From positions 1 to 55,667 of the forward strand of contig JAHHIL010000034.1 in NCBI GenBank assembly GCA_019358975.1: a stretch of 55,667 bases of DNA. The letters run 5' to 3'. Numbering within the stretch: position 1 is the stretch's first letter; every line of letters begins with the position of its first letter. A program made the position numbers and the translations under genes. The notes under the pieces were generated by a model. The model saw only the letters and a list, made by a program, of their open reading frames with translations, was not told the origin of the DNA and ran no database searches. This document shows, one piece after another, positions 1 to 55,667 of the stretch. This stretch comes from Trichocoleus desertorum ATA4-8-CV12 (GTDB lineage: Bacteria; Cyanobacteriota; Cyanobacteriia; FACHB-46).

Positions 1-53
1 TCCAGATACTGCCGTTCTATTTCAGTGAGACACACAACGTATTTCTTGGGCAT
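1..53 (-). CDS. partial transposase N-terminus (IS630-like), cut by window edge
   Basis: Reading the minus strand from the ATG at 53, the first residues are MPKKYVVCLTEIERQYL and the frame runs off the left edge of the window. This opening resembles the N-terminal helix-turn-helix part of IS630/helix-turn-helix transposases common in cyanobacteria, which often begin with a MPKKY...LT..ER pattern. Only 17 codons are visible, so the family call is an inference from a short stretch. The right end of the element would lie somewhere in 54 to about 460, but I could not define an inverted repeat. Confidence 0.45.
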   Translation of the reverse strand, partial: MPKKYVVCLTEIERQYL

Positions 54-462
54 TGCCTGGGTAACTCGATCAACTAGCTCTATCTTACCCCAGAAGCCTG
101 TCAAGCTTTTATTGACTGACCACTAGTTTGGCAGTGAACATTAATGCTCTACTAACAGTTGTTAGATTTATAACGTTTAGGGAATATTGAATCAGTAAGG
201 GACGCTAGGTTTTTTTAGGGCCGCTTCAGACCGTTTTAGATTGAAAATGAGCTGGTCGTAACGCTAACAGACTAAGCATTGTAAAGACCCGACAACCTCT
301 AGTTTCCCAACCCCTTAAAATTAGGAACGCAGTTTTGTTGAATATCAGCTTGCCGCATTGCTCTAGCCATTTTTGCGGGTCAGTCAGCTGATTGAGAGCG
401 CCAATTAAAACTTTTACGTTTGTTTTTGTTTCAGTCCACTTGCAGTTTGTCAAGAGCATCCT
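54..462. other. intergenic region, no gene seen
   Basis: About 410 bases between the transposase start and the first complete gene. Open frames here overlap the following gene on the opposite strand and look like shadows. It should contain the promoter of the downstream operon and possibly the end of the insertion element, but no convincing -35/-10 pair or terminal repeat was recognised. Confidence 0.5.
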
Positions 463-1146
463 ATGGTGATCGCAGCTAACAGCTCCCAAGCCCTTAAAAG
501 CAAAATTGCTAAGAAGCATAACCACTACGGCTTCAAAGATTTCTTTCAGTTCGATCCCGATCGCGGCACGATTGTCGATTGGAACGGGAGCCAAAACCTC
601 TTGACCAGTGAAGACTTTATCATTGGCCTGGTGGAAGGTCTTGAAGAAGAAGTCGGTGATGCTTCTGCCGCCATCATGTACACCATTGGTTGTGAGTGGG
701 GCCAGAAAGATTCTTTCTTCTTTGAAAAATGGTTTGAGAAAGAGTTTGAACGCAATATGCGCCAGACTAACCTGCTGTTTCTTCTAGAAACTTGGTGGTG
801 GCCGTTCACCTCTCAAGGCTGGGGTCGCTGGGAAGTAGACTTGGGCGATCGCAAACAGGGATTCATGTTCATCAACCTGTTTGACTCAGCCGTGGCTCGT
901 TCCTTAGGAGACGTGGGTAAGCCAGTTTGCTACTTGTACGCAGGCTTATTTGCAGGCTTCTTTACAGAAATGGTGAAAAAGCAACTGAGCTGCATCGAAA
1001 TTCAGTGTTACTCAATGGGCGAAACCTACTGCAAGTTCCTGTTGGGCGGGCAAGATCGAATTGATGCCGCTGCCTTCTGGCTCAATGAAGGCGCGACCGC
1101 ACGAGATATTGAGAAGCGTCTACGTTTGGGAGATAGATTGGGATGA
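463..1146 (+). CDS. V4R-domain protein (Slr0144-like)
   Basis: A 227-residue soluble protein. The C-terminal two thirds carries the features of a V4R (4-vinyl reductase) domain: a WGRWEVDL stretch, a long hydrophobic segment ending in YAGLFAGFF, and the cysteine-bearing IQCYSMGETYCKFLLGG block near the end. V4R domains bind small hydrophobic or tetrapyrrole-like ligands. The gene is first in a five-gene same-strand unit and overlaps the next gene by four bases (ATGA). Gene order matches Synechocystis slr0144-slr0147 plus slr0152, an operon linked to photosystem II assembly or repair. That role is known for the operon and inferred here. The ATG at 463 follows a weak ribosome site. Confidence 0.8.
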   Translation: MVIAANSSQALKSKIAKKHNHYGFKDFFQFDPDRGTIVDWNGSQNLLTSEDFIIGLVEGLEEEVGDASAAIMYTIGCEWGQKDSFFFEKWFEKEFERNMRQTNLLFLLETWWWPFTSQGWGRWEVDLGDRKQGFMFINLFDSAVARSLGDVGKPVCYLYAGLFAGFFTEMVKKQLSCIEIQCYSMGETYCKFLLGGQDRIDAAAFWLNEGATARDIEKRLRLGDRLG

Positions 1147-1463
1147 CTGCCATAACTGCTGCTCCACCCAATGGTACTAAACCTGAAGCGCAAGCTCAGA
1201 GATGGTTGCAGTCATCAGTTCAAACTTTTTTCACAGGTTTTAATTGGGAAGATCACTCACCTGAAGTGCAGGAACTGAAACTTCAGGCTCTACAGGGAAG
1301 CAACACGCCTTTGAGCCTGACTCTCAGTGTGAGCCAATTCTTTGGGGCCATCAATTGGGAAGGTGTGGCGGCAGCAGCTCCTGTAGCGGTTCCAGCTTCC
1401 ACGTCGCAACCTGTATCGGTGGCAAACGATTTGACCCTAGATGACTTCTCTAGCCTTTTCTAG
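1143..1463 (+). CDS. small protein of the V4R/PSII-assembly operon (Slr0145-like)
   Basis: A 106-residue protein with no enzymatic motif. It contains two related segments, FFTGFNWEDHSPE near residue 30 and FFGAINWEGVAAA near residue 70, each an aromatic FF-G-NWE motif, followed by an alanine/valine-rich linker and an acidic tail (LTLDDFSSLF). Its start overlaps the stop of the upstream V4R gene by four bases, so the two are translationally coupled. Position and size fit Slr0145 of Synechocystis. Function is unknown. The repeated NWE motif suggests docking to a partner. Confidence 0.72.
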   Translation: MTAITAAPPNGTKPEAQAQRWLQSSVQTFFTGFNWEDHSPEVQELKLQALQGSNTPLSLTLSVSQFFGAINWEGVAAAAPVAVPASTSQPVSVANDLTLDDFSSLF

Positions 1464-1551
1464 CTTGCTGCTGTTAGCTTAGCTTGTCACTCCTATTTCG
1501 CCTTTTTGTTAGCGCCCTTTCGCAACTTCTCTCTAAACCTGGCCTGTAACT

Positions 1552-2022
1552 ATGCACCAACAAATTGAATCGCTTTTCGATGAGGCTGAGAGTCGTTACT
1601 TAAAACCTGAAGAACTCGGTGTCTTAAGCCAGTATGTGGACTCTTTGCCACAACGACTAGAAACCTATCGGCAATTGCGAGATCAGGAATTGGACTTAAT
1701 GCAACAGGTGGCGAATCAGTTGCAGGCAGCTATGCCGCAAGAAAGTACAGAGACTCTAGAGCGGAGCATCAAGCATGCCTTGTTAATGCTGCGTTACTGC
1801 GCCATGTCGATGCTGCTCAATGATAATTCTTTTGTGCAGCATCGCCTGTTGAGCTGGCTGACTCGCACTGTCCAAACCTATAATACGCAGACGGTTGACA
1901 TGGCGCTGTATCGGCTCCTCAATCAGCGTTTAAGCCAAGTCCTCAGTCCCCAGCAGTTGAGCTTGCTGAAACCACCCCTCGTGTTGGCTCAAAGTACGCT
2001 ACTGAACCAAGTTAAAGCTTAA
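1552..2022 (+). CDS. conserved helical protein of the V4R operon (Slr0146-like)
   Basis: A 156-residue, leucine- and glutamine-rich protein predicted to be almost entirely alpha-helical, without membrane segments or a signal peptide. It lies 88 bases after the second gene of the unit and 91 bases before the second V4R gene. Order and size match Slr0146 of Synechocystis. No catalytic motif is visible. A scaffold or assembly-factor role in the photosystem II operon is an inference from context only. Confidence 0.7.
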   Translation: MHQQIESLFDEAESRYLKPEELGVLSQYVDSLPQRLETYRQLRDQELDLMQQVANQLQAAMPQESTETLERSIKHALLMLRYCAMSMLLNDNSFVQHRLLSWLTRTVQTYNTQTVDMALYRLLNQRLSQVLSPQQLSLLKPPLVLAQSTLLNQVKA

Positions 2023-2113
2023 AGTTACGAGATAGGCCGAAGCGATCGCGATTTTCTCCAACTTTCACAAGCTTCTAACCATTAGTCACTGAATTATCCT
2101 TAGAGCAGTTTTT

Positions 2114-2770
2114 ATGATTTCTGTTGCTGATCTACTGATTGATAATCGTATTCCTGGCAATTATTTTGCGACTGATGCCTATGTTCAGGGTGACCTGGAA
2201 TTGGGTCTGCTAGAAAATCGGCGGGGCGATCGCTTATTGGCCTTGCCTGAAACTCTGATTCAAGGCATTTATGCGGGTCTAGACAAAGAAACAGGTCAAG
2301 CCACTCGCTTAGTTCTGATGAACTGTGGCCGCTGGTGGGGTAAAAACTTTTATGCTCGCTTTTGTGAAGAGCTAAACGACTATTACGGCACTGCACTAGC
2401 AGACATGGCAATGGTCGAGTTTTTGCAATCTCTACAACAATGTTGGCTAACTCACGGTTGGGGCAAAATTGACTTGGATCAATCTCACCAAAACCGAGGA
2501 TTTTTGGTAGTAGAGATCGTGAATTCGCCCTTTGCCCAGCACGCGCCAAAACTCAATCGCCCAGTCTGCTTTTTAGAAGCTGGAATTCTCAGCTCCTTCT
2601 TTAGCCAACTCACCAATAAAGAGCTTTACTGTGTGCAAACAACCTGCGAATCAATGGGTGCCGATCGCAATCGCTTTCTCCTGGGTTTAGCCAAACGACT
2701 GGAACCTGTAGAAGTTATGGTAGAGAATCAGGTAGACCACGAAACAATCATGCAAAAACTTTGCGCCTAA
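2114..2770 (+). CDS. second V4R-domain protein (Slr0147-like)
   Basis: A 218-residue paralogue of the protein at 463: the same order of motifs is present (NCGRWWGKNF, LTHGWGKIDLD, VCFLEAGILSSFF, YCVQTTCESMGADRNRFLLG). The C-terminal V4R domain again has a cysteine-containing ligand-pocket segment. Two V4R proteins in one operon is also the arrangement in Synechocystis (Slr0144 and Slr0147). They may form a heterodimer binding a pigment-like ligand, which is inference. It ends 14 bases before the kinase gene. Confidence 0.8.
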   Translation: MISVADLLIDNRIPGNYFATDAYVQGDLELGLLENRRGDRLLALPETLIQGIYAGLDKETGQATRLVLMNCGRWWGKNFYARFCEELNDYYGTALADMAMVEFLQSLQQCWLTHGWGKIDLDQSHQNRGFLVVEIVNSPFAQHAPKLNRPVCFLEAGILSSFFSQLTNKELYCVQTTCESMGADRNRFLLGLAKRLEPVEVMVENQVDHETIMQKLCA

Positions 2771-2784
2771 CCTTGGCTTAACTT

Positions 2785-4776
2785 GTGTCAAATCGGTTAG
2801 TTCGTCCTGATCCGCTGGCCTCCCAACCACTGAAACGCTCTAAGTATCGGTTACTCGGACTTGTGGGTCAGGGGCAATTTGGTCGTGTTTTTTGTGCGAG
2901 TCATCGTAAAACTGGCCGTCTAGTTGCACTCAAAGAATTAGATCATCAGCGCTTTCCCACTCATAAATTCCTCCGGGAATTGCGCTTTTTGCTGAGCTTG
3001 CAGCATGCCAATATCGTGACCTGTCACGCCCTAGAGCATGGGCGCAGAAGTCGCTATTTGGTCATGGACTACTATGAGGGGGGCACGCTACGCAACCTGA
3101 TGGAGGGTTCAGCGTGTATCACATTGGCTCAAGGCTTGAAGTTGGTGCTAGATATCCTGGCAGGCTTAGCTCATGCCCATCAGCGCAGCATTGTGCATTG
3201 TGACATCAAGCCAGAAAACGTTTTACTGAATACTCAATCTAGTGGTTGGACGGCGCGGATCTCAGATTTTGGCATTGCTCGCTTAAGTCAAGAGCTAGGC
3301 CCGGAGGCGGGTAATACAGGTTCACCTGCCTATATGGCCCCCGAACGCTTTTATGGTCAGTACTTCCCTTCTTCTGACCTCTACGCTGTGGGCATCTTGT
3401 TCTTTGAGTTGCTCCTCGGTTATCGGCCCTTTTCGGGTTCGCCGGCGGAGTTAATGTCGGCTCACCTCAATTCACCTGTCACCATTCCAGAGATCGTCCC
3501 AGCCGAAATTAGTCAACTCCTGCTGAGTGCACTACAAAAACTGCCAGCCCGTCGCTTTCAATCGGCTGCGGAAATGTTAAGTGCGACCCAAACTGCGGTG
3601 GCAGGATTGAGTTCCCGGTTGCTAGAGTCGGTACGATTGCCCCTGCGGCCAGTTCCAGAAGCCTTAGTGCCTCCCTGCGCCTTTCATAGCTTAGAGCAAG
3701 AGCCTTTAATTGCCCCGATGTCTGATATATCCGTGATTGCTTCAGAAGCGGGTCAGTGGCTCTATCGCAGCACTTCTAGCGCCTGTAATGGGGAGATTAT
3801 TACAGATCAGCTGATTTCTACGACTACTTCACCTCTCTCCGTTCAGAAGCAACTGGTAGGTGCAGTAGCTATAACAGAAGCCATTCAAGCTTTGGTGGCA
3901 CGTCCTCAAGGTTGTTTTGCGATCGCCTCTCGTTCGATTTATCTACTGCCATTAGAAAAATCAATTCCTGCAGCTAGCAGTGATGGACGGCTACTGACTC
4001 AATGTTTAGTACAGCTTGAGTCTGATTTTGTGGCGACTGTAGAACCGCAAAGCCATTGGCTGGCAACCGTGACTCGTCAGCCTGAAACAACCGCAAACAT
4101 TACAGTCTGGCATCGTCGGCTGAGCCAACAAGAACCAGAATTTGCGCCTCAAGCAACCATTGAGTATCCAACCGCTGGTCCTTGCCTCATCCTAGCTTTG
4201 GACTCCAGACATATCGCAGCTATTTCCACTTGGGGCAATAATTCTACGGATAGCATGGCGGCTGGAGTGCTTTCTAGTAGTACTAAGCTGTTGAGTGATA
4301 GTTTTCCAGATGGGTTGAGCACTGGCACCTTGATTGCAGGCTTTACCCGGCGAGGCCAAAGCTTAGGCTCTTGGTTGCTGCCTCTCGCGGTTGATTCAGT
4401 GGTTCTCAGTGCGATTCCCTACCGCATCTTGGGGAAAGAGGCAGGTTGCACTCACTCAATGGTGCTAATTGATCTAAAGCCGCTGCGAGTGCGCCGCATC
4501 AGGGTGAGTATAGAGCCAGCCTTCTTTACTGCTACGCCCTGGGGTTATATTTTGGCCGATCAGCAAGGGCAACTCGTTTTGTTAGATGAGGTAGGGCAAC
4601 AAGTCGGTCAGATTGCCGCTCCCATTGCTAATTCCCTTCACTCACCCACTGTAGCGACGGCGATCGCTTCTTTTAATAACTTTGGAGTTCTCCTGGCTAC
4701 CTGGCAGCAAGCAACTCACCAAGGACATATTCACACCCTTGACTTGCGAGAATTTGACCTAGATATGATGTTTTAG
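2785..4776 (+). CDS. spkG: serine/threonine protein kinase, SpkG-like
   Basis: A 663-residue protein starting with GTG. Residues 20 to about 280 form a Hanks-type kinase: glycine loop GQGQFGRV (28-35), ATP-binding lysine K50 in VALKEL, catalytic HCDIKPENVL (D140), DFG at 161-163 and MAPERF. All catalytic residues are present, so it should be active. Residues 300-663 are a long non-kinase region with short beta-rich repeats and no transmembrane helix, possibly a propeller-like sensor domain. It closes the V4R unit with a 14-base gap, as SpkG (slr0152) closes the Synechocystis operon. In Synechocystis SpkG is reported to act on the ferredoxin encoded in the same operon. That ferredoxin gene is absent here, so the substrate must lie elsewhere. 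Confidence 0.82.
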   Translation: MSNRLVRPDPLASQPLKRSKYRLLGLVGQGQFGRVFCASHRKTGRLVALKELDHQRFPTHKFLRELRFLLSLQHANIVTCHALEHGRRSRYLVMDYYEGGTLRNLMEGSACITLAQGLKLVLDILAGLAHAHQRSIVHCDIKPENVLLNTQSSGWTARISDFGIARLSQELGPEAGNTGSPAYMAPERFYGQYFPSSDLYAVGILFFELLLGYRPFSGSPAELMSAHLNSPVTIPEIVPAEISQLLLSALQKLPARRFQSAAEMLSATQTAVAGLSSRLLESVRLPLRPVPEALVPPCAFHSLEQEPLIAPMSDISVIASEAGQWLYRSTSSACNGEIITDQLISTTTSPLSVQKQLVGAVAITEAIQALVARPQGCFAIASRSIYLLPLEKSIPAASSDGRLLTQCLVQLESDFVATVEPQSHWLATVTRQPETTANITVWHRRLSQQEPEFAPQATIEYPTAGPCLILALDSRHIAAISTWGNNSTDSMAAGVLSSSTKLLSDSFPDGLSTGTLIAGFTRRGQSLGSWLLPLAVDSVVLSAIPYRILGKEAGCTHSMVLIDLKPLRVRRIRVSIEPAFFTATPWGYILADQQGQLVLLDEVGQQVGQIAAPIANSLHSPTVATAIASFNNFGVLLATWQQATHQGHIHTLDLREFDLDMMF

Positions 4777-4870
4777 AGTACAGGGCTTGAGGGTGAGGTC
4801 GTTGGCAAAAAACGATAGTCTATAACCTGGTACGTTTAGATTTGCTCTCTAACTCTTCTCTAACTCTAGA

Positions 4871-5584
4871 ATGTCTTACGATTGGTTGACTCCTAGCCAC
4901 TGGATTATGCTGGGGCTGCTCTTGGGATTTGCGATCGCTCACAGCGGTCTAGCAGCACTGCGATCCCGTGGTGAGAAATTGATTGGCCCTCGCCTCTATC
5001 GAATTTTATTTGCGCTCGTGAGTTTGCCCTTAGCCTCAGTGCTGATTATTTACTTCTTCAATCATCGCTACGACGGTTTCCAGCTTTGGCAAGCACAGGG
5101 CATCCCTGGAGTTAAGGAAACGGTCTGGATTCTCTCCGCAATTTCCTTTTTGTTTCTCTATCCAGCCACATTTAACTTGTTAGAAGTTGCGGCTATTCAG
5201 AAACCTCAAGTCCATCTGTTTGAAAGCGGGATCATTCGAATTACCCGTCACCCCCAGATGGTCGGCCAGTTGATTTGGTGTATCGCTCACACGCTTTGGC
5301 TAGGCACTACCTTTACACTGCTGACCTCGGTTGGGCTGATGGCACATCATCTTTTTGCCGTATGGCATGGCGATCGCCGCTTACAAGCTCGATATGGCGA
5401 ATCTTTTGAAACCCTAAAATCGCGCACTTCTATTATTCCGTTTTTGGCTGTCTGGCGAGGCGACCAAACCCTTAACTGGCAGGAGTTTGCTCGTCCTGCT
5501 TACATAGGAGTGGCTGGATTTGTTTTAATTTTTTGGTGGGCACATCCACTTTTAATGCGTGCGACAGGGAGCGTAGGCTGGTAG
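4871..5584 (+). CDS. z-iso: 15-cis-zeta-carotene isomerase (NnrU family)
   Basis: A 237-residue membrane protein with about six hydrophobic helices. It carries the NnrU/Z-ISO signature: AHSG in helix 1, then RITRHPQMVGQLIWCIAHTL, HHLFAVWHGDRRLQARYGE and SRTSIIPF. These blocks are nearly those of plant Z-ISO, which uses a heme b held by histidines to isomerise the 15-cis bond of zeta-carotene on the way to lycopene. The conserved histidines are all present. A general NnrU protein is the alternative, but the GDRRL...YGE..E.LK.RTS.IPF block favours Z-ISO. It would act in the thylakoid or plasma membrane. Its stop codon touches the hairpin that covers the start of the next gene, trxC. Confidence 0.83.
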   Translation: MSYDWLTPSHWIMLGLLLGFAIAHSGLAALRSRGEKLIGPRLYRILFALVSLPLASVLIIYFFNHRYDGFQLWQAQGIPGVKETVWILSAISFLFLYPATFNLLEVAAIQKPQVHLFESGIIRITRHPQMVGQLIWCIAHTLWLGTTFTLLTSVGLMAHHLFAVWHGDRRLQARYGESFETLKSRTSIIPFLAVWRGDQTLNWQEFARPAYIGVAGFVLIFWWAHPLLMRATGSVGW

Positions 5585-5629
5585 CATGATCCCAAATAAG
5601 ATCAAATAACAAACCCTGAGGGATCATGC
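5584..5629 (+). promoter_or_regulatory. perfect 10-bp inverted repeat enclosing the trxC ribosome site and start codon
   Basis: GCATGATCCC at 5584-5593 is exactly complementary to GGGATCATGC at 5620-5629, with 26 bases between. The right arm contains the end of the Shine-Dalgarno-like GAGGG and the ATG start (5626) of trxC. The left arm begins on the last base of the upstream stop codon. In RNA this would hide the start of trxC unless a ribosome finishing the upstream gene opens it. As DNA it could instead be an operator. Confidence 0.6.
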
Positions 5630-5985
5630 AATTGTCTGTGAATGAGCGGACTTTTAAACAAGAGGTTTTAGAATCTCCAACTCCCGTTTTAGTAAATTTT
5701 GGGGCTCCCTGGTGTGGTCTCTGCCGCATGATTAATCCCTTGCTCAGCCGCTTCCAAACTGAGTGGGGTGAGCAAGTCAAGCTGGTGGGTGTAAATGCAG
5801 ACGAAAGTCTAAAACTCGCTAGCACTTACCGACTCACCACCCTACCCACCTTGCTGTGGATTGAAGGCGGCAAAGTCCTCCATCGGATCGATAGTTTTCA
5901 TGGACGGGATGATCTGCGAATTGCTTTAGAGAAAATTGCGACCAGTCGGACGCTTTCTGCTAGAAAACTGCCAACTTCTTCATAA
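5626..5985 (+). CDS. trxC: thioredoxin, TrxC type with WCGLC active site
   Basis: A 119-residue thioredoxin-fold protein. The active site is WCGLC (C30 and C33) in place of the usual WCGPC, and the cis-proline loop reads TTLPTLLWI. Cyanobacterial TrxC proteins have this unusual site and a function that is poorly defined. Replacing proline by leucine is expected to change redox potential and partner choice. It lies 41 bases after the isomerase gene on the same strand, with an inverted repeat over its start, so the two may be translationally linked. Soluble, no signal peptide. Confidence 0.85.
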   Translation: MQLSVNERTFKQEVLESPTPVLVNFGAPWCGLCRMINPLLSRFQTEWGEQVKLVGVNADESLKLASTYRLTTLPTLLWIEGGKVLHRIDSFHGRDDLRIALEKIATSRTLSARKLPTSS

Positions 5986-6050
5986 GAACAAATTTTTGAG
6001 ACAGCTTTCGTTTGCACTGCCTACCCTTGGCAAACTCTTAACAAAGTAGA

Positions 6051-6163
6051 TATAGCAACCCTAAATGGATTGGGAACAGGGGGTGGAGGCTTTGCCCCCA
6101 CGCAAGGGTTTTACTCCTGCACCCCATTCAAGAATCAAAAAGGACTGCTATATATAGCAACCC
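6051..6163. repeat. short MITE-like element with imperfect terminal inverted repeats
   Basis: TATAGCAACCCT at 6051-6062 and AGGACTGCTATA at 6141-6152 form 12-bp imperfect terminal inverted repeats (10 of 12 paired). The left-end sequence TATAGCAACCC occurs again in direct orientation at 6153-6163. The interior is GC-rich and non-coding. Similar TATAGCA-ended elements are widespread in cyanobacterial intergenic DNA. Not coding. It may be a decayed transposon derivative. Confidence 0.45.
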
Positions 6164-6265
6164 AACGACTCGGCTTAATTATTTTTTCAAACTAAATTTT
6201 GGCACCAAACTCCATTCGACATGCTTGAATTGGAGAAATTTATGGTGAGATAAAAACTGGGAATA

Positions 6266-6404
6266 CTGACATACATCTTGACTGTTTCGCCTTTGAGACC
6301 GTAGATGGAAGCGGAACCCTCTACTGTTGATTCCTCGCGAAGCCCTGCTTCAAGCTAAAGACGTTGATTTCTACTTGACAGTCTCCGTCGCAAGTGTATG
6401 CCAG
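6266..6404. repeat. imperfect inverted repeat upstream of ndhF1
   Basis: The segment starting CTGACATACATCTTGAC at 6266 is imperfectly complementary to the segment ending GCAAGTGTATGCCAG at 6404. About 120 bases separate the arms. No open frame of note lies inside. It sits 58 bases before the ndhF1 start, so it could be part of the 5' leader, an operator, or a remnant mobile element. I saw nothing else in the 5986-6461 spacer. Confidence 0.35.
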
Positions 6405-6461
6405 AATGTTAAGGGCTTTGCCAACATAGAGTAGGTAGAAAAACTAAAGTAGGCGCGAGTG

Positions 6462-8546
6462 ATGGAACCGATATATCAGTATGCCTGGCTGATTCCAGTG
6501 CTACCACTGCTAGGCGCGATGATAGTGGGCCTAGGGCTAATCTCCTTTAGCCAAACTACAGCTCACCTACGACGAGTGAGTGCAATTTTCATCGTGTCGC
6601 TGATTGGAGCAGCAATGGTGCTCTCCTTTGCGTTGCTGTGGAGTCAGCTACAAGGACATGAAACTTATACCCAAATGATTGATTGGGCCGCAGCTGGTAA
6701 TTTCCAGCTGGCGATGGGTTACACCATCGACCACTTAACGTCACTAATGCTGGTCATTGTGACAACGGTTGCCTTTTTAGTCATGATTTACACCGACGGC
6801 TACATGGCCCATGACCCAGGATATGTGCGCTTCTACGCCTACCTGAGTTTGTTCAGCTCCTCTATGTTGGGTCTGGTCATTAGCCCGAACTTAGTGCAGG
6901 TCTACATCTTCTGGGAACTGGTGGGGATGTGCTCCTACCTGCTCATTGGTTTCTGGTTTGACCGTAAGGCTGCCGCTGATGCTTGCCAAAAAGCCTTTGT
7001 CACGAACCGAGTTGGTGACTTTGGTTTGCTGTTGGGGATTTTAGGGCTATTTTGGGCTACCAATAGCTTTGAGTTCGATGTGATTGGCGATCGCCTGCAA
7101 GAACTCACCGCTTCTGGATCTTTGAGTGCAGGTCTCGCTGCCTTATTTGCGGTTTTAGTGTTCTTAGGCCCAGTTGCCAAATCGGCTCAATTCCCGCTGC
7201 ATGTCTGGCTACCCGATGCTATGGAAGGCCCGACTCCCATTTCCGCCCTGATTCACGCGGCAACGATGGTGGCGGCTGGGGTTTTCCTGATTGCACGGAT
7301 GTTTCCAGTGTTCGAAGGTATTCCCTTGGTCATGGATGTGATTGCCTGGACGGGAGCCTTTACAGCCTTTCTAGGCGCAACGATCGCGATCACCCAAAAC
7401 GATATTAAAAAAGGCTTAGCCTACTCCACCATGTCCCAGTTGGGTTACATGGTGATGGCAATGGGGGCAGGTGCTTACACCGCAGGTCTCTTTCACCTGA
7501 TGACACACGCCTACTTTAAGGCGATGTTGTTCTTGGGTTCTGGCTCGGTGATTCATGGCATGGAAGGTGTGGTAGGCCACGATCCAGCTTATGCCCAGGA
7601 TATGCGGATGATGGGCGGTCTGCGAAAGTATATGCCAATCACGGGTTTAACTTTCCTGATCGGCACCTTGGCCATCTCTGGAATTCCACCTTTTGCGGGT
7701 TTCTGGTCTAAAGATGAGATTTTGGGAGCTGCCTTTGCGGCTAACCCTGCTTTGTGGGCTGTCGGCTGGCTAACTGCTGGGATCACTGCCTTCTACATGT
7801 TCCGCATGTACTTCTCTACCTTTGAAGGCCCATTTCGCGGTACAGATTCTGACATTCGCCAGCAGATCCGCATTGAAACGCTACAAGCTCGCGGTTTAGC
7901 GTTTGGCCCTGGCGCGATGAACCCTCAAGAGCTGACCTTAGGAGAAGCTGAGGATCATGAAGTGGATAGCGGGCACGATCATGAGCATAGTGCTTCTCCC
8001 CATGAGTCACCGTTCTCGATGACGCTACCGCTGTTGGTTTTGGCGGTGCCCTCCATGCTGATTGGCTTGGTCGGAACTCCCTTCAACAATTACTTTGAAG
8101 CGTTCATTCACCCACCCACAGAAGCGGCGCATGAGGTGATGGAGGCGGCGGAAGCTTTCAACTTAAATGAGTTTCTCGTATTGGCGGGCGGTTCCGTCGG
8201 TGTCTCCCTGATTGGGATCACGTTGGCCTCGCTGATGTATCTGCGACATCAAATCGACCCAGGCGCGATCGCGGCCAAAATTCCTTCCCTCTACCAACTC
8301 TCCAAAAACAAGTGGTACTTTGACGAAATCTACGACGCGGTCTTTATCCAAGGAAGTCGTCGTCTGGCTCGTCAAGTGTTAGAAGTAGACGTGCGGATTG
8401 TAGATGGAGTTGTGAACCTAGCTGGATTCGTTACCCTAATTACAGGCGAAGGTCTGAAATATTTAGAGAATGGTCGAGCGCAGTTCTACGCCTTGATTGT
8501 ATTCGGGGCAGTGCTGGGCTTGGTAATTCTCTCTGGCATTACCTAA
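6462..8546 (+). CDS. ndhF1: NAD(P)H-quinone oxidoreductase subunit 5, NdhF1
   Basis: A 694-residue, very hydrophobic protein beginning MEPIYQYAWLIPVLP, the usual start of cyanobacterial NdhF1; a GTG directly before this ATG (6459) is a possible alternative. It has the antiporter-like core with conserved WELVGMCSYLLIGFW, HVWLPDAMEGPTPISALIHAATMVAAG-type blocks and a long lateral-helix C-terminus. A histidine/acid-rich loop (EDHEVDSGHDHEHSASPHE) lies near residue 500. NdhF1 is a proton-pumping subunit of thylakoid NDH-1L, used in respiration and cyclic electron flow. It is followed after 70 bases by ndhD1, its usual partner. Confidence 0.95.
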   Translation: MEPIYQYAWLIPVLPLLGAMIVGLGLISFSQTTAHLRRVSAIFIVSLIGAAMVLSFALLWSQLQGHETYTQMIDWAAAGNFQLAMGYTIDHLTSLMLVIVTTVAFLVMIYTDGYMAHDPGYVRFYAYLSLFSSSMLGLVISPNLVQVYIFWELVGMCSYLLIGFWFDRKAAADACQKAFVTNRVGDFGLLLGILGLFWATNSFEFDVIGDRLQELTASGSLSAGLAALFAVLVFLGPVAKSAQFPLHVWLPDAMEGPTPISALIHAATMVAAGVFLIARMFPVFEGIPLVMDVIAWTGAFTAFLGATIAITQNDIKKGLAYSTMSQLGYMVMAMGAGAYTAGLFHLMTHAYFKAMLFLGSGSVIHGMEGVVGHDPAYAQDMRMMGGLRKYMPITGLTFLIGTLAISGIPPFAGFWSKDEILGAAFAANPALWAVGWLTAGITAFYMFRMYFSTFEGPFRGTDSDIRQQIRIETLQARGLAFGPGAMNPQELTLGEAEDHEVDSGHDHEHSASPHESPFSMTLPLLVLAVPSMLIGLVGTPFNNYFEAFIHPPTEAAHEVMEAAEAFNLNEFLVLAGGSVGVSLIGITLASLMYLRHQIDPGAIAAKIPSLYQLSKNKWYFDEIYDAVFIQGSRRLARQVLEVDVRIVDGVVNLAGFVTLITGEGLKYLENGRAQFYALIVFGAVLGLVILSGIT

Positions 8547-8554
8547 AGCGACAG

Positions 8555-8573
8555 GGGCGGGACCATCCCGCCC
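8555..8573 (+). other. short GC-rich hairpin between ndhF1 and ndhD1
   Basis: GGGCGGGA and TCCCGCCC form a perfect 8-bp stem with a 3-base loop eight bases after the ndhF1 stop. It is followed by only three T residues, so it is a weak terminator at most. It may attenuate or mark a processing site that sets the ndhF1:ndhD1 ratio. Confidence 0.5.
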
Positions 8574-8616
8574 TTTGCGGTTTAAAACTGAGTTTTGATT
8601 GTGATTTTAAGCTGTT

Positions 8617-10236
8617 ATGGATTTGACACATTTTCCTTGGCTCAGTACGAGCATTTTGTTTCCGATCGCGGCAGCTTTGCTCTTGCCCATCATTCCAGAT
8701 AAGGATGGTCGCACTGTCCGCTGGTATGCCCTAATTGTGGGCCTGCTCGATTTTGCTCTGCTCGTTTACGCTTTTTATACGCAATACGACTTCTCCAACC
8801 CAGGCTTACAACTGGTGGAGAGTTATTCTTGGGTGCCACAGCTTGACCTGAAATGGTCTGTGGGGGCTGATGGCCTCTCCATGCCACTGATTTTGCTGAC
8901 AGGCTTTATTACCACACTGGCAACTTTAGCGGCTTGGCCTGTCACCCTAAAGCCAAAACTGTTTTACTTCCTGCTGCTAGCCATGTACGGCGGTCAGATC
9001 GCGGTGTTTGCCGTGCAGGATATGCTGCTGTTCTTCCTGGTGTGGGAGCTGGAGCTGATCCCGGTTTACTTGCTGCTAGCAATTTGGGGTGGGAAAAAGC
9101 GCCTCTATGCCGCGACCAAGTTTATCCTTTACACCGCTGGGGGATCGCTGTTCATTTTGGTGGCAGCCTTGGCGATGGCCTTCTACGGCGATACGGTCAC
9201 GTTTGACATGCGATCGCTGATGGATAAGAACTTGCCGGTCAACTTGCAATTGTGGCTATATGGAGCATTCTTAATTGCTTATGCGGTGAAGCTGCCGATC
9301 TTCCCACTGCATACTTGGCTACCGGATGCCCACGGAGAGGCGACAGCTCCAGTCCACATGTTGCTGGCGGGGATTCTGCTGAAGATGGGCGGTTATGCCT
9401 TGATTCGGATGAATGCCGAAATGCTGCCCGATGCTCACGCCTATTTCGCCCCGATTTTGGTGGTGTTAGGGGTAGTGAACATTATTTACGCGGCCCTGAC
9501 CTCGTTTGCTCAACGTAACCTAAAGCGGAAAATTGCCTACTCTTCGATTTCCCACATGGGCTTTGTGCTGATCGGGATCGGTTCCTTCACAGAGCTGGGC
9601 ATGAGTGGAGCCGTACTTCAAATGGTTTCCCACGGTCTAATTGGAGCCAGCTTGTTCTTTCTCGTAGGAGCCACCTACGATCGCACCCATACGCTGATTT
9701 TGGATGAGATGGGTGGGGTAGGCCAACAAATGCCTAAGATCTTCTCGATGTTTACTGCTTGCTCGCTGGCTTCCTTGGCGCTACCAGGGATGAGTGGGTT
9801 TGTGGCTGAGTTGATGGTGTTTGTCGGCTTCTCTACCAGTGATGCTTACAGCTCTACCTTTAAGGTGATCATTGTCTTCCTGGCGGCGATCGGCGTAATT
9901 CTGACTCCGATTTACTTGCTCTCAATGCTCCGAGAGATCTTCTTTGGGCCAGAAAATAAAGAGCTTACTTCTCACGAAGCGTTGATTGACGCTGAACCCC
10001 GTGAAGTCTTCATCGTGGCTTGCTTGCTCATCCCCATCATTGGGATTGGGTTCTACCCCAAGCTGTTGACGCAGGTTTACGACTCCAAGACCGCTCAGCT
10101 CACGGCTCGCCTGCGTGATTCTGTGTTTACGGTGGCTCAAAGGCCGCAATCAACGACAGCTTCAACGCTCCCTTCTTTCTTACCGTTGGGGATCAAAGCG
10201 CAATCGCTGCAAGCTCCGACGATTGGCGATCGCTAA
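8617..10236 (+). CDS. ndhD1: NAD(P)H-quinone oxidoreductase chain 4, NdhD1
   Basis: A 539-residue polytopic membrane protein. It has the antiporter-type core: [17 protein letters not shown] with the key glutamate, [19 protein letters not shown], and [18 protein letters not shown] with the conserved lysine. NdhD1 pairs with NdhF1 in the NDH-1L complex of the thylakoid membrane. The last 30 residues form a hydrophilic tail. The gene is followed by a rho-independent terminator, so ndhF1-ndhD1 is a complete transcription unit. A second chain-4 gene, ndhD2, is at 28072. Confidence 0.95.
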
Positions 10237-10280
10237 CCCTTCGCTAATCCTCCAACTCATCAGTTAAAATTTTCGCAAGA

Positions 10281-10305
10281 CCTCAGCTCCCCGCTGGGGT
10301 TTTTT
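10281..10305 (+). terminator. rho-independent terminator of ndhF1-ndhD1
   Basis: CCTCAGC and GCTGGGG form a 7-bp stem (one G-T pair) with a TCCCC loop, directly followed by six T residues. It lies 45 bases after the ndhD1 stop. Confidence 0.85.
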
Positions 10306-10382
10306 GTTGGGCGATCGCGTGTTCTGCTAAACGCGTTGAGCATAATGGGAGAACAACCCCAATTGCGTGAGGTGAAGCAGCG

Positions 10383-10964
10383 ATGGCGGTTCAGTTACTC
10401 CGGCGACAATTTACGGTGGCGCAGTATCACCAAATGGTTGAGGCAGGCATTCTGACTGAGGATGACCGAGTGGAGTTGCTTGAGGGAGAAATTATCGAGA
10501 TGTCACCGATCGGTCGTCGTCATGCCGCTTGTGTGAATCGTTTAGTCCGTCTGTTTTCTGAGCGGCTAGGCGTTAGCGAAGCTATCCGAAGGAATCGCGT
10601 GATTGTTGCAGTCCAGAATCCAGTGGAGTTAAGCGATCGCTCGGAACCTCAACCGGATGTGGCGTTACTACAACCACGTCCAGATTTTTACGAAGCAGGT
10701 CATCCCCAACCGCAAGATATTTTGTTGCTGGTAGAAGTGGCGGATACGACGGTTGAGTTTGATCGGGAGATTAAGATGCCGCTGTATGCCAAGAGCGGGG
10801 TGCGGGAAGTGTGGCTGGTGGATTTGAACCAGAATGCGATCGCGGTTTACCGAGAACCGAGTTTGAGTGGTTACGCTCAAATGCAGCAGTTGCAGCGAGG
10901 GCAAGTGTTAACGGTGCAGGCGATCGCAGATGTTAGTTTGGCTGTGGATGAAGTGCTGGGATAA
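10383..10964 (+). CDS. Uma2-family restriction-endonuclease-like protein (DUF820)
   Basis: A 193-residue protein of the Uma2 family, which is heavily expanded in cyanobacteria. The PD-(D/E)XK-type core is visible: EPQPDVALLQPR (acidic residue), LLVEVADTTVEFDREIKMPLYA (E...K pair near residues 118-130) and GVREVWLVDL. The fold is that of type II restriction enzymes, but most members have no known target. The stop is 25 bases before the AAA ATPase gene on the same strand, so it may share a transcript with the ATPase/TPR pair. Uma2 genes also occur alone, so the link is uncertain. Confidence 0.85.
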   Translation: MAVQLLRRQFTVAQYHQMVEAGILTEDDRVELLEGEIIEMSPIGRRHAACVNRLVRLFSERLGVSEAIRRNRVIVAVQNPVELSDRSEPQPDVALLQPRPDFYEAGHPQPQDILLLVEVADTTVEFDREIKMPLYAKSGVREVWLVDLNQNAIAVYREPSLSGYAQMQQLQRGQVLTVQAIADVSLAVDEVLG

Positions 10965-10989
10965 TAATGGCATCTAACAACGGAAGACT

Positions 10990-12282
10990 ATGGCTGACGA
11001 GCTACTTAAAGCATTTCAAGAAGCTTACAGAAATTTAGAGTTGTCACCGCTCAATGATCAGAAAGACCTTGAGAGGTTTAGGGTGGATTATGGCAACGAC
11101 GTGATTGCGGAACTAGAGCAACTCGTCGAAGACAGCCCGAATGCAGATGGCAAGATCATTTTCACTGGGCATCGGGGTTGCGGTAAATCTACTCTACTCG
11201 CTGAATTTACCCGACGCTTTGATGATCGGTATTTCGTGGTGCTGTTCTCGATCGCAGACACGATTGAGATGTCGGATGTGAATCACACCAACATTTTGTT
11301 TGCGATCGCCGTCAATCTGATGACTGAGGCTGAGAAGCAACAGATTCCGATTCCTAAATCTACTAGAAATGAGTTTTATAAGTGGTTTGCCACACGCACA
11401 AAAACCGAGACTCAAACTGTGGGAGCTGAGGTTTCGGGTGGACTGGAACTATTAAAAATTATTAGCAGCAAGTTAAAAGTTGATGCCACTGTACGGCACG
11501 AAATCAAACAAGAGTTTGAACGTAGAATTTCAGATTTAGTTGCTCAGATTAATATTATTGCTGCCTCAATTCAGGCTGTAGCCAAAAAAGATGTTCTAGT
11601 TATTATTGATGATTTGGATAAGTTAGAGTTGTCTAGAGTTAATGATATTTATCGCGATAATATCAAGGCACTTTGTTTACCTGGATTCCGAATTATTTAT
11701 ACGATTCCAATTCCAGTTTTGCGTGATAAGTTTCTTAGACCTCTACTAGAGACGGAAACTAATGACCAAGTTGTCGTGATGTCGGTGGTGAAGCTGTTTG
11801 AGAAAGGAAAAAGTCGCCAACCTGACGCTCAACCACGCCCCGAAGCCTATGAAGTGCTTTGCGAGATCTTGAAAAAACGGATTTCAGATCAGCTTTTGGA
11901 GCACCATACCGCAGAGAAAATTGTACTAAGTAGTGGCGGTGTATTGCGAGAGTTAATTCGGATTGCTAATGAGTGCTGCCGCATTTGTTTACGCTTAATT
12001 CGACGCCAGCCTGATCAGCCCGTTGTGATTGATGATGAGATTTTAGATCAGGCTGTGAATGGGATTCGTAATGATTTTGCGGTTCCTCTAGGAAAAGTTG
12101 ATTACGAGATTTTGCGAAAAACCTATGAAAGCTTCATGCCCGATGACCCAAAACAGGCAGAATTTCTAGACTTATTACATGGGCTGTATGTGTTGGAGTA
12201 TCGCAATCGGCAAAACTGGTATGACGTGCATCCAATTGTGGTGGATTTGCTGAGAGATCAGGGCTTAGTCAATGGAACCTAG
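10990..12282 (+). CDS. AAA/STAND-like P-loop ATPase paired with TPR protein
   Basis: A 430-residue soluble ATPase. The Walker A motif GHRGCGKST is at 60-68 and the Walker B DVLVIIDDLD at 201-210, with a helical insertion (about 130-195) between them. The C-terminal part (from about 370) looks like a winged helix ending in VLEYRNRQNWYDVHP. The overall pattern is that of ORC/STAND-type signalling ATPases. The downstream TPR gene starts inside its last codons (11-base overlap), which points to a fixed stoichiometric pair. I do not know a characterised member. A sensor-switch role in defence or stress signalling is an inference. Confidence 0.75.
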   Translation: MADELLKAFQEAYRNLELSPLNDQKDLERFRVDYGNDVIAELEQLVEDSPNADGKIIFTGHRGCGKSTLLAEFTRRFDDRYFVVLFSIADTIEMSDVNHTNILFAIAVNLMTEAEKQQIPIPKSTRNEFYKWFATRTKTETQTVGAEVSGGLELLKIISSKLKVDATVRHEIKQEFERRISDLVAQINIIAASIQAVAKKDVLVIIDDLDKLELSRVNDIYRDNIKALCLPGFRIIYTIPIPVLRDKFLRPLLETETNDQVVVMSVVKLFEKGKSRQPDAQPRPEAYEVLCEILKKRISDQLLEHHTAEKIVLSSGGVLRELIRIANECCRICLRLIRRQPDQPVVIDDEILDQAVNGIRNDFAVPLGKVDYEILRKTYESFMPDDPKQAEFLDLLHGLYVLEYRNRQNWYDVHPIVVDLLRDQGLVNGT

Positions 12283-14272
12283 AGGATTACCAGATCCACA
12301 AATACAAAATCAGGATGCTTACGACGATTTAGTGGTCGTGATCGAAGCGAGTGAAGGTGTCCTGAGTCTCTTGATTGCGGTTTGCGATGACAGCGATTTG
12401 CGAGATGAGATTGTGGGGCGATATGAAGCAGAGCTAGAAGCCGAGATGCGCTGCTACCGCGTCCAACTCGATCGCGAAGAACCCAGCCTGAAACGAGCGA
12501 TCGCCCAAACGGTTGAATCCGATGAATATCTTCAAAACCGAGGCAATGCAGTCTTTACAGTCTTGGGAGCTGAGCAGCTTTTTTTCTTGAAATTGGGGCA
12601 GGATCGATCGCAGCAGGAAATCTTCTTTGGTTATTTGCAATGGACTAGAGAAGGGTTGCGGGAGTTTCCCTATCCGATTGTGCTGTGGGTGACTAACCAA
12701 CTTCTTAAGAAGTTGAGCAAAAAAGCACCTGATTTTTGGAGCTGGCGGAAAGGAGTGTTTCGGTTTGCATCTCGCAAAACAGCAATGGTGCCTAAGACAG
12801 AGATGGCTCCGCTACGCTCGACCCTGACCGAGTTAGGCATTGCTGACTTGGATGAGGAAGCTTTGTTGCCCTTAGAAGATTTACAAGCGCTGATTCAGCA
12901 AACAGAGCAAGGTACGAAAGATCCGCTTTTAGCTAACCTTTATTTTAGTATGGGTTTAATTTATACCCGCAGGTTAGAACAGGGTGAGGTTCCGGATTAC
13001 CAGGCAGAGCAATTGTCTGCGATTAAATATTTTGGTAAAGCTGCTGAATTACAACAGAGGCTGGGTTTAGAGGCAGACTTCGGCACTAGCCTAACTTGGT
13101 TGGGATATCTATACAGGTCGCAAGGGCGTTACGGGGAAGCAGAACCTCTGTATGTGCAAGCATTAGAGTTGAGAAAACGCCTATTAGGAGAGGAACACCC
13201 TGCTGTAGTAGGAAGCCTCAACAATTTGGCATTACTTTACTATTCGCAAGGGCGCTACGAGGAAGCGGAACTGCTGTTGTTGCAAGCATTGGAGCTGAAC
13301 CAGCAGCTCTTAGAAGAGGAGCATCCCGATATGGCAACCAGCCTCAACAATCTGGCATCCCTCTACAATTCCCAAGGGCGTTACGAGGAAGCAGAACCTC
13401 TGTATGTGCAAGCATTGGAGTTGAGAAAACGCCTGTTAGGAGAGGAACACCCTGCTGTAGCAACTAGCCTCAACAATTTGGCATTACTTTACTATTTGCA
13501 AGGGCACTATGGGCAGGCAGAACCACTGTTTTTGCAAGCGTTAGAGTTGAGCAAACGCCTATTAGGAGAGGAGCATCCCGATGTAGCACAAAGTCTCAAT
13601 AACTTGGGGCTGCTTTACAATTCCCAAGGGCGTTACGAAGAAGCAGAGCCGTTGCTTGTGCAAGCATTGGAGTTGAGTAAGCGCCTGCTAGGAGAGGAGC
13701 ATCCTGATGTAGCAACTAGCCTCAACAATTTGGGGCTGCTCTATAAATATCAGAGACGCTACGAAGAAGCAGAGCCGTTGCTTGTGCAAGCATTGGAGTT
13801 GAGTAAGCGCCTATTAGGAGAGGAACATCCTACTGTAGCAACCAGCCTCAACAATTTAGGGCTACTCTACAATTCCCAAGAGCGCTACGGAGAAGCAGAA
13901 CTGTTGCTCGTGCAAGCATTAGAGTTAAGCAAACGCCTATTAGGAGAGGAGCATCCTGATGTGGCAACTGGCCTCAACAATTTGGGGCTGCTCTATAAAT
14001 ATCAGAGACGCTACGAAGAAGCAGAGCCATTGTATGTCCAAGCATTAGAGTTGAGCAAACACATATTAGGAGAGGAGCATCCTGATGTGGCGCAAAGTCT
14101 GAATAATCTAGCAGGACTCTATGATGTTCAAGGGCGCTATGAAGAGTCAGAAACACTGTATAGGAAAGCTTTAGCGATCGCAGAGCAATGCTTAGGAGAA
14201 AATCATCCGAATACCGTTACCATCCGTGAGAATTTAGAGATTTTGCGAGAGGCGATCGCTTCTCAACAATAA
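12272..14272 (+). CDS. STAND-associated TPR protein with nine kinesin-light-chain-type repeats
   Basis: A 666-residue protein. Residues 1 to about 175 form a domain with no Walker A but with NTPase-like strand patterns (VVVIEASEGVLSLLIAVCDD) and the motif PIVLWV...APDFWSWRKGVFRF, which I recall from cyanobacterial STAND/TPR proteins. From about residue 273 to 650 there are nine 42-residue TPR units of the EEHP..A.SLNNLGLLY..Q.RYEEAEPL..QALEL type. The repeats form a protein-binding solenoid. The gene overlaps the ATPase gene by 11 bases. Likely the ATPase drives and the TPR protein recognises a ligand or partner. Function is not known. Confidence 0.75.
   Translation: MEPRGLPDPQIQNQDAYDDLVVVIEASEGVLSLLIAVCDDSDLRDEIVGRYEAELEAEMRCYRVQLDREEPSLKRAIAQTVESDEYLQNRGNAVFTVLGAEQLFFLKLGQDRSQQEIFFGYLQWTREGLREFPYPIVLWVTNQLLKKLSKKAPDFWSWRKGVFRFASRKTAMVPKTEMAPLRSTLTELGIADLDEEALLPLEDLQALIQQTEQGTKDPLLANLYFSMGLIYTRRLEQGEVPDYQAEQLSAIKYFGKAAELQQRLGLEADFGTSLTWLGYLYRSQGRYGEAEPLYVQALELRKRLLGEEHPAVVGSLNNLALLYYSQGRYEEAELLLLQALELNQQLLEEEHPDMATSLNNLASLYNSQGRYEEAEPLYVQALELRKRLLGEEHPAVATSLNNLALLYYLQGHYGQAEPLFLQALELSKRLLGEEHPDVAQSLNNLGLLYNSQGRYEEAEPLLVQALELSKRLLGEEHPDVATSLNNLGLLYKYQRRYEEAEPLLVQALELSKRLLGEEHPTVATSLNNLGLLYNSQERYGEAELLLVQALELSKRLLGEEHPDVATGLNNLGLLYKYQRRYEEAEPLYVQALELSKHILGEEHPDVAQSLNNLAGLYDVQGRYEESETLYRKALAIAEQCLGENHPNTVTIRENLEILREAIASQQ
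13088..14221 (+). repeat. nine tandem 126-bp units encoding the TPR array
   Basis: Units beginning at the Ser-Leu codons start at 13088, 13214, 13340, 13466, 13592, 13718, 13844, 13970 and 14096, exactly 126 bases apart. Units six and eight share a long identical run at DNA level (around 13741 and 13993, 252 bases apart), including the unusual YKYQRRYEEAEP segment, which shows recent unit duplication or gene conversion. Confidence 0.9.
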
Positions 14273-14289
14273 CCTCTTACTTCTGAATC

Positions 14290-14541
14290 TTAATTCTGAA
14301 TCAGCGATGGGCCGAGATCATTAGGTAAATCTTCAACTGTCCAATTTAATAATCGACAAAGGGCTTTCACTTGCGGCAGGGTGAGTTTAGCTTCTTTGTA
14401 GCGTCCCGTTTCCCAGTTACTCACCGTCTGTACCGAGACATCGATCGCAACTGCAACATCTCTCTGCGTCAGGCGCAGTTCTTCTCGACGCTGCTTCAAA
14501 GGAGATTCTTGCTCAGTTGCTCGTTCTTCCGTCATCTTCAC
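14290..14541 (-). CDS. XRE-family helix-turn-helix regulator
   Basis: An 83-residue protein (GTG start at 14541; ATG at 14535 is an equally good start two codons in). Residues 17-45 form a Cro/CI-type helix-turn-helix: QRREELRLTQRDVAVAIDVS then VQTVSNWETGRY. It reads toward the ATPase/TPR operon from the other strand and ends 17 bases from the TPR stop. Two exact palindromes lie just upstream of its start and are probably its operators, implying autoregulation. Its closeness to the ATPase/TPR unit suggests, but does not show, control of that unit. Confidence 0.82.
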   Translation of the reverse strand: MKMTEERATEQESPLKQRREELRLTQRDVAVAIDVSVQTVSNWETGRYKEAKLTLPQVKALCRLLNWTVEDLPNDLGPSLIQN

Positions 14542-14547
14542 AAAATC

Positions 14548-14596
14548 ATAAGCAGCTTATATAAGCAACTTGACACAGGAAATATAAGCGGCTTAT
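14548..14596. promoter_or_regulatory. operator cluster for the XRE regulator
   Basis: ATAAGCAGCTTAT at 14548-14560 and ATAAGCGGCTTAT at 14584-14596 are perfect 6-1-6 palindromes. A third half-conserved copy, ATAAGCAACTT, starts at 14561 directly after the first. The cluster lies 7 to 55 bases upstream of the XRE gene start, where a promoter is expected. A TTGACA-like TTGACAC at 14570 falls between the sites on the plus strand. Confidence 0.7.
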
Positions 14597-14831
14597 AGTT
14601 TGACTACATAGTAAACAAGCAGGTGAATCGAACAGCCCCTTCTATAAGGTTTGGCTGACCGTTCCTTGCTTCTTTCCAAGTGTCTCATCAATACCGCTAC
14701 TTGTAGGCATTTCTCACCAGCGATCGCCAAAAATTTTGCTGATTGGCGGCAGTTCAGGCTGCGTTGAGCCAATGTCCTGCTCATATTATCCCCAAGCGCG
14801 ATCGCGAAACAGGCGATCGTAAGGAGTTTCT

Positions 14832-15068
14832 ATGGCTTACAGAGACCAGTTGCATCCTTGGTGTATCGTCCGGTGTTTGCCTCAGGCGCGATCGATCACC
14901 GTAGCGCGATTTCGGCGGCGGAGTGAAGCAGAGGCTCATCTGCAAATCTTGCAGCGCATTTTACCCACAGCCACCTACACCATTATGTTTGATGCCGCCA
15001 TTGCCAATTTGAGCAGTTTAGAGCCTGAATCTAGCCCTTGTGCCGTCAAAAGTGGAGAAACTGAATGA
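14832..15068 (+). CDS. small conserved cyanobacterial protein
   Basis: A 78-residue protein with a good ribosome site (AAGGAG eight bases before the ATG). The core reads HPWCIVRCLPQARSITVARF then RRSEAEAHLQILQRILPTA, a pattern I recall from small cyanobacterial proteins of unknown function. The C-terminal tail is serine/glutamate-rich and probably disordered. No signal peptide or membrane helix. Confidence 0.65.
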   Translation: MAYRDQLHPWCIVRCLPQARSITVARFRRRSEAEAHLQILQRILPTATYTIMFDAAIANLSSLEPESSPCAVKSGETE

Positions 15069-15231
15069 GGGATAAACGCTTGCAGAGAAGGGGGTCTGGC
15101 AGGCGATCGCTCAGCTTCGTAATCTAAATCACCGACAGTGCCTCAAATTGTCACATGCCCCCGGATTGCACATCACCTCTAGCAAGCGGGAGATCACCGA
15201 TATTAAATATGTCGATGTTCCCCCCACGCAG

Positions 15232-15432
15232 ATGACCGTTGAACTTGCTACTCCCCAAGCCACCCTCGAACAAATTATCGCTAAAATCCTTGCTTCCCGC
15301 CGCATTAGCCGCCTCGACCAACGCCTGCTAATGGCTGCTTCCTATCAATCGGCTCTCACCACTCAAGAAGAGAATTTACTCAAGCAAGTTTATGAACTGC
15401 TACATCGAGGCTTGCTTAAAGCAGTGAATTAA
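15232..15432 (+). CDS. small conserved cyanobacterial protein (RRISRLDQ type)
   Basis: A 66-residue helical protein read from the ATG at 15232; the frame is open back to a TTG at 15148 but that extension has no conserved look. The core LEQIIAKILASRRISRLDQR followed by LLMAA and EEN...VYELLHRGLLKAV is a familiar arrangement in short cyanobacterial proteins of unknown role. No catalytic motif. Confidence 0.6.
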   Translation: MTVELATPQATLEQIIAKILASRRISRLDQRLLMAASYQSALTTQEENLLKQVYELLHRGLLKAVN

Positions 15433-15549
15433 ATCACTGACAAATGAAGATTACTGTGGGCTTTGCCAAATAACTTAATACAAGTAAGAATTGGATTTGG
15501 TCAGATATGATCCGTATGGATTTATTCATCAACATCTAGGCTGAATCTT

Positions 15550-16416
15550 ATGTCTTTTGATGCTTCTAAAAGACAAGCAAGTGGAAGTTCAAAAATCCTT
15601 AACCGCAGGATATTACCCCCCGTCAAGTTAATAGTTACCGAAGCCGCTAAGATTGAGGCTTTGTCACGGGATTTACTCCACACAAAGTTTGGTATCAAAG
15701 ATCACTTCGATGTTCAGATTGATGAATATCCAAAGATCCATAACCTGAACAGTTTCGGCAAGCAAATCATCATTCAGATGATGAGGAGCAACTCTAGTTT
15801 CAGAGGATTCAAAATTGATCTAAAAGACCATATTTTGAATCCTCATATTCTATTTTTAGCTGGGACACTATGTGGCAATTTTGACCACATGAACACTAGT
15901 CCCTTGTATGGATTCAAAGTTTTAGATATTGGCTGTGGTGCTCTTTCCTCTTATGCACCTTCTCCAGATGGTGAAGACTTACTAGTGCACTTCTACAACG
16001 ATCACCCACCGATCGCAGCCGAAATTCTGCAAATTCTAGGGGCACAAGTCACTGGAATTGAACCCAGACCGCACAACAAACAGGAATACTCGCACCCCCT
16101 TTCCTACAAGCACAAAGTCATGGAATTCTCGGAGATTGGCGATTGGTTGCCATCTGTCGAAGAAAAATTTGATGTCATCGCTTGCTTGCACTTGTTTAGT
16201 CGTCCCGACTTCCTCTATACCTACAGTTCACCCAAGGAAATCACTCACTTCTTCCGTAACTTCAGAAAAGCAATTTCGCCTCAAGGATTGCTATATACCA
16301 GCGTACCCCTATTACCTGCTTCACTAGAAAATCAGGAAATCAACCAACAGATTTTCCGAGAGGCTGGTTTTAAGGTAATTTATGAAGGCTATTACTGGAT
16401 TTTGGAGCCTGTTTAG
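15550..16416 (+). CDS. class I SAM-dependent methyltransferase-like protein
   Basis: A 288-residue protein. Motif I of class I methyltransferases is seen as VLDIGCGALSS near residue 127, a second acidic motif as VTGIEPRP near 170, and motif IV-like FDVIACLHLFSR near 212. The N-terminal 90 residues are basic and have no recognised domain. Substrate unknown. It stands alone between small hypothetical genes and the convergent ABC importer. Confidence 0.7.
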   Translation: MSFDASKRQASGSSKILNRRILPPVKLIVTEAAKIEALSRDLLHTKFGIKDHFDVQIDEYPKIHNLNSFGKQIIIQMMRSNSSFRGFKIDLKDHILNPHILFLAGTLCGNFDHMNTSPLYGFKVLDIGCGALSSYAPSPDGEDLLVHFYNDHPPIAAEILQILGAQVTGIEPRPHNKQEYSHPLSYKHKVMEFSEIGDWLPSVEEKFDVIACLHLFSRPDFLYTYSSPKEITHFFRNFRKAISPQGLLYTSVPLLPASLENQEINQQIFREAGFKVIYEGYYWILEPV

Positions 16417-16437
16417 ACCTAAGTTAAGTTTGAGAAT

Positions 16438-17523
16438 TTAGGGGTTGAGGCGATCGCCCGTTTCCACATCAAACCAGTGGATCGATTCCCAGGGCAAGGC
16501 GAGACTCACCACCTCACCATCCCACTTATGATCCGCTGGTAATAAAGCCCGGAGCCTAATTTCGTGAGATTGCTGGTGCTGCACGCGGACACTTAGCAAG
16601 TTCTGCATTCCCAGATTCTCTACCAGGAAAATCTTGCCCTGCACCATTGCAGCTTGAGGAGCTTCGGTTTGAGCTAAGGTAACATGTTCGGGTCGAATGC
16701 CCATCGAGATTTGCTTGGGGGCCGCAATGCCTGTGGGTAAAGGAATTTTGGTGTCTCCCAACAAGGCATAATTGCCTTGACAAGGCAGAGTCAGCAAGTT
16801 CATCTGCGGACTACCGACAAACCCCGCCACAAACTGGTTGGCGGGATGGGTGTAGATGCGCTGAGGGGACGCAAGCTGTTGGACAGAACCGTTAGAAAGT
16901 ACGGCCACCTTGGTCGAAAGCGTCATGGCTTCCGTTTGGTCGTGAGTCACATAGACAACCGGAGTATTTTGGGTTTCAAACAGTTGCTTCAGCTCAGCTC
17001 GCACATGCTCCCGGAGTAAAGCATCCAAGTTACTCAGTGGCTCATCAAGTAAAAATACATCCGGTCGGCGGACTAAAGCTCGTGCTACAGCCACCCGTTG
17101 TCGCTGACCGCCAGAGAGCTGTCCTGGCTTTCGGCTCATCAGCTCCTCTAGGCCCAATACATGAGATACCTCACTAATGCGCTGGCGAATTTCCTCACCG
17201 GAGAGCTTGCCCCGGAGTTTCAAGCCAGAAGCAATGTTGTCGTAGACCGTTAGGTGCGGATAGAGGGCGTAGCTTTGAAACACCATCGCAATGTTGCGAT
17301 CGCCCGGACTCATGCGACTGACATCTCGACCCCCGATAGAAATATTGCCTCGTGTCGGAGCTTCCAGACCCGCAATCAACCGCAGGATCGTGGATTTACC
17401 ACAACCCGACGGCCCCAAAAGGGTGAGAAATTCGCCTTCCTCCACACTCAAGCTGACATCCTTAACTGGAACAATTTTGGGGGTGTAGGTTTTATTTAGG
17501 TTTTGTAATTCGAGAGTAGCCAT
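16438..17523 (-). CDS. sugar ABC transporter ATP-binding protein (MalK/UgpC type)
   Basis: A 361-residue ATPase. Walker A GPSGCGKST (about 38-46), signature LSGGQRQRVAVARAL, Walker B VFLLDEPLSNLD and switch histidine in YVTHDQTEA are all present. The C-terminal 120 residues carry the TOBE/OB regulatory domain of CUT1 importers, with GIRPEHV. It energises uptake of an oligosaccharide, polyol or glycerol derivative with the two permeases and binding protein upstream. A four-helix-bundle gene flanked by inverted repeats separates it from the permease genes. Confidence 0.92.
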   Translation of the reverse strand: MATLELQNLNKTYTPKIVPVKDVSLSVEEGEFLTLLGPSGCGKSTILRLIAGLEAPTRGNISIGGRDVSRMSPGDRNIAMVFQSYALYPHLTVYDNIASGLKLRGKLSGEEIRQRISEVSHVLGLEELMSRKPGQLSGGQRQRVAVARALVRRPDVFLLDEPLSNLDALLREHVRAELKQLFETQNTPVVYVTHDQTEAMTLSTKVAVLSNGSVQQLASPQRIYTHPANQFVAGFVGSPQMNLLTLPCQGNYALLGDTKIPLPTGIAAPKQISMGIRPEHVTLAQTEAPQAAMVQGKIFLVENLGMQNLLSVRVQHQQSHEIRLRALLPADHKWDGEVVSLALPWESIHWFDVETGDRLNP

Positions 17524-17528
17524 AGCAA

Positions 17529-18015
17529 TTTTAGATTTTGGATTTTGGATTGAAAGGCTTAGTGATTTTGAATTTCAGGTTTTAGATTTTGGATTGAAGG
17601 CTTAGGTTTTAGGACTGGAGTTTGGCACGATTGAATGACGAGATTTAGCTCGCAGAGTTTTGATTGAAGCAACTGTCATCGCTACAACCTCATTGGTTTC
17701 TACCATTAATTTTTCTAGTTTTGGCGCTGGGACTACCTCTGCTTCAATGAGGAGTTCAAGCCAGTAAAGGGTTTCATCAGCTTCTTCTTCAACAATGCAA
17801 AGTTTAGCAATGACATCGGCGGTTGACTTGCCTCGGCAAGCGGCTCGATAGTTAGCGCCGACGGATGTTGCAGAACGAAGTAGTTGTTTGCCAATAACTT
17901 CCGCAACCTTGTCATGAGGCAAAGCATTGATCAAACGGATCACCCGCAGGGCTAGATCTTTAGTTCGCTGCTTAAACGTTTGCTCATCCATCAATCCAAA
18001 ATCCAAAATCTAAAA
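17529..18015. repeat. perfect 25-bp inverted repeat flanking a four-helix-bundle gene
   Basis: The 25 bases at 17529-17553 are exactly the reverse complement of 17991-18015. The repeat is built from TTTTGGA/TTTTAGA heptamers. A further direct partial copy (16 bases, then GAAGGCTTAG) starts at 17580, so the left side holds two tandem copies about 51 bases apart. The right arm directly touches the start codon of the enclosed gene. The layout looks like a small cassette inserted between the permease and ATPase genes. Confidence 0.8.
17602..17991 (-). CDS. four-helix-bundle protein (23S rRNA IVP / S23 family)
   Basis: A 129-residue protein from the ATG at 17991; the frame is open five codons further to a TTG inside the repeat arm, which is unlikely to be used. 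It shows the family core: LALRVIRLINALP, GKQLLRSATSVGANYRAACRG, and EEEADETLYWLELLIEAEVV. These proteins form pentameric four-helix bundles related to the Avd accessory protein of diversity-generating retroelements and to proteins encoded in 23S rRNA intervening sequences. No reverse transcriptase or variable repeat is near. Function of stand-alone members is unknown. Confidence 0.88.
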   Translation of the reverse strand: MDEQTFKQRTKDLALRVIRLINALPHDKVAEVIGKQLLRSATSVGANYRAACRGKSTADVIAKLCIVEEEADETLYWLELLIEAEVVPAPKLEKLMVETNEVVAMTVASIKTLRAKSRHSIVPNSSPKT

Positions 18016-18026
18016 TCCAAAATCGG

Positions 18027-18929
18027 CTATCCTTTAACAGCTCCTGCTGTCAGTCCTTGGACGATCTTGCGTTGAAATAGCAGCACGAGGATGACGAGGG
18101 GTAGGGTGCCGAGGACGGTGGCAGCGGCGATCGGGCCGTAGGGGATTTCAAAGATGGAGGCACCACCGAGTTGGGCGGCGGCGACGGGGATGGTTTTCAT
18201 GTCCTCACGGGTGATGAAGGTGAGGGCAAAGATAAACTCATTCCAGGCGGAGATAAAGGTGAGAATGCCAGTCGTGACGAGAGCAGGCAAGGTCATAGGC
18301 AGAACAATCTGCGTCAGCATTTGCCAGGTGTTGAAGCCATCTACTTTGGCAGCATCTTCTAAGTCACGGGGGAGCTGCTGGAAAAAGCTCCGCATCACCA
18401 GAATGGTTAGAGGCAGGTTAATGGCCGTGTAAGGAATGATCAGGGCTAGGTAGTTGTTGCCCAAGCCCAGCGATCGCACGACTTCTAGCAACCCCAAAAA
18501 CAACAGGATGTAGGGGAATAGCGTCACAATCAGAACTCCGGCGAGCACGGCTTTTTCACCGGGAATTCGCATACGGGCTAAGGTGTAGGCAGCGGGGGCT
18601 CCCAATCCTAAAGCTAAAAGCGTTGAGAGGATAGAGACGAGGAAGCTATTGCCGACGTATTGCAGGAAGGGACGGCGAGTAAACAGCTCTGTGTAGTGAT
18701 TCAGGGTGAAGCGGGTCGGGAAATAAACCGTGGGTACGGCTGAAATATCAGTATTGACTTTGATGGAAGTCAGAAGCTGCCACAGGATCGGAGCCAAGCA
18801 GAACACCGCAATCAGCAAAGCGGCGATCGGTAGCCCCAAGCGTCGCCAGGAAAGACCTGGTTTGGGGGGTTGCTTGGCAACGGCTACTTCCTCTGATCCG
18901 GAATCAACGGGGCGGTCAAGGGTTGTCAT
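18027..18929 (-). CDS. carbohydrate ABC transporter permease (MalG type)
   Basis: A 300-residue inner-membrane protein with six predicted helices. The binding-protein-dependent permease EAA loop is seen as LEDAAKVDGFNTWQMLTQIV followed by LPMTLPALVTTG, the coupling site for the ATPase. Its start overlaps the stop of the first permease by four bases (18926-18929). The N-terminal 30 residues are cytosolic. Same-strand unit with the binding protein and MalF-type permease. Confidence 0.92.
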   Translation of the reverse strand: MTTLDRPVDSGSEEVAVAKQPPKPGLSWRRLGLPIAALLIAVFCLAPILWQLLTSIKVNTDISAVPTVYFPTRFTLNHYTELFTRRPFLQYVGNSFLVSILSTLLALGLGAPAAYTLARMRIPGEKAVLAGVLIVTLFPYILLFLGLLEVVRSLGLGNNYLALIIPYTAINLPLTILVMRSFFQQLPRDLEDAAKVDGFNTWQMLTQIVLPMTLPALVTTGILTFISAWNEFIFALTFITREDMKTIPVAAAQLGGASIFEIPYGPIAAATVLGTLPLVILVLLFQRKIVQGLTAGAVKG

Positions 18930-19840
18930 CGGGTTTCCACTCCTGCCGCTCTGGCTCTAAGTTTGCTGAGTAGGAAGTTGGCGATCGCTACAGCTAATAC
19001 CAACAGTAAGAAGGTGACAACGACTAGGGCTGCTCCATAGCCAAAGTCTAAGTAGCGCATGACGGTGGAGTAGACATAGAGCGAAACGGTTTCTGTCGCG
19101 CCTCCAGGGCCACCTCCGGTCATCACGGCAATCAGGTCGAAGATGCCAAAGGCTTGAGCAAAGCGAAACAGCCCTGCAATCAGAATTTGGGGCATCAACA
19201 GCGGCAGCGTAATTTGTCGAAAGCTTTGCCAAGCGCTGGCCCCATCCAGGGCATGGGCTTCATAAAGATCACTGGAAATAGACTGCAACCCTGCCAACAA
19301 AAGAATGCTGATGAAAGGAGTCGTTTTCCAAACATCCGCGATGATCACGGCAATCATGGCGAGGGTGGGGTCACCTAACCAGTTGATCCCAGTTTCAATC
19401 AACCCCAACCGTTGCAAAATGTCATTCACCACGCCGTACTGGTCGTTAAAGATCCAAGTCCAAGCGAGGGCAATCAAGGCGGTGGGTAAAGCCCAAGGCA
19501 GAATCGCGATCGTGCGCACAATCCCTCGCCCCCTGAAAGCCTGGTTTAAGACCAAGGCAATCCCCATTCCAATCAAGAGTTCTAGGACAACCGAGGCAAC
19601 GGTAAAGATGGTGGTGTTGCGGAGGCTTTGCCAGAAGCGGCCATCCAACGCCATCCGGGTATAGTTTTCCACACCAGAAAACACGGGCTGAAGTTCACTA
19701 CCTAGGTTTTTGGTAAAAAAGCTTTCCCAGAAGGCCCGACCGATCGGGTAAGCAAACACGAGCAGCAGCAACAGGAGCGCGGGTGTGACTAGAATCCAGC
19801 CTGTTCTCTGCTCTCTTTGACGAATCGCATCTATGGTCAT
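18926..19840 (-). CDS. sugar ABC transporter permease (MalF type)
   Basis: A 304-residue polytopic membrane protein. The EAA motif is LYEAHALDGASAWQSFRQIT with LPLLMPQ next. It forms the heterodimeric channel with the MalG-type protein whose gene overlaps its stop by four bases. It begins 21 bases after the binding-protein gene. The presence of two distinct permeases and a single soluble-type binding protein defines a CUT1 importer, whose substrates are usually di- or oligosaccharides or glycosyl-polyols. Confidence 0.92.
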   Translation of the reverse strand: MTIDAIRQREQRTGWILVTPALLLLLLVFAYPIGRAFWESFFTKNLGSELQPVFSGVENYTRMALDGRFWQSLRNTTIFTVASVVLELLIGMGIALVLNQAFRGRGIVRTIAILPWALPTALIALAWTWIFNDQYGVVNDILQRLGLIETGINWLGDPTLAMIAVIIADVWKTTPFISILLLAGLQSISSDLYEAHALDGASAWQSFRQITLPLLMPQILIAGLFRFAQAFGIFDLIAVMTGGGPGGATETVSLYVYSTVMRYLDFGYGAALVVVTFLLLVLAVAIANFLLSKLRARAAGVETR

Positions 19841-19861
19841 TAGACTTTTTGCTCCTGCGGC

Positions 19862-21172
19862 TCAAGCGGTTCCTAGCAATCGGCGGGTTTCGTTAGCAGC
19901 GGCGGTCATAGCTCGTTGTGGGGTCATTTGCCCGGTCAGAGCTGAGCTTAAGTAGCGCTGCAAAATATCGGATGCCTGAGCATACTGAGCGATCGGAGGC
20001 CGCAGAGCCGCATTCTCTAGCACGTTGAGCATGGTGGGGAAAAAGTCGTAGGTGCGGACAATTTCGGGGTCATTATAGAGCGATCGCCGAGAGGGTAAAT
20101 AGCCTGTACTCAGCGTCAATTTGCGTTGGGTTTCTAAGCTAGTGAGATATTGCACCGCTTCCCAGGCTTCTTTGGGGTGTCTGGTCGTTTTGGCAATTCC
20201 CCAGCCCCAACCTCCTTGGCAAGCAGCGCTTTCCTGCCCTGGAGCGTGAACCATTGGCTTAATGGCAATCTTGCCGCGAACGGGTGAATCTTCAGCATTG
20301 CCTAGAGACCATGCGTAAGGCCAGTTACGGACAAAGGCTGCTGCCCCACTTTGAAACAAGCGCCGAGCCTCTTCCTCTTGGTAAGTGACGACTCCGGAGG
20401 GAGAGATGCCTGTTTGAATTGTGTCGAGCAAAAATTGCACCGCCTGAACCGACTCTGGGCGATCCAACCCAACTGCCTTGGTCTGAGGGTCAATCCAGAA
20501 GCCACCAGAGCCTACGAGAACTTCCACAAACATGGCAGCCGCTCCTTCATACTGACGGCCCTGCCATACATAGCCCCAAGGCACCGCTTTGCTTTTTTGC
20601 AGCGTTTGGGAGATTTGCATCAATTCCGTGAAGGTTTCAGGTGGCTTCAAACCTGCTGCATCTAGTAAATCTTTGCGGTAGTAGAGCATGCCTGCATCCG
20701 ATCGCACAGGCATCCGGTACAGCCCCCCTTGGTAGCGTCCTCCCGCGACATCTCCTTCGAGGAAGTCTGTTAAGTCAGCATCAGCAACTTTATCGGACAG
20801 ATCCGTTAGCCAACCAGCCGCCGCAAACTTGGGCACCCAGACAATGTCCATGTACACCAAGTCGTAGGGAGAGCTGCCTAACAGAAAAGAAGAAGTGTAC
20901 AAATCCTCAACGGCGTTGGTGGCGTTGGGGCCTTCCACAAAGTTGAGCCGAATCCCTGGATGGGTGGCCTCAAAGTCTCGAAGGATCGGTTCCCAGGTAG
21001 GTCGCTCTGGTGCCCCAATCAAAAAGTTCAGGGTAACGGGCTGCTGAGAGAAAGCAGGCACTACCACGCACAAGGTCAGAACTAACCCAGCGATCCATAA
21101 AGCGAGGAAGCGCGATCGCCGAACTTTGTGAAAAAAGATTTTCAATTTACTAAAAAGTTTCTGGGATGGCAT
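19862..21172 (-). CDS. extracellular solute-binding protein, family 1
   Basis: A 436-residue periplasmic binding protein. A basic N-terminus is followed by the signal sequence ALWIAGLVLTLCVVVPAFS with cleavage expected near residue 43. The body shows family-1 features: FEATHPGIRLNFVEGP, YDLVYMDIVWVPKFAAAGWL, and GGWGWGIAKTTRHPKEAWE. It is the first gene of the sugar importer unit. Relatives in cyanobacteria carry glucosylglycerol, sucrose or trehalose; which applies here cannot be told from sequence reading. Confidence 0.9.
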   Translation of the reverse strand: MPSQKLFSKLKIFFHKVRRSRFLALWIAGLVLTLCVVVPAFSQQPVTLNFLIGAPERPTWEPILRDFEATHPGIRLNFVEGPNATNAVEDLYTSSFLLGSSPYDLVYMDIVWVPKFAAAGWLTDLSDKVADADLTDFLEGDVAGGRYQGGLYRMPVRSDAGMLYYRKDLLDAAGLKPPETFTELMQISQTLQKSKAVPWGYVWQGRQYEGAAAMFVEVLVGSGGFWIDPQTKAVGLDRPESVQAVQFLLDTIQTGISPSGVVTYQEEEARRLFQSGAAAFVRNWPYAWSLGNAEDSPVRGKIAIKPMVHAPGQESAACQGGWGWGIAKTTRHPKEAWEAVQYLTSLETQRKLTLSTGYLPSRRSLYNDPEIVRTYDFFPTMLNVLENAALRPPIAQYAQASDILQRYLSSALTGQMTPQRAMTAAANETRRLLGTA

Positions 21173-21357
21173 GAATTATTGAACGCTTTAATAAAAGTTG
21201 AACTTAAAAATATAGGCGCTGTAATTGTGTGTCCTACATCCTAGTCATATCGCGATTTCAGAAGTGAATAAATAAAGGTTTGAGTATATGAGAATAAATT
21301 AAAAGTAAGTTTAAGTAAGTTAACAAAAATGACAAGATGTATTATTAGGGCGATCGC

Positions 21358-22134
21358 ATGCCAGCGAATGGGTTAGTTCTTGCAGCGGGTGGTCTATTCT
21401 CCGGGATTCTAGCCGGACTTCTGGGAATTGGGGGTGGTACCGTTTTGGTGCCGTTGCTGGTGGCTTTAGGATATAGCCCCGTGCAAGCAGTGGCGACGAG
21501 TAGCTTAGCCATTTTGATTACGTCCATTTCTGGTACTCTCCAGAATTGGCGGATGGGGTATTTCAATGCCAAGCAAGTGCTCTACCTAGGCTTTCCCGCT
21601 TTGGCGACGGCTCAGATTGGCGTGTACTTGGCAAGCCGCATTCCTCCCTATGTCTTGCTAGCAGCCTTTGGCCTGTTGCTCCTTCTCAACATTTATTTAG
21701 TTGACCTACGCAAACGCCTTGTTGCCGAGGGGACTCATGCCACCCATGCTGATATCAACCCTATGATGGCTCGCTTGGGGACAGGCGGATCTGCGGGGAT
21801 TTTGGCGGGATTGTTTGGGGTGGGAGGTGGCGTGATTATGGTGCCTTTGCAAATTTTGCTGTTAGGAGAGAACATCAAAACAGCCATCCAAACGAGCTTA
21901 GGCGTGATTGTGATTACCGCAATTTCGGCTTGCATAGGACACACCTTAGCGGGCAATGTGTTGCCCACAGAAGGCTTGCTCTTAGGGATGGGCGGGCTGC
22001 TGGGAGCGCAAATCAGTACTCGCTTTCTGCCAAAACTGTCAGATGCGATCGTTAGCCTGCTTTTTCGAGGGTTTCTAGGCGTGCTATCGCTCTACATTTT
22101 TTGGCAAGCTTGGCAAAGTTACAGTAGCTTCTAA
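21358..22134 (+). CDS. TauE/SafE-family anion exporter
   Basis: A 258-residue membrane protein with two homologous halves, each opening with a glycine-rich helix: GGLFSGILAGLLGIGGGTVLV-type sequence at the N-terminus and GSAGILAGLFGVGGGVIMVP near residue 140. This duplicated G-x-GGG motif is the hallmark of TauE/SafE (DUF81) proteins, which export sulfite, sulfoacetate or other small organic anions. It is divergent from the sugar importer and 82 bases upstream of the NMT1-type operon, but not necessarily part of it. Confidence 0.9.
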   Translation: MPANGLVLAAGGLFSGILAGLLGIGGGTVLVPLLVALGYSPVQAVATSSLAILITSISGTLQNWRMGYFNAKQVLYLGFPALATAQIGVYLASRIPPYVLLAAFGLLLLLNIYLVDLRKRLVAEGTHATHADINPMMARLGTGGSAGILAGLFGVGGGVIMVPLQILLLGENIKTAIQTSLGVIVITAISACIGHTLAGNVLPTEGLLLGMGGLLGAQISTRFLPKLSDAIVSLLFRGFLGVLSLYIFWQAWQSYSSF

Positions 22135-22219
22135 CCAACGGAGCCAGTCCTTAAGCGAGAAAATATTGATCTCCTCAGGGGTCAAGCTTGATTTGTAGTT
22201 TCCAGTAAGAGGTAGGGTG

Positions 22220-23275
22220 ATGATGAGGCAACTGAAGCGCCGCAAATTTATGCACTATGGCGCACTGGCGCTAGGAACCAGTATTGTGACTGCTTGTGCC
22301 AATAACGCTCAGCCATCCTCTTCTAGGGGTTCGGCAGCGACCGGGAGTGACCAACTCGATAAAGTCAACTATGGAACTAATTGGTTTGCCCAAGCTGAGC
22401 ATGGGGGCTTTTATCAAGCAGTAGCGGCAGGTATTTACCAAGCGCATGGTTTGGATGTCACGATTCAGATGGGGGGACCACAGGTTAATGGGACTCAGCT
22501 GCTGATGGGAGGGGCAGTGGACTTTTTTATGGGATATGGATCGGATGCGATCAAAGCGATCGCGGAGGGCATCCCTAAAGTAACAGTGGCGTCTATCTTC
22601 CAGAAAGATCCCCAAGTTCTGCTGGCTCATCCAGGTACAGGGCGTGACTCTTTAGAGAAAATCAAAGGATCTCCAATTCTGGTTTCTGCCGCAGCGAATA
22701 CAACTTTTTGGCCGTTTTTGAAATCTAAGTATGGCTTCACTGATGACCAAAAGCGTCCTTACAACTTTAATGTCGGGCCTTTTTTGGCAGATAAGACTTT
22801 AGCGCAACAAGGATATCTCAGTTCTGAACCGTTCAAAGTTAAGCAGCAAGGCGGCTTTGAGCCAGTGGTAATTTTGTTGGCAGATTACGGCTATGACCCT
22901 TACTCCACAACGATTGAGACACGCAAAGACTTGGTAGAACAACAGCCTGACTTGGTGCAGCGATTTGTGGATGCTTCGATCAAAGGCTGGTATAGCTATT
23001 TTCAAGATCCTGCACTCGGCAACGAGCTGATTAAGAAAGCCAATCCTGAAATGACGGATGATCAGCTGGCTTACAGCCTGGAGAAGATGAAGCAGTATGG
23101 CATTGTGGTGTCTGGTGATGCCGAGCAGTTGGGAATTGGCGCGATGACAGACGATCGCTGGAAGGTATTTTTTGACGGCATGGTGACGGCTGGCGTGTTT
23201 CAACCTGACACTAACTACAAAGAGGCTTACACCTTAAAGTTCATCAATAAGGGTGTCCAAGCTTACAAAGCTTAA
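22220..23275 (+). CDS. NMT1/THI5-like ABC transporter substrate-binding lipoprotein
   Basis: About 351 residues; GTG-ATG-ATG codons in a row at 22217-22225 give three possible starts, all downstream of AAGAGG. A basic N-terminus with RRKF and the lipobox VTAC (cysteine near residue 26) mark an exported lipoprotein. The body is of the NMT1/THI5 type: YGTNWFAQAEHGGFYQAVAA, GGPQVNGTQLLMGGAVDFFMG, and KKANPEMTDDQL. Relatives bind hydroxymethylpyrimidine, riboflavin, sulfonates or nucleobase-like rings. The downstream amidohydrolase and oxidase suggest a heterocyclic nitrogen compound. That is inference. Confidence 0.88.
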   Translation: MMRQLKRRKFMHYGALALGTSIVTACANNAQPSSSRGSAATGSDQLDKVNYGTNWFAQAEHGGFYQAVAAGIYQAHGLDVTIQMGGPQVNGTQLLMGGAVDFFMGYGSDAIKAIAEGIPKVTVASIFQKDPQVLLAHPGTGRDSLEKIKGSPILVSAAANTTFWPFLKSKYGFTDDQKRPYNFNVGPFLADKTLAQQGYLSSEPFKVKQQGGFEPVVILLADYGYDPYSTTIETRKDLVEQQPDLVQRFVDASIKGWYSYFQDPALGNELIKKANPEMTDDQLAYSLEKMKQYGIVVSGDAEQLGIGAMTDDRWKVFFDGMVTAGVFQPDTNYKEAYTLKFINKGVQAYKA

Positions 23276-23350
23276 CGGGTCTGTATCTCGTTCTCCAATG
23301 GGTTACATTTGCCAATATATCTTTAAGACTGTGGTCATATTGTAAGGAAT

Positions 23351-24235
23351 ATGCCGGGAATGGAAACGCCCCCAGCGCAGGACTGCCCTGAATCCTGCTA
23401 CCAACACGACTCGTCTGAGTCTAGTTATGCTCAGAGTGCCTGTGCGATCGCTCTGCACCAAGTTAGCAAGGTTTACTCGAATGGCACGATCGCCTTGCAG
23501 AACATGAGCTTAAAGATTGCGGAGTCTGAGTTCATTAGCTTGGTGGGGCCATCGGGATGTGGTAAAAGTACGGCGCTGCGGATTATGGCAGGGCTGGGGG
23601 CGGCGAGTTCTGGGGAAATTGCTTGGGGTGCGGTTCGGACTGAGGCAAAGGGAGCGAGAAAGTTCTGGCAGCGCTCAGCGACTGCTAAGGCTGGACCAAA
23701 GTTAGCTTTTGTGTTTCAGGAAGCGGCGTTGATGCCTTGGGCAACGGTGCTGGAAAATGTGTGGTTGCCGTTGCAGTTGGCAGGGATGTCGAGGTTGGCG
23801 GCTAGGGCTGCGGTGGCTGAGGCGATCGCGCTGGTGGGGCTGGAAGGGTTTGAGCAAGCCTATCCCCGTGAGTTATCGGGTGGCATGAAGATGCGGGTTT
23901 CGATCGCGCGGGCGTTGGTGACGCAGCCTGATATTTTGCTGATGGATGAGCCGTTCGGGGCGTTGGATGAGATGACGCGGAGCCAGCTCAATAGTGATTT
24001 GTTGAGTTTGTGGGGTCAGAAGCGCTGGACGGTGGTGTTTGTGACGCACAACATCTATGAGGCGGTGTATCTGTCGAATCGGGTGGTGGTGATGGCGGCG
24101 CGTCCGGGTCGGGTGGTGGCTGAGGTGGAAATTGCGGTTCCTTATCCGCGGTCGGAGGGGTTTCGTTTGTCGTCGCTGTTTAATGAGTATTGTCGGGAGG
24201 TTTCGGGGGCATTATCTCGGGGGATTGGGTTCTAA
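23351..24235 (+). CDS. ABC transporter ATP-binding protein (TauB/SsuB/NrtD type)
   Basis: A 294-residue ATPase with Walker A GPSGCGKST (about 74-82), a Q-loop FVFQEAALMPWATVLENV typical of the nitrate/sulfonate/taurine class, signature LSGGMKMRVSIARAL and Walker B ILLMDEPFGALDE. The first 35 residues are a variable cysteine-containing extension. It follows the binding-protein gene by 75 bases and is separated from the permease gene by 206 bases of repeat sequence. Confidence 0.92.
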   Translation: MPGMETPPAQDCPESCYQHDSSESSYAQSACAIALHQVSKVYSNGTIALQNMSLKIAESEFISLVGPSGCGKSTALRIMAGLGAASSGEIAWGAVRTEAKGARKFWQRSATAKAGPKLAFVFQEAALMPWATVLENVWLPLQLAGMSRLAARAAVAEAIALVGLEGFEQAYPRELSGGMKMRVSIARALVTQPDILLMDEPFGALDEMTRSQLNSDLLSLWGQKRWTVVFVTHNIYEAVYLSNRVVVMAARPGRVVAEVEIAVPYPRSEGFRLSSLFNEYCREVSGALSRGIGF

Positions 24236-24297
24236 TCTATGTTTTTGAGATTTGTGGTTAGGGAATGTTTGAGAGATATGACTTTGAGAAATCCGAT

Positions 24298-24362
24298 CCT
24301 TGGGGGCACTCGCCCCCAAACCCCCGCTGAGGGACGGTTGCGTCCCCCAGACCCCCTCCAAA
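24298..24362 (+). repeat. 65-bp double-hairpin repeat, copy 1
   Basis: One of three identical 65-base copies (others at 49550 and 53357). Hairpin one: TTGGGGGC (24300-24307), loop ACTC, GCCCCCAA (24312-24319). Hairpin two: GGGACG (24331-24336), loop GTTG, CGTCCC (24341-24346), extended by CTG/CAG. The copy lies inside the importer operon between ATPase and permease genes, on the coding strand. Confidence 0.9.
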
Positions 24363-24410
24363 AAATATTCTTATCGCTTTACCCGTGGGGAGGGGAGAAA
24401 CACTCCAGTT

Positions 24411-24440
24411 CCCCCCAGAATTGGGGGGCTAGGGGGGCGA
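24411..24440 (+). repeat. CCCCCC-AGAATT-GGGGGG palindromic repeat
   Basis: CCCCCC at 24411-24416 and GGGGGG at 24423-24428 pair around AGAATT and are followed by CTAGGGGGGCGA. The same core occurs at 42905-42920 and 42994. It directly precedes the GTG start of the permease gene, so its G-rich 3' end may supply the ribosome site. Confidence 0.75.
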
Positions 24441-24441
24441 A

Positions 24442-25242
24442 GTGCAGAAATTAAAAGTACTAGTCACTGCGGATGTTCTGGCACCTTTGGCGATCGCAGT
24501 TATCGCTCTCTTCGGGTGGGATATCTTTGTGCGGGTGACGGGGATACCGCCTTATCTTTTGCCTGGGCCGCTGTTAGTGTTGCGGACGCTGGTTCGGGAT
24601 TGGTCGGAGTTATTTCCTTCGCTGTTGGTGACGCTGCAAATTACGGTGGTGGCGTTTCTGGCGGCGGTGGTTTCTGGAGTGGCGATCGCGGTTTTGTTTG
24701 CTCAGAGTAAGTGGATTGAGCGAAGTTTGTTTCCTTATGCGGTGCTGTTGCAAACGACGCCGATTGTGGCGATCGCGCCGTTGATCATTATTTGGCTCCG
24801 GAATAACACCTTTGCGGCATTGGTAGTTTGTGCTTGGATGGTGGCGTTGTTTCCCATCATTGCCAATACGACGCTGGGGCTGAACAGTGCGGACCATAAT
24901 TTGTTGAATTTGTTTCAGCTTTATCGGGCTTCTCGTTGGCAGACTCTGTGGTATCTGCGTTTGCCGAGTGCGTTGCCCTATTTTTTGGGAGGGTTGCGGA
25001 TTAGTGGGGGGCTGGCGTTAATTGGGGCGGTGGTGGCTGAGTTTGTGGCAGGGACAGGCGGAGCACGGGCGGGGATTGCCTATCAGATTTTGATGGCGAG
25101 CTATAACTTGCAAATTCCTCGGATGTTTGCGGCGCTGCTGATGACGACTGGTTTAGGGGTGGCGATCTTTGTAGTGCTGACGCTGTTGTCTAATTTCTTA
25201 CTGCGCCACTGGCATGAAAGTGCGATAAAACGTGAGAATTAA
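24442..25242 (+). CDS. ABC transporter permease (SsuC/TauC type)
   Basis: A 266-residue membrane protein with six helices. The EAA-like loop is seen around LLNLFQLYRASRWQTLWYLR followed by LPSALPYFLGGLRISGG, typical of SsuC/TauC/ThiX permeases. It starts with GTG within the end of a palindromic repeat; no better in-frame ATG exists near the N-terminus. It works as a homodimer with the upstream ATPase. The next gene begins 15 bases after its stop. Confidence 0.88.
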   Translation: MQKLKVLVTADVLAPLAIAVIALFGWDIFVRVTGIPPYLLPGPLLVLRTLVRDWSELFPSLLVTLQITVVAFLAAVVSGVAIAVLFAQSKWIERSLFPYAVLLQTTPIVAIAPLIIIWLRNNTFAALVVCAWMVALFPIIANTTLGLNSADHNLLNLFQLYRASRWQTLWYLRLPSALPYFLGGLRISGGLALIGAVVAEFVAGTGGARAGIAYQILMASYNLQIPRMFAALLMTTGLGVAIFVVLTLLSNFLLRHWHESAIKREN

Positions 25243-25257
25243 CTCTTGAATGCTTGC

Positions 25258-26589
25258 ATGTTGCCAATTGCTGATCATTACTGGCTCCTGAATGCCCACG
25301 TTCCAGTTTGTTTGCTTACAGGCGATCGCCCTGAGATTGCCGCTCAACAGAATGCCGATGGTTTGGCGTTAGTTGATCTGGAAATTCGGGCTGGGTTGGT
25401 GCAGTCGATTCAATCAGCGCGATCGCGGGATACAGCACCGGAACTCGCTTCCTTACCCTCGCAAGATCTGCGGGGTGGGCAGGTTTGGCCTTGCTTGGTC
25501 GATATTCACACCCATCTCGATAAGGGACATATTTGGGAGCGGGCGACGAATCCGGATGGCACGTTTGCTAGTGCCTTGACCACGGTTGAGAAGGATGCGG
25601 CTCAACATTGGAACCTGGAAGATATCTATCGGCGCATGGAGTTTGGCCTCAAGTGCAGCTATGCCCACGGCACGCGGGCCATTCGGACTCATATTGATGC
25701 GATTGGGGAGTTCTCCCAGCATAGTTTCGAGGCGTTTCGGTTGCTCCAGCAAGAATGGCGCGATCGCCTGACGCTGCAAGCTGTTTCCCTCGCTCCTTTG
25801 GAAATGTTTCTCACACCCCAAGGAGAAGTGCTAGCCGACAAAATAGCGGAACTAGGAGGCGTTTTGGGCGGATTTGCGCCTACGCATCCGGAACTAGATG
25901 CTCAACTAGATCGCGTGTTTGTTTTGGCCCAAGAGCGAGGACTGAATCTAGATTTTCATACCGATGAAACCGACGATCCAGCTAGCAAAACGCTGAGGCA
26001 AGTGGCGGCAGCAGTTCTGCGGCATGAATTCACGGGGCAGATTGTCTGTGGGCACTGTTGCAGTTTGGCGGTGCAAAGCCCTGAAGACGTGGCCGAGACG
26101 TTGAATTTGGTGCAGCAAGCGCGAATTGGCATTGTCAGTTTGCCGCTGTGCAATCTGTACCTGCAAGACCGCGTGCCGCAGCGGACTCCTCGGTGGCGAG
26201 GGGTGACTTTGCTGCATGAATTGCGGCAACAAGGAATTCCGGTGGCGATCGCTAGTGACAACTGCCGTGATCCGTTTCATGGCTTTGGTGATCATGATTG
26301 TCTGGAAGTCTTCACACTCTCCACCAAAATTGCCCACTTAGATCGGCCCTACGGAGATTGGCCTCGTGCGATCGCTACAACCCCGGCTGATTTGATGCAA
26401 TTGCCTGAGGTGGGGCGGATTGGTGTGGGTTTACCCGCTGATTTAATTTTGTTTAAGGGCCGCAGCTTTAGTGAGTTGCTGTCGCGATCGCAGCATGATC
26501 GGGTTGTTTTGCGATCGGGCCAAGCTATTGACACCGCCCTACCCAATTATGCTGAATTAGATCATCTGTGCGGTACGGAGATTTGCTAG
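25258..26589 (+). CDS. cytosine-deaminase-like amidohydrolase (CodA family)
   Basis: A 443-residue enzyme from ATG 25258; a TTG four codons earlier (25246) is possible. Metal and catalytic motifs follow CodA: DIHTHLDKGHI (HxH), LDFHTDETDDPASK, VCGHCCS and IASDNCRDPFHGFGDHD. The family removes an amino group or opens a ring in cytosine, isocytosine, creatinine-like or triazine compounds. It is placed between an NMT1-type importer and a FAD oxidase, directly adjoining the latter (no spacer), so it probably acts on the imported substrate. The exact substrate cannot be read from sequence. Confidence 0.85.
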   Translation: MLPIADHYWLLNAHVPVCLLTGDRPEIAAQQNADGLALVDLEIRAGLVQSIQSARSRDTAPELASLPSQDLRGGQVWPCLVDIHTHLDKGHIWERATNPDGTFASALTTVEKDAAQHWNLEDIYRRMEFGLKCSYAHGTRAIRTHIDAIGEFSQHSFEAFRLLQQEWRDRLTLQAVSLAPLEMFLTPQGEVLADKIAELGGVLGGFAPTHPELDAQLDRVFVLAQERGLNLDFHTDETDDPASKTLRQVAAAVLRHEFTGQIVCGHCCSLAVQSPEDVAETLNLVQQARIGIVSLPLCNLYLQDRVPQRTPRWRGVTLLHELRQQGIPVAIASDNCRDPFHGFGDHDCLEVFTLSTKIAHLDRPYGDWPRAIATTPADLMQLPEVGRIGVGLPADLILFKGRSFSELLSRSQHDRVVLRSGQAIDTALPNYAELDHLCGTEIC

Positions 26590-27945
26590 ATGACCACTAC
26601 CCCTGTCAAACCTATGGATCTTGATGCCCTAATTGCTGAACTGGCAGGGTTAGAAATCATCACCGATCCCGCTCAGGTGGCTAAGCTTTCGCAGGATTAT
26701 TACACTTTTAGCCCGGTGCTCCAGCCGCAATTAGCTGGGAAGAAAGGCGATTTGGTCGTGCGGGCTATGAGTGAGGCGGACGTGTTGCGGGTAGCGGCGG
26801 CTTGCGTGAAGTTCCGAGTTCCCCTGACGGTGAGGGGAGCAGGCACGGGTAACTATGGGCAATGTGTGCCGCTCAATGGTGGTGTGGTTTTGGATTTGAG
26901 TCCCATGCAAGCGATTCATTGGGTCAAACCCGGATTGGCCTGTGTGGAACCAGGGGTAAAGCTTGCCAATCTCGACAAGAAAACGCGAGAAATCGGCTGG
27001 GAAATCCGTATGGCTCCCTCCACTTACCGCACCGCGACCATTGGTGGATTTATTGCGGGGGGCAGCGGTGGGATTGGCTCGATTACCTATGGGCAACTGC
27101 GCGATCGCGGCAATCTCCTAGCAGTACGGGTGGTGACGATGGAAGACAACCCCCGCGCGATCGAGCTACGCGGCGATGAAGTGCAAAAGGTGAACCATGC
27201 TTACGGCGTGAATGGCATCATCACCGAATTGGAGATTCCCCTTGGCCCTGCTTATCCTTGGGCTGAGTGCATTGTCGGTTTCCCTGACTTCATGACTGCG
27301 GCTCGCTTCGGGCAAACTTTGGCAGACTCCGACGGCATCATCAAGAAACTGATTAGCATCCACGCTTGGCCAGTGCCTACCTATTTTGCGGCGATCCGTT
27401 CTTGTATCCCCGAAGGTGCACACTGTGCGTTGTTGATGGTGGCCGAGTCTTGCCTAGAGCCTCTAGCGGATTTAGTCAAAGAGTATGGCGGCACTGTTTG
27501 CTACCAAAAGACTGCTCAAGAAGCCAGTCATGGCATGCCGTTGGGAGAGTTTTCCTGGAATCACACTACACTTCATGCCCGCAGTGTTGACCCCTCCCTC
27601 ACTTATTTACAAACCCTCTTTCCTGATGACAAAAATCTCAAGTTAGTAGAGCACATCTATCACCACTTTGCCGATGAGCTGATGATGCACCTAGAATTCT
27701 TCCGCGTGGGGAGTGTCGCTCGTCCTGCGGCCCTCCAGTTGGTGCGCTACACCACAGAAGCCCGCCTCAACGAGATCATTGCCTACCACGAAGCCCAAGG
27801 AGCTTTTATCTTCAATCCCCACACTTACATCCTGGAAGATGGCGGCATGAAGACGATTAACGTAGAGCAATTGAAGTTTAAGGAAATGGTCGATCCTTAC
27901 GGCTTGCTCAATCCGGGCAAGATGCGAGCTTGGCTAGAGCGTTAA
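26590..27945 (+). CDS. FAD-binding oxidase/dehydrogenase (GlcD/VAO family)
   Basis: A 451-residue flavoenzyme. The FAD-binding PCMH domain spans about residues 55-230, with VRGAGTGNYGQCVPLNGGVV, a PGVKLANLDKK block and GGFIAGGSGGIGSITYG. The C-terminal LLNPGKM motif is typical of the D-lactate/glycolate oxidase group. The start codon follows the deaminase stop with no gap, so expression is coupled. It likely oxidises the deaminated or ring-opened product. No covalent-flavin histidine is evident in the glycine-rich loop. Substrate unknown. Confidence 0.85.
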   Translation: MTTTPVKPMDLDALIAELAGLEIITDPAQVAKLSQDYYTFSPVLQPQLAGKKGDLVVRAMSEADVLRVAAACVKFRVPLTVRGAGTGNYGQCVPLNGGVVLDLSPMQAIHWVKPGLACVEPGVKLANLDKKTREIGWEIRMAPSTYRTATIGGFIAGGSGGIGSITYGQLRDRGNLLAVRVVTMEDNPRAIELRGDEVQKVNHAYGVNGIITELEIPLGPAYPWAECIVGFPDFMTAARFGQTLADSDGIIKKLISIHAWPVPTYFAAIRSCIPEGAHCALLMVAESCLEPLADLVKEYGGTVCYQKTAQEASHGMPLGEFSWNHTTLHARSVDPSLTYLQTLFPDDKNLKLVEHIYHHFADELMMHLEFFRVGSVARPAALQLVRYTTEARLNEIIAYHEAQGAFIFNPHTYILEDGGMKTINVEQLKFKEMVDPYGLLNPGKMRAWLER

Positions 27946-27997
27946 GGGCGATCGCACCCAACCCCAGCCCCTTCCGTGAGAGGGTAGCCAAATTAAA

Positions 27998-28038
27998 AAC
28001 CCCTCTCCTCAAAGGAGAGAGGTCTGAGGAGAGGGGTT
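27998..28038. terminator. bidirectional hairpin between convergent genes
   Basis: AACCCCTCTCCTCA at 27998-28011 and its exact reverse complement at 28025-28038 form a 14-bp perfect stem with a 13-base loop that itself holds GGAGAGAGG. A-rich bases precede and TT ends it. It lies between the plus-strand oxidase and the minus-strand ndhD2, and probably ends transcription from both. The sequence also belongs to a repeat type common in cyanobacteria. Confidence 0.75.
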
Positions 28039-28071
28039 CAAGACCTCAACTTATCCTCAAGAATTTATGAG

Positions 28072-29778
28072 CTACTTAACGAGGCCCAACAAAGGAGGTG
28101 CTTGGGATTCTGAGATCGTCGTCGAGTTCCAAAAACCCTTAGCGTAGATCTGAGGATTGGCTTGGGCAGCCTGACGATAGGACTCGCGTAGCTGAGCATT
28201 CACCGCAACTGTTTTCACGTCATACATCTGCATCGCCATTTTGGGGTAGAACCCAATCCCAACAATCAGTGCGATGAAACAGGCCGCAATGAACACCTCA
28301 CGGGGATTCGCATCCTCAAACTTGGCTTCTACAGGCAAGTCGCAGTTGGTGCCAAAGCAAGCAGGTTCATCATTGCCCTGATTCTTCAAGTCAACGTCGT
28401 CTAGGTCACAAGAAGGCAAAATGTCGCACATCAGCTCTGAACTCGGCCCGTAGAATACCTGTCTCAACATTGAGAGCAGATAGATAGGGGTGAGGATAAG
28501 CCCCACTGCCGAGAGAAACACAGTCGCTGTGCGGAAGTTAGAACTATAAACGTCGCTAGTGGTGACGCCCATGAACACCGCGATCTCGCTAGCAAAACCA
28601 CTCATTCCAGGCAGCGCCAAGGATGCCAACGCCGCGATCGTGAATAGTGCAAACACCTTAGGTAATGCCTGACCAATTCCACCCATCTGATTCATCATCA
28701 TGGTGTGGGTGCGATCGTAGGTGACTCCTGCCAGGAAGAACAGCACCGACGCGATCAGCCCGTGGGAAATCATCTGCAACAGCGCCCCACTCACCCCTAA
28801 ATCAGTAAACGAGGCAATGCCTAACAAGACGAATCCCATGTGAGAAATCGACGAATAGGCGAGGCGACGCTTCATGTTGGTCTGGGCAAAGGAGTTCAAC
28901 GCGCCATAGACAATGTTGATGACTCCTAGAATTGCTAGAACCGGAGCGAAATAGATGTGAGCATGGGGCAACAGTTCGAGGTTGAGGCGAATTAAGCCAT
29001 AACCGCCCATTTTCAACAGCACTCCTGCCAGCACCATTGACACTGGAGAAGAAGCTTCGCCATGAGCATCGGGTAGCCAAGTGTGGAAAGGCACGATTGC
29101 CAGTTTGACTCCAAAGGCGACCAGTAACCCTGCATACAGCAACAGCTCAAGCGCCAGTGGAAATTCTTTTAGGTGCAATTCGGCAATATCGAAGGTGGTG
29201 GTATCACCGTAGAATGCCATTGCCATCGCCGCCACCAAAATAAAGATGGACGCGATCGCCGTATACATCAAAAATTTCGTCGCAGCATAACGGCGGTTTT
29301 GCCCACCCCAAATGCAAACGAGTAGATAGACCGGAACCAGCTCAATCTCCCACATGATGAAGAACAACAGCAGGTCTTGGGCCACAAATACACCGACTTG
29401 GGCGGCATACAACACCAGCATTAAGCCGTAGAACAATCGCGGTCTGCGATCGACTCGCCAAGCGGCAAAAATTGAGAGCGTTGTCACTAGCCCAGCCAAC
29501 AACACGAGCGGGGCGGACAAGCCATCAACCGAAACTGCCCAGTTGAGACCTAACTGCGGTACCCAGGCAATTTTTTCCACGAGTTGGAAGGTCGCACTAC
29601 TGGCATCGTAATGCGTCCAAAAGGTGAAACACATTAAAGCAAAGTCTATGACTCCTACGCCAAGGGCATACCAACGCACCAACTTGCCGTCTTTATCAGG
29701 CAGCAGCGGGATGAACATGGCAGCGATGAGGGGCAGTAGAACGATCGCGGTGAGCCAAGGAACTCGATCTAGCATCAT
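28072..29778 (-). CDS. ndhD2: NAD(P)H-quinone oxidoreductase chain 4, NdhD2
   Basis: A 568-residue membrane protein closely related to NdhD1 at 8617. Conserved core motifs: [37 protein letters not shown] and [19 protein letters not shown]. It differs by an insertion of about 35 residues near 450-490 with four cysteines (CDILPSC and CFGTNC) before the PREVFIA block; I recall such an insert from NdhD2 proteins. NdhD2 replaces NdhD1 in an alternative NDH-1 complex whose expression responds to light and stress. It is a single-gene unit with a 408-base upstream region shared with a divergent gene. Confidence 0.93.
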
Positions 29779-30186
29779 GTGGATAAGAACAAATACTTAT
29801 CTGGTAATAAAAGATATTTTACAAGGCTTTGTGAAGTATTTTTAACAGAACTTTTACCTAAGGTCTGGTCAAGTTACGAGATTGATTGATCAGCCGCATC
29901 ACTTCTTACCAGCGATCGCGTTAGGCAAGCTGAGTTTGAGCGACCGTTATCTGAACAGCATCTTGAAACTTATATTAGCCAAACCAGATTCAAACGCTGA
30001 TGCCAAAACTGTCCAATTGATAAGACAACGCACCATAGAAGTTAATGACACCTATCAATGAGAGGCGATCGCCTAGTGACAATTACTAAAACTGCGTACG
30101 AGCCTAGTTAATCTAACGCTCGGTATAGGTGCTGCTATGCAGGACAGCATTAACATTAATTTTCAGTCGTATTTCAGGCAGAGCAG
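29779..30186. other. divergent promoter region, no gene seen
   Basis: 408 bases between ndhD2 (minus) and a small membrane-protein gene (plus). It should carry both promoters. I see AT-rich stretches just upstream of ndhD2 but no clear palindromic operator or RNA. Confidence 0.5.
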
Positions 30187-30513
30187 ATGTCATCTCAATT
30201 AAACCGCGATCTAGAGAAGTTTGAGACGAAGGAAACCACATTGTTCGATCGCACCTTTCGAGATGGTGAAGGCAACATTGTGATTGCTCAAATGCCCAAT
30301 CTGCCGATTCTGGTTGGGCTCATAGCGGCCTTTCTGCGATTCGTTCTCCCAAGCGGCGAAATTCAGACGGTATCAAGTTTAGTAGCCTTCGGTGCTTTAT
30401 TCACTTGGGCATGGCAGGAACTCTTTGAGGGAGTTAACTACTTTCGGCGATCGCTGGGCTTGGTTGGGTTAGCAAGCCTGCTGGCGTTGGGACTGAACCT
30501 CATTAGAGTATAA
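30187..30513 (+). CDS. small membrane protein, unknown function
   Basis: A 108-residue protein with an acidic/basic N-terminal 40 residues and three hydrophobic segments (around 38-55, 60-80 and 88-105). FRDGEGNIVIAQMPNLP joins the soluble part to the first helix; WAWQELFEGVNYFRRSLG connects the last two. I recall similar short proteins in cyanobacteria but know no function. The start ATG follows GCAGAGCAG, a weak ribosome site. Confidence 0.6.
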   Translation: MSSQLNRDLEKFETKETTLFDRTFRDGEGNIVIAQMPNLPILVGLIAAFLRFVLPSGEIQTVSSLVAFGALFTWAWQELFEGVNYFRRSLGLVGLASLLALGLNLIRV

Positions 30514-30528
30514 ATCTCTGAAGGGAAC

Positions 30529-30615
30529 TCACCAAGATCCTCTTCCGGTAATTGCTGCGTCTCCATTCAAGAAACGAATCGCAACTGAAGTATCTAGTGC
30601 AATCTCACCACTCAC
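30529..30615 (-). pseudogene. truncated VapC-type PIN toxin remnant
   Basis: Beginning at a GTG that overlaps the antitoxin stop (30615), the minus strand encodes MSGEIALDTSVAIRFLNGDA, the normal N-terminus of a cyanobacterial VapC with the first PIN-domain aspartate, and then stops after 28 codons (TGA at 30529-30531). The remaining three quarters of the PIN domain are missing; the sequence beyond runs into the neighbouring gene. The toxin is therefore dead. Confidence 0.75.
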
Positions 30616-30814
30616 TCACGTCTACCTGGCGACACTCGGTTGCAATTGCTTGTTGTAGTTCTTCTGCTTCTGAGGTAATTAAAATTCCTGCAAACTTTGC
30701 GAGAGGATGACTCTTGCGGCGAGCCTTAACCCAATGCAAAAAATCCAGCACAGTCTGGACTAGATCATCGGGAGCCTGTTCGAGTTCCTGAATCAATTGC
30801 TCACGATTTGTCAT
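30605..30814 (-). CDS. VapB-like antitoxin, orphaned
   Basis: A 69-residue protein from the ATG at 30814; the frame is open 28 codons further but without conservation. It has the form of DUF2281/VapB-type antitoxins: MTNREQLIQELEQAPDDLVQ and VLDFLHWVKARRK, then a C-terminal toxin-binding tail ending DVSEW. The stop codon overlaps the start of the VapC remnant, the usual arrangement of an intact pair. With the toxin truncated it is an orphan antitoxin that might still neutralise a related toxin elsewhere. Confidence 0.7.
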   Translation of the reverse strand: MTNREQLIQELEQAPDDLVQTVLDFLHWVKARRKSHPLAKFAGILITSEAEELQQAIATECRQVDVSEW

Positions 30815-31155
30815 GCGCTCAAGGTTTCCTACGAAAACATGCTTGTCCAACTTTAGTATATGCAAATACTGAGTTCGGCCATTAGCAAGGTATTTCAATC
30901 GCTATATCGCGATCGCGCCCAACTACATCAGCAAAATCATTATTGACGATATACCGAGTCCTAATACCGCGATGCCCTTCCCCAGCAACGCCACCAACCA
31001 ACTTTGCAGTGCTTTTCCAGCACACCGATAACTACACAGGGAAAAAACTCAACGTGGAGCCAGCTAACATGTTGACTGAGTGGTTGCTGAGAACCTTTGC
31101 AACATCCCTTGCTAGTCTACTCCAACCGAGCTGTTAGTTAACTTATTTGCTATTT
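30815..31155. other. intergenic region, no supported gene
   Basis: About 340 bases upstream of the antitoxin and downstream of the HEPN gene. Open frames here are short and lack ribosome sites or familiar motifs. It may contain a gene fragment, but I cannot name one. Confidence 0.45.
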
Positions 31156-31905
31156 CTACAACACTTGATGGATACTCTCAACAAGCCTCTCAACAAAGTT
31201 AACTGCATCACCAACAAGTACTTCATCAATGTTCCATCGACCTCCAATATTAAAAGTTGGATCTATATCGGCTTCATGAGCAATTTTATTTCTCCGATCA
31301 ACAATTGAATTTAATTGCTGCTTAACATCTTTTGCAGATTTAGTCATTTGAATAGCTACTTCATCCCACAATTTCTTGTCTGAGATGTATCTGATTGCAT
31401 CGGCAATTTTGTCTGCTTGTTGAAAGCTCTGATATCCTAGACGTTCCCTGATTTCACTTTCTAACCAGGAAGTATTATTTAGCTTATCCAGGATGCTACT
31501 TGATATCGCGGGAATTAAGTCTGAAACTGTGTAAGATTGCTGGACAAATGTATACCCTTGAGTTTGTTGAATTTCAGCTTCAAGCCAAGAGGCAATATCA
31601 ATTGCTGTCAGTCGATCTTGACGCGCGCCGCCCAGCGTTACGTGAAAGCGTGAGAACGCTGATTGAGTTGTATTTGCTGAAGGTGCTGGTTCGGAACGAC
31701 TTCCTCGATGGATTTCCAGCATTCCTAATGTTACAACTTCATGTACATAATAATCCAAGGCGCTTACAGCAAGAACCAGTGCAGCACGTAACATGTCTGA
31801 AACATCAAGTGCACCTGTAGCTTGAGCTTTTACAGAATTGTGAAGTGCAATTAGGTCTCGAACACGACTAATACTGATGCGAAACTGGTCAAGCGCTGAC
31901 TGCAT
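31156..31905 (-). CDS. HEPN-domain protein (RiboL-PSP-HEPN-like), probable RNase
   Basis: A 249-residue helical protein. The C-terminal part holds the HEPN ribonuclease motif R-X4-H as R205-NKIA-H210 inside VDRRNKIAHEADIDP, as in RiboL-PSP-type HEPN proteins. Residues 40-60 (AALVLAVSALDYYVHEVVTL) form the first core helix. A 40-residue segment is duplicated: SWLEAEIQQTQGYTFVQQ (106-123) and SWLESEIRERLGYQSFQQ (146-163). It overlaps the upstream ParA-like gene by 17 bases, so the two are made together. HEPN RNases act in toxin-antitoxin and abortive infection systems; that role is inferred here. Confidence 0.78.
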   Translation of the reverse strand: MQSALDQFRISISRVRDLIALHNSVKAQATGALDVSDMLRAALVLAVSALDYYVHEVVTLGMLEIHRGSRSEPAPSANTTQSAFSRFHVTLGGARQDRLTAIDIASWLEAEIQQTQGYTFVQQSYTVSDLIPAISSSILDKLNNTSWLESEIRERLGYQSFQQADKIADAIRYISDKKLWDEVAIQMTKSAKDVKQQLNSIVDRRNKIAHEADIDPTFNIGGRWNIDEVLVGDAVNFVERLVESIHQVL

Positions 31906-32959
31906 ACGTAGAGCTTTCGGAACTTAGTGCAATAATTTTGTCTGCTAAATTTGAAAAAGTTTGTCTAAACTCCTCCTGTTTCTGCTGATTGTTAACTAGG
32001 ACAACTCCTCCTTGTCCTAGTTGCTGAGGAGTTAGTTCATAGACTGGGGTTCGATGCTCTTGAGATTTAGCAATCAGGCTATTAAAATTTGAAATTTTTG
32101 CAAGCGTGAAACTACTTTCAATCCCCTGATTTCTATAGATGTCACTTGGCAACAGCATATTGCTTCGCCCTAGGATTGGAACCAGTTTTTTAGAGACAGC
32201 TTGTTCAATCTTCTCAATCCAGATTTGGAACGCAGTAGTTTCTTTGCCTCGAATAATTCGATAGTTCTGAACAATTGTTCCTAAAAAACGCAGATTAACA
32301 TCAGGAAAAGGATAATTAGCCTCTCTTAGGATTTGAAGTGAACTCGCTGATTTAGCCCAGGCATACCATCTTGGTAAAACCTTAGCCAAAGAGTCGATTG
32401 CCATTACAGAGAAAAAGTCAGCAGTAGTAGGCACTAAGAAGAAGTCACTAATCATCAGCAAATTCTGGTTAATTGAGCCTAAGCTGGGGCTCATATCAAT
32501 CAAGATATAGTCTGCATTAAACTTAGCTGCTGTCTTCTCAAATAAATCATTAATAGAACCTGGCAAGTTCTTAAGAGCTTGAATTGAACCACTCAGCTCT
32601 TGAGCAATGCCTAGTGTTACTTCATACTCAGCAAAGCCAACGTGACCAGGTAATAAAAATAAATCATCTCGACCTTGTATTTGAATGCAATCAACAGCCT
32701 CAATTGCTTTTGGTTGCGACTCGAATGCAGGAGCCAATCCTACCTTTATATTGGAGGTTGTATTGTATATTTCTTGAATTCTCGCCTCGTCATCCTCAGT
32801 TTCCTCTCCCAAAGCCATGCCTGTGAGATTGCACTGGGGGTCGCTGTCAACAAGAATTACTCTTTTTCCTTTTGAAGCAAGCATCCAGCCCAAGTTGAAG
32901 GTGGTTGTAGTTTTGCTGACTCCGCCCTTGTGGTTGAATAAAGCAATTTTTTGAACCAT
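31889..32959 (-). CDS. ParA/Soj-like ATPase paired with HEPN protein
   Basis: A 356-residue ATPase from the ATG at 32959, chosen because AGGAAGG lies upstream and the ParA fold begins at once. The deviant Walker A reads KGGVSKTTTT (11-20; serine where most ParA have glycine), the A' motif VDSDPQCNLTG and Walker B YILIDMSPSLGSINQN. A ParB partner or DNA-binding helix is not seen, and this is unlikely to be a partition gene on its own. Its end overlaps the HEPN gene by 17 bases. ParA-HEPN linkages have been noted in surveys of HEPN proteins, but I know of no characterised example. Confidence 0.8.
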   Translation of the reverse strand: MVQKIALFNHKGGVSKTTTTFNLGWMLASKGKRVILVDSDPQCNLTGMALGEETEDDEARIQEIYNTTSNIKVGLAPAFESQPKAIEAVDCIQIQGRDDLFLLPGHVGFAEYEVTLGIAQELSGSIQALKNLPGSINDLFEKTAAKFNADYILIDMSPSLGSINQNLLMISDFFLVPTTADFFSVMAIDSLAKVLPRWYAWAKSASSLQILREANYPFPDVNLRFLGTIVQNYRIIRGKETTAFQIWIEKIEQAVSKKLVPILGRSNMLLPSDIYRNQGIESSFTLAKISNFNSLIAKSQEHRTPVYELTPQQLGQGGVVLVNNQQKQEEFRQTFSNLADKIIALSSESSTYAVSA

Positions 32960-33134
32960 TGCACCAAGCCTTCCTGTGAGATTGCGATCGCTGGCTGCTC
33001 GAAACAAAACGGAAAAGGTGAGGTCTTTCCTAACCTTTTGTCTTCAGTATAGCTTGAAGCTTTTTGACCGGAGACTTACATGTTCCATATAATACCCCTG
33101 ATTTAGCTAATTACAGAGGATTTCCCAGCATTTC

Positions 33135-33198
33135 TTTGGACTAATTCCCTCTCTCCTTCGGTTTAATATGCCGAAAGCAGTATTAGACGGAATCCAAA
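33135..33198. other. imperfect long hairpin upstream of the ParA-HEPN pair
   Basis: TTTGGA (33135) pairs with TCCAAA (33193-33198), CTAAT (33141) with ATTAG (33183), and CTTCGG with CCGAAAG around the TTTAATATG loop. Three paired blocks with bulges suggest a structured RNA, a decayed palindromic repeat or the terminator of the P450 gene on the other side. The rest of the 33008-33240 spacer shows nothing. Confidence 0.3.
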
Positions 33199-33240
33199 GC
33201 ACTGCAATGCAAATACAACCCAGAAAACAATATCCCTAAT

Positions 33241-34581
33241 TCATCTCTTTCCCGTCATCACCATGCGTACTCCGCCTTTAGGAGCGAGGGTGAAGCCACG
33301 GCGTTGGAGTTTCACAGGCTCATTCCCTGTCAAAGTTAGTTGGTATTGAGAAAGCACGGTGGCTAGAATCAGCTTCATTTCTAGCTGTGCTAAGGCATAT
33401 CCCAAACACCGCCGACTGCCGCCACCGAAGGGGAGATATTCGGAAGGAGAATATTGTCGCTCTAGAAACCGTTCTGGCTGGAATTGCTGAGCATTGGGAT
33501 ATAACTCCTCTCGGTAATGCACCAGATAAATGCTGGGGATAAAAGTGGTTTCAGGAGCAAACTCATGCCCTCCTACCTTCACAGGTGATTTGGAAATGCG
33601 AGGAAAGATTACTGGAAGAACTGGATACATCCGTAATGCTTCTTGACAAACTGCATTCAGGTAAGGCAACTGAGTTAACTCCATTGGAGAGGAGCGATCG
33701 CCCAGGCTATCTAATTCATGCAGCAGTTTTTCTAGAACCTGTGGGTTGCGATGAATTTGATAGAAAGCCCAAGCCAGGGTGGTAGCCGTGCTTTCATGTC
33801 CTGCAAACAAGATTGTTAGGAGTTCATCTCTGATCTCCTCATCGGTCATGGCTTTTCCCTGTTCATCCCGCACCGCCATCATCAAACTCAGGACATCCTT
33901 TCGACCTGTATCTCGGGTTCGTCTCTCTGCAATTTCTGCTTGCAAGAGATCATGCACCTGGCGTTGCCGCTGTCGCATTTGGCCCCAAGGACTCCAGGCT
34001 CCCCAATCTTTTTGCAAGAATTTCAGGAATAGGACACTGGAGCGGAGGGGAGAATCCGTCATGTCTAGCCACTGGGTAAGCAATGATTTGAGTTGTTGGT
34101 AGCGTTCTCCCTCGCTTAAGCCAAAGACAATTTGCAGAATGATTTCTAGGCTGACCCGTTGCATGGCAGTTCGAGCCACGAAGGTTTGCCCAATTTGCCA
34201 GCGGCTAGCTACCTGTTCTGTGATTAGGCAGATCTGTTGGGCGTAGGTCTGGAGCCTTTCTCCATGAAAAGGCGGCATTAACAGTTTGCGATCGCGACGG
34301 TGGCGATCGCCATCCATCAACATCAAAGAGTTGCGCCCAATCAGCGGTTCCGCGATCGCATTGGCTCGACCAATATCAAACTTGGCATCCTGATTAAAAA
34401 TATCCTGAATTGCTTGCGGATTTCCCACTACTATCGGAGTTCCCAAGCTGCCTAGCCGCATCGTGAAGATATCACCATACTGCTGGCTGTATTTCTGTTG
34501 AAACTTGATGGGATCGGCAATCCAATTGAACAGTTGCCACCAAGCAGGTTTATTAATGAGATTTGGTAAGGGGCTAGACAT
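33241..34581 (-). CDS. cytochrome P450 (CYP110-like)
   Basis: A 446-residue P450. The I-helix oxygen-binding motif is [14 protein letters not shown], the K-helix ExxR is EALRMYP, and the heme ligand is C392 in [20 protein letters not shown]. There is no membrane anchor, as in other cyanobacterial P450s of the CYP110 group, which hydroxylate fatty acids, terpenoids or alkanes. No ferredoxin or biosynthetic partner lies nearby, so it probably uses the general ferredoxin pool. Substrate unknown. Confidence 0.9.
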
Positions 34582-34669
34582 GATCTCTCTTTGCTGATCT
34601 ACTTTTATGATCTAGCGTTTTATGATTTCACGCTGTCTGATCTCGCACTTGCTGCTTTAGGGCGATCGC

Positions 34670-35632
34670 TCAATCGGGAATCACAATCTCATCTAATCCG
34701 GCAGGGTCAGTGGGATATTGAGGATTCATGGCTTCTAGCGTATCTGCGATCGTGCGGGCCACCACTAGATTGCGATACCACTTCTTGTTAGCGGGAATCA
34801 CATACCAAGGCGCATATTCTGTCGAGCAGGAATTGAGCGCATCTTGAAACGCCAATTGGTAATCATCCCAAAGGAGACGCTCTTTGACATCGTTCACCGA
34901 GAACTTCCAGCGCTTATTGGGTTCAGCTAAGCGAGATTCAAGGCGACGCTTTTGCTCATCTTTGGAGATGTTGAGAAAGAACTTGAGCACCATGATATGG
35001 TTCAGAGCCAGCATATGCTCAAACTCATTAATCAACTGGTAGCGCCCCCGCCAAACTTGCTCTGGCACCAACTGTTTCACTCTTGTCACCAGCACATCTT
35101 CGTAGTGCGATCGGTTAAAAATAGCAATCATGCCCCGTCCCGGCGCGCGTTGATGATACCGCCAGAGAAAGTCGTGACTGAGTTCATCAACACTGGGCTG
35201 CTTAAATGACCAAACCTGGCATCCCTGCGGATTCACGCCCCGAAACACGTTCTTGATCGTGCCATCTTTGCCTCCGGTATCAATGGCTTGCAACACGATC
35301 AAGAGGCTTTGTTTTTGCTCTGCATAAAGACGAGCTTGTAGTTCTTGGAGCCGTTGGCGTTGCTTTTCTAATTCTTGTTCTGCGTCTTTCTTAGTGGGGT
35401 AATCATTTGACGCATTGGGGTCTAGATCGGCCAGAACAATGGGTTGATTGGGGCGAACGCGATAACGCGGATAATCTGGGCTAGGCGGGCGATCGCCAAC
35501 ATTATCCTCTGGGGTCATGACATCAGCAATTGCATCGGTGGCCTGATTCGCGGCTTTCTTAGCCTGACGCATCTCAGAATTAGCGTCGCCTTCTACCGCT
35601 GCGTTTTTGGCTACGTGCTTTTTCTTGCCCAT
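34670..35632 (-). CDS. ppk2: polyphosphate kinase 2 family protein
   Basis: A 320-residue protein. Residues 1-60 are a charged, alanine-rich extension; the PPK2 domain follows with Walker A DTGGKDGTIKNVFRGVNPQG, FNRSHYEDVLVTRVK and a Lid region NKRWKFSVNDVKERLLWDDY. PPK2 enzymes move phosphate between polyphosphate and nucleoside mono- or diphosphates. The VNPQGC pattern and extension are usual in cyanobacteria. Cytoplasmic. It stands alone between the P450 and lytic transglycosylase genes. Confidence 0.9.
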   Translation of the reverse strand: MGKKKHVAKNAAVEGDANSEMRQAKKAANQATDAIADVMTPEDNVGDRPPSPDYPRYRVRPNQPIVLADLDPNASNDYPTKKDAEQELEKQRQRLQELQARLYAEQKQSLLIVLQAIDTGGKDGTIKNVFRGVNPQGCQVWSFKQPSVDELSHDFLWRYHQRAPGRGMIAIFNRSHYEDVLVTRVKQLVPEQVWRGRYQLINEFEHMLALNHIMVLKFFLNISKDEQKRRLESRLAEPNKRWKFSVNDVKERLLWDDYQLAFQDALNSCSTEYAPWYVIPANKKWYRNLVVARTIADTLEAMNPQYPTDPAGLDEIVIPD

Positions 35633-35823
35633 GTCCTTCTCCCTGGTTGATCAACTTGACTAACCTGACTGAATTGCGCCATTTCAGGTTGTCTGTTTTC
35701 TAAGGTCAGGCGATCGCTAACTTTTGCTTTGCAATGCCGCGATCGCCTTCAGCCTTATTCTAGCGACAGCATTTAGTCGCCCTTTCATCCAGAAAGCTTT
35801 CAACAGATCTCAGTTGGCCATCA

Positions 35824-36429
35824 TTACCAGGAGCTGTAGCCCAGTTGAGTCAGTCCTAACAAGCCTTTTTGTTGTTCATAGCGCTGCAAAATGGCTAGCG
35901 TATACTCGGCAACACTGGGGTAGCGATGCCCACCATAATAGCTGGCTGTCGTGTAGTTATAGCGGTAAGGCTTGCCACTGTACCAATGAGAAGCCACCCG
36001 ACGAACGGCGATCGCTTCATCTCCGTTGCTAGCAACCAAAGCGGCTTGCCAGTATTGATTGAGTTTGAAGTCAATCACTTGTAGTTGCAGTTCGGGGCTG
36101 TTGAGAAATTCGGAGGCGCTAATGGAGTGCCCCAGAGCTTCTTTCGTCCAGCTAGGGACATTAGCAGGCATAACCTGACCATAGCCCAACGCTCCAGAAT
36201 GGCGGTTCACAGCGCGAAAATTAGCTCCACTTTCTTGTCCAATAATGGCGCGGCGCAAAGCAACCACCTGAGCAGGGAGCGTTGAGGCTGGTTCTACTTG
36301 GAAATCGTAAGTACTTGCCTGAGCAGCCGGAACCACCACTGGCAAAGCTAGCCCTCCCACCAATAAGCCTCGAACAATCAGAGCAGTTACGGCTGTGAGG
36401 GAGCGCGAACTTGTCCACTGTTTTAGCAA
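35824..36429 (-). CDS. secreted lytic transglycosylase-like protein (SLT fold)
   Basis: A 201-residue exported protein. The start is a TTG at 36429 with AGGAAGG about eight bases upstream; no ATG serves. A signal peptide (VTALIVRGLLVGGLALPVVV, cleavage after AQA near residue 38) leads to a short SLT domain with the catalytic glutamate in IIGQESGANFRAVN and the GALGYGQVMP motif. It would cut peptidoglycan glycan strands in the periplasm. The domain is small compared with Slt70 but near the size of stand-alone cyanobacterial SLT proteins. Confidence 0.8.
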   Translation of the reverse strand: MLKQWTSSRSLTAVTALIVRGLLVGGLALPVVVPAAQASTYDFQVEPASTLPAQVVALRRAIIGQESGANFRAVNRHSGALGYGQVMPANVPSWTKEALGHSISASEFLNSPELQLQVIDFKLNQYWQAALVASNGDEAIAVRRVASHWYSGKPYRYNYTTASYYGGHRYPSVAEYTLAILQRYEQQKGLLGLTQLGYSSW

Positions 36430-36828
36430 AATCTAACCTTCCTAAAGTCAACTTCACACTGAACTTGAGAGACAGACCAAAACTCAAGTCTCCTTAAGAT
36501 GCCTGTGCTCCTAAAACAGCAAATCAGTGAATCTACGGCTGTTGGCTCTCTGCTCAGAGAATTTAGCGGCAATTAGCAGGGTTGCGATCGCTGAAAAGCT
36601 GATGCTTTGGTTTAGACTAAGGCCAAAATGAATCCAAGCAGCCACCGCATGTAATTGGACTTGTGATTGAACTAGCAAGGTTTGGGGCGATCGCTAGAAG
36701 GAAACCTTCGTGCTTATACTGAACCGAATGAAGTTCTAGAGCGTGAGAGGCTAGGAATTAGCTTGAAGCAATCGGTGAACTACGGTATTGAATGAATCAG
36801 GATAATTTTTTAACAAAGATTTTAATTT
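36430..36828. other. divergent promoter region, no gene seen
   Basis: About 400 bases between the transglycosylase and creatininase-family genes, which point away from each other. No RNA gene or repeat recognised. A-T rich bases just before 36829 may hold the promoter. Confidence 0.5.
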
Positions 36829-37632
36829 ATGCATAGCTTTATTCCCCCGGAGCGGTTTTTTCCTTACCTTACCTGGACTGAAATTCAAGCCATGCCAGAT
36901 AAGGCCAATGTAGTGCTAGTTCAGCCACTAGGGGCGATCGAGCAACATGGGCCACATTTACCGCTGATTGTCGATGCCGCGATCGGGGTGGCTGTTTTGG
37001 GCAAAGCCTTGCATCAACTAGAGGCTAGCATTCCTGCCTATGCCTTACCGCCGCTGTACTATGGCAAGTCAAATGAGCACTGGCACTTTCCGGGTACGAT
37101 TACGCTCAGTGCCCAAACGTTGCTGGCAACTCTAAGCGAAATTGCTGAGAGCGTCTACAGAGCTGGATTCCGCAAGTTGGTGCTGATGAACTCTCACGGT
37201 GGACAGCCACAAGTGCTAGAAATTGTTGCGCGGGATTTGCACGTTAAGTACGAAGATTTCAGCATTTTCCCTTTGTTTACCTGGCAAGCACCCCACATTG
37301 CCAAAGAACTCCTCAGTCCCAAAGAACTGGCATGGGGCATTCATGCGGGAGATGCAGAAACTAGCCTGATGCTGGCTATTTTGCCAAACCAAATCCGGAT
37401 GGAACGGGCGATCGCCGAGTATCCCTCAGAGCAACCTGAAGGTAGCCTCTTGAGTATGGAAGGCAAACTACCTTTTGCTTGGGCCACGCGAGACATGAGC
37501 CAAAGTGGAGTAATCGGTGACCCAACGACTGCCACCGCAGAGAAGGGCGATCGCCTCCTAGAGTCGCTAGCAGCAGGTTGGGCGCAAGTTATTCAAGATG
37601 TGTATGCGTTTCAGCCCCTTCAGCCTTATTAG
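36829..37632 (+). CDS. creatininase-family amidohydrolase
   Basis: A 267-residue enzyme. Metal ligands of the creatininase/MftE/FAPy-hydrolase fold are seen: PLGAIEQHGPHLPLIVDA (E, H, D), SNEHWHFPGT, LMNSHGGQPQ and GIHAGDAETS. The family opens cyclic amides such as creatinine or the formamidopyrimidine of archaeal riboflavin synthesis; in cyanobacteria the substrate is unknown. The last 44 bases overlap in opposite orientation the 3' end of the PEP-CTERM esterase gene. Confidence 0.87.
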   Translation: MHSFIPPERFFPYLTWTEIQAMPDKANVVLVQPLGAIEQHGPHLPLIVDAAIGVAVLGKALHQLEASIPAYALPPLYYGKSNEHWHFPGTITLSAQTLLATLSEIAESVYRAGFRKLVLMNSHGGQPQVLEIVARDLHVKYEDFSIFPLFTWQAPHIAKELLSPKELAWGIHAGDAETSLMLAILPNQIRMERAIAEYPSEQPEGSLLSMEGKLPFAWATRDMSQSGVIGDPTTATAEKGDRLLESLAAGWAQVIQDVYAFQPLQPY

Positions 37633-38662
37633 CAGCCCTATTGATTAGGCCACGCCGCTTCACTTGGCTGATGCCTAAACCTGCTAAGGCTAGTAAGCCC
37701 AAAGTAGCAGTAGGTTCGGGTACAGAAGCGGGATCTTCATCGCTAGAGCGAAGTGTTGTCAAGGCCAAATTGCTAATAGCCTGGTGAGCGGCTGTGGTGG
37801 GATGAATGCTATCCCAAAACAAATACTCGTTGGGATTACTACAGATGCTAAAGGGTTGTTGATTAAAGCAGGGTTCGGTGACGTTGGTAAAGCCAAACTG
37901 CGACGGTTGGCTAATGACTTGTTGAAACAAAGCATTGACGTCAAGCGGAATGATATTGGCATCAAAACCAGGCGAGCGCTCTAAATTTCCAATTTCCTGA
38001 AAGAGAAGATTATTGTGAGCTTGAGATAAGTTGTTCAGCCTCTGAGCATCGGGAGTGGTACGGGTTAAAGGTAAAGTGCCTAAATCTGGCAAGTTCAGCA
38101 CTAAAATACTTCGCGCCCCAGCCCCTTCAAGGGCAGTCACTGCCGTTGTGAGGTTGGTAACCGAAGGGTTAGGGTCGTTGAAGGGCTGAAAAGCGCTTTG
38201 CGTGGGTAGGTAGTCATTGGCTCCTGCCCAGAGTACAAAAAGGGCGTTTGGATTCGCAGGAAGCGGTAAGCTCAGGAACTGAGCAATTTGTTGTTGCAGT
38301 GCTGGGAAAAGGGGAAATACGGTATTGGCTGTGCCTGAGGTGGCACCCCCAAAGGCAAAATTGGCTCCTTGAATCGGTGGATTTTGAGCTGAAAGCTGAG
38401 TGCTAGGTAAGGGGCTGAGACCCAGTTGACCTGCTAAGTATTCCGCCCAAACAGGGCCATTGCTAAATCGCTGGGCATAGGGAGGACTAGGAGGAACTAA
38501 ACCCCCTGATGCTCTATAGGCGTTACCAGGATCGCTCAGACTGTCGCCAAAAAAATAGACTTGGTTAAAGCTTAGGGTGGCTGCGGTGCTAGGCTGGCTG
38601 ACCAAAGCCAAGCTGCCAACCGCGATCGCCACTCCAGCAATTCCTGTCAATACTGATTTCAT
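37589..38662 (-). CDS. SGNH/GDSL-type esterase with PEP-CTERM anchor
   Basis: A 357-residue secreted protein. Signal peptide (residues 1-28, ending STA) is followed by a GDSL hydrolase domain: block I YFFGDSLSDPGN with catalytic serine, FAFGGATSG, LWAGANDY and the WDSIHPTTAAH block with catalytic D and H. The C-terminus has the PEP-CTERM sorting signal: VPEPTATLGLLALAGLG then KRR, which is cut by exosortase. Unusually, 20 further residues (ending THTHLE) follow the KRR, and this tail is encoded in the part that overlaps the convergent creatininase gene. Confidence 0.9.
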   Translation of the reverse strand: MKSVLTGIAGVAIAVGSLALVSQPSTAATLSFNQVYFFGDSLSDPGNAYRASGGLVPPSPPYAQRFSNGPVWAEYLAGQLGLSPLPSTQLSAQNPPIQGANFAFGGATSGTANTVFPLFPALQQQIAQFLSLPLPANPNALFVLWAGANDYLPTQSAFQPFNDPNPSVTNLTTAVTALEGAGARSILVLNLPDLGTLPLTRTTPDAQRLNNLSQAHNNLLFQEIGNLERSPGFDANIIPLDVNALFQQVISQPSQFGFTNVTEPCFNQQPFSICSNPNEYLFWDSIHPTTAAHQAISNLALTTLRSSDEDPASVPEPTATLGLLALAGLGISQVKRRGLINRAANKAEGAETHTHLE

Positions 38663-38998
38663 GAAGCTGCCGTAGTTCTAGGTATTGTTCATACTATTTG
38701 TAGCAACCTTTACGTAAGATCACCCAATCTTTGGAATAAATTTACGAGAAGTTCACCAGCCTGCTAAACAGGAGTGTTACAACGGGGCTAAGGAAGTGAA
38801 GTCTCCAGTGCGATCGCTAGACTTTATTTTCGCTCTTTACCCTAACTACAGCCTAAAATTTGTAACTTTAGATACTATTTCCGTCTTGATTTCATTACAT
38901 TGGAGTTAGAGACAGTTCAACTTCCAGATTTCAGCTACGGATTCTAAGCCACAGTTTCTAAGCCACAGTATTTAGTTCTGTCAGTCGAGGTTTTGATT
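38663..38998. other. intergenic region, no gene seen
   Basis: About 335 bases between divergent genes. A duplicated TCTAAGCCACAG appears at 38943-38954 and 38957-38968 as a short direct repeat. Nothing else recognised. Confidence 0.45.
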
Positions 38999-39193
38999 AT
39001 GCCTGAGCTTACCTGTACGATTCCAGTTCCCCGGACTCCTCAAGAGTTAGATCAAGCCATTCAGCGCTATCGCAATACCGATTTGCACGGCTACGAACTT
39101 TTTTGCCAGTGGCAAGCCATCTGCGAAGGCTCTATGCAGCAAGACTTTTCGGAGCCTAGTGCAGACGCAGTCCCAGGAGAAGACAGCTATTAA
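38999..39193 (+). CDS. small acidic protein, unknown function
   Basis: A 64-residue protein from the ATG at 38999, with CGAGG about nine bases upstream. The first part, TIPVPRTPQELDQAIQRYRN, looks like an amphipathic helix, and the tail (EPSADAVPGEDSY) is acidic and probably disordered. No domain recognised. Low length makes the call tentative. Confidence 0.5.
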   Translation: MPELTCTIPVPRTPQELDQAIQRYRNTDLHGYELFCQWQAICEGSMQQDFSEPSADAVPGEDSY

Positions 39194-39402
39194 GCCTTTA
39201 GCCGCCTGATTCTAAATAAAATTGACACTGCACACCATTAGGGATGTCCCCCACAAACGTCATCTCTAATGGTTGGCCTTAATATGGTTCGCCTTAACTA
39301 GGAGCGGGCAAACCCAAACGGGCAAGCGACATGCCAAGCTCTAGATACAGTTGATGAGCAATAAGTTTTTAGGATCTTTAGGGTGGCTGGCGATCGCGAG
39401 CC

Positions 39403-39789
39403 TTGGCAACTGCTGCGATCGCCACTGTGCCCAATCCTTATCAATGGGCACTTTTAAGCAAGCTCAGCATCCAACCCCACCCTAGTCTTTGCCAAGATGC
39501 CACCGCCATGAGGCGTTACCTCAACAGTGGTGGTAATCCTAATGCGATGACAAGAGGAGGTGATGTGCAAGTCAAACGTAAGGATGGCATGACTCCTTTA
39601 GCGATCGCGGCTCAATTCCAGGACGCCAAAGGAGACAAGATCAAACTATTGTTGACGCAAGGCGCGGATGTGAACGCCAAGGATAACCAGGGCAAAACCG
39701 TACTGCACTATTTAGCGTCTGCCTATGCGATTGAAAAAAGAAAAGCTTTTGAGCTGCTATTAGCCGCAGGAGCCGAAATTAACCCCTAG
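39403..39789 (+). CDS. ankyrin-repeat protein, start uncertain
   Basis: A 128-residue frame with two to three ankyrin repeats: KDGMTPLAIAAQFQDAKGDK then IKLLLTQGADVNAKDNQGKT and AFELLLAAGAEINP. The frame has no ATG near its beginning; the listed start is a TTG at 39403, with a GTG at 39427 as an option. Immediately upstream, another frame encodes a hydrophobic FLGSLGWLAIASL stretch that would form a signal peptide if a single base were removed near 39403. The gene may thus be frameshifted, or the protein may start internally. Ankyrin repeats bind proteins; partner unknown. Confidence 0.65.
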   Translation: MATAAIATVPNPYQWALLSKLSIQPHPSLCQDATAMRRYLNSGGNPNAMTRGGDVQVKRKDGMTPLAIAAQFQDAKGDKIKLLLTQGADVNAKDNQGKTVLHYLASAYAIEKRKAFELLLAAGAEINP

Positions 39790-39832
39790 CTTCTAGACTT
39801 GCTGTCTAAGCGATCGCCCACAAGCCACAAAC

Positions 39833-40678
39833 CTAATCAAGCACCAGCGTCTGGTCTATCCTCTTAATGGCTCGCTTAATTAGCTTGGCTCCTTTAGGAT
39901 TGCCATGGGCTAAGCACAGCTCATTGGCTTGTTGTAAGTATTCCAAACCTTGATCTACATCGCCTTGCTTACTAAAAGCAATGCCTAAGTTGTAATGAGT
40001 TTCGGCAGAGTCAGGAGCGAGATCAAGCGCTTCTTGAAACTCCTCGATCGCCTTATCTAGTTTTCCTTGTCGGCCTAGAGCTACACCAATCTGATAATGC
40101 ATCTCAGCCGACAGTTCGTAGTTTTGCTCCAAACTAAAGCGGTGAGAGCCATTAGCTGCCTGTTGAGGTTGCAGTTGCTGATGGCGTAAGTTCTCGGCGG
40201 CTTTTCTAGCAGCGCTGCTCAGTTGAGCTTGAGAGGCTTGGACTTGCTGTTTGGCGGTCTGAGCCGTGTCGGCTAGCTTCACTTGAGATGAATGAACCAC
40301 CTGCTGGGCAGAGTCAGCAAGGCGAGTGGCAGAAGTCTTGACTTGCTCAGAAGCATCCTTAACAGTGCTAACTGCTCCTTCAATGGCTTGAGTAGTTGTC
40401 GGACTGTCGTCATTGCTAATAGTCGCCCCAGCAATGGTCCCAACCACAGCCCCAATCGTGGCTCCGACCCGACCCGCAAACAAACGCCCGATCGCTGCAC
40501 CTGCTACGCCTGCACTCACAGCAGCCGCAACGGTGGTTTTGACGGGATCAGTTCCCAGTTTCTCCGCTAGAGTACGGCCTTCTACCTGCTCTGAGGTGGA
40601 CTGAGTTGTGGTGAGATCAGCAGTCTCAAAGGGTTGGTCGAAAGCCTGGATGCTACTGCTAGTCATAGTCGTCTCCAT
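39833..40678 (-). CDS. glycine-zipper membrane protein with C-terminal TPR repeats
   Basis: A 281-residue protein; a second ATG lies four codons in. Residues 45-85 form a glycine/alanine zipper (AAAVSAGVAGAAIGRLFAGR and GATIGAVVGTIAGATI) able to insert in membranes. Residues 95-165 are a coiled-coil-like stretch rich in A, Q, S and T. Residues 190-270 hold two TPR units (MHYQIGVALGRQGKLDKAIE and THYNLGIAFSKQGDVDQGLE). No function known. It may anchor a complex at the membrane. Confidence 0.7.
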   Translation of the reverse strand: METTMTSSSIQAFDQPFETADLTTTQSTSEQVEGRTLAEKLGTDPVKTTVAAAVSAGVAGAAIGRLFAGRVGATIGAVVGTIAGATISNDDSPTTTQAIEGAVSTVKDASEQVKTSATRLADSAQQVVHSSQVKLADTAQTAKQQVQASQAQLSSAARKAAENLRHQQLQPQQAANGSHRFSLEQNYELSAEMHYQIGVALGRQGKLDKAIEEFQEALDLAPDSAETHYNLGIAFSKQGDVDQGLEYLQQANELCLAHGNPKGAKLIKRAIKRIDQTLVLD

Positions 40679-41157
40679 TTACTAAAAATCGGCTCAATCC
40701 GATGCGGTGTCTGATAAACATTTGTTATTTACCCATTAGGTTACTGAACTGAGTCAGCAAGTTCACTAAGCCAAAGAGAGACTGTTGCAACCTCCCAGTC
40801 AGCCCGTAGTCGTACGCCGGAATAAACAAAGCTAGGGCGATCGCTAAGCTTGCCTGAGCACGGAGGTTTTGGGTAATTCTGTACCAGCTAATCTACTAGA
40901 AGGAATACACCTGAAGGTGTGTATTCATAAGTCCACAGAACCAAGATGGTTTAAGATGTCTGCTGATGCATTATTTACTTGCTCTTAGCGTCAAGCCTAG
41001 GTTGTACTTTGTCCTAGAACAGGGAACTTTATAGGAATACTTTGTTTCAATCAGTGAATTGGTTGAAGATTTGAAAGATTTGAACTGCCGTAGGCTGCAT
41101 CAAGCCAGTTTTGCCTAGTCCTGTTCTTGTGTGTGCGAAGGAGTATTTCACCTTTCC
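40679..41157. other. divergent intergenic region with a hairpin
   Basis: About 480 bases. GAATACACC (40903-40911) and GGTGTGTATTC (40916-40926) make a 9-bp stem with a TGAA loop and a two-base bulge. Its role (leader structure or degraded repeat) is unclear. Otherwise nothing recognised. Confidence 0.45.
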
Positions 41158-42729
41158 ATGAGATTTTCGCGACTGTTGCCCTCTGTATGTCGTCAGAGCC
41201 AAACCCCAAAAACTCCCTCTTGGAAGTCTTACTATCGCGGTTTTGTAGCTACTGCTGCCTTGACAACCAGCCTCATCAGCCAAACCGCCTGGATTCAACC
41301 TCTTCAAGCTCAAGCAGCAGCCTACTGCCAGCTTTCAGCTGAGGCGATCGCGCAAAAAGAAGCGGCTCGTCAAGCAGCCATGAAAGGAGAAGAGAAAGCT
41401 AAAGAGCGTTACAAAGCCTTAGTTCGTGAACATGCGGCGCAAATGCAGCAGTGCCGCAGCCGTACCTGGCCCCAAACGCAAGCCATTTGGTTGCGCCTTT
41501 ACCCCTGCGACTTGCAGCCAGGAGCGATCGAAAGCGTCATGGATCGCATCATCAATCGTGGCTACAACCAAGTCTATGTAGAAGTTTTCTACAACGGGCA
41601 AGTGTTGCTACCAATGGCGGAGAATCCTACGTCTTGGCCTTCCGTGGTTCGCGTACCAGGTTCTGAAAAAGCTGATTTGTTAGCCCAAGCGATCGAGAAA
41701 GGCCGTGAGCGGGGGCTGAAAGTCTATGCCTGGATGTTCACGATGAACTTTGGCTATTCTTACTCCCAACGACCCGATCGGCAACAAGCGATCGCTCGCA
41801 ACGGCAGAGGCGAGACCACAACAACCACCCGCAATATTTTTGACCCCAACGGGGAAACGGGTGTGGTGGTTGCAGATGAAACTTTTATCGATCCTTATAG
41901 TATTCAAGCCAAACAAGACTATTACCAGATGGTGCAGGCAGTGACCCGTCGCCGTCCAGACGGAGTGCTGTTTGACTACATTCGTTATCCCAGAGGCACA
42001 GGGGCAGCTTCAGTTTCCAGTAAAGTTCACGATTTGTGGATCTACGGGGACTCAGCTCAACAAGCCTTGTACCAACGCGCCTTGAATAATAAGGGCTTAG
42101 AGCTAATTCGACGATTTTTAGGGCGGGGATATATCACGGCTGGAGATGTGGCGGCGGCGGATAAGCTGTATCCCCAAGAATCAGAACCGATGTGGCAGGG
42201 CCGCATTCCTTCTAACCTGACTAAGGCGTTGCCAGCGACTCAGCGCCAACCTTTCCTGCAACAAGAGCTATGGCTTTTGACGGTGGCTCATGCGTTGCAG
42301 GGCATTGTGGACTTCTTGAATCTGGCAGTCTCGCAAGTGCAGCAGCAGGGCATGACGGCGGGTGCTGTCTTTTTCCCCGACGGCAACCAGACGATTGGGC
42401 AAGGGTTCGATTCCCGATTGCAGCCGTGGGAGCGTTTTCCTGCTTCGATTGAGTGGCACCCAATGTCTTATGGTGTTTGCGGTGCCTCTGACTCTAGCTG
42501 CATTGTCTCCTTGGTGCGGCGGGTCGTCAGTATGGCTCCTCCAGGTGCCAGAATTACTCCAGCGATCGCGGGTGCTTGGGGGCAATCTCTCGGCAACCGT
42601 CCGCCTCTAGAACTTCAGATGCAAGCGATTCGCCAAGCTGCTCCCCAAATTAATGCAGTTAGCCACTTTGCCTACTCCTGGCAAGACCCCCAATCCGATC
42701 GCGATCGCAAATCCTGCAAATTGCGGTAA
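41158..42729 (+). CDS. secreted GH10-like (GHL10) glycoside hydrolase family protein
   Basis: A 523-residue protein read from ATG 41158 (an upstream GTG at 41131 is open but less likely). A basic N-terminus and a hydrophobic stretch (GFVATAALTTSLISQTAWI, cleavage after AQA near residue 53) mark export. A short helical region leads to a TIM-barrel: IWLRLYPCDLQPGAIESVMD, YNQVYVEVFYNGQVLLPM, LKVYAWMFTMNFGYSYSQ and PDGVLFDYIRYPRG, as in the GHL10/DUF187 cyanobacterial proteins. A VRRVVSMAPPGARITPAIAG block follows. Likely acts on cell-wall or exopolysaccharide glycans; substrate unknown. Confidence 0.8.
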   Translation: MRFSRLLPSVCRQSQTPKTPSWKSYYRGFVATAALTTSLISQTAWIQPLQAQAAAYCQLSAEAIAQKEAARQAAMKGEEKAKERYKALVREHAAQMQQCRSRTWPQTQAIWLRLYPCDLQPGAIESVMDRIINRGYNQVYVEVFYNGQVLLPMAENPTSWPSVVRVPGSEKADLLAQAIEKGRERGLKVYAWMFTMNFGYSYSQRPDRQQAIARNGRGETTTTTRNIFDPNGETGVVVADETFIDPYSIQAKQDYYQMVQAVTRRRPDGVLFDYIRYPRGTGAASVSSKVHDLWIYGDSAQQALYQRALNNKGLELIRRFLGRGYITAGDVAAADKLYPQESEPMWQGRIPSNLTKALPATQRQPFLQQELWLLTVAHALQGIVDFLNLAVSQVQQQGMTAGAVFFPDGNQTIGQGFDSRLQPWERFPASIEWHPMSYGVCGASDSSCIVSLVRRVVSMAPPGARITPAIAGAWGQSLGNRPPLELQMQAIRQAAPQINAVSHFAYSWQDPQSDRDRKSCKLR

Positions 42730-42860
42730 ACATCCTGCCCAAATCGTTACGCTGAATCCCCTTTTCTGGTATGCCCGCAAGGCTATATTTTGTGAAGCTT
42801 CAAGCCTTATTCCCCCAGAATTGGCAGGGTTGTTTCATACAACGAAAGCGTTCCGAACTA

Positions 42861-43014
42861 GGCCCCCCTAGCCCCCCAAGTTTGGGGGGAACAAGACTCA
42901 AAGTCCCCCAGAATTGGGGGATTTAGGGGGCAGTGCAGGGAGTTGAACCACATTTCAATTTTTCCTCTTGTAACATGGAACAGCACTGCTCAGAATTGGG
43001 GGGGCTAGGGGGCG
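42861..43014. repeat. cluster of G/C-run palindromic repeats
   Basis: CCCCCC (42872-42877) pairs with GGGGGG (42884-42889), CCCCC-AGAATT-GGGGG lies at 42905-42920, and the left-end GGCCCCCCTAGCCCCCCAA (42861-42879) is nearly the reverse complement of the GGGGGGGCTAGGGGG segment ending near 43014. The cluster sits between the convergent hydrolase and cobA-hemD genes and may end both transcripts. Confidence 0.7.
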
Positions 43015-43031
43015 ACAAAGGTTATCAGTCG

Positions 43032-44675
43032 TTAGGCTTGTGATGTGGCCCGCTCTACAGCCCACTGAGCGATCGCCTGGGTCAGCCCTGGCAGAGTATA
43101 TTCTTGTGCTTCGACCTCGACTCTTCCAAAACGCTCAAGACAGGTTTTGGAGGTCTGGGGGCCGATAGAAGCAATGCAAATTCGTTGAAGTTCATCAATC
43201 AGAAACGAATGTCCCAGGGCTGCTTCGACAAGCTGGCAGAAATGCTTCACGGTTTTGGAGCTAGCAAAGGTGATGATATCCACGGAGCCGTGTTGTAGAG
43301 CATTGAGGGCAGCAGGGGCGATCGCGGCAGGGCAAGCAGATTGGTAGGCAGCCACTTCAACCACTTCTGCACCTTGAGCGCTGAACTCTTTCACCAGCAC
43401 TTCTCGACCCCCACTCTCAACTCTGGGAAACAGAATTTTGCTACCTTGCAAGCTAGCTTCAGGGAAATGGGTCACTAAGGAATCTGCAACAAAATCGGGT
43501 GGGGTGAAATCTGCTTTAAGGCCACGCTGTCCTAAACTGCTAGCGGTTTTTTGTCCTACCACGGCAATTTTAACGCCTGCCAAGGCTCGCGCATCCTTGC
43601 CTTGAGCGGCTAGACGTTCAAAAAAGTAATCCACAGCATTGGTTGAGGTGAGGACTAACCAGTCAAAGCTGTGAAGCTGCGCGATCGCCTGATCCAACTC
43701 TTGCCAACTGGACGGCGGGCCAATCTCTAAAGTGGGCATTTCAATCACTTGAGCACCAATGGCTTGCAAGCGATCGCAAAACTCACTCGACTGACCGACC
43801 GAGCGAGTCACTAGGACAGTTTTACCCGTGAGGGGCAATTGAGTTATTAAGGCTTGATCAGGAGTGCTAACCACAGTTCCAGGGGATAACAGAGAATTCA
43901 AAACCAACCCGTTTATCGGGTTTGTCTGTGTATCATTCTGCCTGTTGGTGGGCGATCGCAGGTAGTCTTGTAGCCGTACAACTTCACCAATCGTAATCAC
44001 GCAAGGCGAGAGAGCGATGCCCGCCGTTTGCGCCACGATGGTTGCCAAGGTGCCGACCCAAACTTGCTGTTGTGGTCGTCCTGCCCAACGCACAATCGCG
44101 ATCGGGGTATCGGGCGATCGCCCCTGTTGCTGCAACCGCGTCACAATCTCGGCTAAGTTTCTGCCGCCCATCAGCAAGGTGAGGGTTTCGATTTGAGCTA
44201 AAGCGGCCCAATTGAGTGCATCTAGGTCGTGAGCGGTGGCAACGGCAAAGCAGGAACTTAGAACTGGATCAGTGAGGGGAATACCTGCAAATAAAGGCGC
44301 GGCGATCGCAGAAGAAATTCCTGGTACGACTTCAAACACACAGTTAGCTGCCACCAAAGCCTGAATTTCTGAAGTAGAGCGACCAAAAATAAACGGATCA
44401 CCACTCTTCAGTCGCACCACTTGTTTTCCTTGGAGGCAATACTCCACCAGCAGGCGATCGATCTCAGTTTGGGGTGTGCTTGGTTGTCCCCCTCGTTTGC
44501 CCACGTTCAGCTTCAAGCAAGTCTCAGGGACGAATTGCAGCAACTCCTCCTCGGCCAAGGCATCGTAAACTAACACCTCAGCTTGGGTGAGCAGTTGATA
44601 TCCGCGCACCGTTAGGTAAGCTACATCTCCTGGCCCAGAACCCACCAAATAAACTTTGCCTGGTTGCTCAATCAT
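43032..44675 (-). CDS. cobA-hemD: fused uroporphyrinogen-III C-methyltransferase / uroporphyrinogen-III synthase (CobA-HemD)
   Basis: A 547-residue two-domain enzyme from the ATG at 44675. The N-terminal half is a SAM uroporphyrinogen methyltransferase: VYLVGSGPGDVAYLTVRG, VRLKSGDPFIFGR, VVPGISSAIAAPLFAGIPLT and LLMGG. The second half, from about residue 285, is HemD: VLVTRSVGQSSEFCDRLQA, DWLVLTSTNAVDYFF, VGQKTASSLGQRG and IIFASS-type sequence. It makes uroporphyrinogen III and methylates it to precorrin-2 for siroheme and cobalamin. The frame is open 37 codons further upstream, but that stretch is a palindromic repeat and is not part of the family. Confidence 0.92.
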   Translation of the reverse strand: MIEQPGKVYLVGSGPGDVAYLTVRGYQLLTQAEVLVYDALAEEELLQFVPETCLKLNVGKRGGQPSTPQTEIDRLLVEYCLQGKQVVRLKSGDPFIFGRSTSEIQALVAANCVFEVVPGISSAIAAPLFAGIPLTDPVLSSCFAVATAHDLDALNWAALAQIETLTLLMGGRNLAEIVTRLQQQGRSPDTPIAIVRWAGRPQQQVWVGTLATIVAQTAGIALSPCVITIGEVVRLQDYLRSPTNRQNDTQTNPINGLVLNSLLSPGTVVSTPDQALITQLPLTGKTVLVTRSVGQSSEFCDRLQAIGAQVIEMPTLEIGPPSSWQELDQAIAQLHSFDWLVLTSTNAVDYFFERLAAQGKDARALAGVKIAVVGQKTASSLGQRGLKADFTPPDFVADSLVTHFPEASLQGSKILFPRVESGGREVLVKEFSAQGAEVVEVAAYQSACPAAIAPAALNALQHGSVDIITFASSKTVKHFCQLVEAALGHSFLIDELQRICIASIGPQTSKTCLERFGRVEVEAQEYTLPGLTQAIAQWAVERATSQA

Positions 44676-44681
44676 TTGCCC

Positions 44682-44757
44682 CCTCCCCAACCCTCCTCGA
44701 TACGGAGAGGGGCTTTTAATTCCCCATTCCCTCGTAGGGAAGGGGGTTAGGGGGTTA
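44682..44757. repeat. palindromic repeat just upstream of cobA-hemD
   Basis: Contains TTCCCT-CGT-AGGGAA (44727-44741) followed by GGGGTTAGGGGGTTAGG. The same core with an AGT loop is at 49713-49731. It lies within the 5' region and keeps the upstream frame open without being a real N-terminus. Confidence 0.65.
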
Positions 44758-44807
44758 GGTTCTATGTTTGATTGTTCTGCGTCCATCTAGTTGTGCAAAT
44801 ACCGTTC

Positions 44808-45662
44808 TTAAAACAAGCTGAGCTGAGCGGGAGGCTGATCGAAACTATCCCACGGTAAGGCAGGGATGGGTACACCTTGTTGTTCCAGCAGGTGTTGAAA
44901 AGCGCGGGCATGACCGGGCGATCGCGCTTCTTGGGGGCAGTGCATAAAGAAGTAAACGCGAGTGCCTTGATGCAGCCATTGCTCTACATGAGTCACCCAC
45001 TCCGCCCAATATTCCTGATTCACGTCTCGCTCTGGATGATTGATGAAGCGAACCAAACTAAACGGAGCCGTGACACTGGGTTGCAGCGGCAGCTTAGGTT
45101 TGCGTCGCTCTGAATTTAACTGCGGGTCGTCCGGGCCATTGTAAACCGCGCGAGTGTCGAGCAAAACTCGTCCTACCCCCAAGTTTTCTAGAAGCTCAGT
45201 GAGTTTGATGGCATGAGTGGCCTTAAACCAATCTAGGTGGCGCACTTCTAAAGCTAGAGGCGCTGTTTCGCGCGGCCATGCCTGGAGAAAAGCGGTGAGA
45301 TCATCGATCCAAGCAGGATTGTAGCTGGGCGGCAACTGCACAAACATCGGCCCCAAGCGATCGCCCAACCCTTGCATGTGTTCTAGAAATCCCAAAGCGG
45401 CGGGAATTTGCGGCTCTAGTAATCCTTGATGGGTAATATCGCGCGGTAACTTGAGGCAAAACTCAAAGCCAGGAGGTGTTTCTGCTGCCCATCGCGCCAC
45501 CGTTTCTGCATCAGGAACCGAGTAAAACGTGGTGTTGCCTTCCACCGTAGTAAAGCGACGACTGTAGAGTTGCAGGAAATCAGCAGGACGACTCTTCGGG
45601 GGAAATAAATCTCCCACCCAATCTTTGTAAGCCCAAACGGCACAGCCTAGAAAAAAGTTCAT
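44808..45662 (-). CDS. DUF72 family protein (YecE type)
   Basis: A 284-residue protein with a TIM-barrel-like fold predicted for DUF72: FFLGCAVWAYKDWVGDLFPP at the N-terminus, YSRRFTTVEGNTTFYSVPD, FEFCLKLPRDITH, PMFVQLPPSY, ALEVRHLDWF and VYFFMHCP. The family has conserved polar residues at strand ends that look like an active site, but no reaction is known. It is on the same strand as cobA-hemD, with about 130 bases between, and downstream of a serine tRNA. Confidence 0.87.
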   Translation of the reverse strand: MNFFLGCAVWAYKDWVGDLFPPKSRPADFLQLYSRRFTTVEGNTTFYSVPDAETVARWAAETPPGFEFCLKLPRDITHQGLLEPQIPAALGFLEHMQGLGDRLGPMFVQLPPSYNPAWIDDLTAFLQAWPRETAPLALEVRHLDWFKATHAIKLTELLENLGVGRVLLDTRAVYNGPDDPQLNSERRKPKLPLQPSVTAPFSLVRFINHPERDVNQEYWAEWVTHVEQWLHQGTRVYFFMHCPQEARSPGHARAFQHLLEQQGVPIPALPWDSFDQPPAQLSLF

Positions 45663-45730
45663 GTTCTTGATCCTAGACTGAAACCTTACTCTGGTTTCAC
45701 TAAGACTCGCCCGACATTTCTATTTCTCAA

Positions 45731-45815
45731 CGGAGAGGGTGGGATTCGAACCCACGGTCTCTTTCGAGACACTCGATTTCAAGTCGAGCGCATTCGACCA
45801 CTCTGCCACCTCTCC
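45731..45815 (-). tRNA. tRNA-Ser(UGA)
   Basis: The minus strand begins GGAGAGGTGGCAGAGTGG and ends with CCTCTCC plus discriminator G. The acceptor stem pairs GGAGAGG with CCTCTCC (7 of 7). The anticodon loop CTTGAAA between CTCGA and TCGAG arms gives UGA. A long variable arm and the GGTTCGAATCC T-loop are present, as required for a serine tRNA. Length is 85 without an encoded CCA. Confidence 0.95.
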
Positions 45816-45923
45816 AGGTATTTAGTTAAGGTTTCTATCCACTCAGGCAAACCCAAACCGAAGAATATTCTAACCCGTTCAGCTCCAAACTGTTGTATTT
45901 TTGCGGCAATCTTACGACTTTTT

Positions 45924-46853
45924 CTACACTGCTTCGGCCACAGCATTGGTTTTGCGGTACATCAATTGCTCTGAAACTACCTCAAACGCTTGATTTACCC
46001 AAACCAAAGACGCTTGCTCCACTACCCCAGCTTGGAGAGAAACCAAAGAGAAATTGCGTAAGCGATCGCCCTCAACTGCCTTAATTCGAGGCACATTGGC
46101 GGCATTGAGATAAACGGTACCTCTCGCGTCTTCATAGACAGAAGTTCTTAAGCGATCTCTGGTGTGGCGGAGGTTGTGGTGCATGTGCCCAAAAGCGACT
46201 AGTGGCACTGTTTTGTTGAGGAGATGAGTTTGCGCGATCGCAGCAGCAAAGTCAGGATCACCATAATCTCCGCCGATGGGCATCCAATCTCGGCCACAAG
46301 GGTCTTCTGGGCGATCGCCGAGTCCAGTAGGGCCGCAGTGACCTAAAAAGATCACGGTTTCGTGAGTCGTACTTTGAACTGCTTCTAAGATTTTGGCGGT
46401 CGATTCTTGGAAACTTGTCACTTCGTAACGTTCTCGGTAAAATTGTTCGTTCTTCCAAGAGGAGCCACCCCAGCTAAACGGGCGACTGCCCACAACGGTT
46501 AAGTTAAAAACGGGAAAGTCGAGCTTGCTGTAGCCGACGTGGGTTTCACCGAGCAAATCTAATTGGTCTTGCACCCAGTCTTCTTTAGTGCGATCGTAGG
46601 GACATTTTTTTCTGCCCCAGTCAGAGGCACTATACCAAGCGTCGTGGTTGCCCATGATGGCGGCTTTAGGCACCTCTACAGCAGCGATCGCCCGGACCAC
46701 TTCTACGGATTCGTTGCCAAAGTCGCCCACAAAGAACGCTAAATCCACGCCTAAATGTTTCAGGGCTTGCCCATCTTCGGCTTCCCAAGCATCGTGGACA
46801 TCACCAATAACAGCAATTTTGATGGTTTGATTGCGATCGCTCTGACTGCTCAT
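45924..46853 (-). CDS. calcineurin-like metallophosphoesterase (TIGR04168-like)
   Basis: A 309-residue protein with a full set of metal-binding motifs: IGDVHDAWE (D, H), FFVGDFGNE, IMGNHDAW, FLGHCGP and AFGHMHH. The sequence matches the cyanobacteria/chloroplast metallophosphoesterase group I know as TIGR04168. It likely hydrolyses a phosphate ester, but no substrate is established. Soluble, no signal peptide. It is the last minus-strand gene before a plus-strand toxin-antitoxin pair. Confidence 0.88.
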   Translation of the reverse strand: MSSQSDRNQTIKIAVIGDVHDAWEAEDGQALKHLGVDLAFFVGDFGNESVEVVRAIAAVEVPKAAIMGNHDAWYSASDWGRKKCPYDRTKEDWVQDQLDLLGETHVGYSKLDFPVFNLTVVGSRPFSWGGSSWKNEQFYRERYEVTSFQESTAKILEAVQSTTHETVIFLGHCGPTGLGDRPEDPCGRDWMPIGGDYGDPDFAAAIAQTHLLNKTVPLVAFGHMHHNLRHTRDRLRTSVYEDARGTVYLNAANVPRIKAVEGDRLRNFSLVSLQAGVVEQASLVWVNQAFEVVSEQLMYRKTNAVAEAV

Positions 46854-46945
46854 GCCTATTCCTTTTCGTCGCTAGGGGCTGACCAAACCAACCCTTTTCC
46901 AGGATAGGCAAGCATTGAACGTTTTAACAGGACTTTAGGACAGAG

Positions 46946-46981
46946 TTGACACTAATATGCCAAAACTAGCATACTGATGAT
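46946..46981 (+). promoter_or_regulatory. promoter and candidate operator of the HigBA pair
   Basis: TTGACA at 46946-46951 is a consensus -35 box, with CATACT at 46970-46975 as a weak -10 (spacing 18). TATGC (46956-46960) and GCATA (46969-46973) form an inverted repeat that overlaps the promoter, suited for repression by the antitoxin encoded downstream. Confidence 0.55.
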
Positions 46982-47359
46982 ATGAGTTCAAATTTGAAAC
47001 CAGTTGAATGGGTTGGAAGCTCCCTTGAGGATCTGAAAGATTTTCCAGAGGAAGTTCAGCAGGTTGTTGGATATGCTCTGTACTTGGCTCAATGCGGTGA
47101 GAAGCATCCCTTTGCTAAACCACTCAAAGGATTTAAGGGTGCTGGGGTGCTTGAAGTAGTGGACGACTTTGATGGAGACACTTATCGAGCTGTTTACACC
47201 ATAAAATTTGTCGATGTCGTTTATGTCTTGCACGCTTTTCAGAAGAAATCAAAGCAAGGGATTGCTACACCCAAACAAGACATTAAGTTGATTGAGGCAA
47301 GGCTTAAGCGAGCCAAGGAACACCACTCTCAAAACTACAAAAAGCAGCAGGGAAAATAA
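46982..47359 (+). CDS. HigB-like toxin (RelE/Gp49 family)
   Basis: A 125-residue basic protein of the phage Gp49-like/DUF891 toxin group: EWVGSSLEDLKDFPEEVQQV, YALYLAQCGEKHPFAKPLKG then GVLEVVDDFDGDTYRAVYTI and VVYVLHAFQKKSKQGIATP. These toxins fold like RelE and cut mRNA on the ribosome. The toxin gene comes first and the antitoxin starts two bases after its stop, the HigBA order. Confidence 0.87.
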   Translation: MSSNLKPVEWVGSSLEDLKDFPEEVQQVVGYALYLAQCGEKHPFAKPLKGFKGAGVLEVVDDFDGDTYRAVYTIKFVDVVYVLHAFQKKSKQGIATPKQDIKLIEARLKRAKEHHSQNYKKQQGK

Positions 47360-47361
47360 GG

Positions 47362-47691
47362 ATGAATCAAGAAATTAAAGTACAAGCAAGTAGTGGCAAT
47401 GTCTTTGCCGACTTAGGGTTGGAGAACTCGGATGAATTGCTGGTGAAAGCAGAGCTCGCTCGTAAGATCAGCAGCATTATTACCAAGCAAGAAATGACCC
47501 AGGCTGAAGCAGCAGAGCTTTTGAAGATTGACCAACCAAAAGTGTCTGCCCTAATGAATGGAAAGTTATCAGGGTTTTCGACGGTACGACTATTCCGCTT
47601 CTTAAACGCTTTGGGTCAAGATGTGGAGGTTGTAGTAAAAACTAAACCTAAATCTCACTTGCAGGCTAGAACGCGGGTTGTTACTTCATAA
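47362..47691 (+). CDS. HigA-like XRE antitoxin
   Basis: A 109-residue protein with a helix-turn-helix at about residues 48-75: MTQAEAAELLKIDQPKVSAL then MNGKLSGFSTVRLFRFLNAL, as in XRE antitoxins of Gp49-like toxins. It neutralises the toxin and is expected to repress the operon through the TATGC..GCATA site. The C-terminal tail is basic. GGATG sits just before the start. Confidence 0.88.
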   Translation: MNQEIKVQASSGNVFADLGLENSDELLVKAELARKISSIITKQEMTQAEAAELLKIDQPKVSALMNGKLSGFSTVRLFRFLNALGQDVEVVVKTKPKSHLQARTRVVTS

Positions 47692-47740
47692 TTTTTTCGT
47701 ATTTACTCTGATTGATAGAAATTTTAGGTAATTGAAAATC

Positions 47741-48016
47741 TTAAAGTTGATCAACACCGAATAATGTCTCTTCCAGTTCGTCAGCTTTAGATGCAACCAT
47801 CATAATGCTTCGAGCAAAGGACTCGATATCAAGATTGCTAATTTTGGCACTTACCGTTAGGACTAGTTGATTTTTGTCATCTAGCCTTAAGCAATAAGGA
47901 GCAAATGCGTCTACGCTGCGTAAAGCATGAACTGCTGATTCCATAAGAGTAATTTCACCAACAATACTAAAAATACCTACCCAACTTTCACCAGTACCAC
48001 TCTTAAAGTTAATCAA
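47741..48016 (-). CDS. YbjN/chaperone-like small protein
   Basis: A 91-residue protein with the pattern of the C-terminal part of YbjN/type-III-chaperone-like folds: beta strands GESWVGIFSIVGEI and NQLVLTVSAKISN, followed by a helix with ADELEETLFG. Its start overlaps the end of the upstream zinc-ribbon frame by four bases. It is short for the family, and may depend on the protein encoded upstream; the two might represent one split gene. Function unknown. Confidence 0.55.
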   Translation of the reverse strand: MINFKSGTGESWVGIFSIVGEITLMESAVHALRSVDAFAPYCLRLDDKNQLVLTVSAKISNLDIESFARSIMMVASKADELEETLFGVDQL

Positions 48017-48328
48017 CCATACAAGCTGTGACGTCCGGTGCTAGTAGCAATTTCAAATCTGGCGCAATCTCCCCACTTTTCAGTTAATACTTGATGGCTG
48101 TAAATTGAATTCTCTCGCAGATCCAAAAACTGTTTGTAAAGTATATTTAGCTCGTCATCCGAGAAGAAATTATCATCATCTACAAATATGAGTTGATTGC
48201 TGGGAGTTGATACGGCTGGCACAACAATTATCGAAGAGCATCGAGAACATTTTCCGCGTAGCCCAGATTTCGAGTTGTCTGTCAACGCTTAATTCATTTC
48301 CACACTGGTGACAGCTAAATTCAATCAC
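48013..48328 (-). pseudogene. zinc-ribbon protein gene with a frameshift
   Basis: From a GTG at 48328, preceded by AAGGAG six bases upstream, the minus strand reads MIEFSCHQCGNELSVD, the first CxxC of a zinc ribbon. In the next frame, GLRGKCSRCSSIIVVPA supplies the second CxxC and the usual IVVP ending. The two halves are joined only if one base is dropped near 48282-48286. The total length (316 bases) is one more than a multiple of three. Downstream of the ribbon comes an unknown region FFSDDELNILYKQFLDLREN. Either a real frameshift or a sequence error. Confidence 0.65.
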
Positions 48329-48484
48329 TTTCTACTCCTTACTAAATATGTTCTCAATGATTATGCCCATTTTTATTTCCTAAAGTGATTACCCTCTGTT
48401 TCAGGGATATCTGATTTCACTGAAGTGCTTCAAGTGCAATATTGGGGCTGGAACACGGAACACCTGGCTTTTGGTGAAAAACAC

Positions 48485-48512
48485 TATAATTGAAGTACAA
48501 TAGAATACTTCA
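48485..48512 (+). promoter_or_regulatory. nadA promoter -10 and palindromic operator
   Basis: TATAAT at 48485-48490 is a perfect -10 box. It is followed at once by TGAAGTA (48491-48497), an 8-base spacer, and TACTTCA (48506-48512), a perfect inverted repeat covering the expected transcription start. A second short palindrome TGAAG-TG-CTTCA is at 48421-48432. The layout suits a repressor acting on nadA. Confidence 0.6.
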
Positions 48513-48543
48513 CACTTCTTTGCACTCTAGGTGGCTTGCAACT

Positions 48544-49515
48544 GTGTTTACCACTGCCCTTCCTCAGCAACGCTCCAACCCATCCACTGCTTTGCCTCAT
48601 GACCTGTTTGCAGCCATCCAAGCGCTGAAGCAAGAACTGAACGCGATTATTCTGGCTCACTACTACCAAGACCCAGACATTCAGGATGTCGCTGATTACT
48701 TGGGAGATTCATTGGGTCTCTCGCAACAAGCCGCCCAAACTGATGCGGATGTGATCGTGTTTGCGGGGGTTCACTTTATGGCGGAAACTGCCAAAATTCT
48801 CAACCCTACTAAGTTGGTGTTGCTGCCCGACTTAGACGCGGGTTGCTCCTTGGCTGACAGTTGCCCACCTCAAGCTTTTGCCGAGTTTAAAGCAGCTCAT
48901 CCGAATCATTTGGTGGTGTCTTATATCAACTGCACCGCTGAGATTAAGGCGATGAGTGACATCATTTGCACCAGCTCCAACGCGGTCAAAATCGTGCGCC
49001 AAATTCCCGAAGACCAACCGATCATCTTTGCGCCCGATCGCAACTTGGGTCGTTATGTGATGGAGCAAACTGGGCGAGATTTGGTGTTGTGGCAAGGAAG
49101 TTGCATGGTGCATGAAACTTTTTCTGAGAAAAAGATTGTGCAGTTGCAGATGGAGCATCCAGAGGCGGAAGTGATTGCTCACCCGGAATGTGAACCTGCG
49201 GTGCTACGTTATGCTCAATATATTGGCTCGACGACGGCGTTGCTAAAGTATGCAGAGCAAAGCGATCGCCAAGCTTTTATTGTGGCGACGGAACCGGGGA
49301 TTATTCACCAAATGGAGAAGCAAGCACCTCACAAGCGATTCATTCCTGCGCCGCCGATGAATAATTGTGCCTGCAATGAGTGTCCGCACATGCGGCTGAA
49401 TACGCTGGAGAAGTTGTATTTGGCGATGAAGCAGCGATCGCCGGAGGTTACATTACCAGAAGATATAAGGGTGGCGGCGTTACGTCCGATGCAGCGGATG
49501 TTGGAGATGAGTTAA
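48544..49515 (+). CDS. nadA: quinolinate synthase A
   Basis: A 323-residue enzyme read from GTG 48544, chosen because the longer frame to TTG 48490 would lie within the promoter and AGGTGG sits upstream of the GTG. It condenses iminoaspartate and dihydroxyacetone phosphate to quinolinate in NAD synthesis. Motifs: [36 protein letters not shown] and [17 protein letters not shown]. The cysteines in these blocks include the three ligands of the [4Fe-4S] cluster. No nadB or nadC lies next to it. Confidence 0.95.
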
Positions 49516-49549
49516 ACGGCTTTAGTTAAACATTTTTGCAAAATCCGAA

Positions 49550-49614
49550 CCTTGGGGGCACTCGCCCCCAAACCCCCGCTGAGGGACGGTTGCGTCCCCC
49601 AGACCCCCTCCAAA
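49550..49614 (+). repeat. 65-bp double-hairpin repeat, copy 2
   Basis: Identical to the copies at 24298 and 53357. It lies 34 bases after the nadA stop and may act as its transcript end. Confidence 0.9.
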
Positions 49615-49712
49615 CGAACTTGAGTGTGAGTATTTCGATATCAGGCATTGTTGTGAGTTCTTCAGTCCTCACTCCTCTCCCCTTACCCCTCACCTTCTGG
49701 CTTCTTACTCCT

Positions 49713-49746
49713 CCTTCCCTAGTAGGGAAGGGGGCTGGGGGGTTAG
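49713..49746. repeat. CCTTCCCT-AGT-AGGGAAGG palindromic repeat
   Basis: Perfect 8-bp stem (49713-49720 with 49724-49731) followed by GGGGCTGGGGGGTTAGG. Related to the repeat at 44727. It lies between the convergent nadA and TerB-like genes. Confidence 0.7.
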
Positions 49747-49751
49747 GTCAT

Positions 49752-50231
49752 TTACCCATTAATAAAGTGCTGAATTTGCACGACTAACAGCTCGACGATG
49801 CCGTCTTGGGTTTCTAGACTGGTTTCGGCTTCGGCTTCGACTCGCTGCACGACATCGGATGACAGGTTTAGTAAGCTTTTTAGGCGCTCGTAGGCTGTGG
49901 CTTCTTCTTCGTTAATTTCTGGTTCGTTGGGGGTACGGGCGCTGGAGCGAATCACTTCGTAGCCTAGTCGTAGTACTAGCTCGCGCTCTTCCTGTCTGTC
50001 TAGTTTGGGAATGATCTCTTCGAGCGGAATATTTTGAATCAGATAGTCTCGCAGTTCTTGTTGCAGTTTCTGTTGCTGCTTGGGATCGGTGGCAAACAAG
50101 CGACTGAATTGGTCGAGTATGAGGTCAATTTCTTCTGTAGCCAGGTGGCCGTCTGACCAAGCCATTGATACCACGGCTCGCAACAAGTTCATCTGGCGAG
50201 GGGTAATGGATGGGGGCGGTTGAGTCGGCAT
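49752..50231 (-). CDS. TerB-like protein
   Basis: A 159-residue acidic, helical protein from ATG 50231, which has GGGAGGG upstream; the frame is open 24 codons further but without ribosome site. The TerB pattern is seen in LLRAVVSMAWSDGHLATEE (an early acidic DG motif) and helices up to residue 110. TerB-type proteins bind divalent metal ions and are linked to tellurite resistance and membrane stress; a general role in cyanobacteria is not known. Confidence 0.7.
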   Translation of the reverse strand: MPTQPPPSITPRQMNLLRAVVSMAWSDGHLATEEIDLILDQFSRLFATDPKQQQKLQQELRDYLIQNIPLEEIIPKLDRQEERELVLRLGYEVIRSSARTPNEPEINEEEATAYERLKSLLNLSSDVVQRVEAEAETSLETQDGIVELLVVQIQHFING

Positions 50232-50355
50232 GATTTCCCTCCCATTGGGAAGTGTGAAGAAGTAGGCAAACATCGAATTGCTTGCCCTCACGCTAACATA
50301 CAACTCCGGAAGCGCTTTAATAGTTGATGCGGTTCTTAATGAGTTCCGAATTGAG

Positions 50356-52143
50356 TTAGGCGATCGCCTTAAGGGGAACTCCTAACCAACTCGCAAAGTT
50401 TTGTTCTTGAGCTGGGGAAGGGTCGTCAACTACGACAAGCTGGTAACGGGTGGGACGCGGTTTTGCTAGGGTGACGGCGCTGCTGCGTAACTCGTCTTGA
50501 TGGAAGTGGCTAATCTCAACCGTTTGTCCGGGTTGGAAGTCTTTGAGGCGATCGCTCAGTTGGTCAGCGCTAATCCGGAAGCCATTGATGGCAAGCAGCT
50601 CATCTCCAGCGTCAATCCCTGCTTGGTGGGCGGGGGAACCTGTTTCAACGAACTTGATTGTTTCGCGGCTGTTTTCAGTTTTGACGGTTAGCCCTAGGAA
50701 TGGCGGTTGGTCGTCGCTGTCGCCCTCGGCTTGTAATCGCAGGCCAAAGGGTTCTAGAAAGGTGTCGAAGGGGAGTTCTTCGGTGCCGTCGATGTAGCGG
50801 GCAAAGAAGTCAGACAGGTCAGTGTCGGCGACCGCTTCTAGGGTGGCTTTCAGTTGCTCTGGGGTGAAACCGATTTCGTCTTTGCCAAACTGCTGCCACA
50901 TCTGTCGCAGTACGTCGTCGAGCGATCGCTGGTTACTATGCCGTTGCCGAATCAGCAGATCCAGCAGGAAGGACACCATCTCGCCTTTGAGGTAGTAGGA
51001 GATTTGTGAGTTGGCGCTGTTGGCATCGGGGCGATAAAGCTTAATCCAGGCATCAAAGCTGGATTCACTGGCAGGCTGCACTTGCCGACCGGGGGTGGTT
51101 TGCAGGCGGGTAATTTCTTTGCTTAAGTTGCTGAGCAAGGTTTTCGCGTCGTAGATGCCTGCCCGAAAAGGGATGTTGAGGTCGTAGTAACTGGTGGTGC
51201 CTTCGCTAAACCAGAGGGAGGTGGTGTAGTTTTCCTGCTCGTAGTCAAACACTTCTAGCGGTTTAGGGCGAATCCGCTTGACGTTCCACAAATGGAAGAA
51301 TTCGTGCGCCACCAACTGCATAAACCGCTGGTACTTCTCTTTCGCGCGGAAGCCAAAGCGGGGATAGTTGAGGGAGCAAGCGTTTTTGTGCTCTAAGCCG
51401 CCGTTGCCTTGGGGGGATAGGTGCAGCAAAAACAGGTAGGAGTCATAGGGCAGACCCCCAAATAGCTCGGCTTCTACGTCAATAATTTTTTGCGTGTCTT
51501 GAATGATCCGATCGGGGTCGGTGTTGCCTTGGCCCCAGATTGCCAGTTGATGCGGTTTGCCCTGAGCTTCAAATTCATACAGGGCATGGGTGCCAATTTC
51601 AAACGGGCTATCTACTAAGGTGTCAAAGTCAGCGGCGTAGAAGGTATGAGTTTGACCAGGCACTGGAGGGAGGGGGGTGGCGACTTGCCAGTTGGGGTAT
51701 GGAGGCGCGATCGCGACTTGAATCGGTTGGTACTCAAATCCAGGGAGGTAAAAGAACAGCGCTGCCCCGTTAAAGTAGCCGTGGGTGCTGTCTAGATGGT
51801 TGGTGCGGACAGAGAGTTCGTTGGCAAAGACGCGATAGCAAACGGTAATTGCTGACTGCCCTAGCGTGTCTACTTGCCAATGGTTTTTGCTAACTTTGCG
51901 CCAAGGCAAAGCATCTTGACCCGTAGCACTAAAGTTTTGCAGATGTTTAGCATATTCACGCACCAAGTAAGAACCAGGAGTCCAGACAGGTAGCTTCAGA
52001 TCCAGTACTGGTGCTGTCCATTCTTGTACTTGCAAGGTGACTTCAAACAGGTGAGTTTGGGGGTTGGGCATTGCCACCTGGTAGCAAATTTCCAGGTTGG
52101 TGCGGGATGAGTTGCTAGGACGAGTCTGCGTCGCTTCAGTCAT
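50356..52143 (-). CDS. M61-family metallopeptidase with PDZ domain
   Basis: A 595-residue protein. The N-terminal domain is beta-rich; the catalytic domain has HEFFHLWNVKRIRP (HExxH zinc motif near residue 280) and a downstream glutamate in WFSEGTTSYYD. The C-terminal 120 residues form a PDZ domain with PFLGLTVK and GSPAHQAGIDAGDELLAING. This is the glycyl aminopeptidase type (M61). No signal peptide is apparent, so it may be cytoplasmic. Substrate is not known. Confidence 0.92.
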   Translation of the reverse strand: MTEATQTRPSNSSRTNLEICYQVAMPNPQTHLFEVTLQVQEWTAPVLDLKLPVWTPGSYLVREYAKHLQNFSATGQDALPWRKVSKNHWQVDTLGQSAITVCYRVFANELSVRTNHLDSTHGYFNGAALFFYLPGFEYQPIQVAIAPPYPNWQVATPLPPVPGQTHTFYAADFDTLVDSPFEIGTHALYEFEAQGKPHQLAIWGQGNTDPDRIIQDTQKIIDVEAELFGGLPYDSYLFLLHLSPQGNGGLEHKNACSLNYPRFGFRAKEKYQRFMQLVAHEFFHLWNVKRIRPKPLEVFDYEQENYTTSLWFSEGTTSYYDLNIPFRAGIYDAKTLLSNLSKEITRLQTTPGRQVQPASESSFDAWIKLYRPDANSANSQISYYLKGEMVSFLLDLLIRQRHSNQRSLDDVLRQMWQQFGKDEIGFTPEQLKATLEAVADTDLSDFFARYIDGTEELPFDTFLEPFGLRLQAEGDSDDQPPFLGLTVKTENSRETIKFVETGSPAHQAGIDAGDELLAINGFRISADQLSDRLKDFQPGQTVEISHFHQDELRSSAVTLAKPRPTRYQLVVVDDPSPAQEQNFASWLGVPLKAIA

Positions 52144-52262
52144 AGGTGATAGTTAAGCAGCAAGAAGTGTCGGCACAGGGTTGGAGTGAGTGGCGATCGC
52201 TGATCCCAGCCCATCACTCAACCCATCCCTTTAGGTTAGGTCATCTTGCAAAATTTGGCGGC

Positions 52263-52946
52263 TTAGGCTTTACCCGCGAGATGTGCCAGTTGTTTCTGAT
52301 GCACCAGATGAATTACCTGGTGAGCTGGGTCGATTTTGATCCAGCCTTTATCATTGAGCTTTTCCATAATTTTGGCAGTTTCTTCTATCCCAATGTCGGC
52401 TACGTCTGCCAAGTCTTGAAAGGGAATATTGAAGATTTCGGTGCCTTTGTTGGAGGCTTGGCCGTAGTTTTCACCCAAAGAAACCAGGGTATTGGCGAGC
52501 TTGACGGCAGGGGGTTGATGCCGCAGTTGAAACCGGATATTGGTTTGCCGCAGCCGCCGTACCATCAGTTGCAGCATGCGGTGATGGAGTTGGGAGTCTT
52601 TGAATAAGGTTTGGATAAATCGCTGAGCCGAAATGCTGAGCAATTGAACGGCTGAGAGGGCAATGACATCGGTCGATCGGGGAGATTCGTCCAGAATGGC
52701 CATTTCACCAAAGAAGTCTCCTTGACCTAAAATTGCCAAGGTCAGCACATCTTCTCCAGCGTGCCGACGCACTTTCACCCAACCGGAAACTACAAAGTAA
52801 ACGGCATTACCCCAAGCGTCTTCCATTAAAACCGCTCGGCCCGCTGGGTAGTCGTGTTCTGTGGCAATGGACATCAGCCATTCCAAGGTTTCGGGGTTGG
52901 CGGCGTTAAAGAGAGGAAAAAGCTCGTTAAAAGCTTCAGTCTGCAT
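52263..52946 (-). CDS. Crp/Fnr-family transcription regulator
   Basis: A 227-residue protein. Residues 15-130 form a cyclic-nucleotide-binding beta-barrel with YFVVSGWVKVRRH and the phosphate-binding cassette GQGDFFGEMAILDESPRS, which keeps the E and R needed to hold cNMP. A long C-helix leads to a winged helix from about 170: FQDLADVADIGIEETAKIME then KLNDKGWIKID. The HTH is unusual for Crp in lacking the RE-TVSR signature, so its DNA site should differ. Its neighbours (M61 protease downstream) do not reveal targets. Confidence 0.88.
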   Translation of the reverse strand: MQTEAFNELFPLFNAANPETLEWLMSIATEHDYPAGRAVLMEDAWGNAVYFVVSGWVKVRRHAGEDVLTLAILGQGDFFGEMAILDESPRSTDVIALSAVQLLSISAQRFIQTLFKDSQLHHRMLQLMVRRLRQTNIRFQLRHQPPAVKLANTLVSLGENYGQASNKGTEIFNIPFQDLADVADIGIEETAKIMEKLNDKGWIKIDPAHQVIHLVHQKQLAHLAGKA

Positions 52947-53356
52947 GAAGGATCTTTAGGATAGGACGTAGGATTAGCAGCAGGTCAAAACTAGAAAACC
53001 GAGGAACCTAGAGGGAGCAGTGAAGGTGCTGTTCCTCTCTACGATGATAGGGCGGGTGGATGTAGCTAAAGCGGGAATGTACGGATTCTTAGAAGTGAGT
53101 CTCGGTAATATTAGCGATCGCTGGGCAGCAGATTTAGGAGACAAAGTCCTAGTTTTGCGCTGTCTAACCTGTTCCTTCTATGTTACAGCTTGCGGTTGGG
53201 GTGTTGAGGGATGGTCTATTACTAATGTTCATGAAGCACCCTGATGGATATTTCTGTAGCAAAAAATATTGATGCTTTGGTGGACGATGGGGATAGGGCT
53301 GAGGTTTCCGGGTGTGGGTTGATTTGTTAGGTTGCGGTACGTTGACTAAAACCGAG

Positions 53357-53421
53357 CCTTGGGGGCACTCGCCCCCAAACCCCCGCTGAGGGACGGTTGC
53401 GTCCCCCAGACCCCCTCCAAA
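53357..53421 (+). repeat. 65-bp double-hairpin repeat, copy 3
   Basis: Identical to the copies at 24298 and 49550, in the same orientation relative to the window. Confidence 0.9.
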
Positions 53422-53514
53422 GTGGTTTTTCTGATTATTTTGAAAGTTTGTCTAACTCCCCTCGCCCAAAATTGAACTCCTCCAACATTGGTTGGTTTTG
53501 TTGGCTGTTTTACT

Positions 53515-53540
53515 CCCCTCGCCCAATTCTGGGCGAGGGG
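53515..53540. repeat. CCCCTCGCCCA hairpin
   Basis: CCCCTCGCCCA (53515-53525), loop ATTC, TGGGCGAGGGG (53530-53540): an 11-bp perfect stem. It lies 85 bases beyond the redoxin stop and may end its transcript on the minus strand. Confidence 0.7.
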
Positions 53541-53624
53541 CCGGGGGAGAAGGCCAATGTTGCTTTAGAAGTGGGTGTAGTGGGTAGATTAGCGATCGCT
53601 TTAACCGTAGCCTTAACCCTGGCT

Positions 53625-54206
53625 CTAGCCGTAGTAGGCAGGTTCGTTACCTGGTTTCCATTTGATGTTGCAGCCGATGCTGGGGAGTTGCTGGGAGTTG
53701 ATGGGTTGGTTGGATAGGGCTGCATCGATCGCGGCTCGTAAATCTTGGCCTGTAACGGGTTTGTCGTTTCCGGGGCGGCTGTCGTCGAGTTGACCGCGAT
53801 AGATCAGCTGGCGATTGGCGTCAAACAGGAAGAAGTCGGGGGTGCAGGCGGCGGTGTAGGCTTTGGCTGTGGCTTGGGTTTCGTCGTAGCACAGGGGGAA
53901 GGTGAACCCAAGGGTTTGAGCCATTGCTTTGAGGGAGTCGGGGCCGTCGTCGGGGTATTTTTCGGCGTCGTTGGCGCTGATGGCGATGATACCAAGGTTT
54001 TGGGTGGTGTAGTCTTGACCGAGTTGGGCGAGTTGGTCTTGAATGTGCTTGACGAAGGGGCAATGCTGACAAATGAACATAACGAGTAGCGCTTGTTTGT
54101 CAGCAAAGGTGGACAAGGAAATGGTTTGACCGGACACCACATCGGGTAACTGAAAATCTGGGGCTTGGGTACCCAAAGCCAGCATGGTTGAGGCAGTGCG
54201 TGCCAT
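53625..54206 (-). CDS. thioredoxin-like redoxin (AhpC/TSA-type)
   Basis: A 193-residue thioredoxin-fold protein: GTQAPDFQLPDVVSGQTISL opening, LLVMFICQHCPFVKHIQDQL with a CQHC pair, and CTPDFFLFDANRQLIYRGQLDD with the cis-proline. The C-terminus GCNIKWKPGNEPAYYG is the conserved end of a widespread redoxin group (often annotated as thioredoxin family protein). It likely carries out thiol-disulfide or peroxide chemistry in the cytoplasm. Stands alone; divergent from comB by 145 bases. Confidence 0.87.
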   Translation of the reverse strand: MARTASTMLALGTQAPDFQLPDVVSGQTISLSTFADKQALLVMFICQHCPFVKHIQDQLAQLGQDYTTQNLGIIAISANDAEKYPDDGPDSLKAMAQTLGFTFPLCYDETQATAKAYTAACTPDFFLFDANRQLIYRGQLDDSRPGNDKPVTGQDLRAAIDAALSNQPINSQQLPSIGCNIKWKPGNEPAYYG

Positions 54207-54351
54207 GTGATCAACTCCTTACAATTCATCTCAAACACCCTTGGCATCTTAACGCCTTCGTCTGGGAAGTTGAGCCAATGGCTTGTAATGTGCTGTAGAG
54301 AAACGGTAAAAATTAGAAGCCACGTCGTCTTTGTTTTGTAGCCCGACTGAT

Positions 54352-55086
54352 ATGAAGCTATTTGTTTATCACACGCCTGAGTTGGTTCCGTCTGACGCAA
54401 TTCCTGATTGCGCGATCGCAATTGATGTCTTGCGAGCCACGAGCACAATGGCGACGGCCTTGGCAGAGGGGGCAGAAGCGGTGCAAGTGTTTAGTGATTT
54501 GTCGGAGTTGCTCCAGGTGAGTGAGCAATGGCCTGCTGAGCAGCGGATTCGGGCTGGAGAGCGGGGAGGTGCCAAGGTAGAAGGGTTTGATATGGGCAAT
54601 TCTCCTCTAGATTGCACCGCAGCTAGAGTTCAGGGGCGACGGCTCTTTATTAGCACGACCAATGGCACACGCTGCCTGCAAAGGGTGCAAAATGCAAAAA
54701 CGGTGCTAGCGGCAGCGCTGATCAATCGTCGAACAGTGGCAAATTATTTGTTAGCACAACAGCCAGAGGCGGTTTGGCTTGCAGGCTCTGGCTGGGAAGG
54801 TAGTTTTTCGCTGGAAGACACGGTTTGTGCTGGGGCGATCGCGCATACGGTCTTGACAGAAAGTGGGGCCAAACTAGATGAGTTGGCAGGCAATGATGAA
54901 GTCATTGGAGCGATCGCGCTTTACACGCAATGGCAAGAGCGTTTACTAGACCTATTGCACCACGCCAGCCACGGTCAACGTTTGCTCCGCCTCAATGGTC
55001 ACGAAGATTTGAAGTATTGCGCCACAACGGACATTCTAGATGTGCTGCCGATTCAGCGAGAACCTGGAGTTTTGGTCAGCAAGTAA
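54352..55086 (+). CDS. comB: 2-phosphosulfolactate phosphatase-like protein (ComB)
   Basis: A 244-residue enzyme from ATG 54352. ComB motifs: [70 protein letters not shown] and a C-terminal [14 protein letters not shown]. In methanogens ComB dephosphorylates phosphosulfolactate in coenzyme M synthesis. Cyanobacteria lack coenzyme M but keep the gene, so a different phosphate substrate or sulfolactate-related role is likely. Single gene here. Confidence 0.9.
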
Positions 55087-55277
55087 CTCAAATTGACCGC
55101 TAGTAGGGCCAGCTTGATGGCGTATTCGTGAGCCAGGAATGGGGGTTGAGAGCTGAACTGCCAATCCCCAGCCTAAATACATCATTCAGCGGAAGAAAGT
55201 CAGTTGCTTTGCGGATGAGTTGTGTCATCAAGTAATCGGATGATGACAACACAGACACAGTGAGGCATGGATCTTCG

Positions 55278-55502
55278 ATGGACAGCATTTCTAGTTTAAT
55301 TATGTCTAGAGGATGCCTGCTAAAAACAGAAAGCCTTGGCGGTGAAGAGTTCTATTGGCTAGAAAGCCCGCATTTCACAAGCAGACTTTATAGCAACTTA
55401 GAAGAACTAGTGGCTTTAGTCCAGAGGCTACCTATTACTTTCAGTGCTGCTCAACAATATTGGGATGATAGCTTCCGTCACAAATTTCATTCCAAGCGCT
55501 AG
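55278..55502 (+). CDS. small protein, unknown function
   Basis: A 74-residue frame from ATG 55278, with a GTG six codons earlier (55260) as an option. It reads like a compact soluble protein (LLKTESLGGEEFYWLESPHF, SNLEELVALVQRLP). No family recognised. No neighbour gives context. It may be a real small gene, but support is limited to length, composition and lack of a competing frame. Confidence 0.42.
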   Translation: MDSISSLIMSRGCLLKTESLGGEEFYWLESPHFTSRLYSNLEELVALVQRLPITFSAAQQYWDDSFRHKFHSKR

Positions 55503-55667
55503 GTATATTTATTTGTATTTATTGGTGTTGAAGAAACTGTTGTAAGGGGCTTGCAAATAAATAAGATACCAGTCACTCTAGCAAGAATGGAGCCGGGAGT
55601 TCCCTCCCTTGCTCAAGCTTGCTAGTGAAGGAAACCCTCCAACGATGTTCAATGACACGATTAAAGC
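55503..55667. other. right edge: structured leader and possible gene start
   Basis: GGGAGTTCCCTCCCTTGCTC and AGTGAAGGAAACCCTCC (near 55595-55640) could fold imperfectly, with the palindrome AAGCTT in the centre. Directly after it an ATG at 55644 opens a frame (MFNDTIK...) that leaves the window. I suspect the end of an insertion element or the leader of a gene, but cannot show it. Confidence 0.3.

Follow-up and report, generated by a model that had tools for sequence, protein, structure and literature searches.

A ParA-like ATPase gene overlapping a HEPN gene in Trichocoleus desertorum: a conserved pair shared with phages and plasmids and a probable conflict module

Why a ParA-type ATPase gene should run into a gene for a HEPN protein, and what the two products might do together, is the question raised by a locus of Trichocoleus desertorum ATA4-8-CV12. 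The window analysed was the whole of contig JAHHIL010000034.1 (55,667 nucleotides, contig 34 of assembly GCA_019358975.1), from a host genome of 6.06 Mb that is 99.98% complete and contains a single copy of the pair. Both are minus-strand genes. The first (31889-32959, stop included) encodes a ParA/Soj-like ATPase of 356 aa with a family-specific C-terminal extension, and it matched Pfam AAA_31 above the gathering cut-off (E 7.5e-31). Its start is taken as the ATG at 32959 (MVQKIALFNHKGGVSKTT), the point at which the relatives also begin; a TTG at 33007 opens the frame too but is not conserved. The second gene (31156-31905) encodes a 249-aa HEPN protein of PF18735, RiboL-PSP-HEPN (E 5.6e-16; 59.4 bits against a gathering score of 28.4), a predicted endoribonuclease, and the same model was matched by 41 of 41 HEPN relatives. 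Since both matches exceed the gathering cut-offs, the assignment of the pair is more than chance. The two frames overlap by 17 nt (31889-31905), the ATPase ending in YAVSA and its stop and the HEPN protein beginning with MQSAL. The ATPase has a deviant Walker A motif, KGGVSKTT (residues 11-18, 32906-32929), which is conserved in relatives, and a Walker B region, YILIDMSP, that includes D155 (32486-32509), while the HEPN active-site motif, R204-R205-N-K-I-A-H210-E-A-D213, lies at 31267-31296. No ParB gene adjoins the pair and no ParB or parS was found in the neighbourhood. The overlap, KGGVSKTT, R205, H210 and the missing ParB had all been pointed out in a preliminary description of this DNA and were confirmed, and R204 proved to be invariant as well.

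A search of 85,000 genomes with the HEPN protein returned 154 relatives, and the best 80 of the 154 loci were examined. A ParA homologue was directly upstream of HEPN in 79 of these best 80, and in the remaining one HEPN begins 81 bases from the contig end; within this set the partner of ParA was HEPN in every intact pair. The overlap was exactly 17 nt in 60 of 67 intact pairs from several phyla, including Chloroflexota and Planctomycetota; it was 8 nt in Pf-type copies and 1 nt in plasmid copies. HMM searches of 194 cyanobacterial genomes placed HEPN in 16, the ParA lineage in the same 16 at a cut-off of 1e-60 (the analysts' own choice), and the two genes side by side in 16/16 (Fisher p about 1e-23). 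A wider ParA model recovered four further full-length cyanobacterial relatives (E 1e-53 to 1e-62), three of them in genomes without HEPN, so strict co-occurrence is limited to the close ParA lineage. The spread of the pair was patchy, covering 12 of 96 cyanobacterial genera. On viral contigs from IMG/VR that were found through HEPN, the ParA gene was directly upstream in 15 of 16, and across 41 pairs the HEPN and ParA distance matrices agreed (Mantel r 0.84; 0 of 2000 permutations). ParA and HEPN are a true conserved module; adjacency and a kept overlap among homologues, suggested beforehand as checks on the pairing, both held.

A few loci depart from this arrangement. About 7 had only HEPN broken and about 3 only ParA, some of these being MAG errors, and the toxin-first asymmetry of 7 against 3 was not significant (binomial p 0.17). 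An insert of about 1 kb splits HEPN of a Rhizonema locus (L063, 4267-5283), and one of about 2.4 kb splits ParA of a Dehalococcoidia locus (L074, 2996-5441). Among the viral HEPN loci, only L129 (4656-5303) had no gene of the ParA family upstream.

Residues R204, R205, I208, A209, H210, E211, A212 and D213 were invariant in 41 of 41 aligned HEPN proteins, a conservation that may be inflated by one search pattern that contained NKIAHEAD and by a viral scan that used RRN[KA]I[AV]HE. As a control for this bias, R-x4-H was found to be kept in 18 of 18 distinct viral HEPN partners located via ParA, and conservation of R205 and H210, also named in advance as a check, was borne out in both sets. In the ParA alignment of relatives (A2), K11, G12, G13, V14, K16, T17 and T18 were invariant, as were D38, D40, D155 and P158 among the aligned relatives, and KGGVSKT was present in 103 of the HEPN-linked ParA proteins having a readable motif. 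The ATPase looks active because K11, K16, T17, D38, D40 and D155 do not vary. Values of dN/dS were 0.04-0.12 in ParA and HEPN alike, which denotes purifying selection.

The AlphaFold model of the ATPase (pLDDT 85.6) showed a ParA fold with the C-terminal extension, and its nearest PDB structure was 3pg5 (DIP2308), an uncharacterised Corynebacterium protein of 361 aa. For the HEPN model (pLDDT 85.1), Foldseek against the PDB returned nothing significant and the HEPN profile against PDB sequences returned chance coiled coils only, while VIA-align of the same Foldseek list put HEPN proteins on top. Small proteins of the HEPN or HEPN-like kind filled ranks 1-8 (Z 8.2-9.5, rmsd 2.9-4.4, 116-132 residues); such Z values are modest for a helical model, but unrelated chains scored lower. 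Heading the list were HepT toxins taken from complexes with MntA (Z 9.5, rmsd 3.7, 126 residues), and AbiV and Csm6 came further down. The cyanobacterial long form of HEPN also contains an internal tandem duplication that is not present in the forms of about 200 aa. Copy 1 (residues 106-139, 31489-31590, minus strand) occurs in the long form only and is degenerating, copy 2 (residues 146-179, 31369-31470, minus strand) is the one common to all members, and the local alignment score of 68 between them was reached by 0 of 300 shuffles.

The pair occupies a variable slot (30537-33224) flanked on one side by a small membrane gene and on the other by a P450 gene; two congeners, both lacking the ParA-HEPN pair, have other RNase-type genes there. 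In one of them (G201) the flanks are syntenic, the match on the membrane-gene side ending at 30536 and that on the P450 side resuming at 33225, and the slot (L271) codes for a 402-aa NYN/OST-HTH (LabA-like) protein; in the other (G202, L272) a Ymh-family HEPN gene lies beside the same P450 gene. The slot is a swap site for RNase-type genes, with three genes in three genomes. In distant cyanobacteria the genes flanking the pair are wholly different. An upstream block, CCGGTCAAAAAGCTTCAAGCTATACT (33046-33071, minus strand), is conserved in several relatives that have different flanking genes; it is possibly a promoter travelling with the pair, and it gave no sigma-70 score on the minus strand. 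Gain and loss of the pair as a unit fits these observations because the slot is swapped, the distant flanks differ and the upstream block partly persists.

The slot further contains what may be the remains of a VapBC system: a possible VapB-like antitoxin remnant of 97 aa (30605-30898, minus strand), whose DUF2281 match is below the cut-off, and a possible N-terminal VapC (PIN) fragment, a 23-codon frame seen in a six-frame reading (ALDTSVAIRFLNGDAAIT; 30541-30609, minus strand), which has no Pfam match. The preliminary description had taken an adjoining decayed VapBC as a sign of a defence-type neighbourhood. The first part is plausible but weak, given the sub-threshold DUF2281 match and a PIN-like start that Pfam does not recognise; the second does not hold as a general feature. 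The 106 neighbour genes in relatives were mostly ordinary genes plus Uma2 (PDC-S03), which dominated the neighbour matches and is present among the 37 window genes too, and because the two sets hold few true defence genes a defence island around the cyanobacterial copies was rejected. One neighbour recurs elsewhere: a FAD-oxidase gene (26590-27945), 3 kb from the pair, also lies beside the Trichodesmium pair (L050, 2063-3412; 67% identity) and was the only tested flanking gene common to another locus.

Both genes were also found on conjugative Burkholderia glumae plasmids and in many temperate phages. The 10,675-bp record AY324828 of a filamentous Pf-type phage, named Pf1, has a ParA gene annotated as Soj-like and, downstream of it, a HEPN gene at 3498-4025 that carries no annotation in the record (L102). 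A unique ParA-domain gene has been described in the 10.6-kb phage Pf5 (PMC7379572). Pseudomonas phage WX-TY carries both genes, and its HEPN protein belongs to phrog_13503, listed in PHROGs as of function unknown. Viral copies held the positions of cargo genes: in L120 and L128 they had repressor or ImmA-like genes alongside, in L117 an integrase was close by, and in L119 the pair stood between genes for Mu-like virion morphogenesis and for a protease.

Searches of viral contigs led by ParA gave 78 full-length loci, only 19 of which scored with HEPN. In a 76-protein ParA tree, the presence of a HEPN partner required 2 changes against 23.7 expected by chance, and a HEPN-less sister clade (L106-L109, L111, L112, L151-L206) has KGGVSKT and the same C-terminal extension. 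ParA positions specific to the HEPN clade were N70, A78-F79, C91, Y112-L116-Q120, L129, N166, S184-M186 and W201-A205. Solo ParA adjoins the repressor in the P22-like Salmonella phages ST160 and SE1 and the integrase in a P4-like satellite located at a tRNA-Sec gene. Of 5426 E. coli genomes, 109 have it in one near-identical form; it was found in a Helicobacter prophage, and the solo lineage is also on plasmids. A fixed alternative partner was sought among the next genes of solo ParA and none was found, since these genes differ. Given this solo clade, the ATPase must serve some purpose in the absence of the RNase, and its role goes beyond that of an antitoxin. An 86-kb cyanobacterial provirus contig (L131, 4001-4906) has a C-terminally truncated ParA of this lineage, with KGGVGKT and no HEPN.

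These findings are probably best read as an operon-like conflict module, in which a dedicated ParA/Soj-like ATPase would restrain a HEPN metal-independent endoribonuclease and then release or activate it. The RNA cleavage and the binding of the two proteins to each other are inferences, as are the trigger, the benefit and the way in which control runs. The upstream ATPase would be translated first, and the 17-nt overlap would couple translation so that HEPN is made beside the ATPase; the ATPase would dimerise with ATP and bind the HEPN protein. When a phage infects, a rival element is induced or the module is lost, the ATP/ADP or DNA-bound state of the ATPase would shift and free the HEPN dimer, which would cut RNA and halt growth or phage production. 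By analogy with RemN, PrrC and HepT, the best guess for the target is tRNA. The ATPase-first overlap, together with the near absence of HEPN without the ATPase, fits a HEPN protein that is dangerous alone, and mobility on phages and plasmids with slot swapping fits a role in conflict. The toxin or defence role proposed earlier for the pair draws support from its presence in phages and plasmids and from the variable chromosomal slot; layout, mobility and slot swapping therefore favour toxin-antitoxin-like retention, abortive infection or prophage competition. The ATPase may sense invading DNA, as was also proposed earlier. Against the conflict-module reading are that HEPN proteins can be non-catalytic, that decay is not clearly toxin-antitoxin-like, that a sister clade of the same ParA manages with no HEPN and that no defence island was found around the cyanobacterial copies. 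Whether ParA restrains HEPN or triggers it is the point on which narrower readings part, and here the decay counts are about even while solo ParA speaks against a pure antitoxin.

The first of these readings is a classical addiction module, with ParA a plain antitoxin that binds or modifies HEPN, retention of the element as the benefit and no sensing of phages. An overlapping operon with the ATPase first, a HEPN gene that is almost never alone, carriage on plasmids and prophages, the 2013 proposal considered below and HepT toxins as nearest folds all suit this account, but ParA of the same family stands alone in enterobacterial prophage immunity regions and a P4-like satellite, and the decay asymmetry was not significant; it is put forward tentatively. 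A similar degree of belief, short of an even chance, attaches to a sensor-effector system for phage defence or prophage competition, in which HEPN activation would depend on ParA as the sensor, after the logic of RemAIN, PrrC and PARIS. Carriage by phages, satellites and plasmids beside repressors points this way, as do the RemAIN precedent and the phage resistance conferred by GiPD474, a single gene of ParA/Soj type (PMC12724215); however, a RemAIN-like cluster resembles the pair in its ATPase domain only and its third protein is unlike the HEPN protein here, and cyanobacterial neighbourhoods are not defence islands. A broader form of this idea, possible although not favoured, is a widespread anti-phage or prophage-competition family in which a C-terminally extended ParA would gate a HEPN RNase, with two lineages, one having the RNase (in filamentous and tailed phages, plasmids, cyanobacteria and other phyla) and the other using the ATPase alone for defence, be that ancestral or derived.

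A cellular regulator, that is, a non-killing RNase switch in cyanobacterial physiology, would agree with the strong purifying selection on both genes, but presence in 12 of 96 genera, absence from two congeners at the same site and phage carriage make it very unlikely. Least probable is a partition or positioning cassette, with the small downstream product standing in for ParB and its HEPN fold serving for binding alone. The layout of ParA with a small downstream partner, the intact ATPase motifs and some plasmid copies do resemble one, but the partner is a HEPN protein with invariant catalytic R and H, the majority of copies sit in chromosomes or in integrated phages with no need of partition, and neither ParB nor parS was found.

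ParA ATPases are known for the movement of DNA, and the known switches of HEPN proteins include AMPylation (HEPN-MNT) and ABC-ATPases (PrrC, RloC). The present results tie a ParA lineage, across several phyla and phages, to a predicted RNA-cutting enzyme. If the conflict-module reading is right and an ATPase cycle toggles the RNase, the trigger would be unlike either of those switches and would provide a link to RemAIN. Members in a Pf-type Pseudomonas phage and, as the ATPase only, in E. coli prophages make the idea testable in laboratory strains, and the viral family phrog_13503 gains a predicted function as HEPN.

The pair had been presented as a candidate undescribed one, which cannot stand for its kind, since a dyad of HEPN (MAE_18760) and ParA/Soj was predicted in 2013 and proposed as a toxin-antitoxin system with the ATPase as antitoxin (Anantharaman et al., PMC3710099). 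The same survey used the ATPase-first gene order to argue for an antitoxin-first arrangement and noted that HEPN proteins bearing Rx4H act as RNases in many of the systems tested, and it linked RiboL-PSP-HEPN to L-PSP fusions and ParB operons, not to ParA (PMC3710099). As in that dyad, taken from the survey's description, the HEPN protein has Rx4-6H and its gene lies beside that of a ParA/Soj-like ATPase in the MNT position, directly upstream; the dyad was assigned to MAE_18760, whereas HEPN here is RiboL-PSP. Against PF18737, the joint MAE_28990/MAE_18760 model, HEPN scored 22.6 bits (cut-off 26.8), and Microcystis members of its family were also below. The pair is probably not simply of MAE_18760/MAE_28990 type, because the PF18737 genes of Microcystis are without ParA of this lineage, one being beside a ParB/DUF262-like gene.

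RemAIN (STM14_3218-3220) is a Gifsy-1 immunity-region cluster beginning with a ParA-like gene (PMC9879122); RemN is called a HEPN tRNA nuclease (PMC12409363), RemAIN is reported to block the lytic cycles of co-resident and incoming phages (PMC12724215, PMC12409363), and PMC12626290 likewise bears on it as a ParA-like/HEPN tRNase analogue blocking other prophages. RemAIN and the present pair both begin with a ParA-like ATPase gene and include a HEPN RNase, here a predicted one, but RemAIN has three genes (remA-remI-remN) against two, and the next genes are not common between ParA-HEPN loci. A RemAIN-like cluster (L240, 4170-6047; IMGVR_UViG_2657245010_000010) between a repressor and recE, putatively RemAIN from its place in a Gifsy-1-type prophage, has an ATPase of 279 aa that aligned with the one here over the ATPase core only (hhalign 99.3%, residues 3-196); its 220-aa third protein, which has NACHYVHFS, showed no similarity to the HEPN protein here and no Pfam match.

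GiPD474 (Gifsy-1, strain 4/74) is a single-gene phage defence of ParA/Soj type (PMC12724215). Compared by its description, it shares with the solo clade the ParA/AAA_31 fold, a length of about 361 codons and a prophage immunity region, and its size and place are suggestive of kinship; it differs from the pair in having no HEPN partner and a Walker A read as GGVGKT. Gifsy-1 of LT2 is without it. HepT/MntA (HEPN-MNT, type VII) likewise has a HEPN RNase toxin gene after a regulator gene, and gave the nearest solved folds, but its regulator is a nucleotidyltransferase that AMPylates HepT, in contrast to the ParA-type ATPase here. The layout is that of type II/VII toxin-antitoxin systems, a two-gene overlapping operon with the regulator first and a toxin almost never alone. 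ParA/Soj partition ATPases have the same deviant Walker A, Walker B and ParA fold, and the ATPase here differs from them in its C-terminal extension, the S in KGGVSKT, the HEPN partner and the lack of ParB/parS. PADLOC had no model for the pair; HEPN gave no match there, and the ATPase only partial PDC-M28B matches over the P-loop. This branch of ParA-HEPN pairs seems never to have been tested before. On sequence grounds, a RiboL-PSP HEPN with a C-terminally extended ParA would form a branch distinct from both the 2013 dyad and RemAIN, within a kind of ParA-HEPN system that is itself known.
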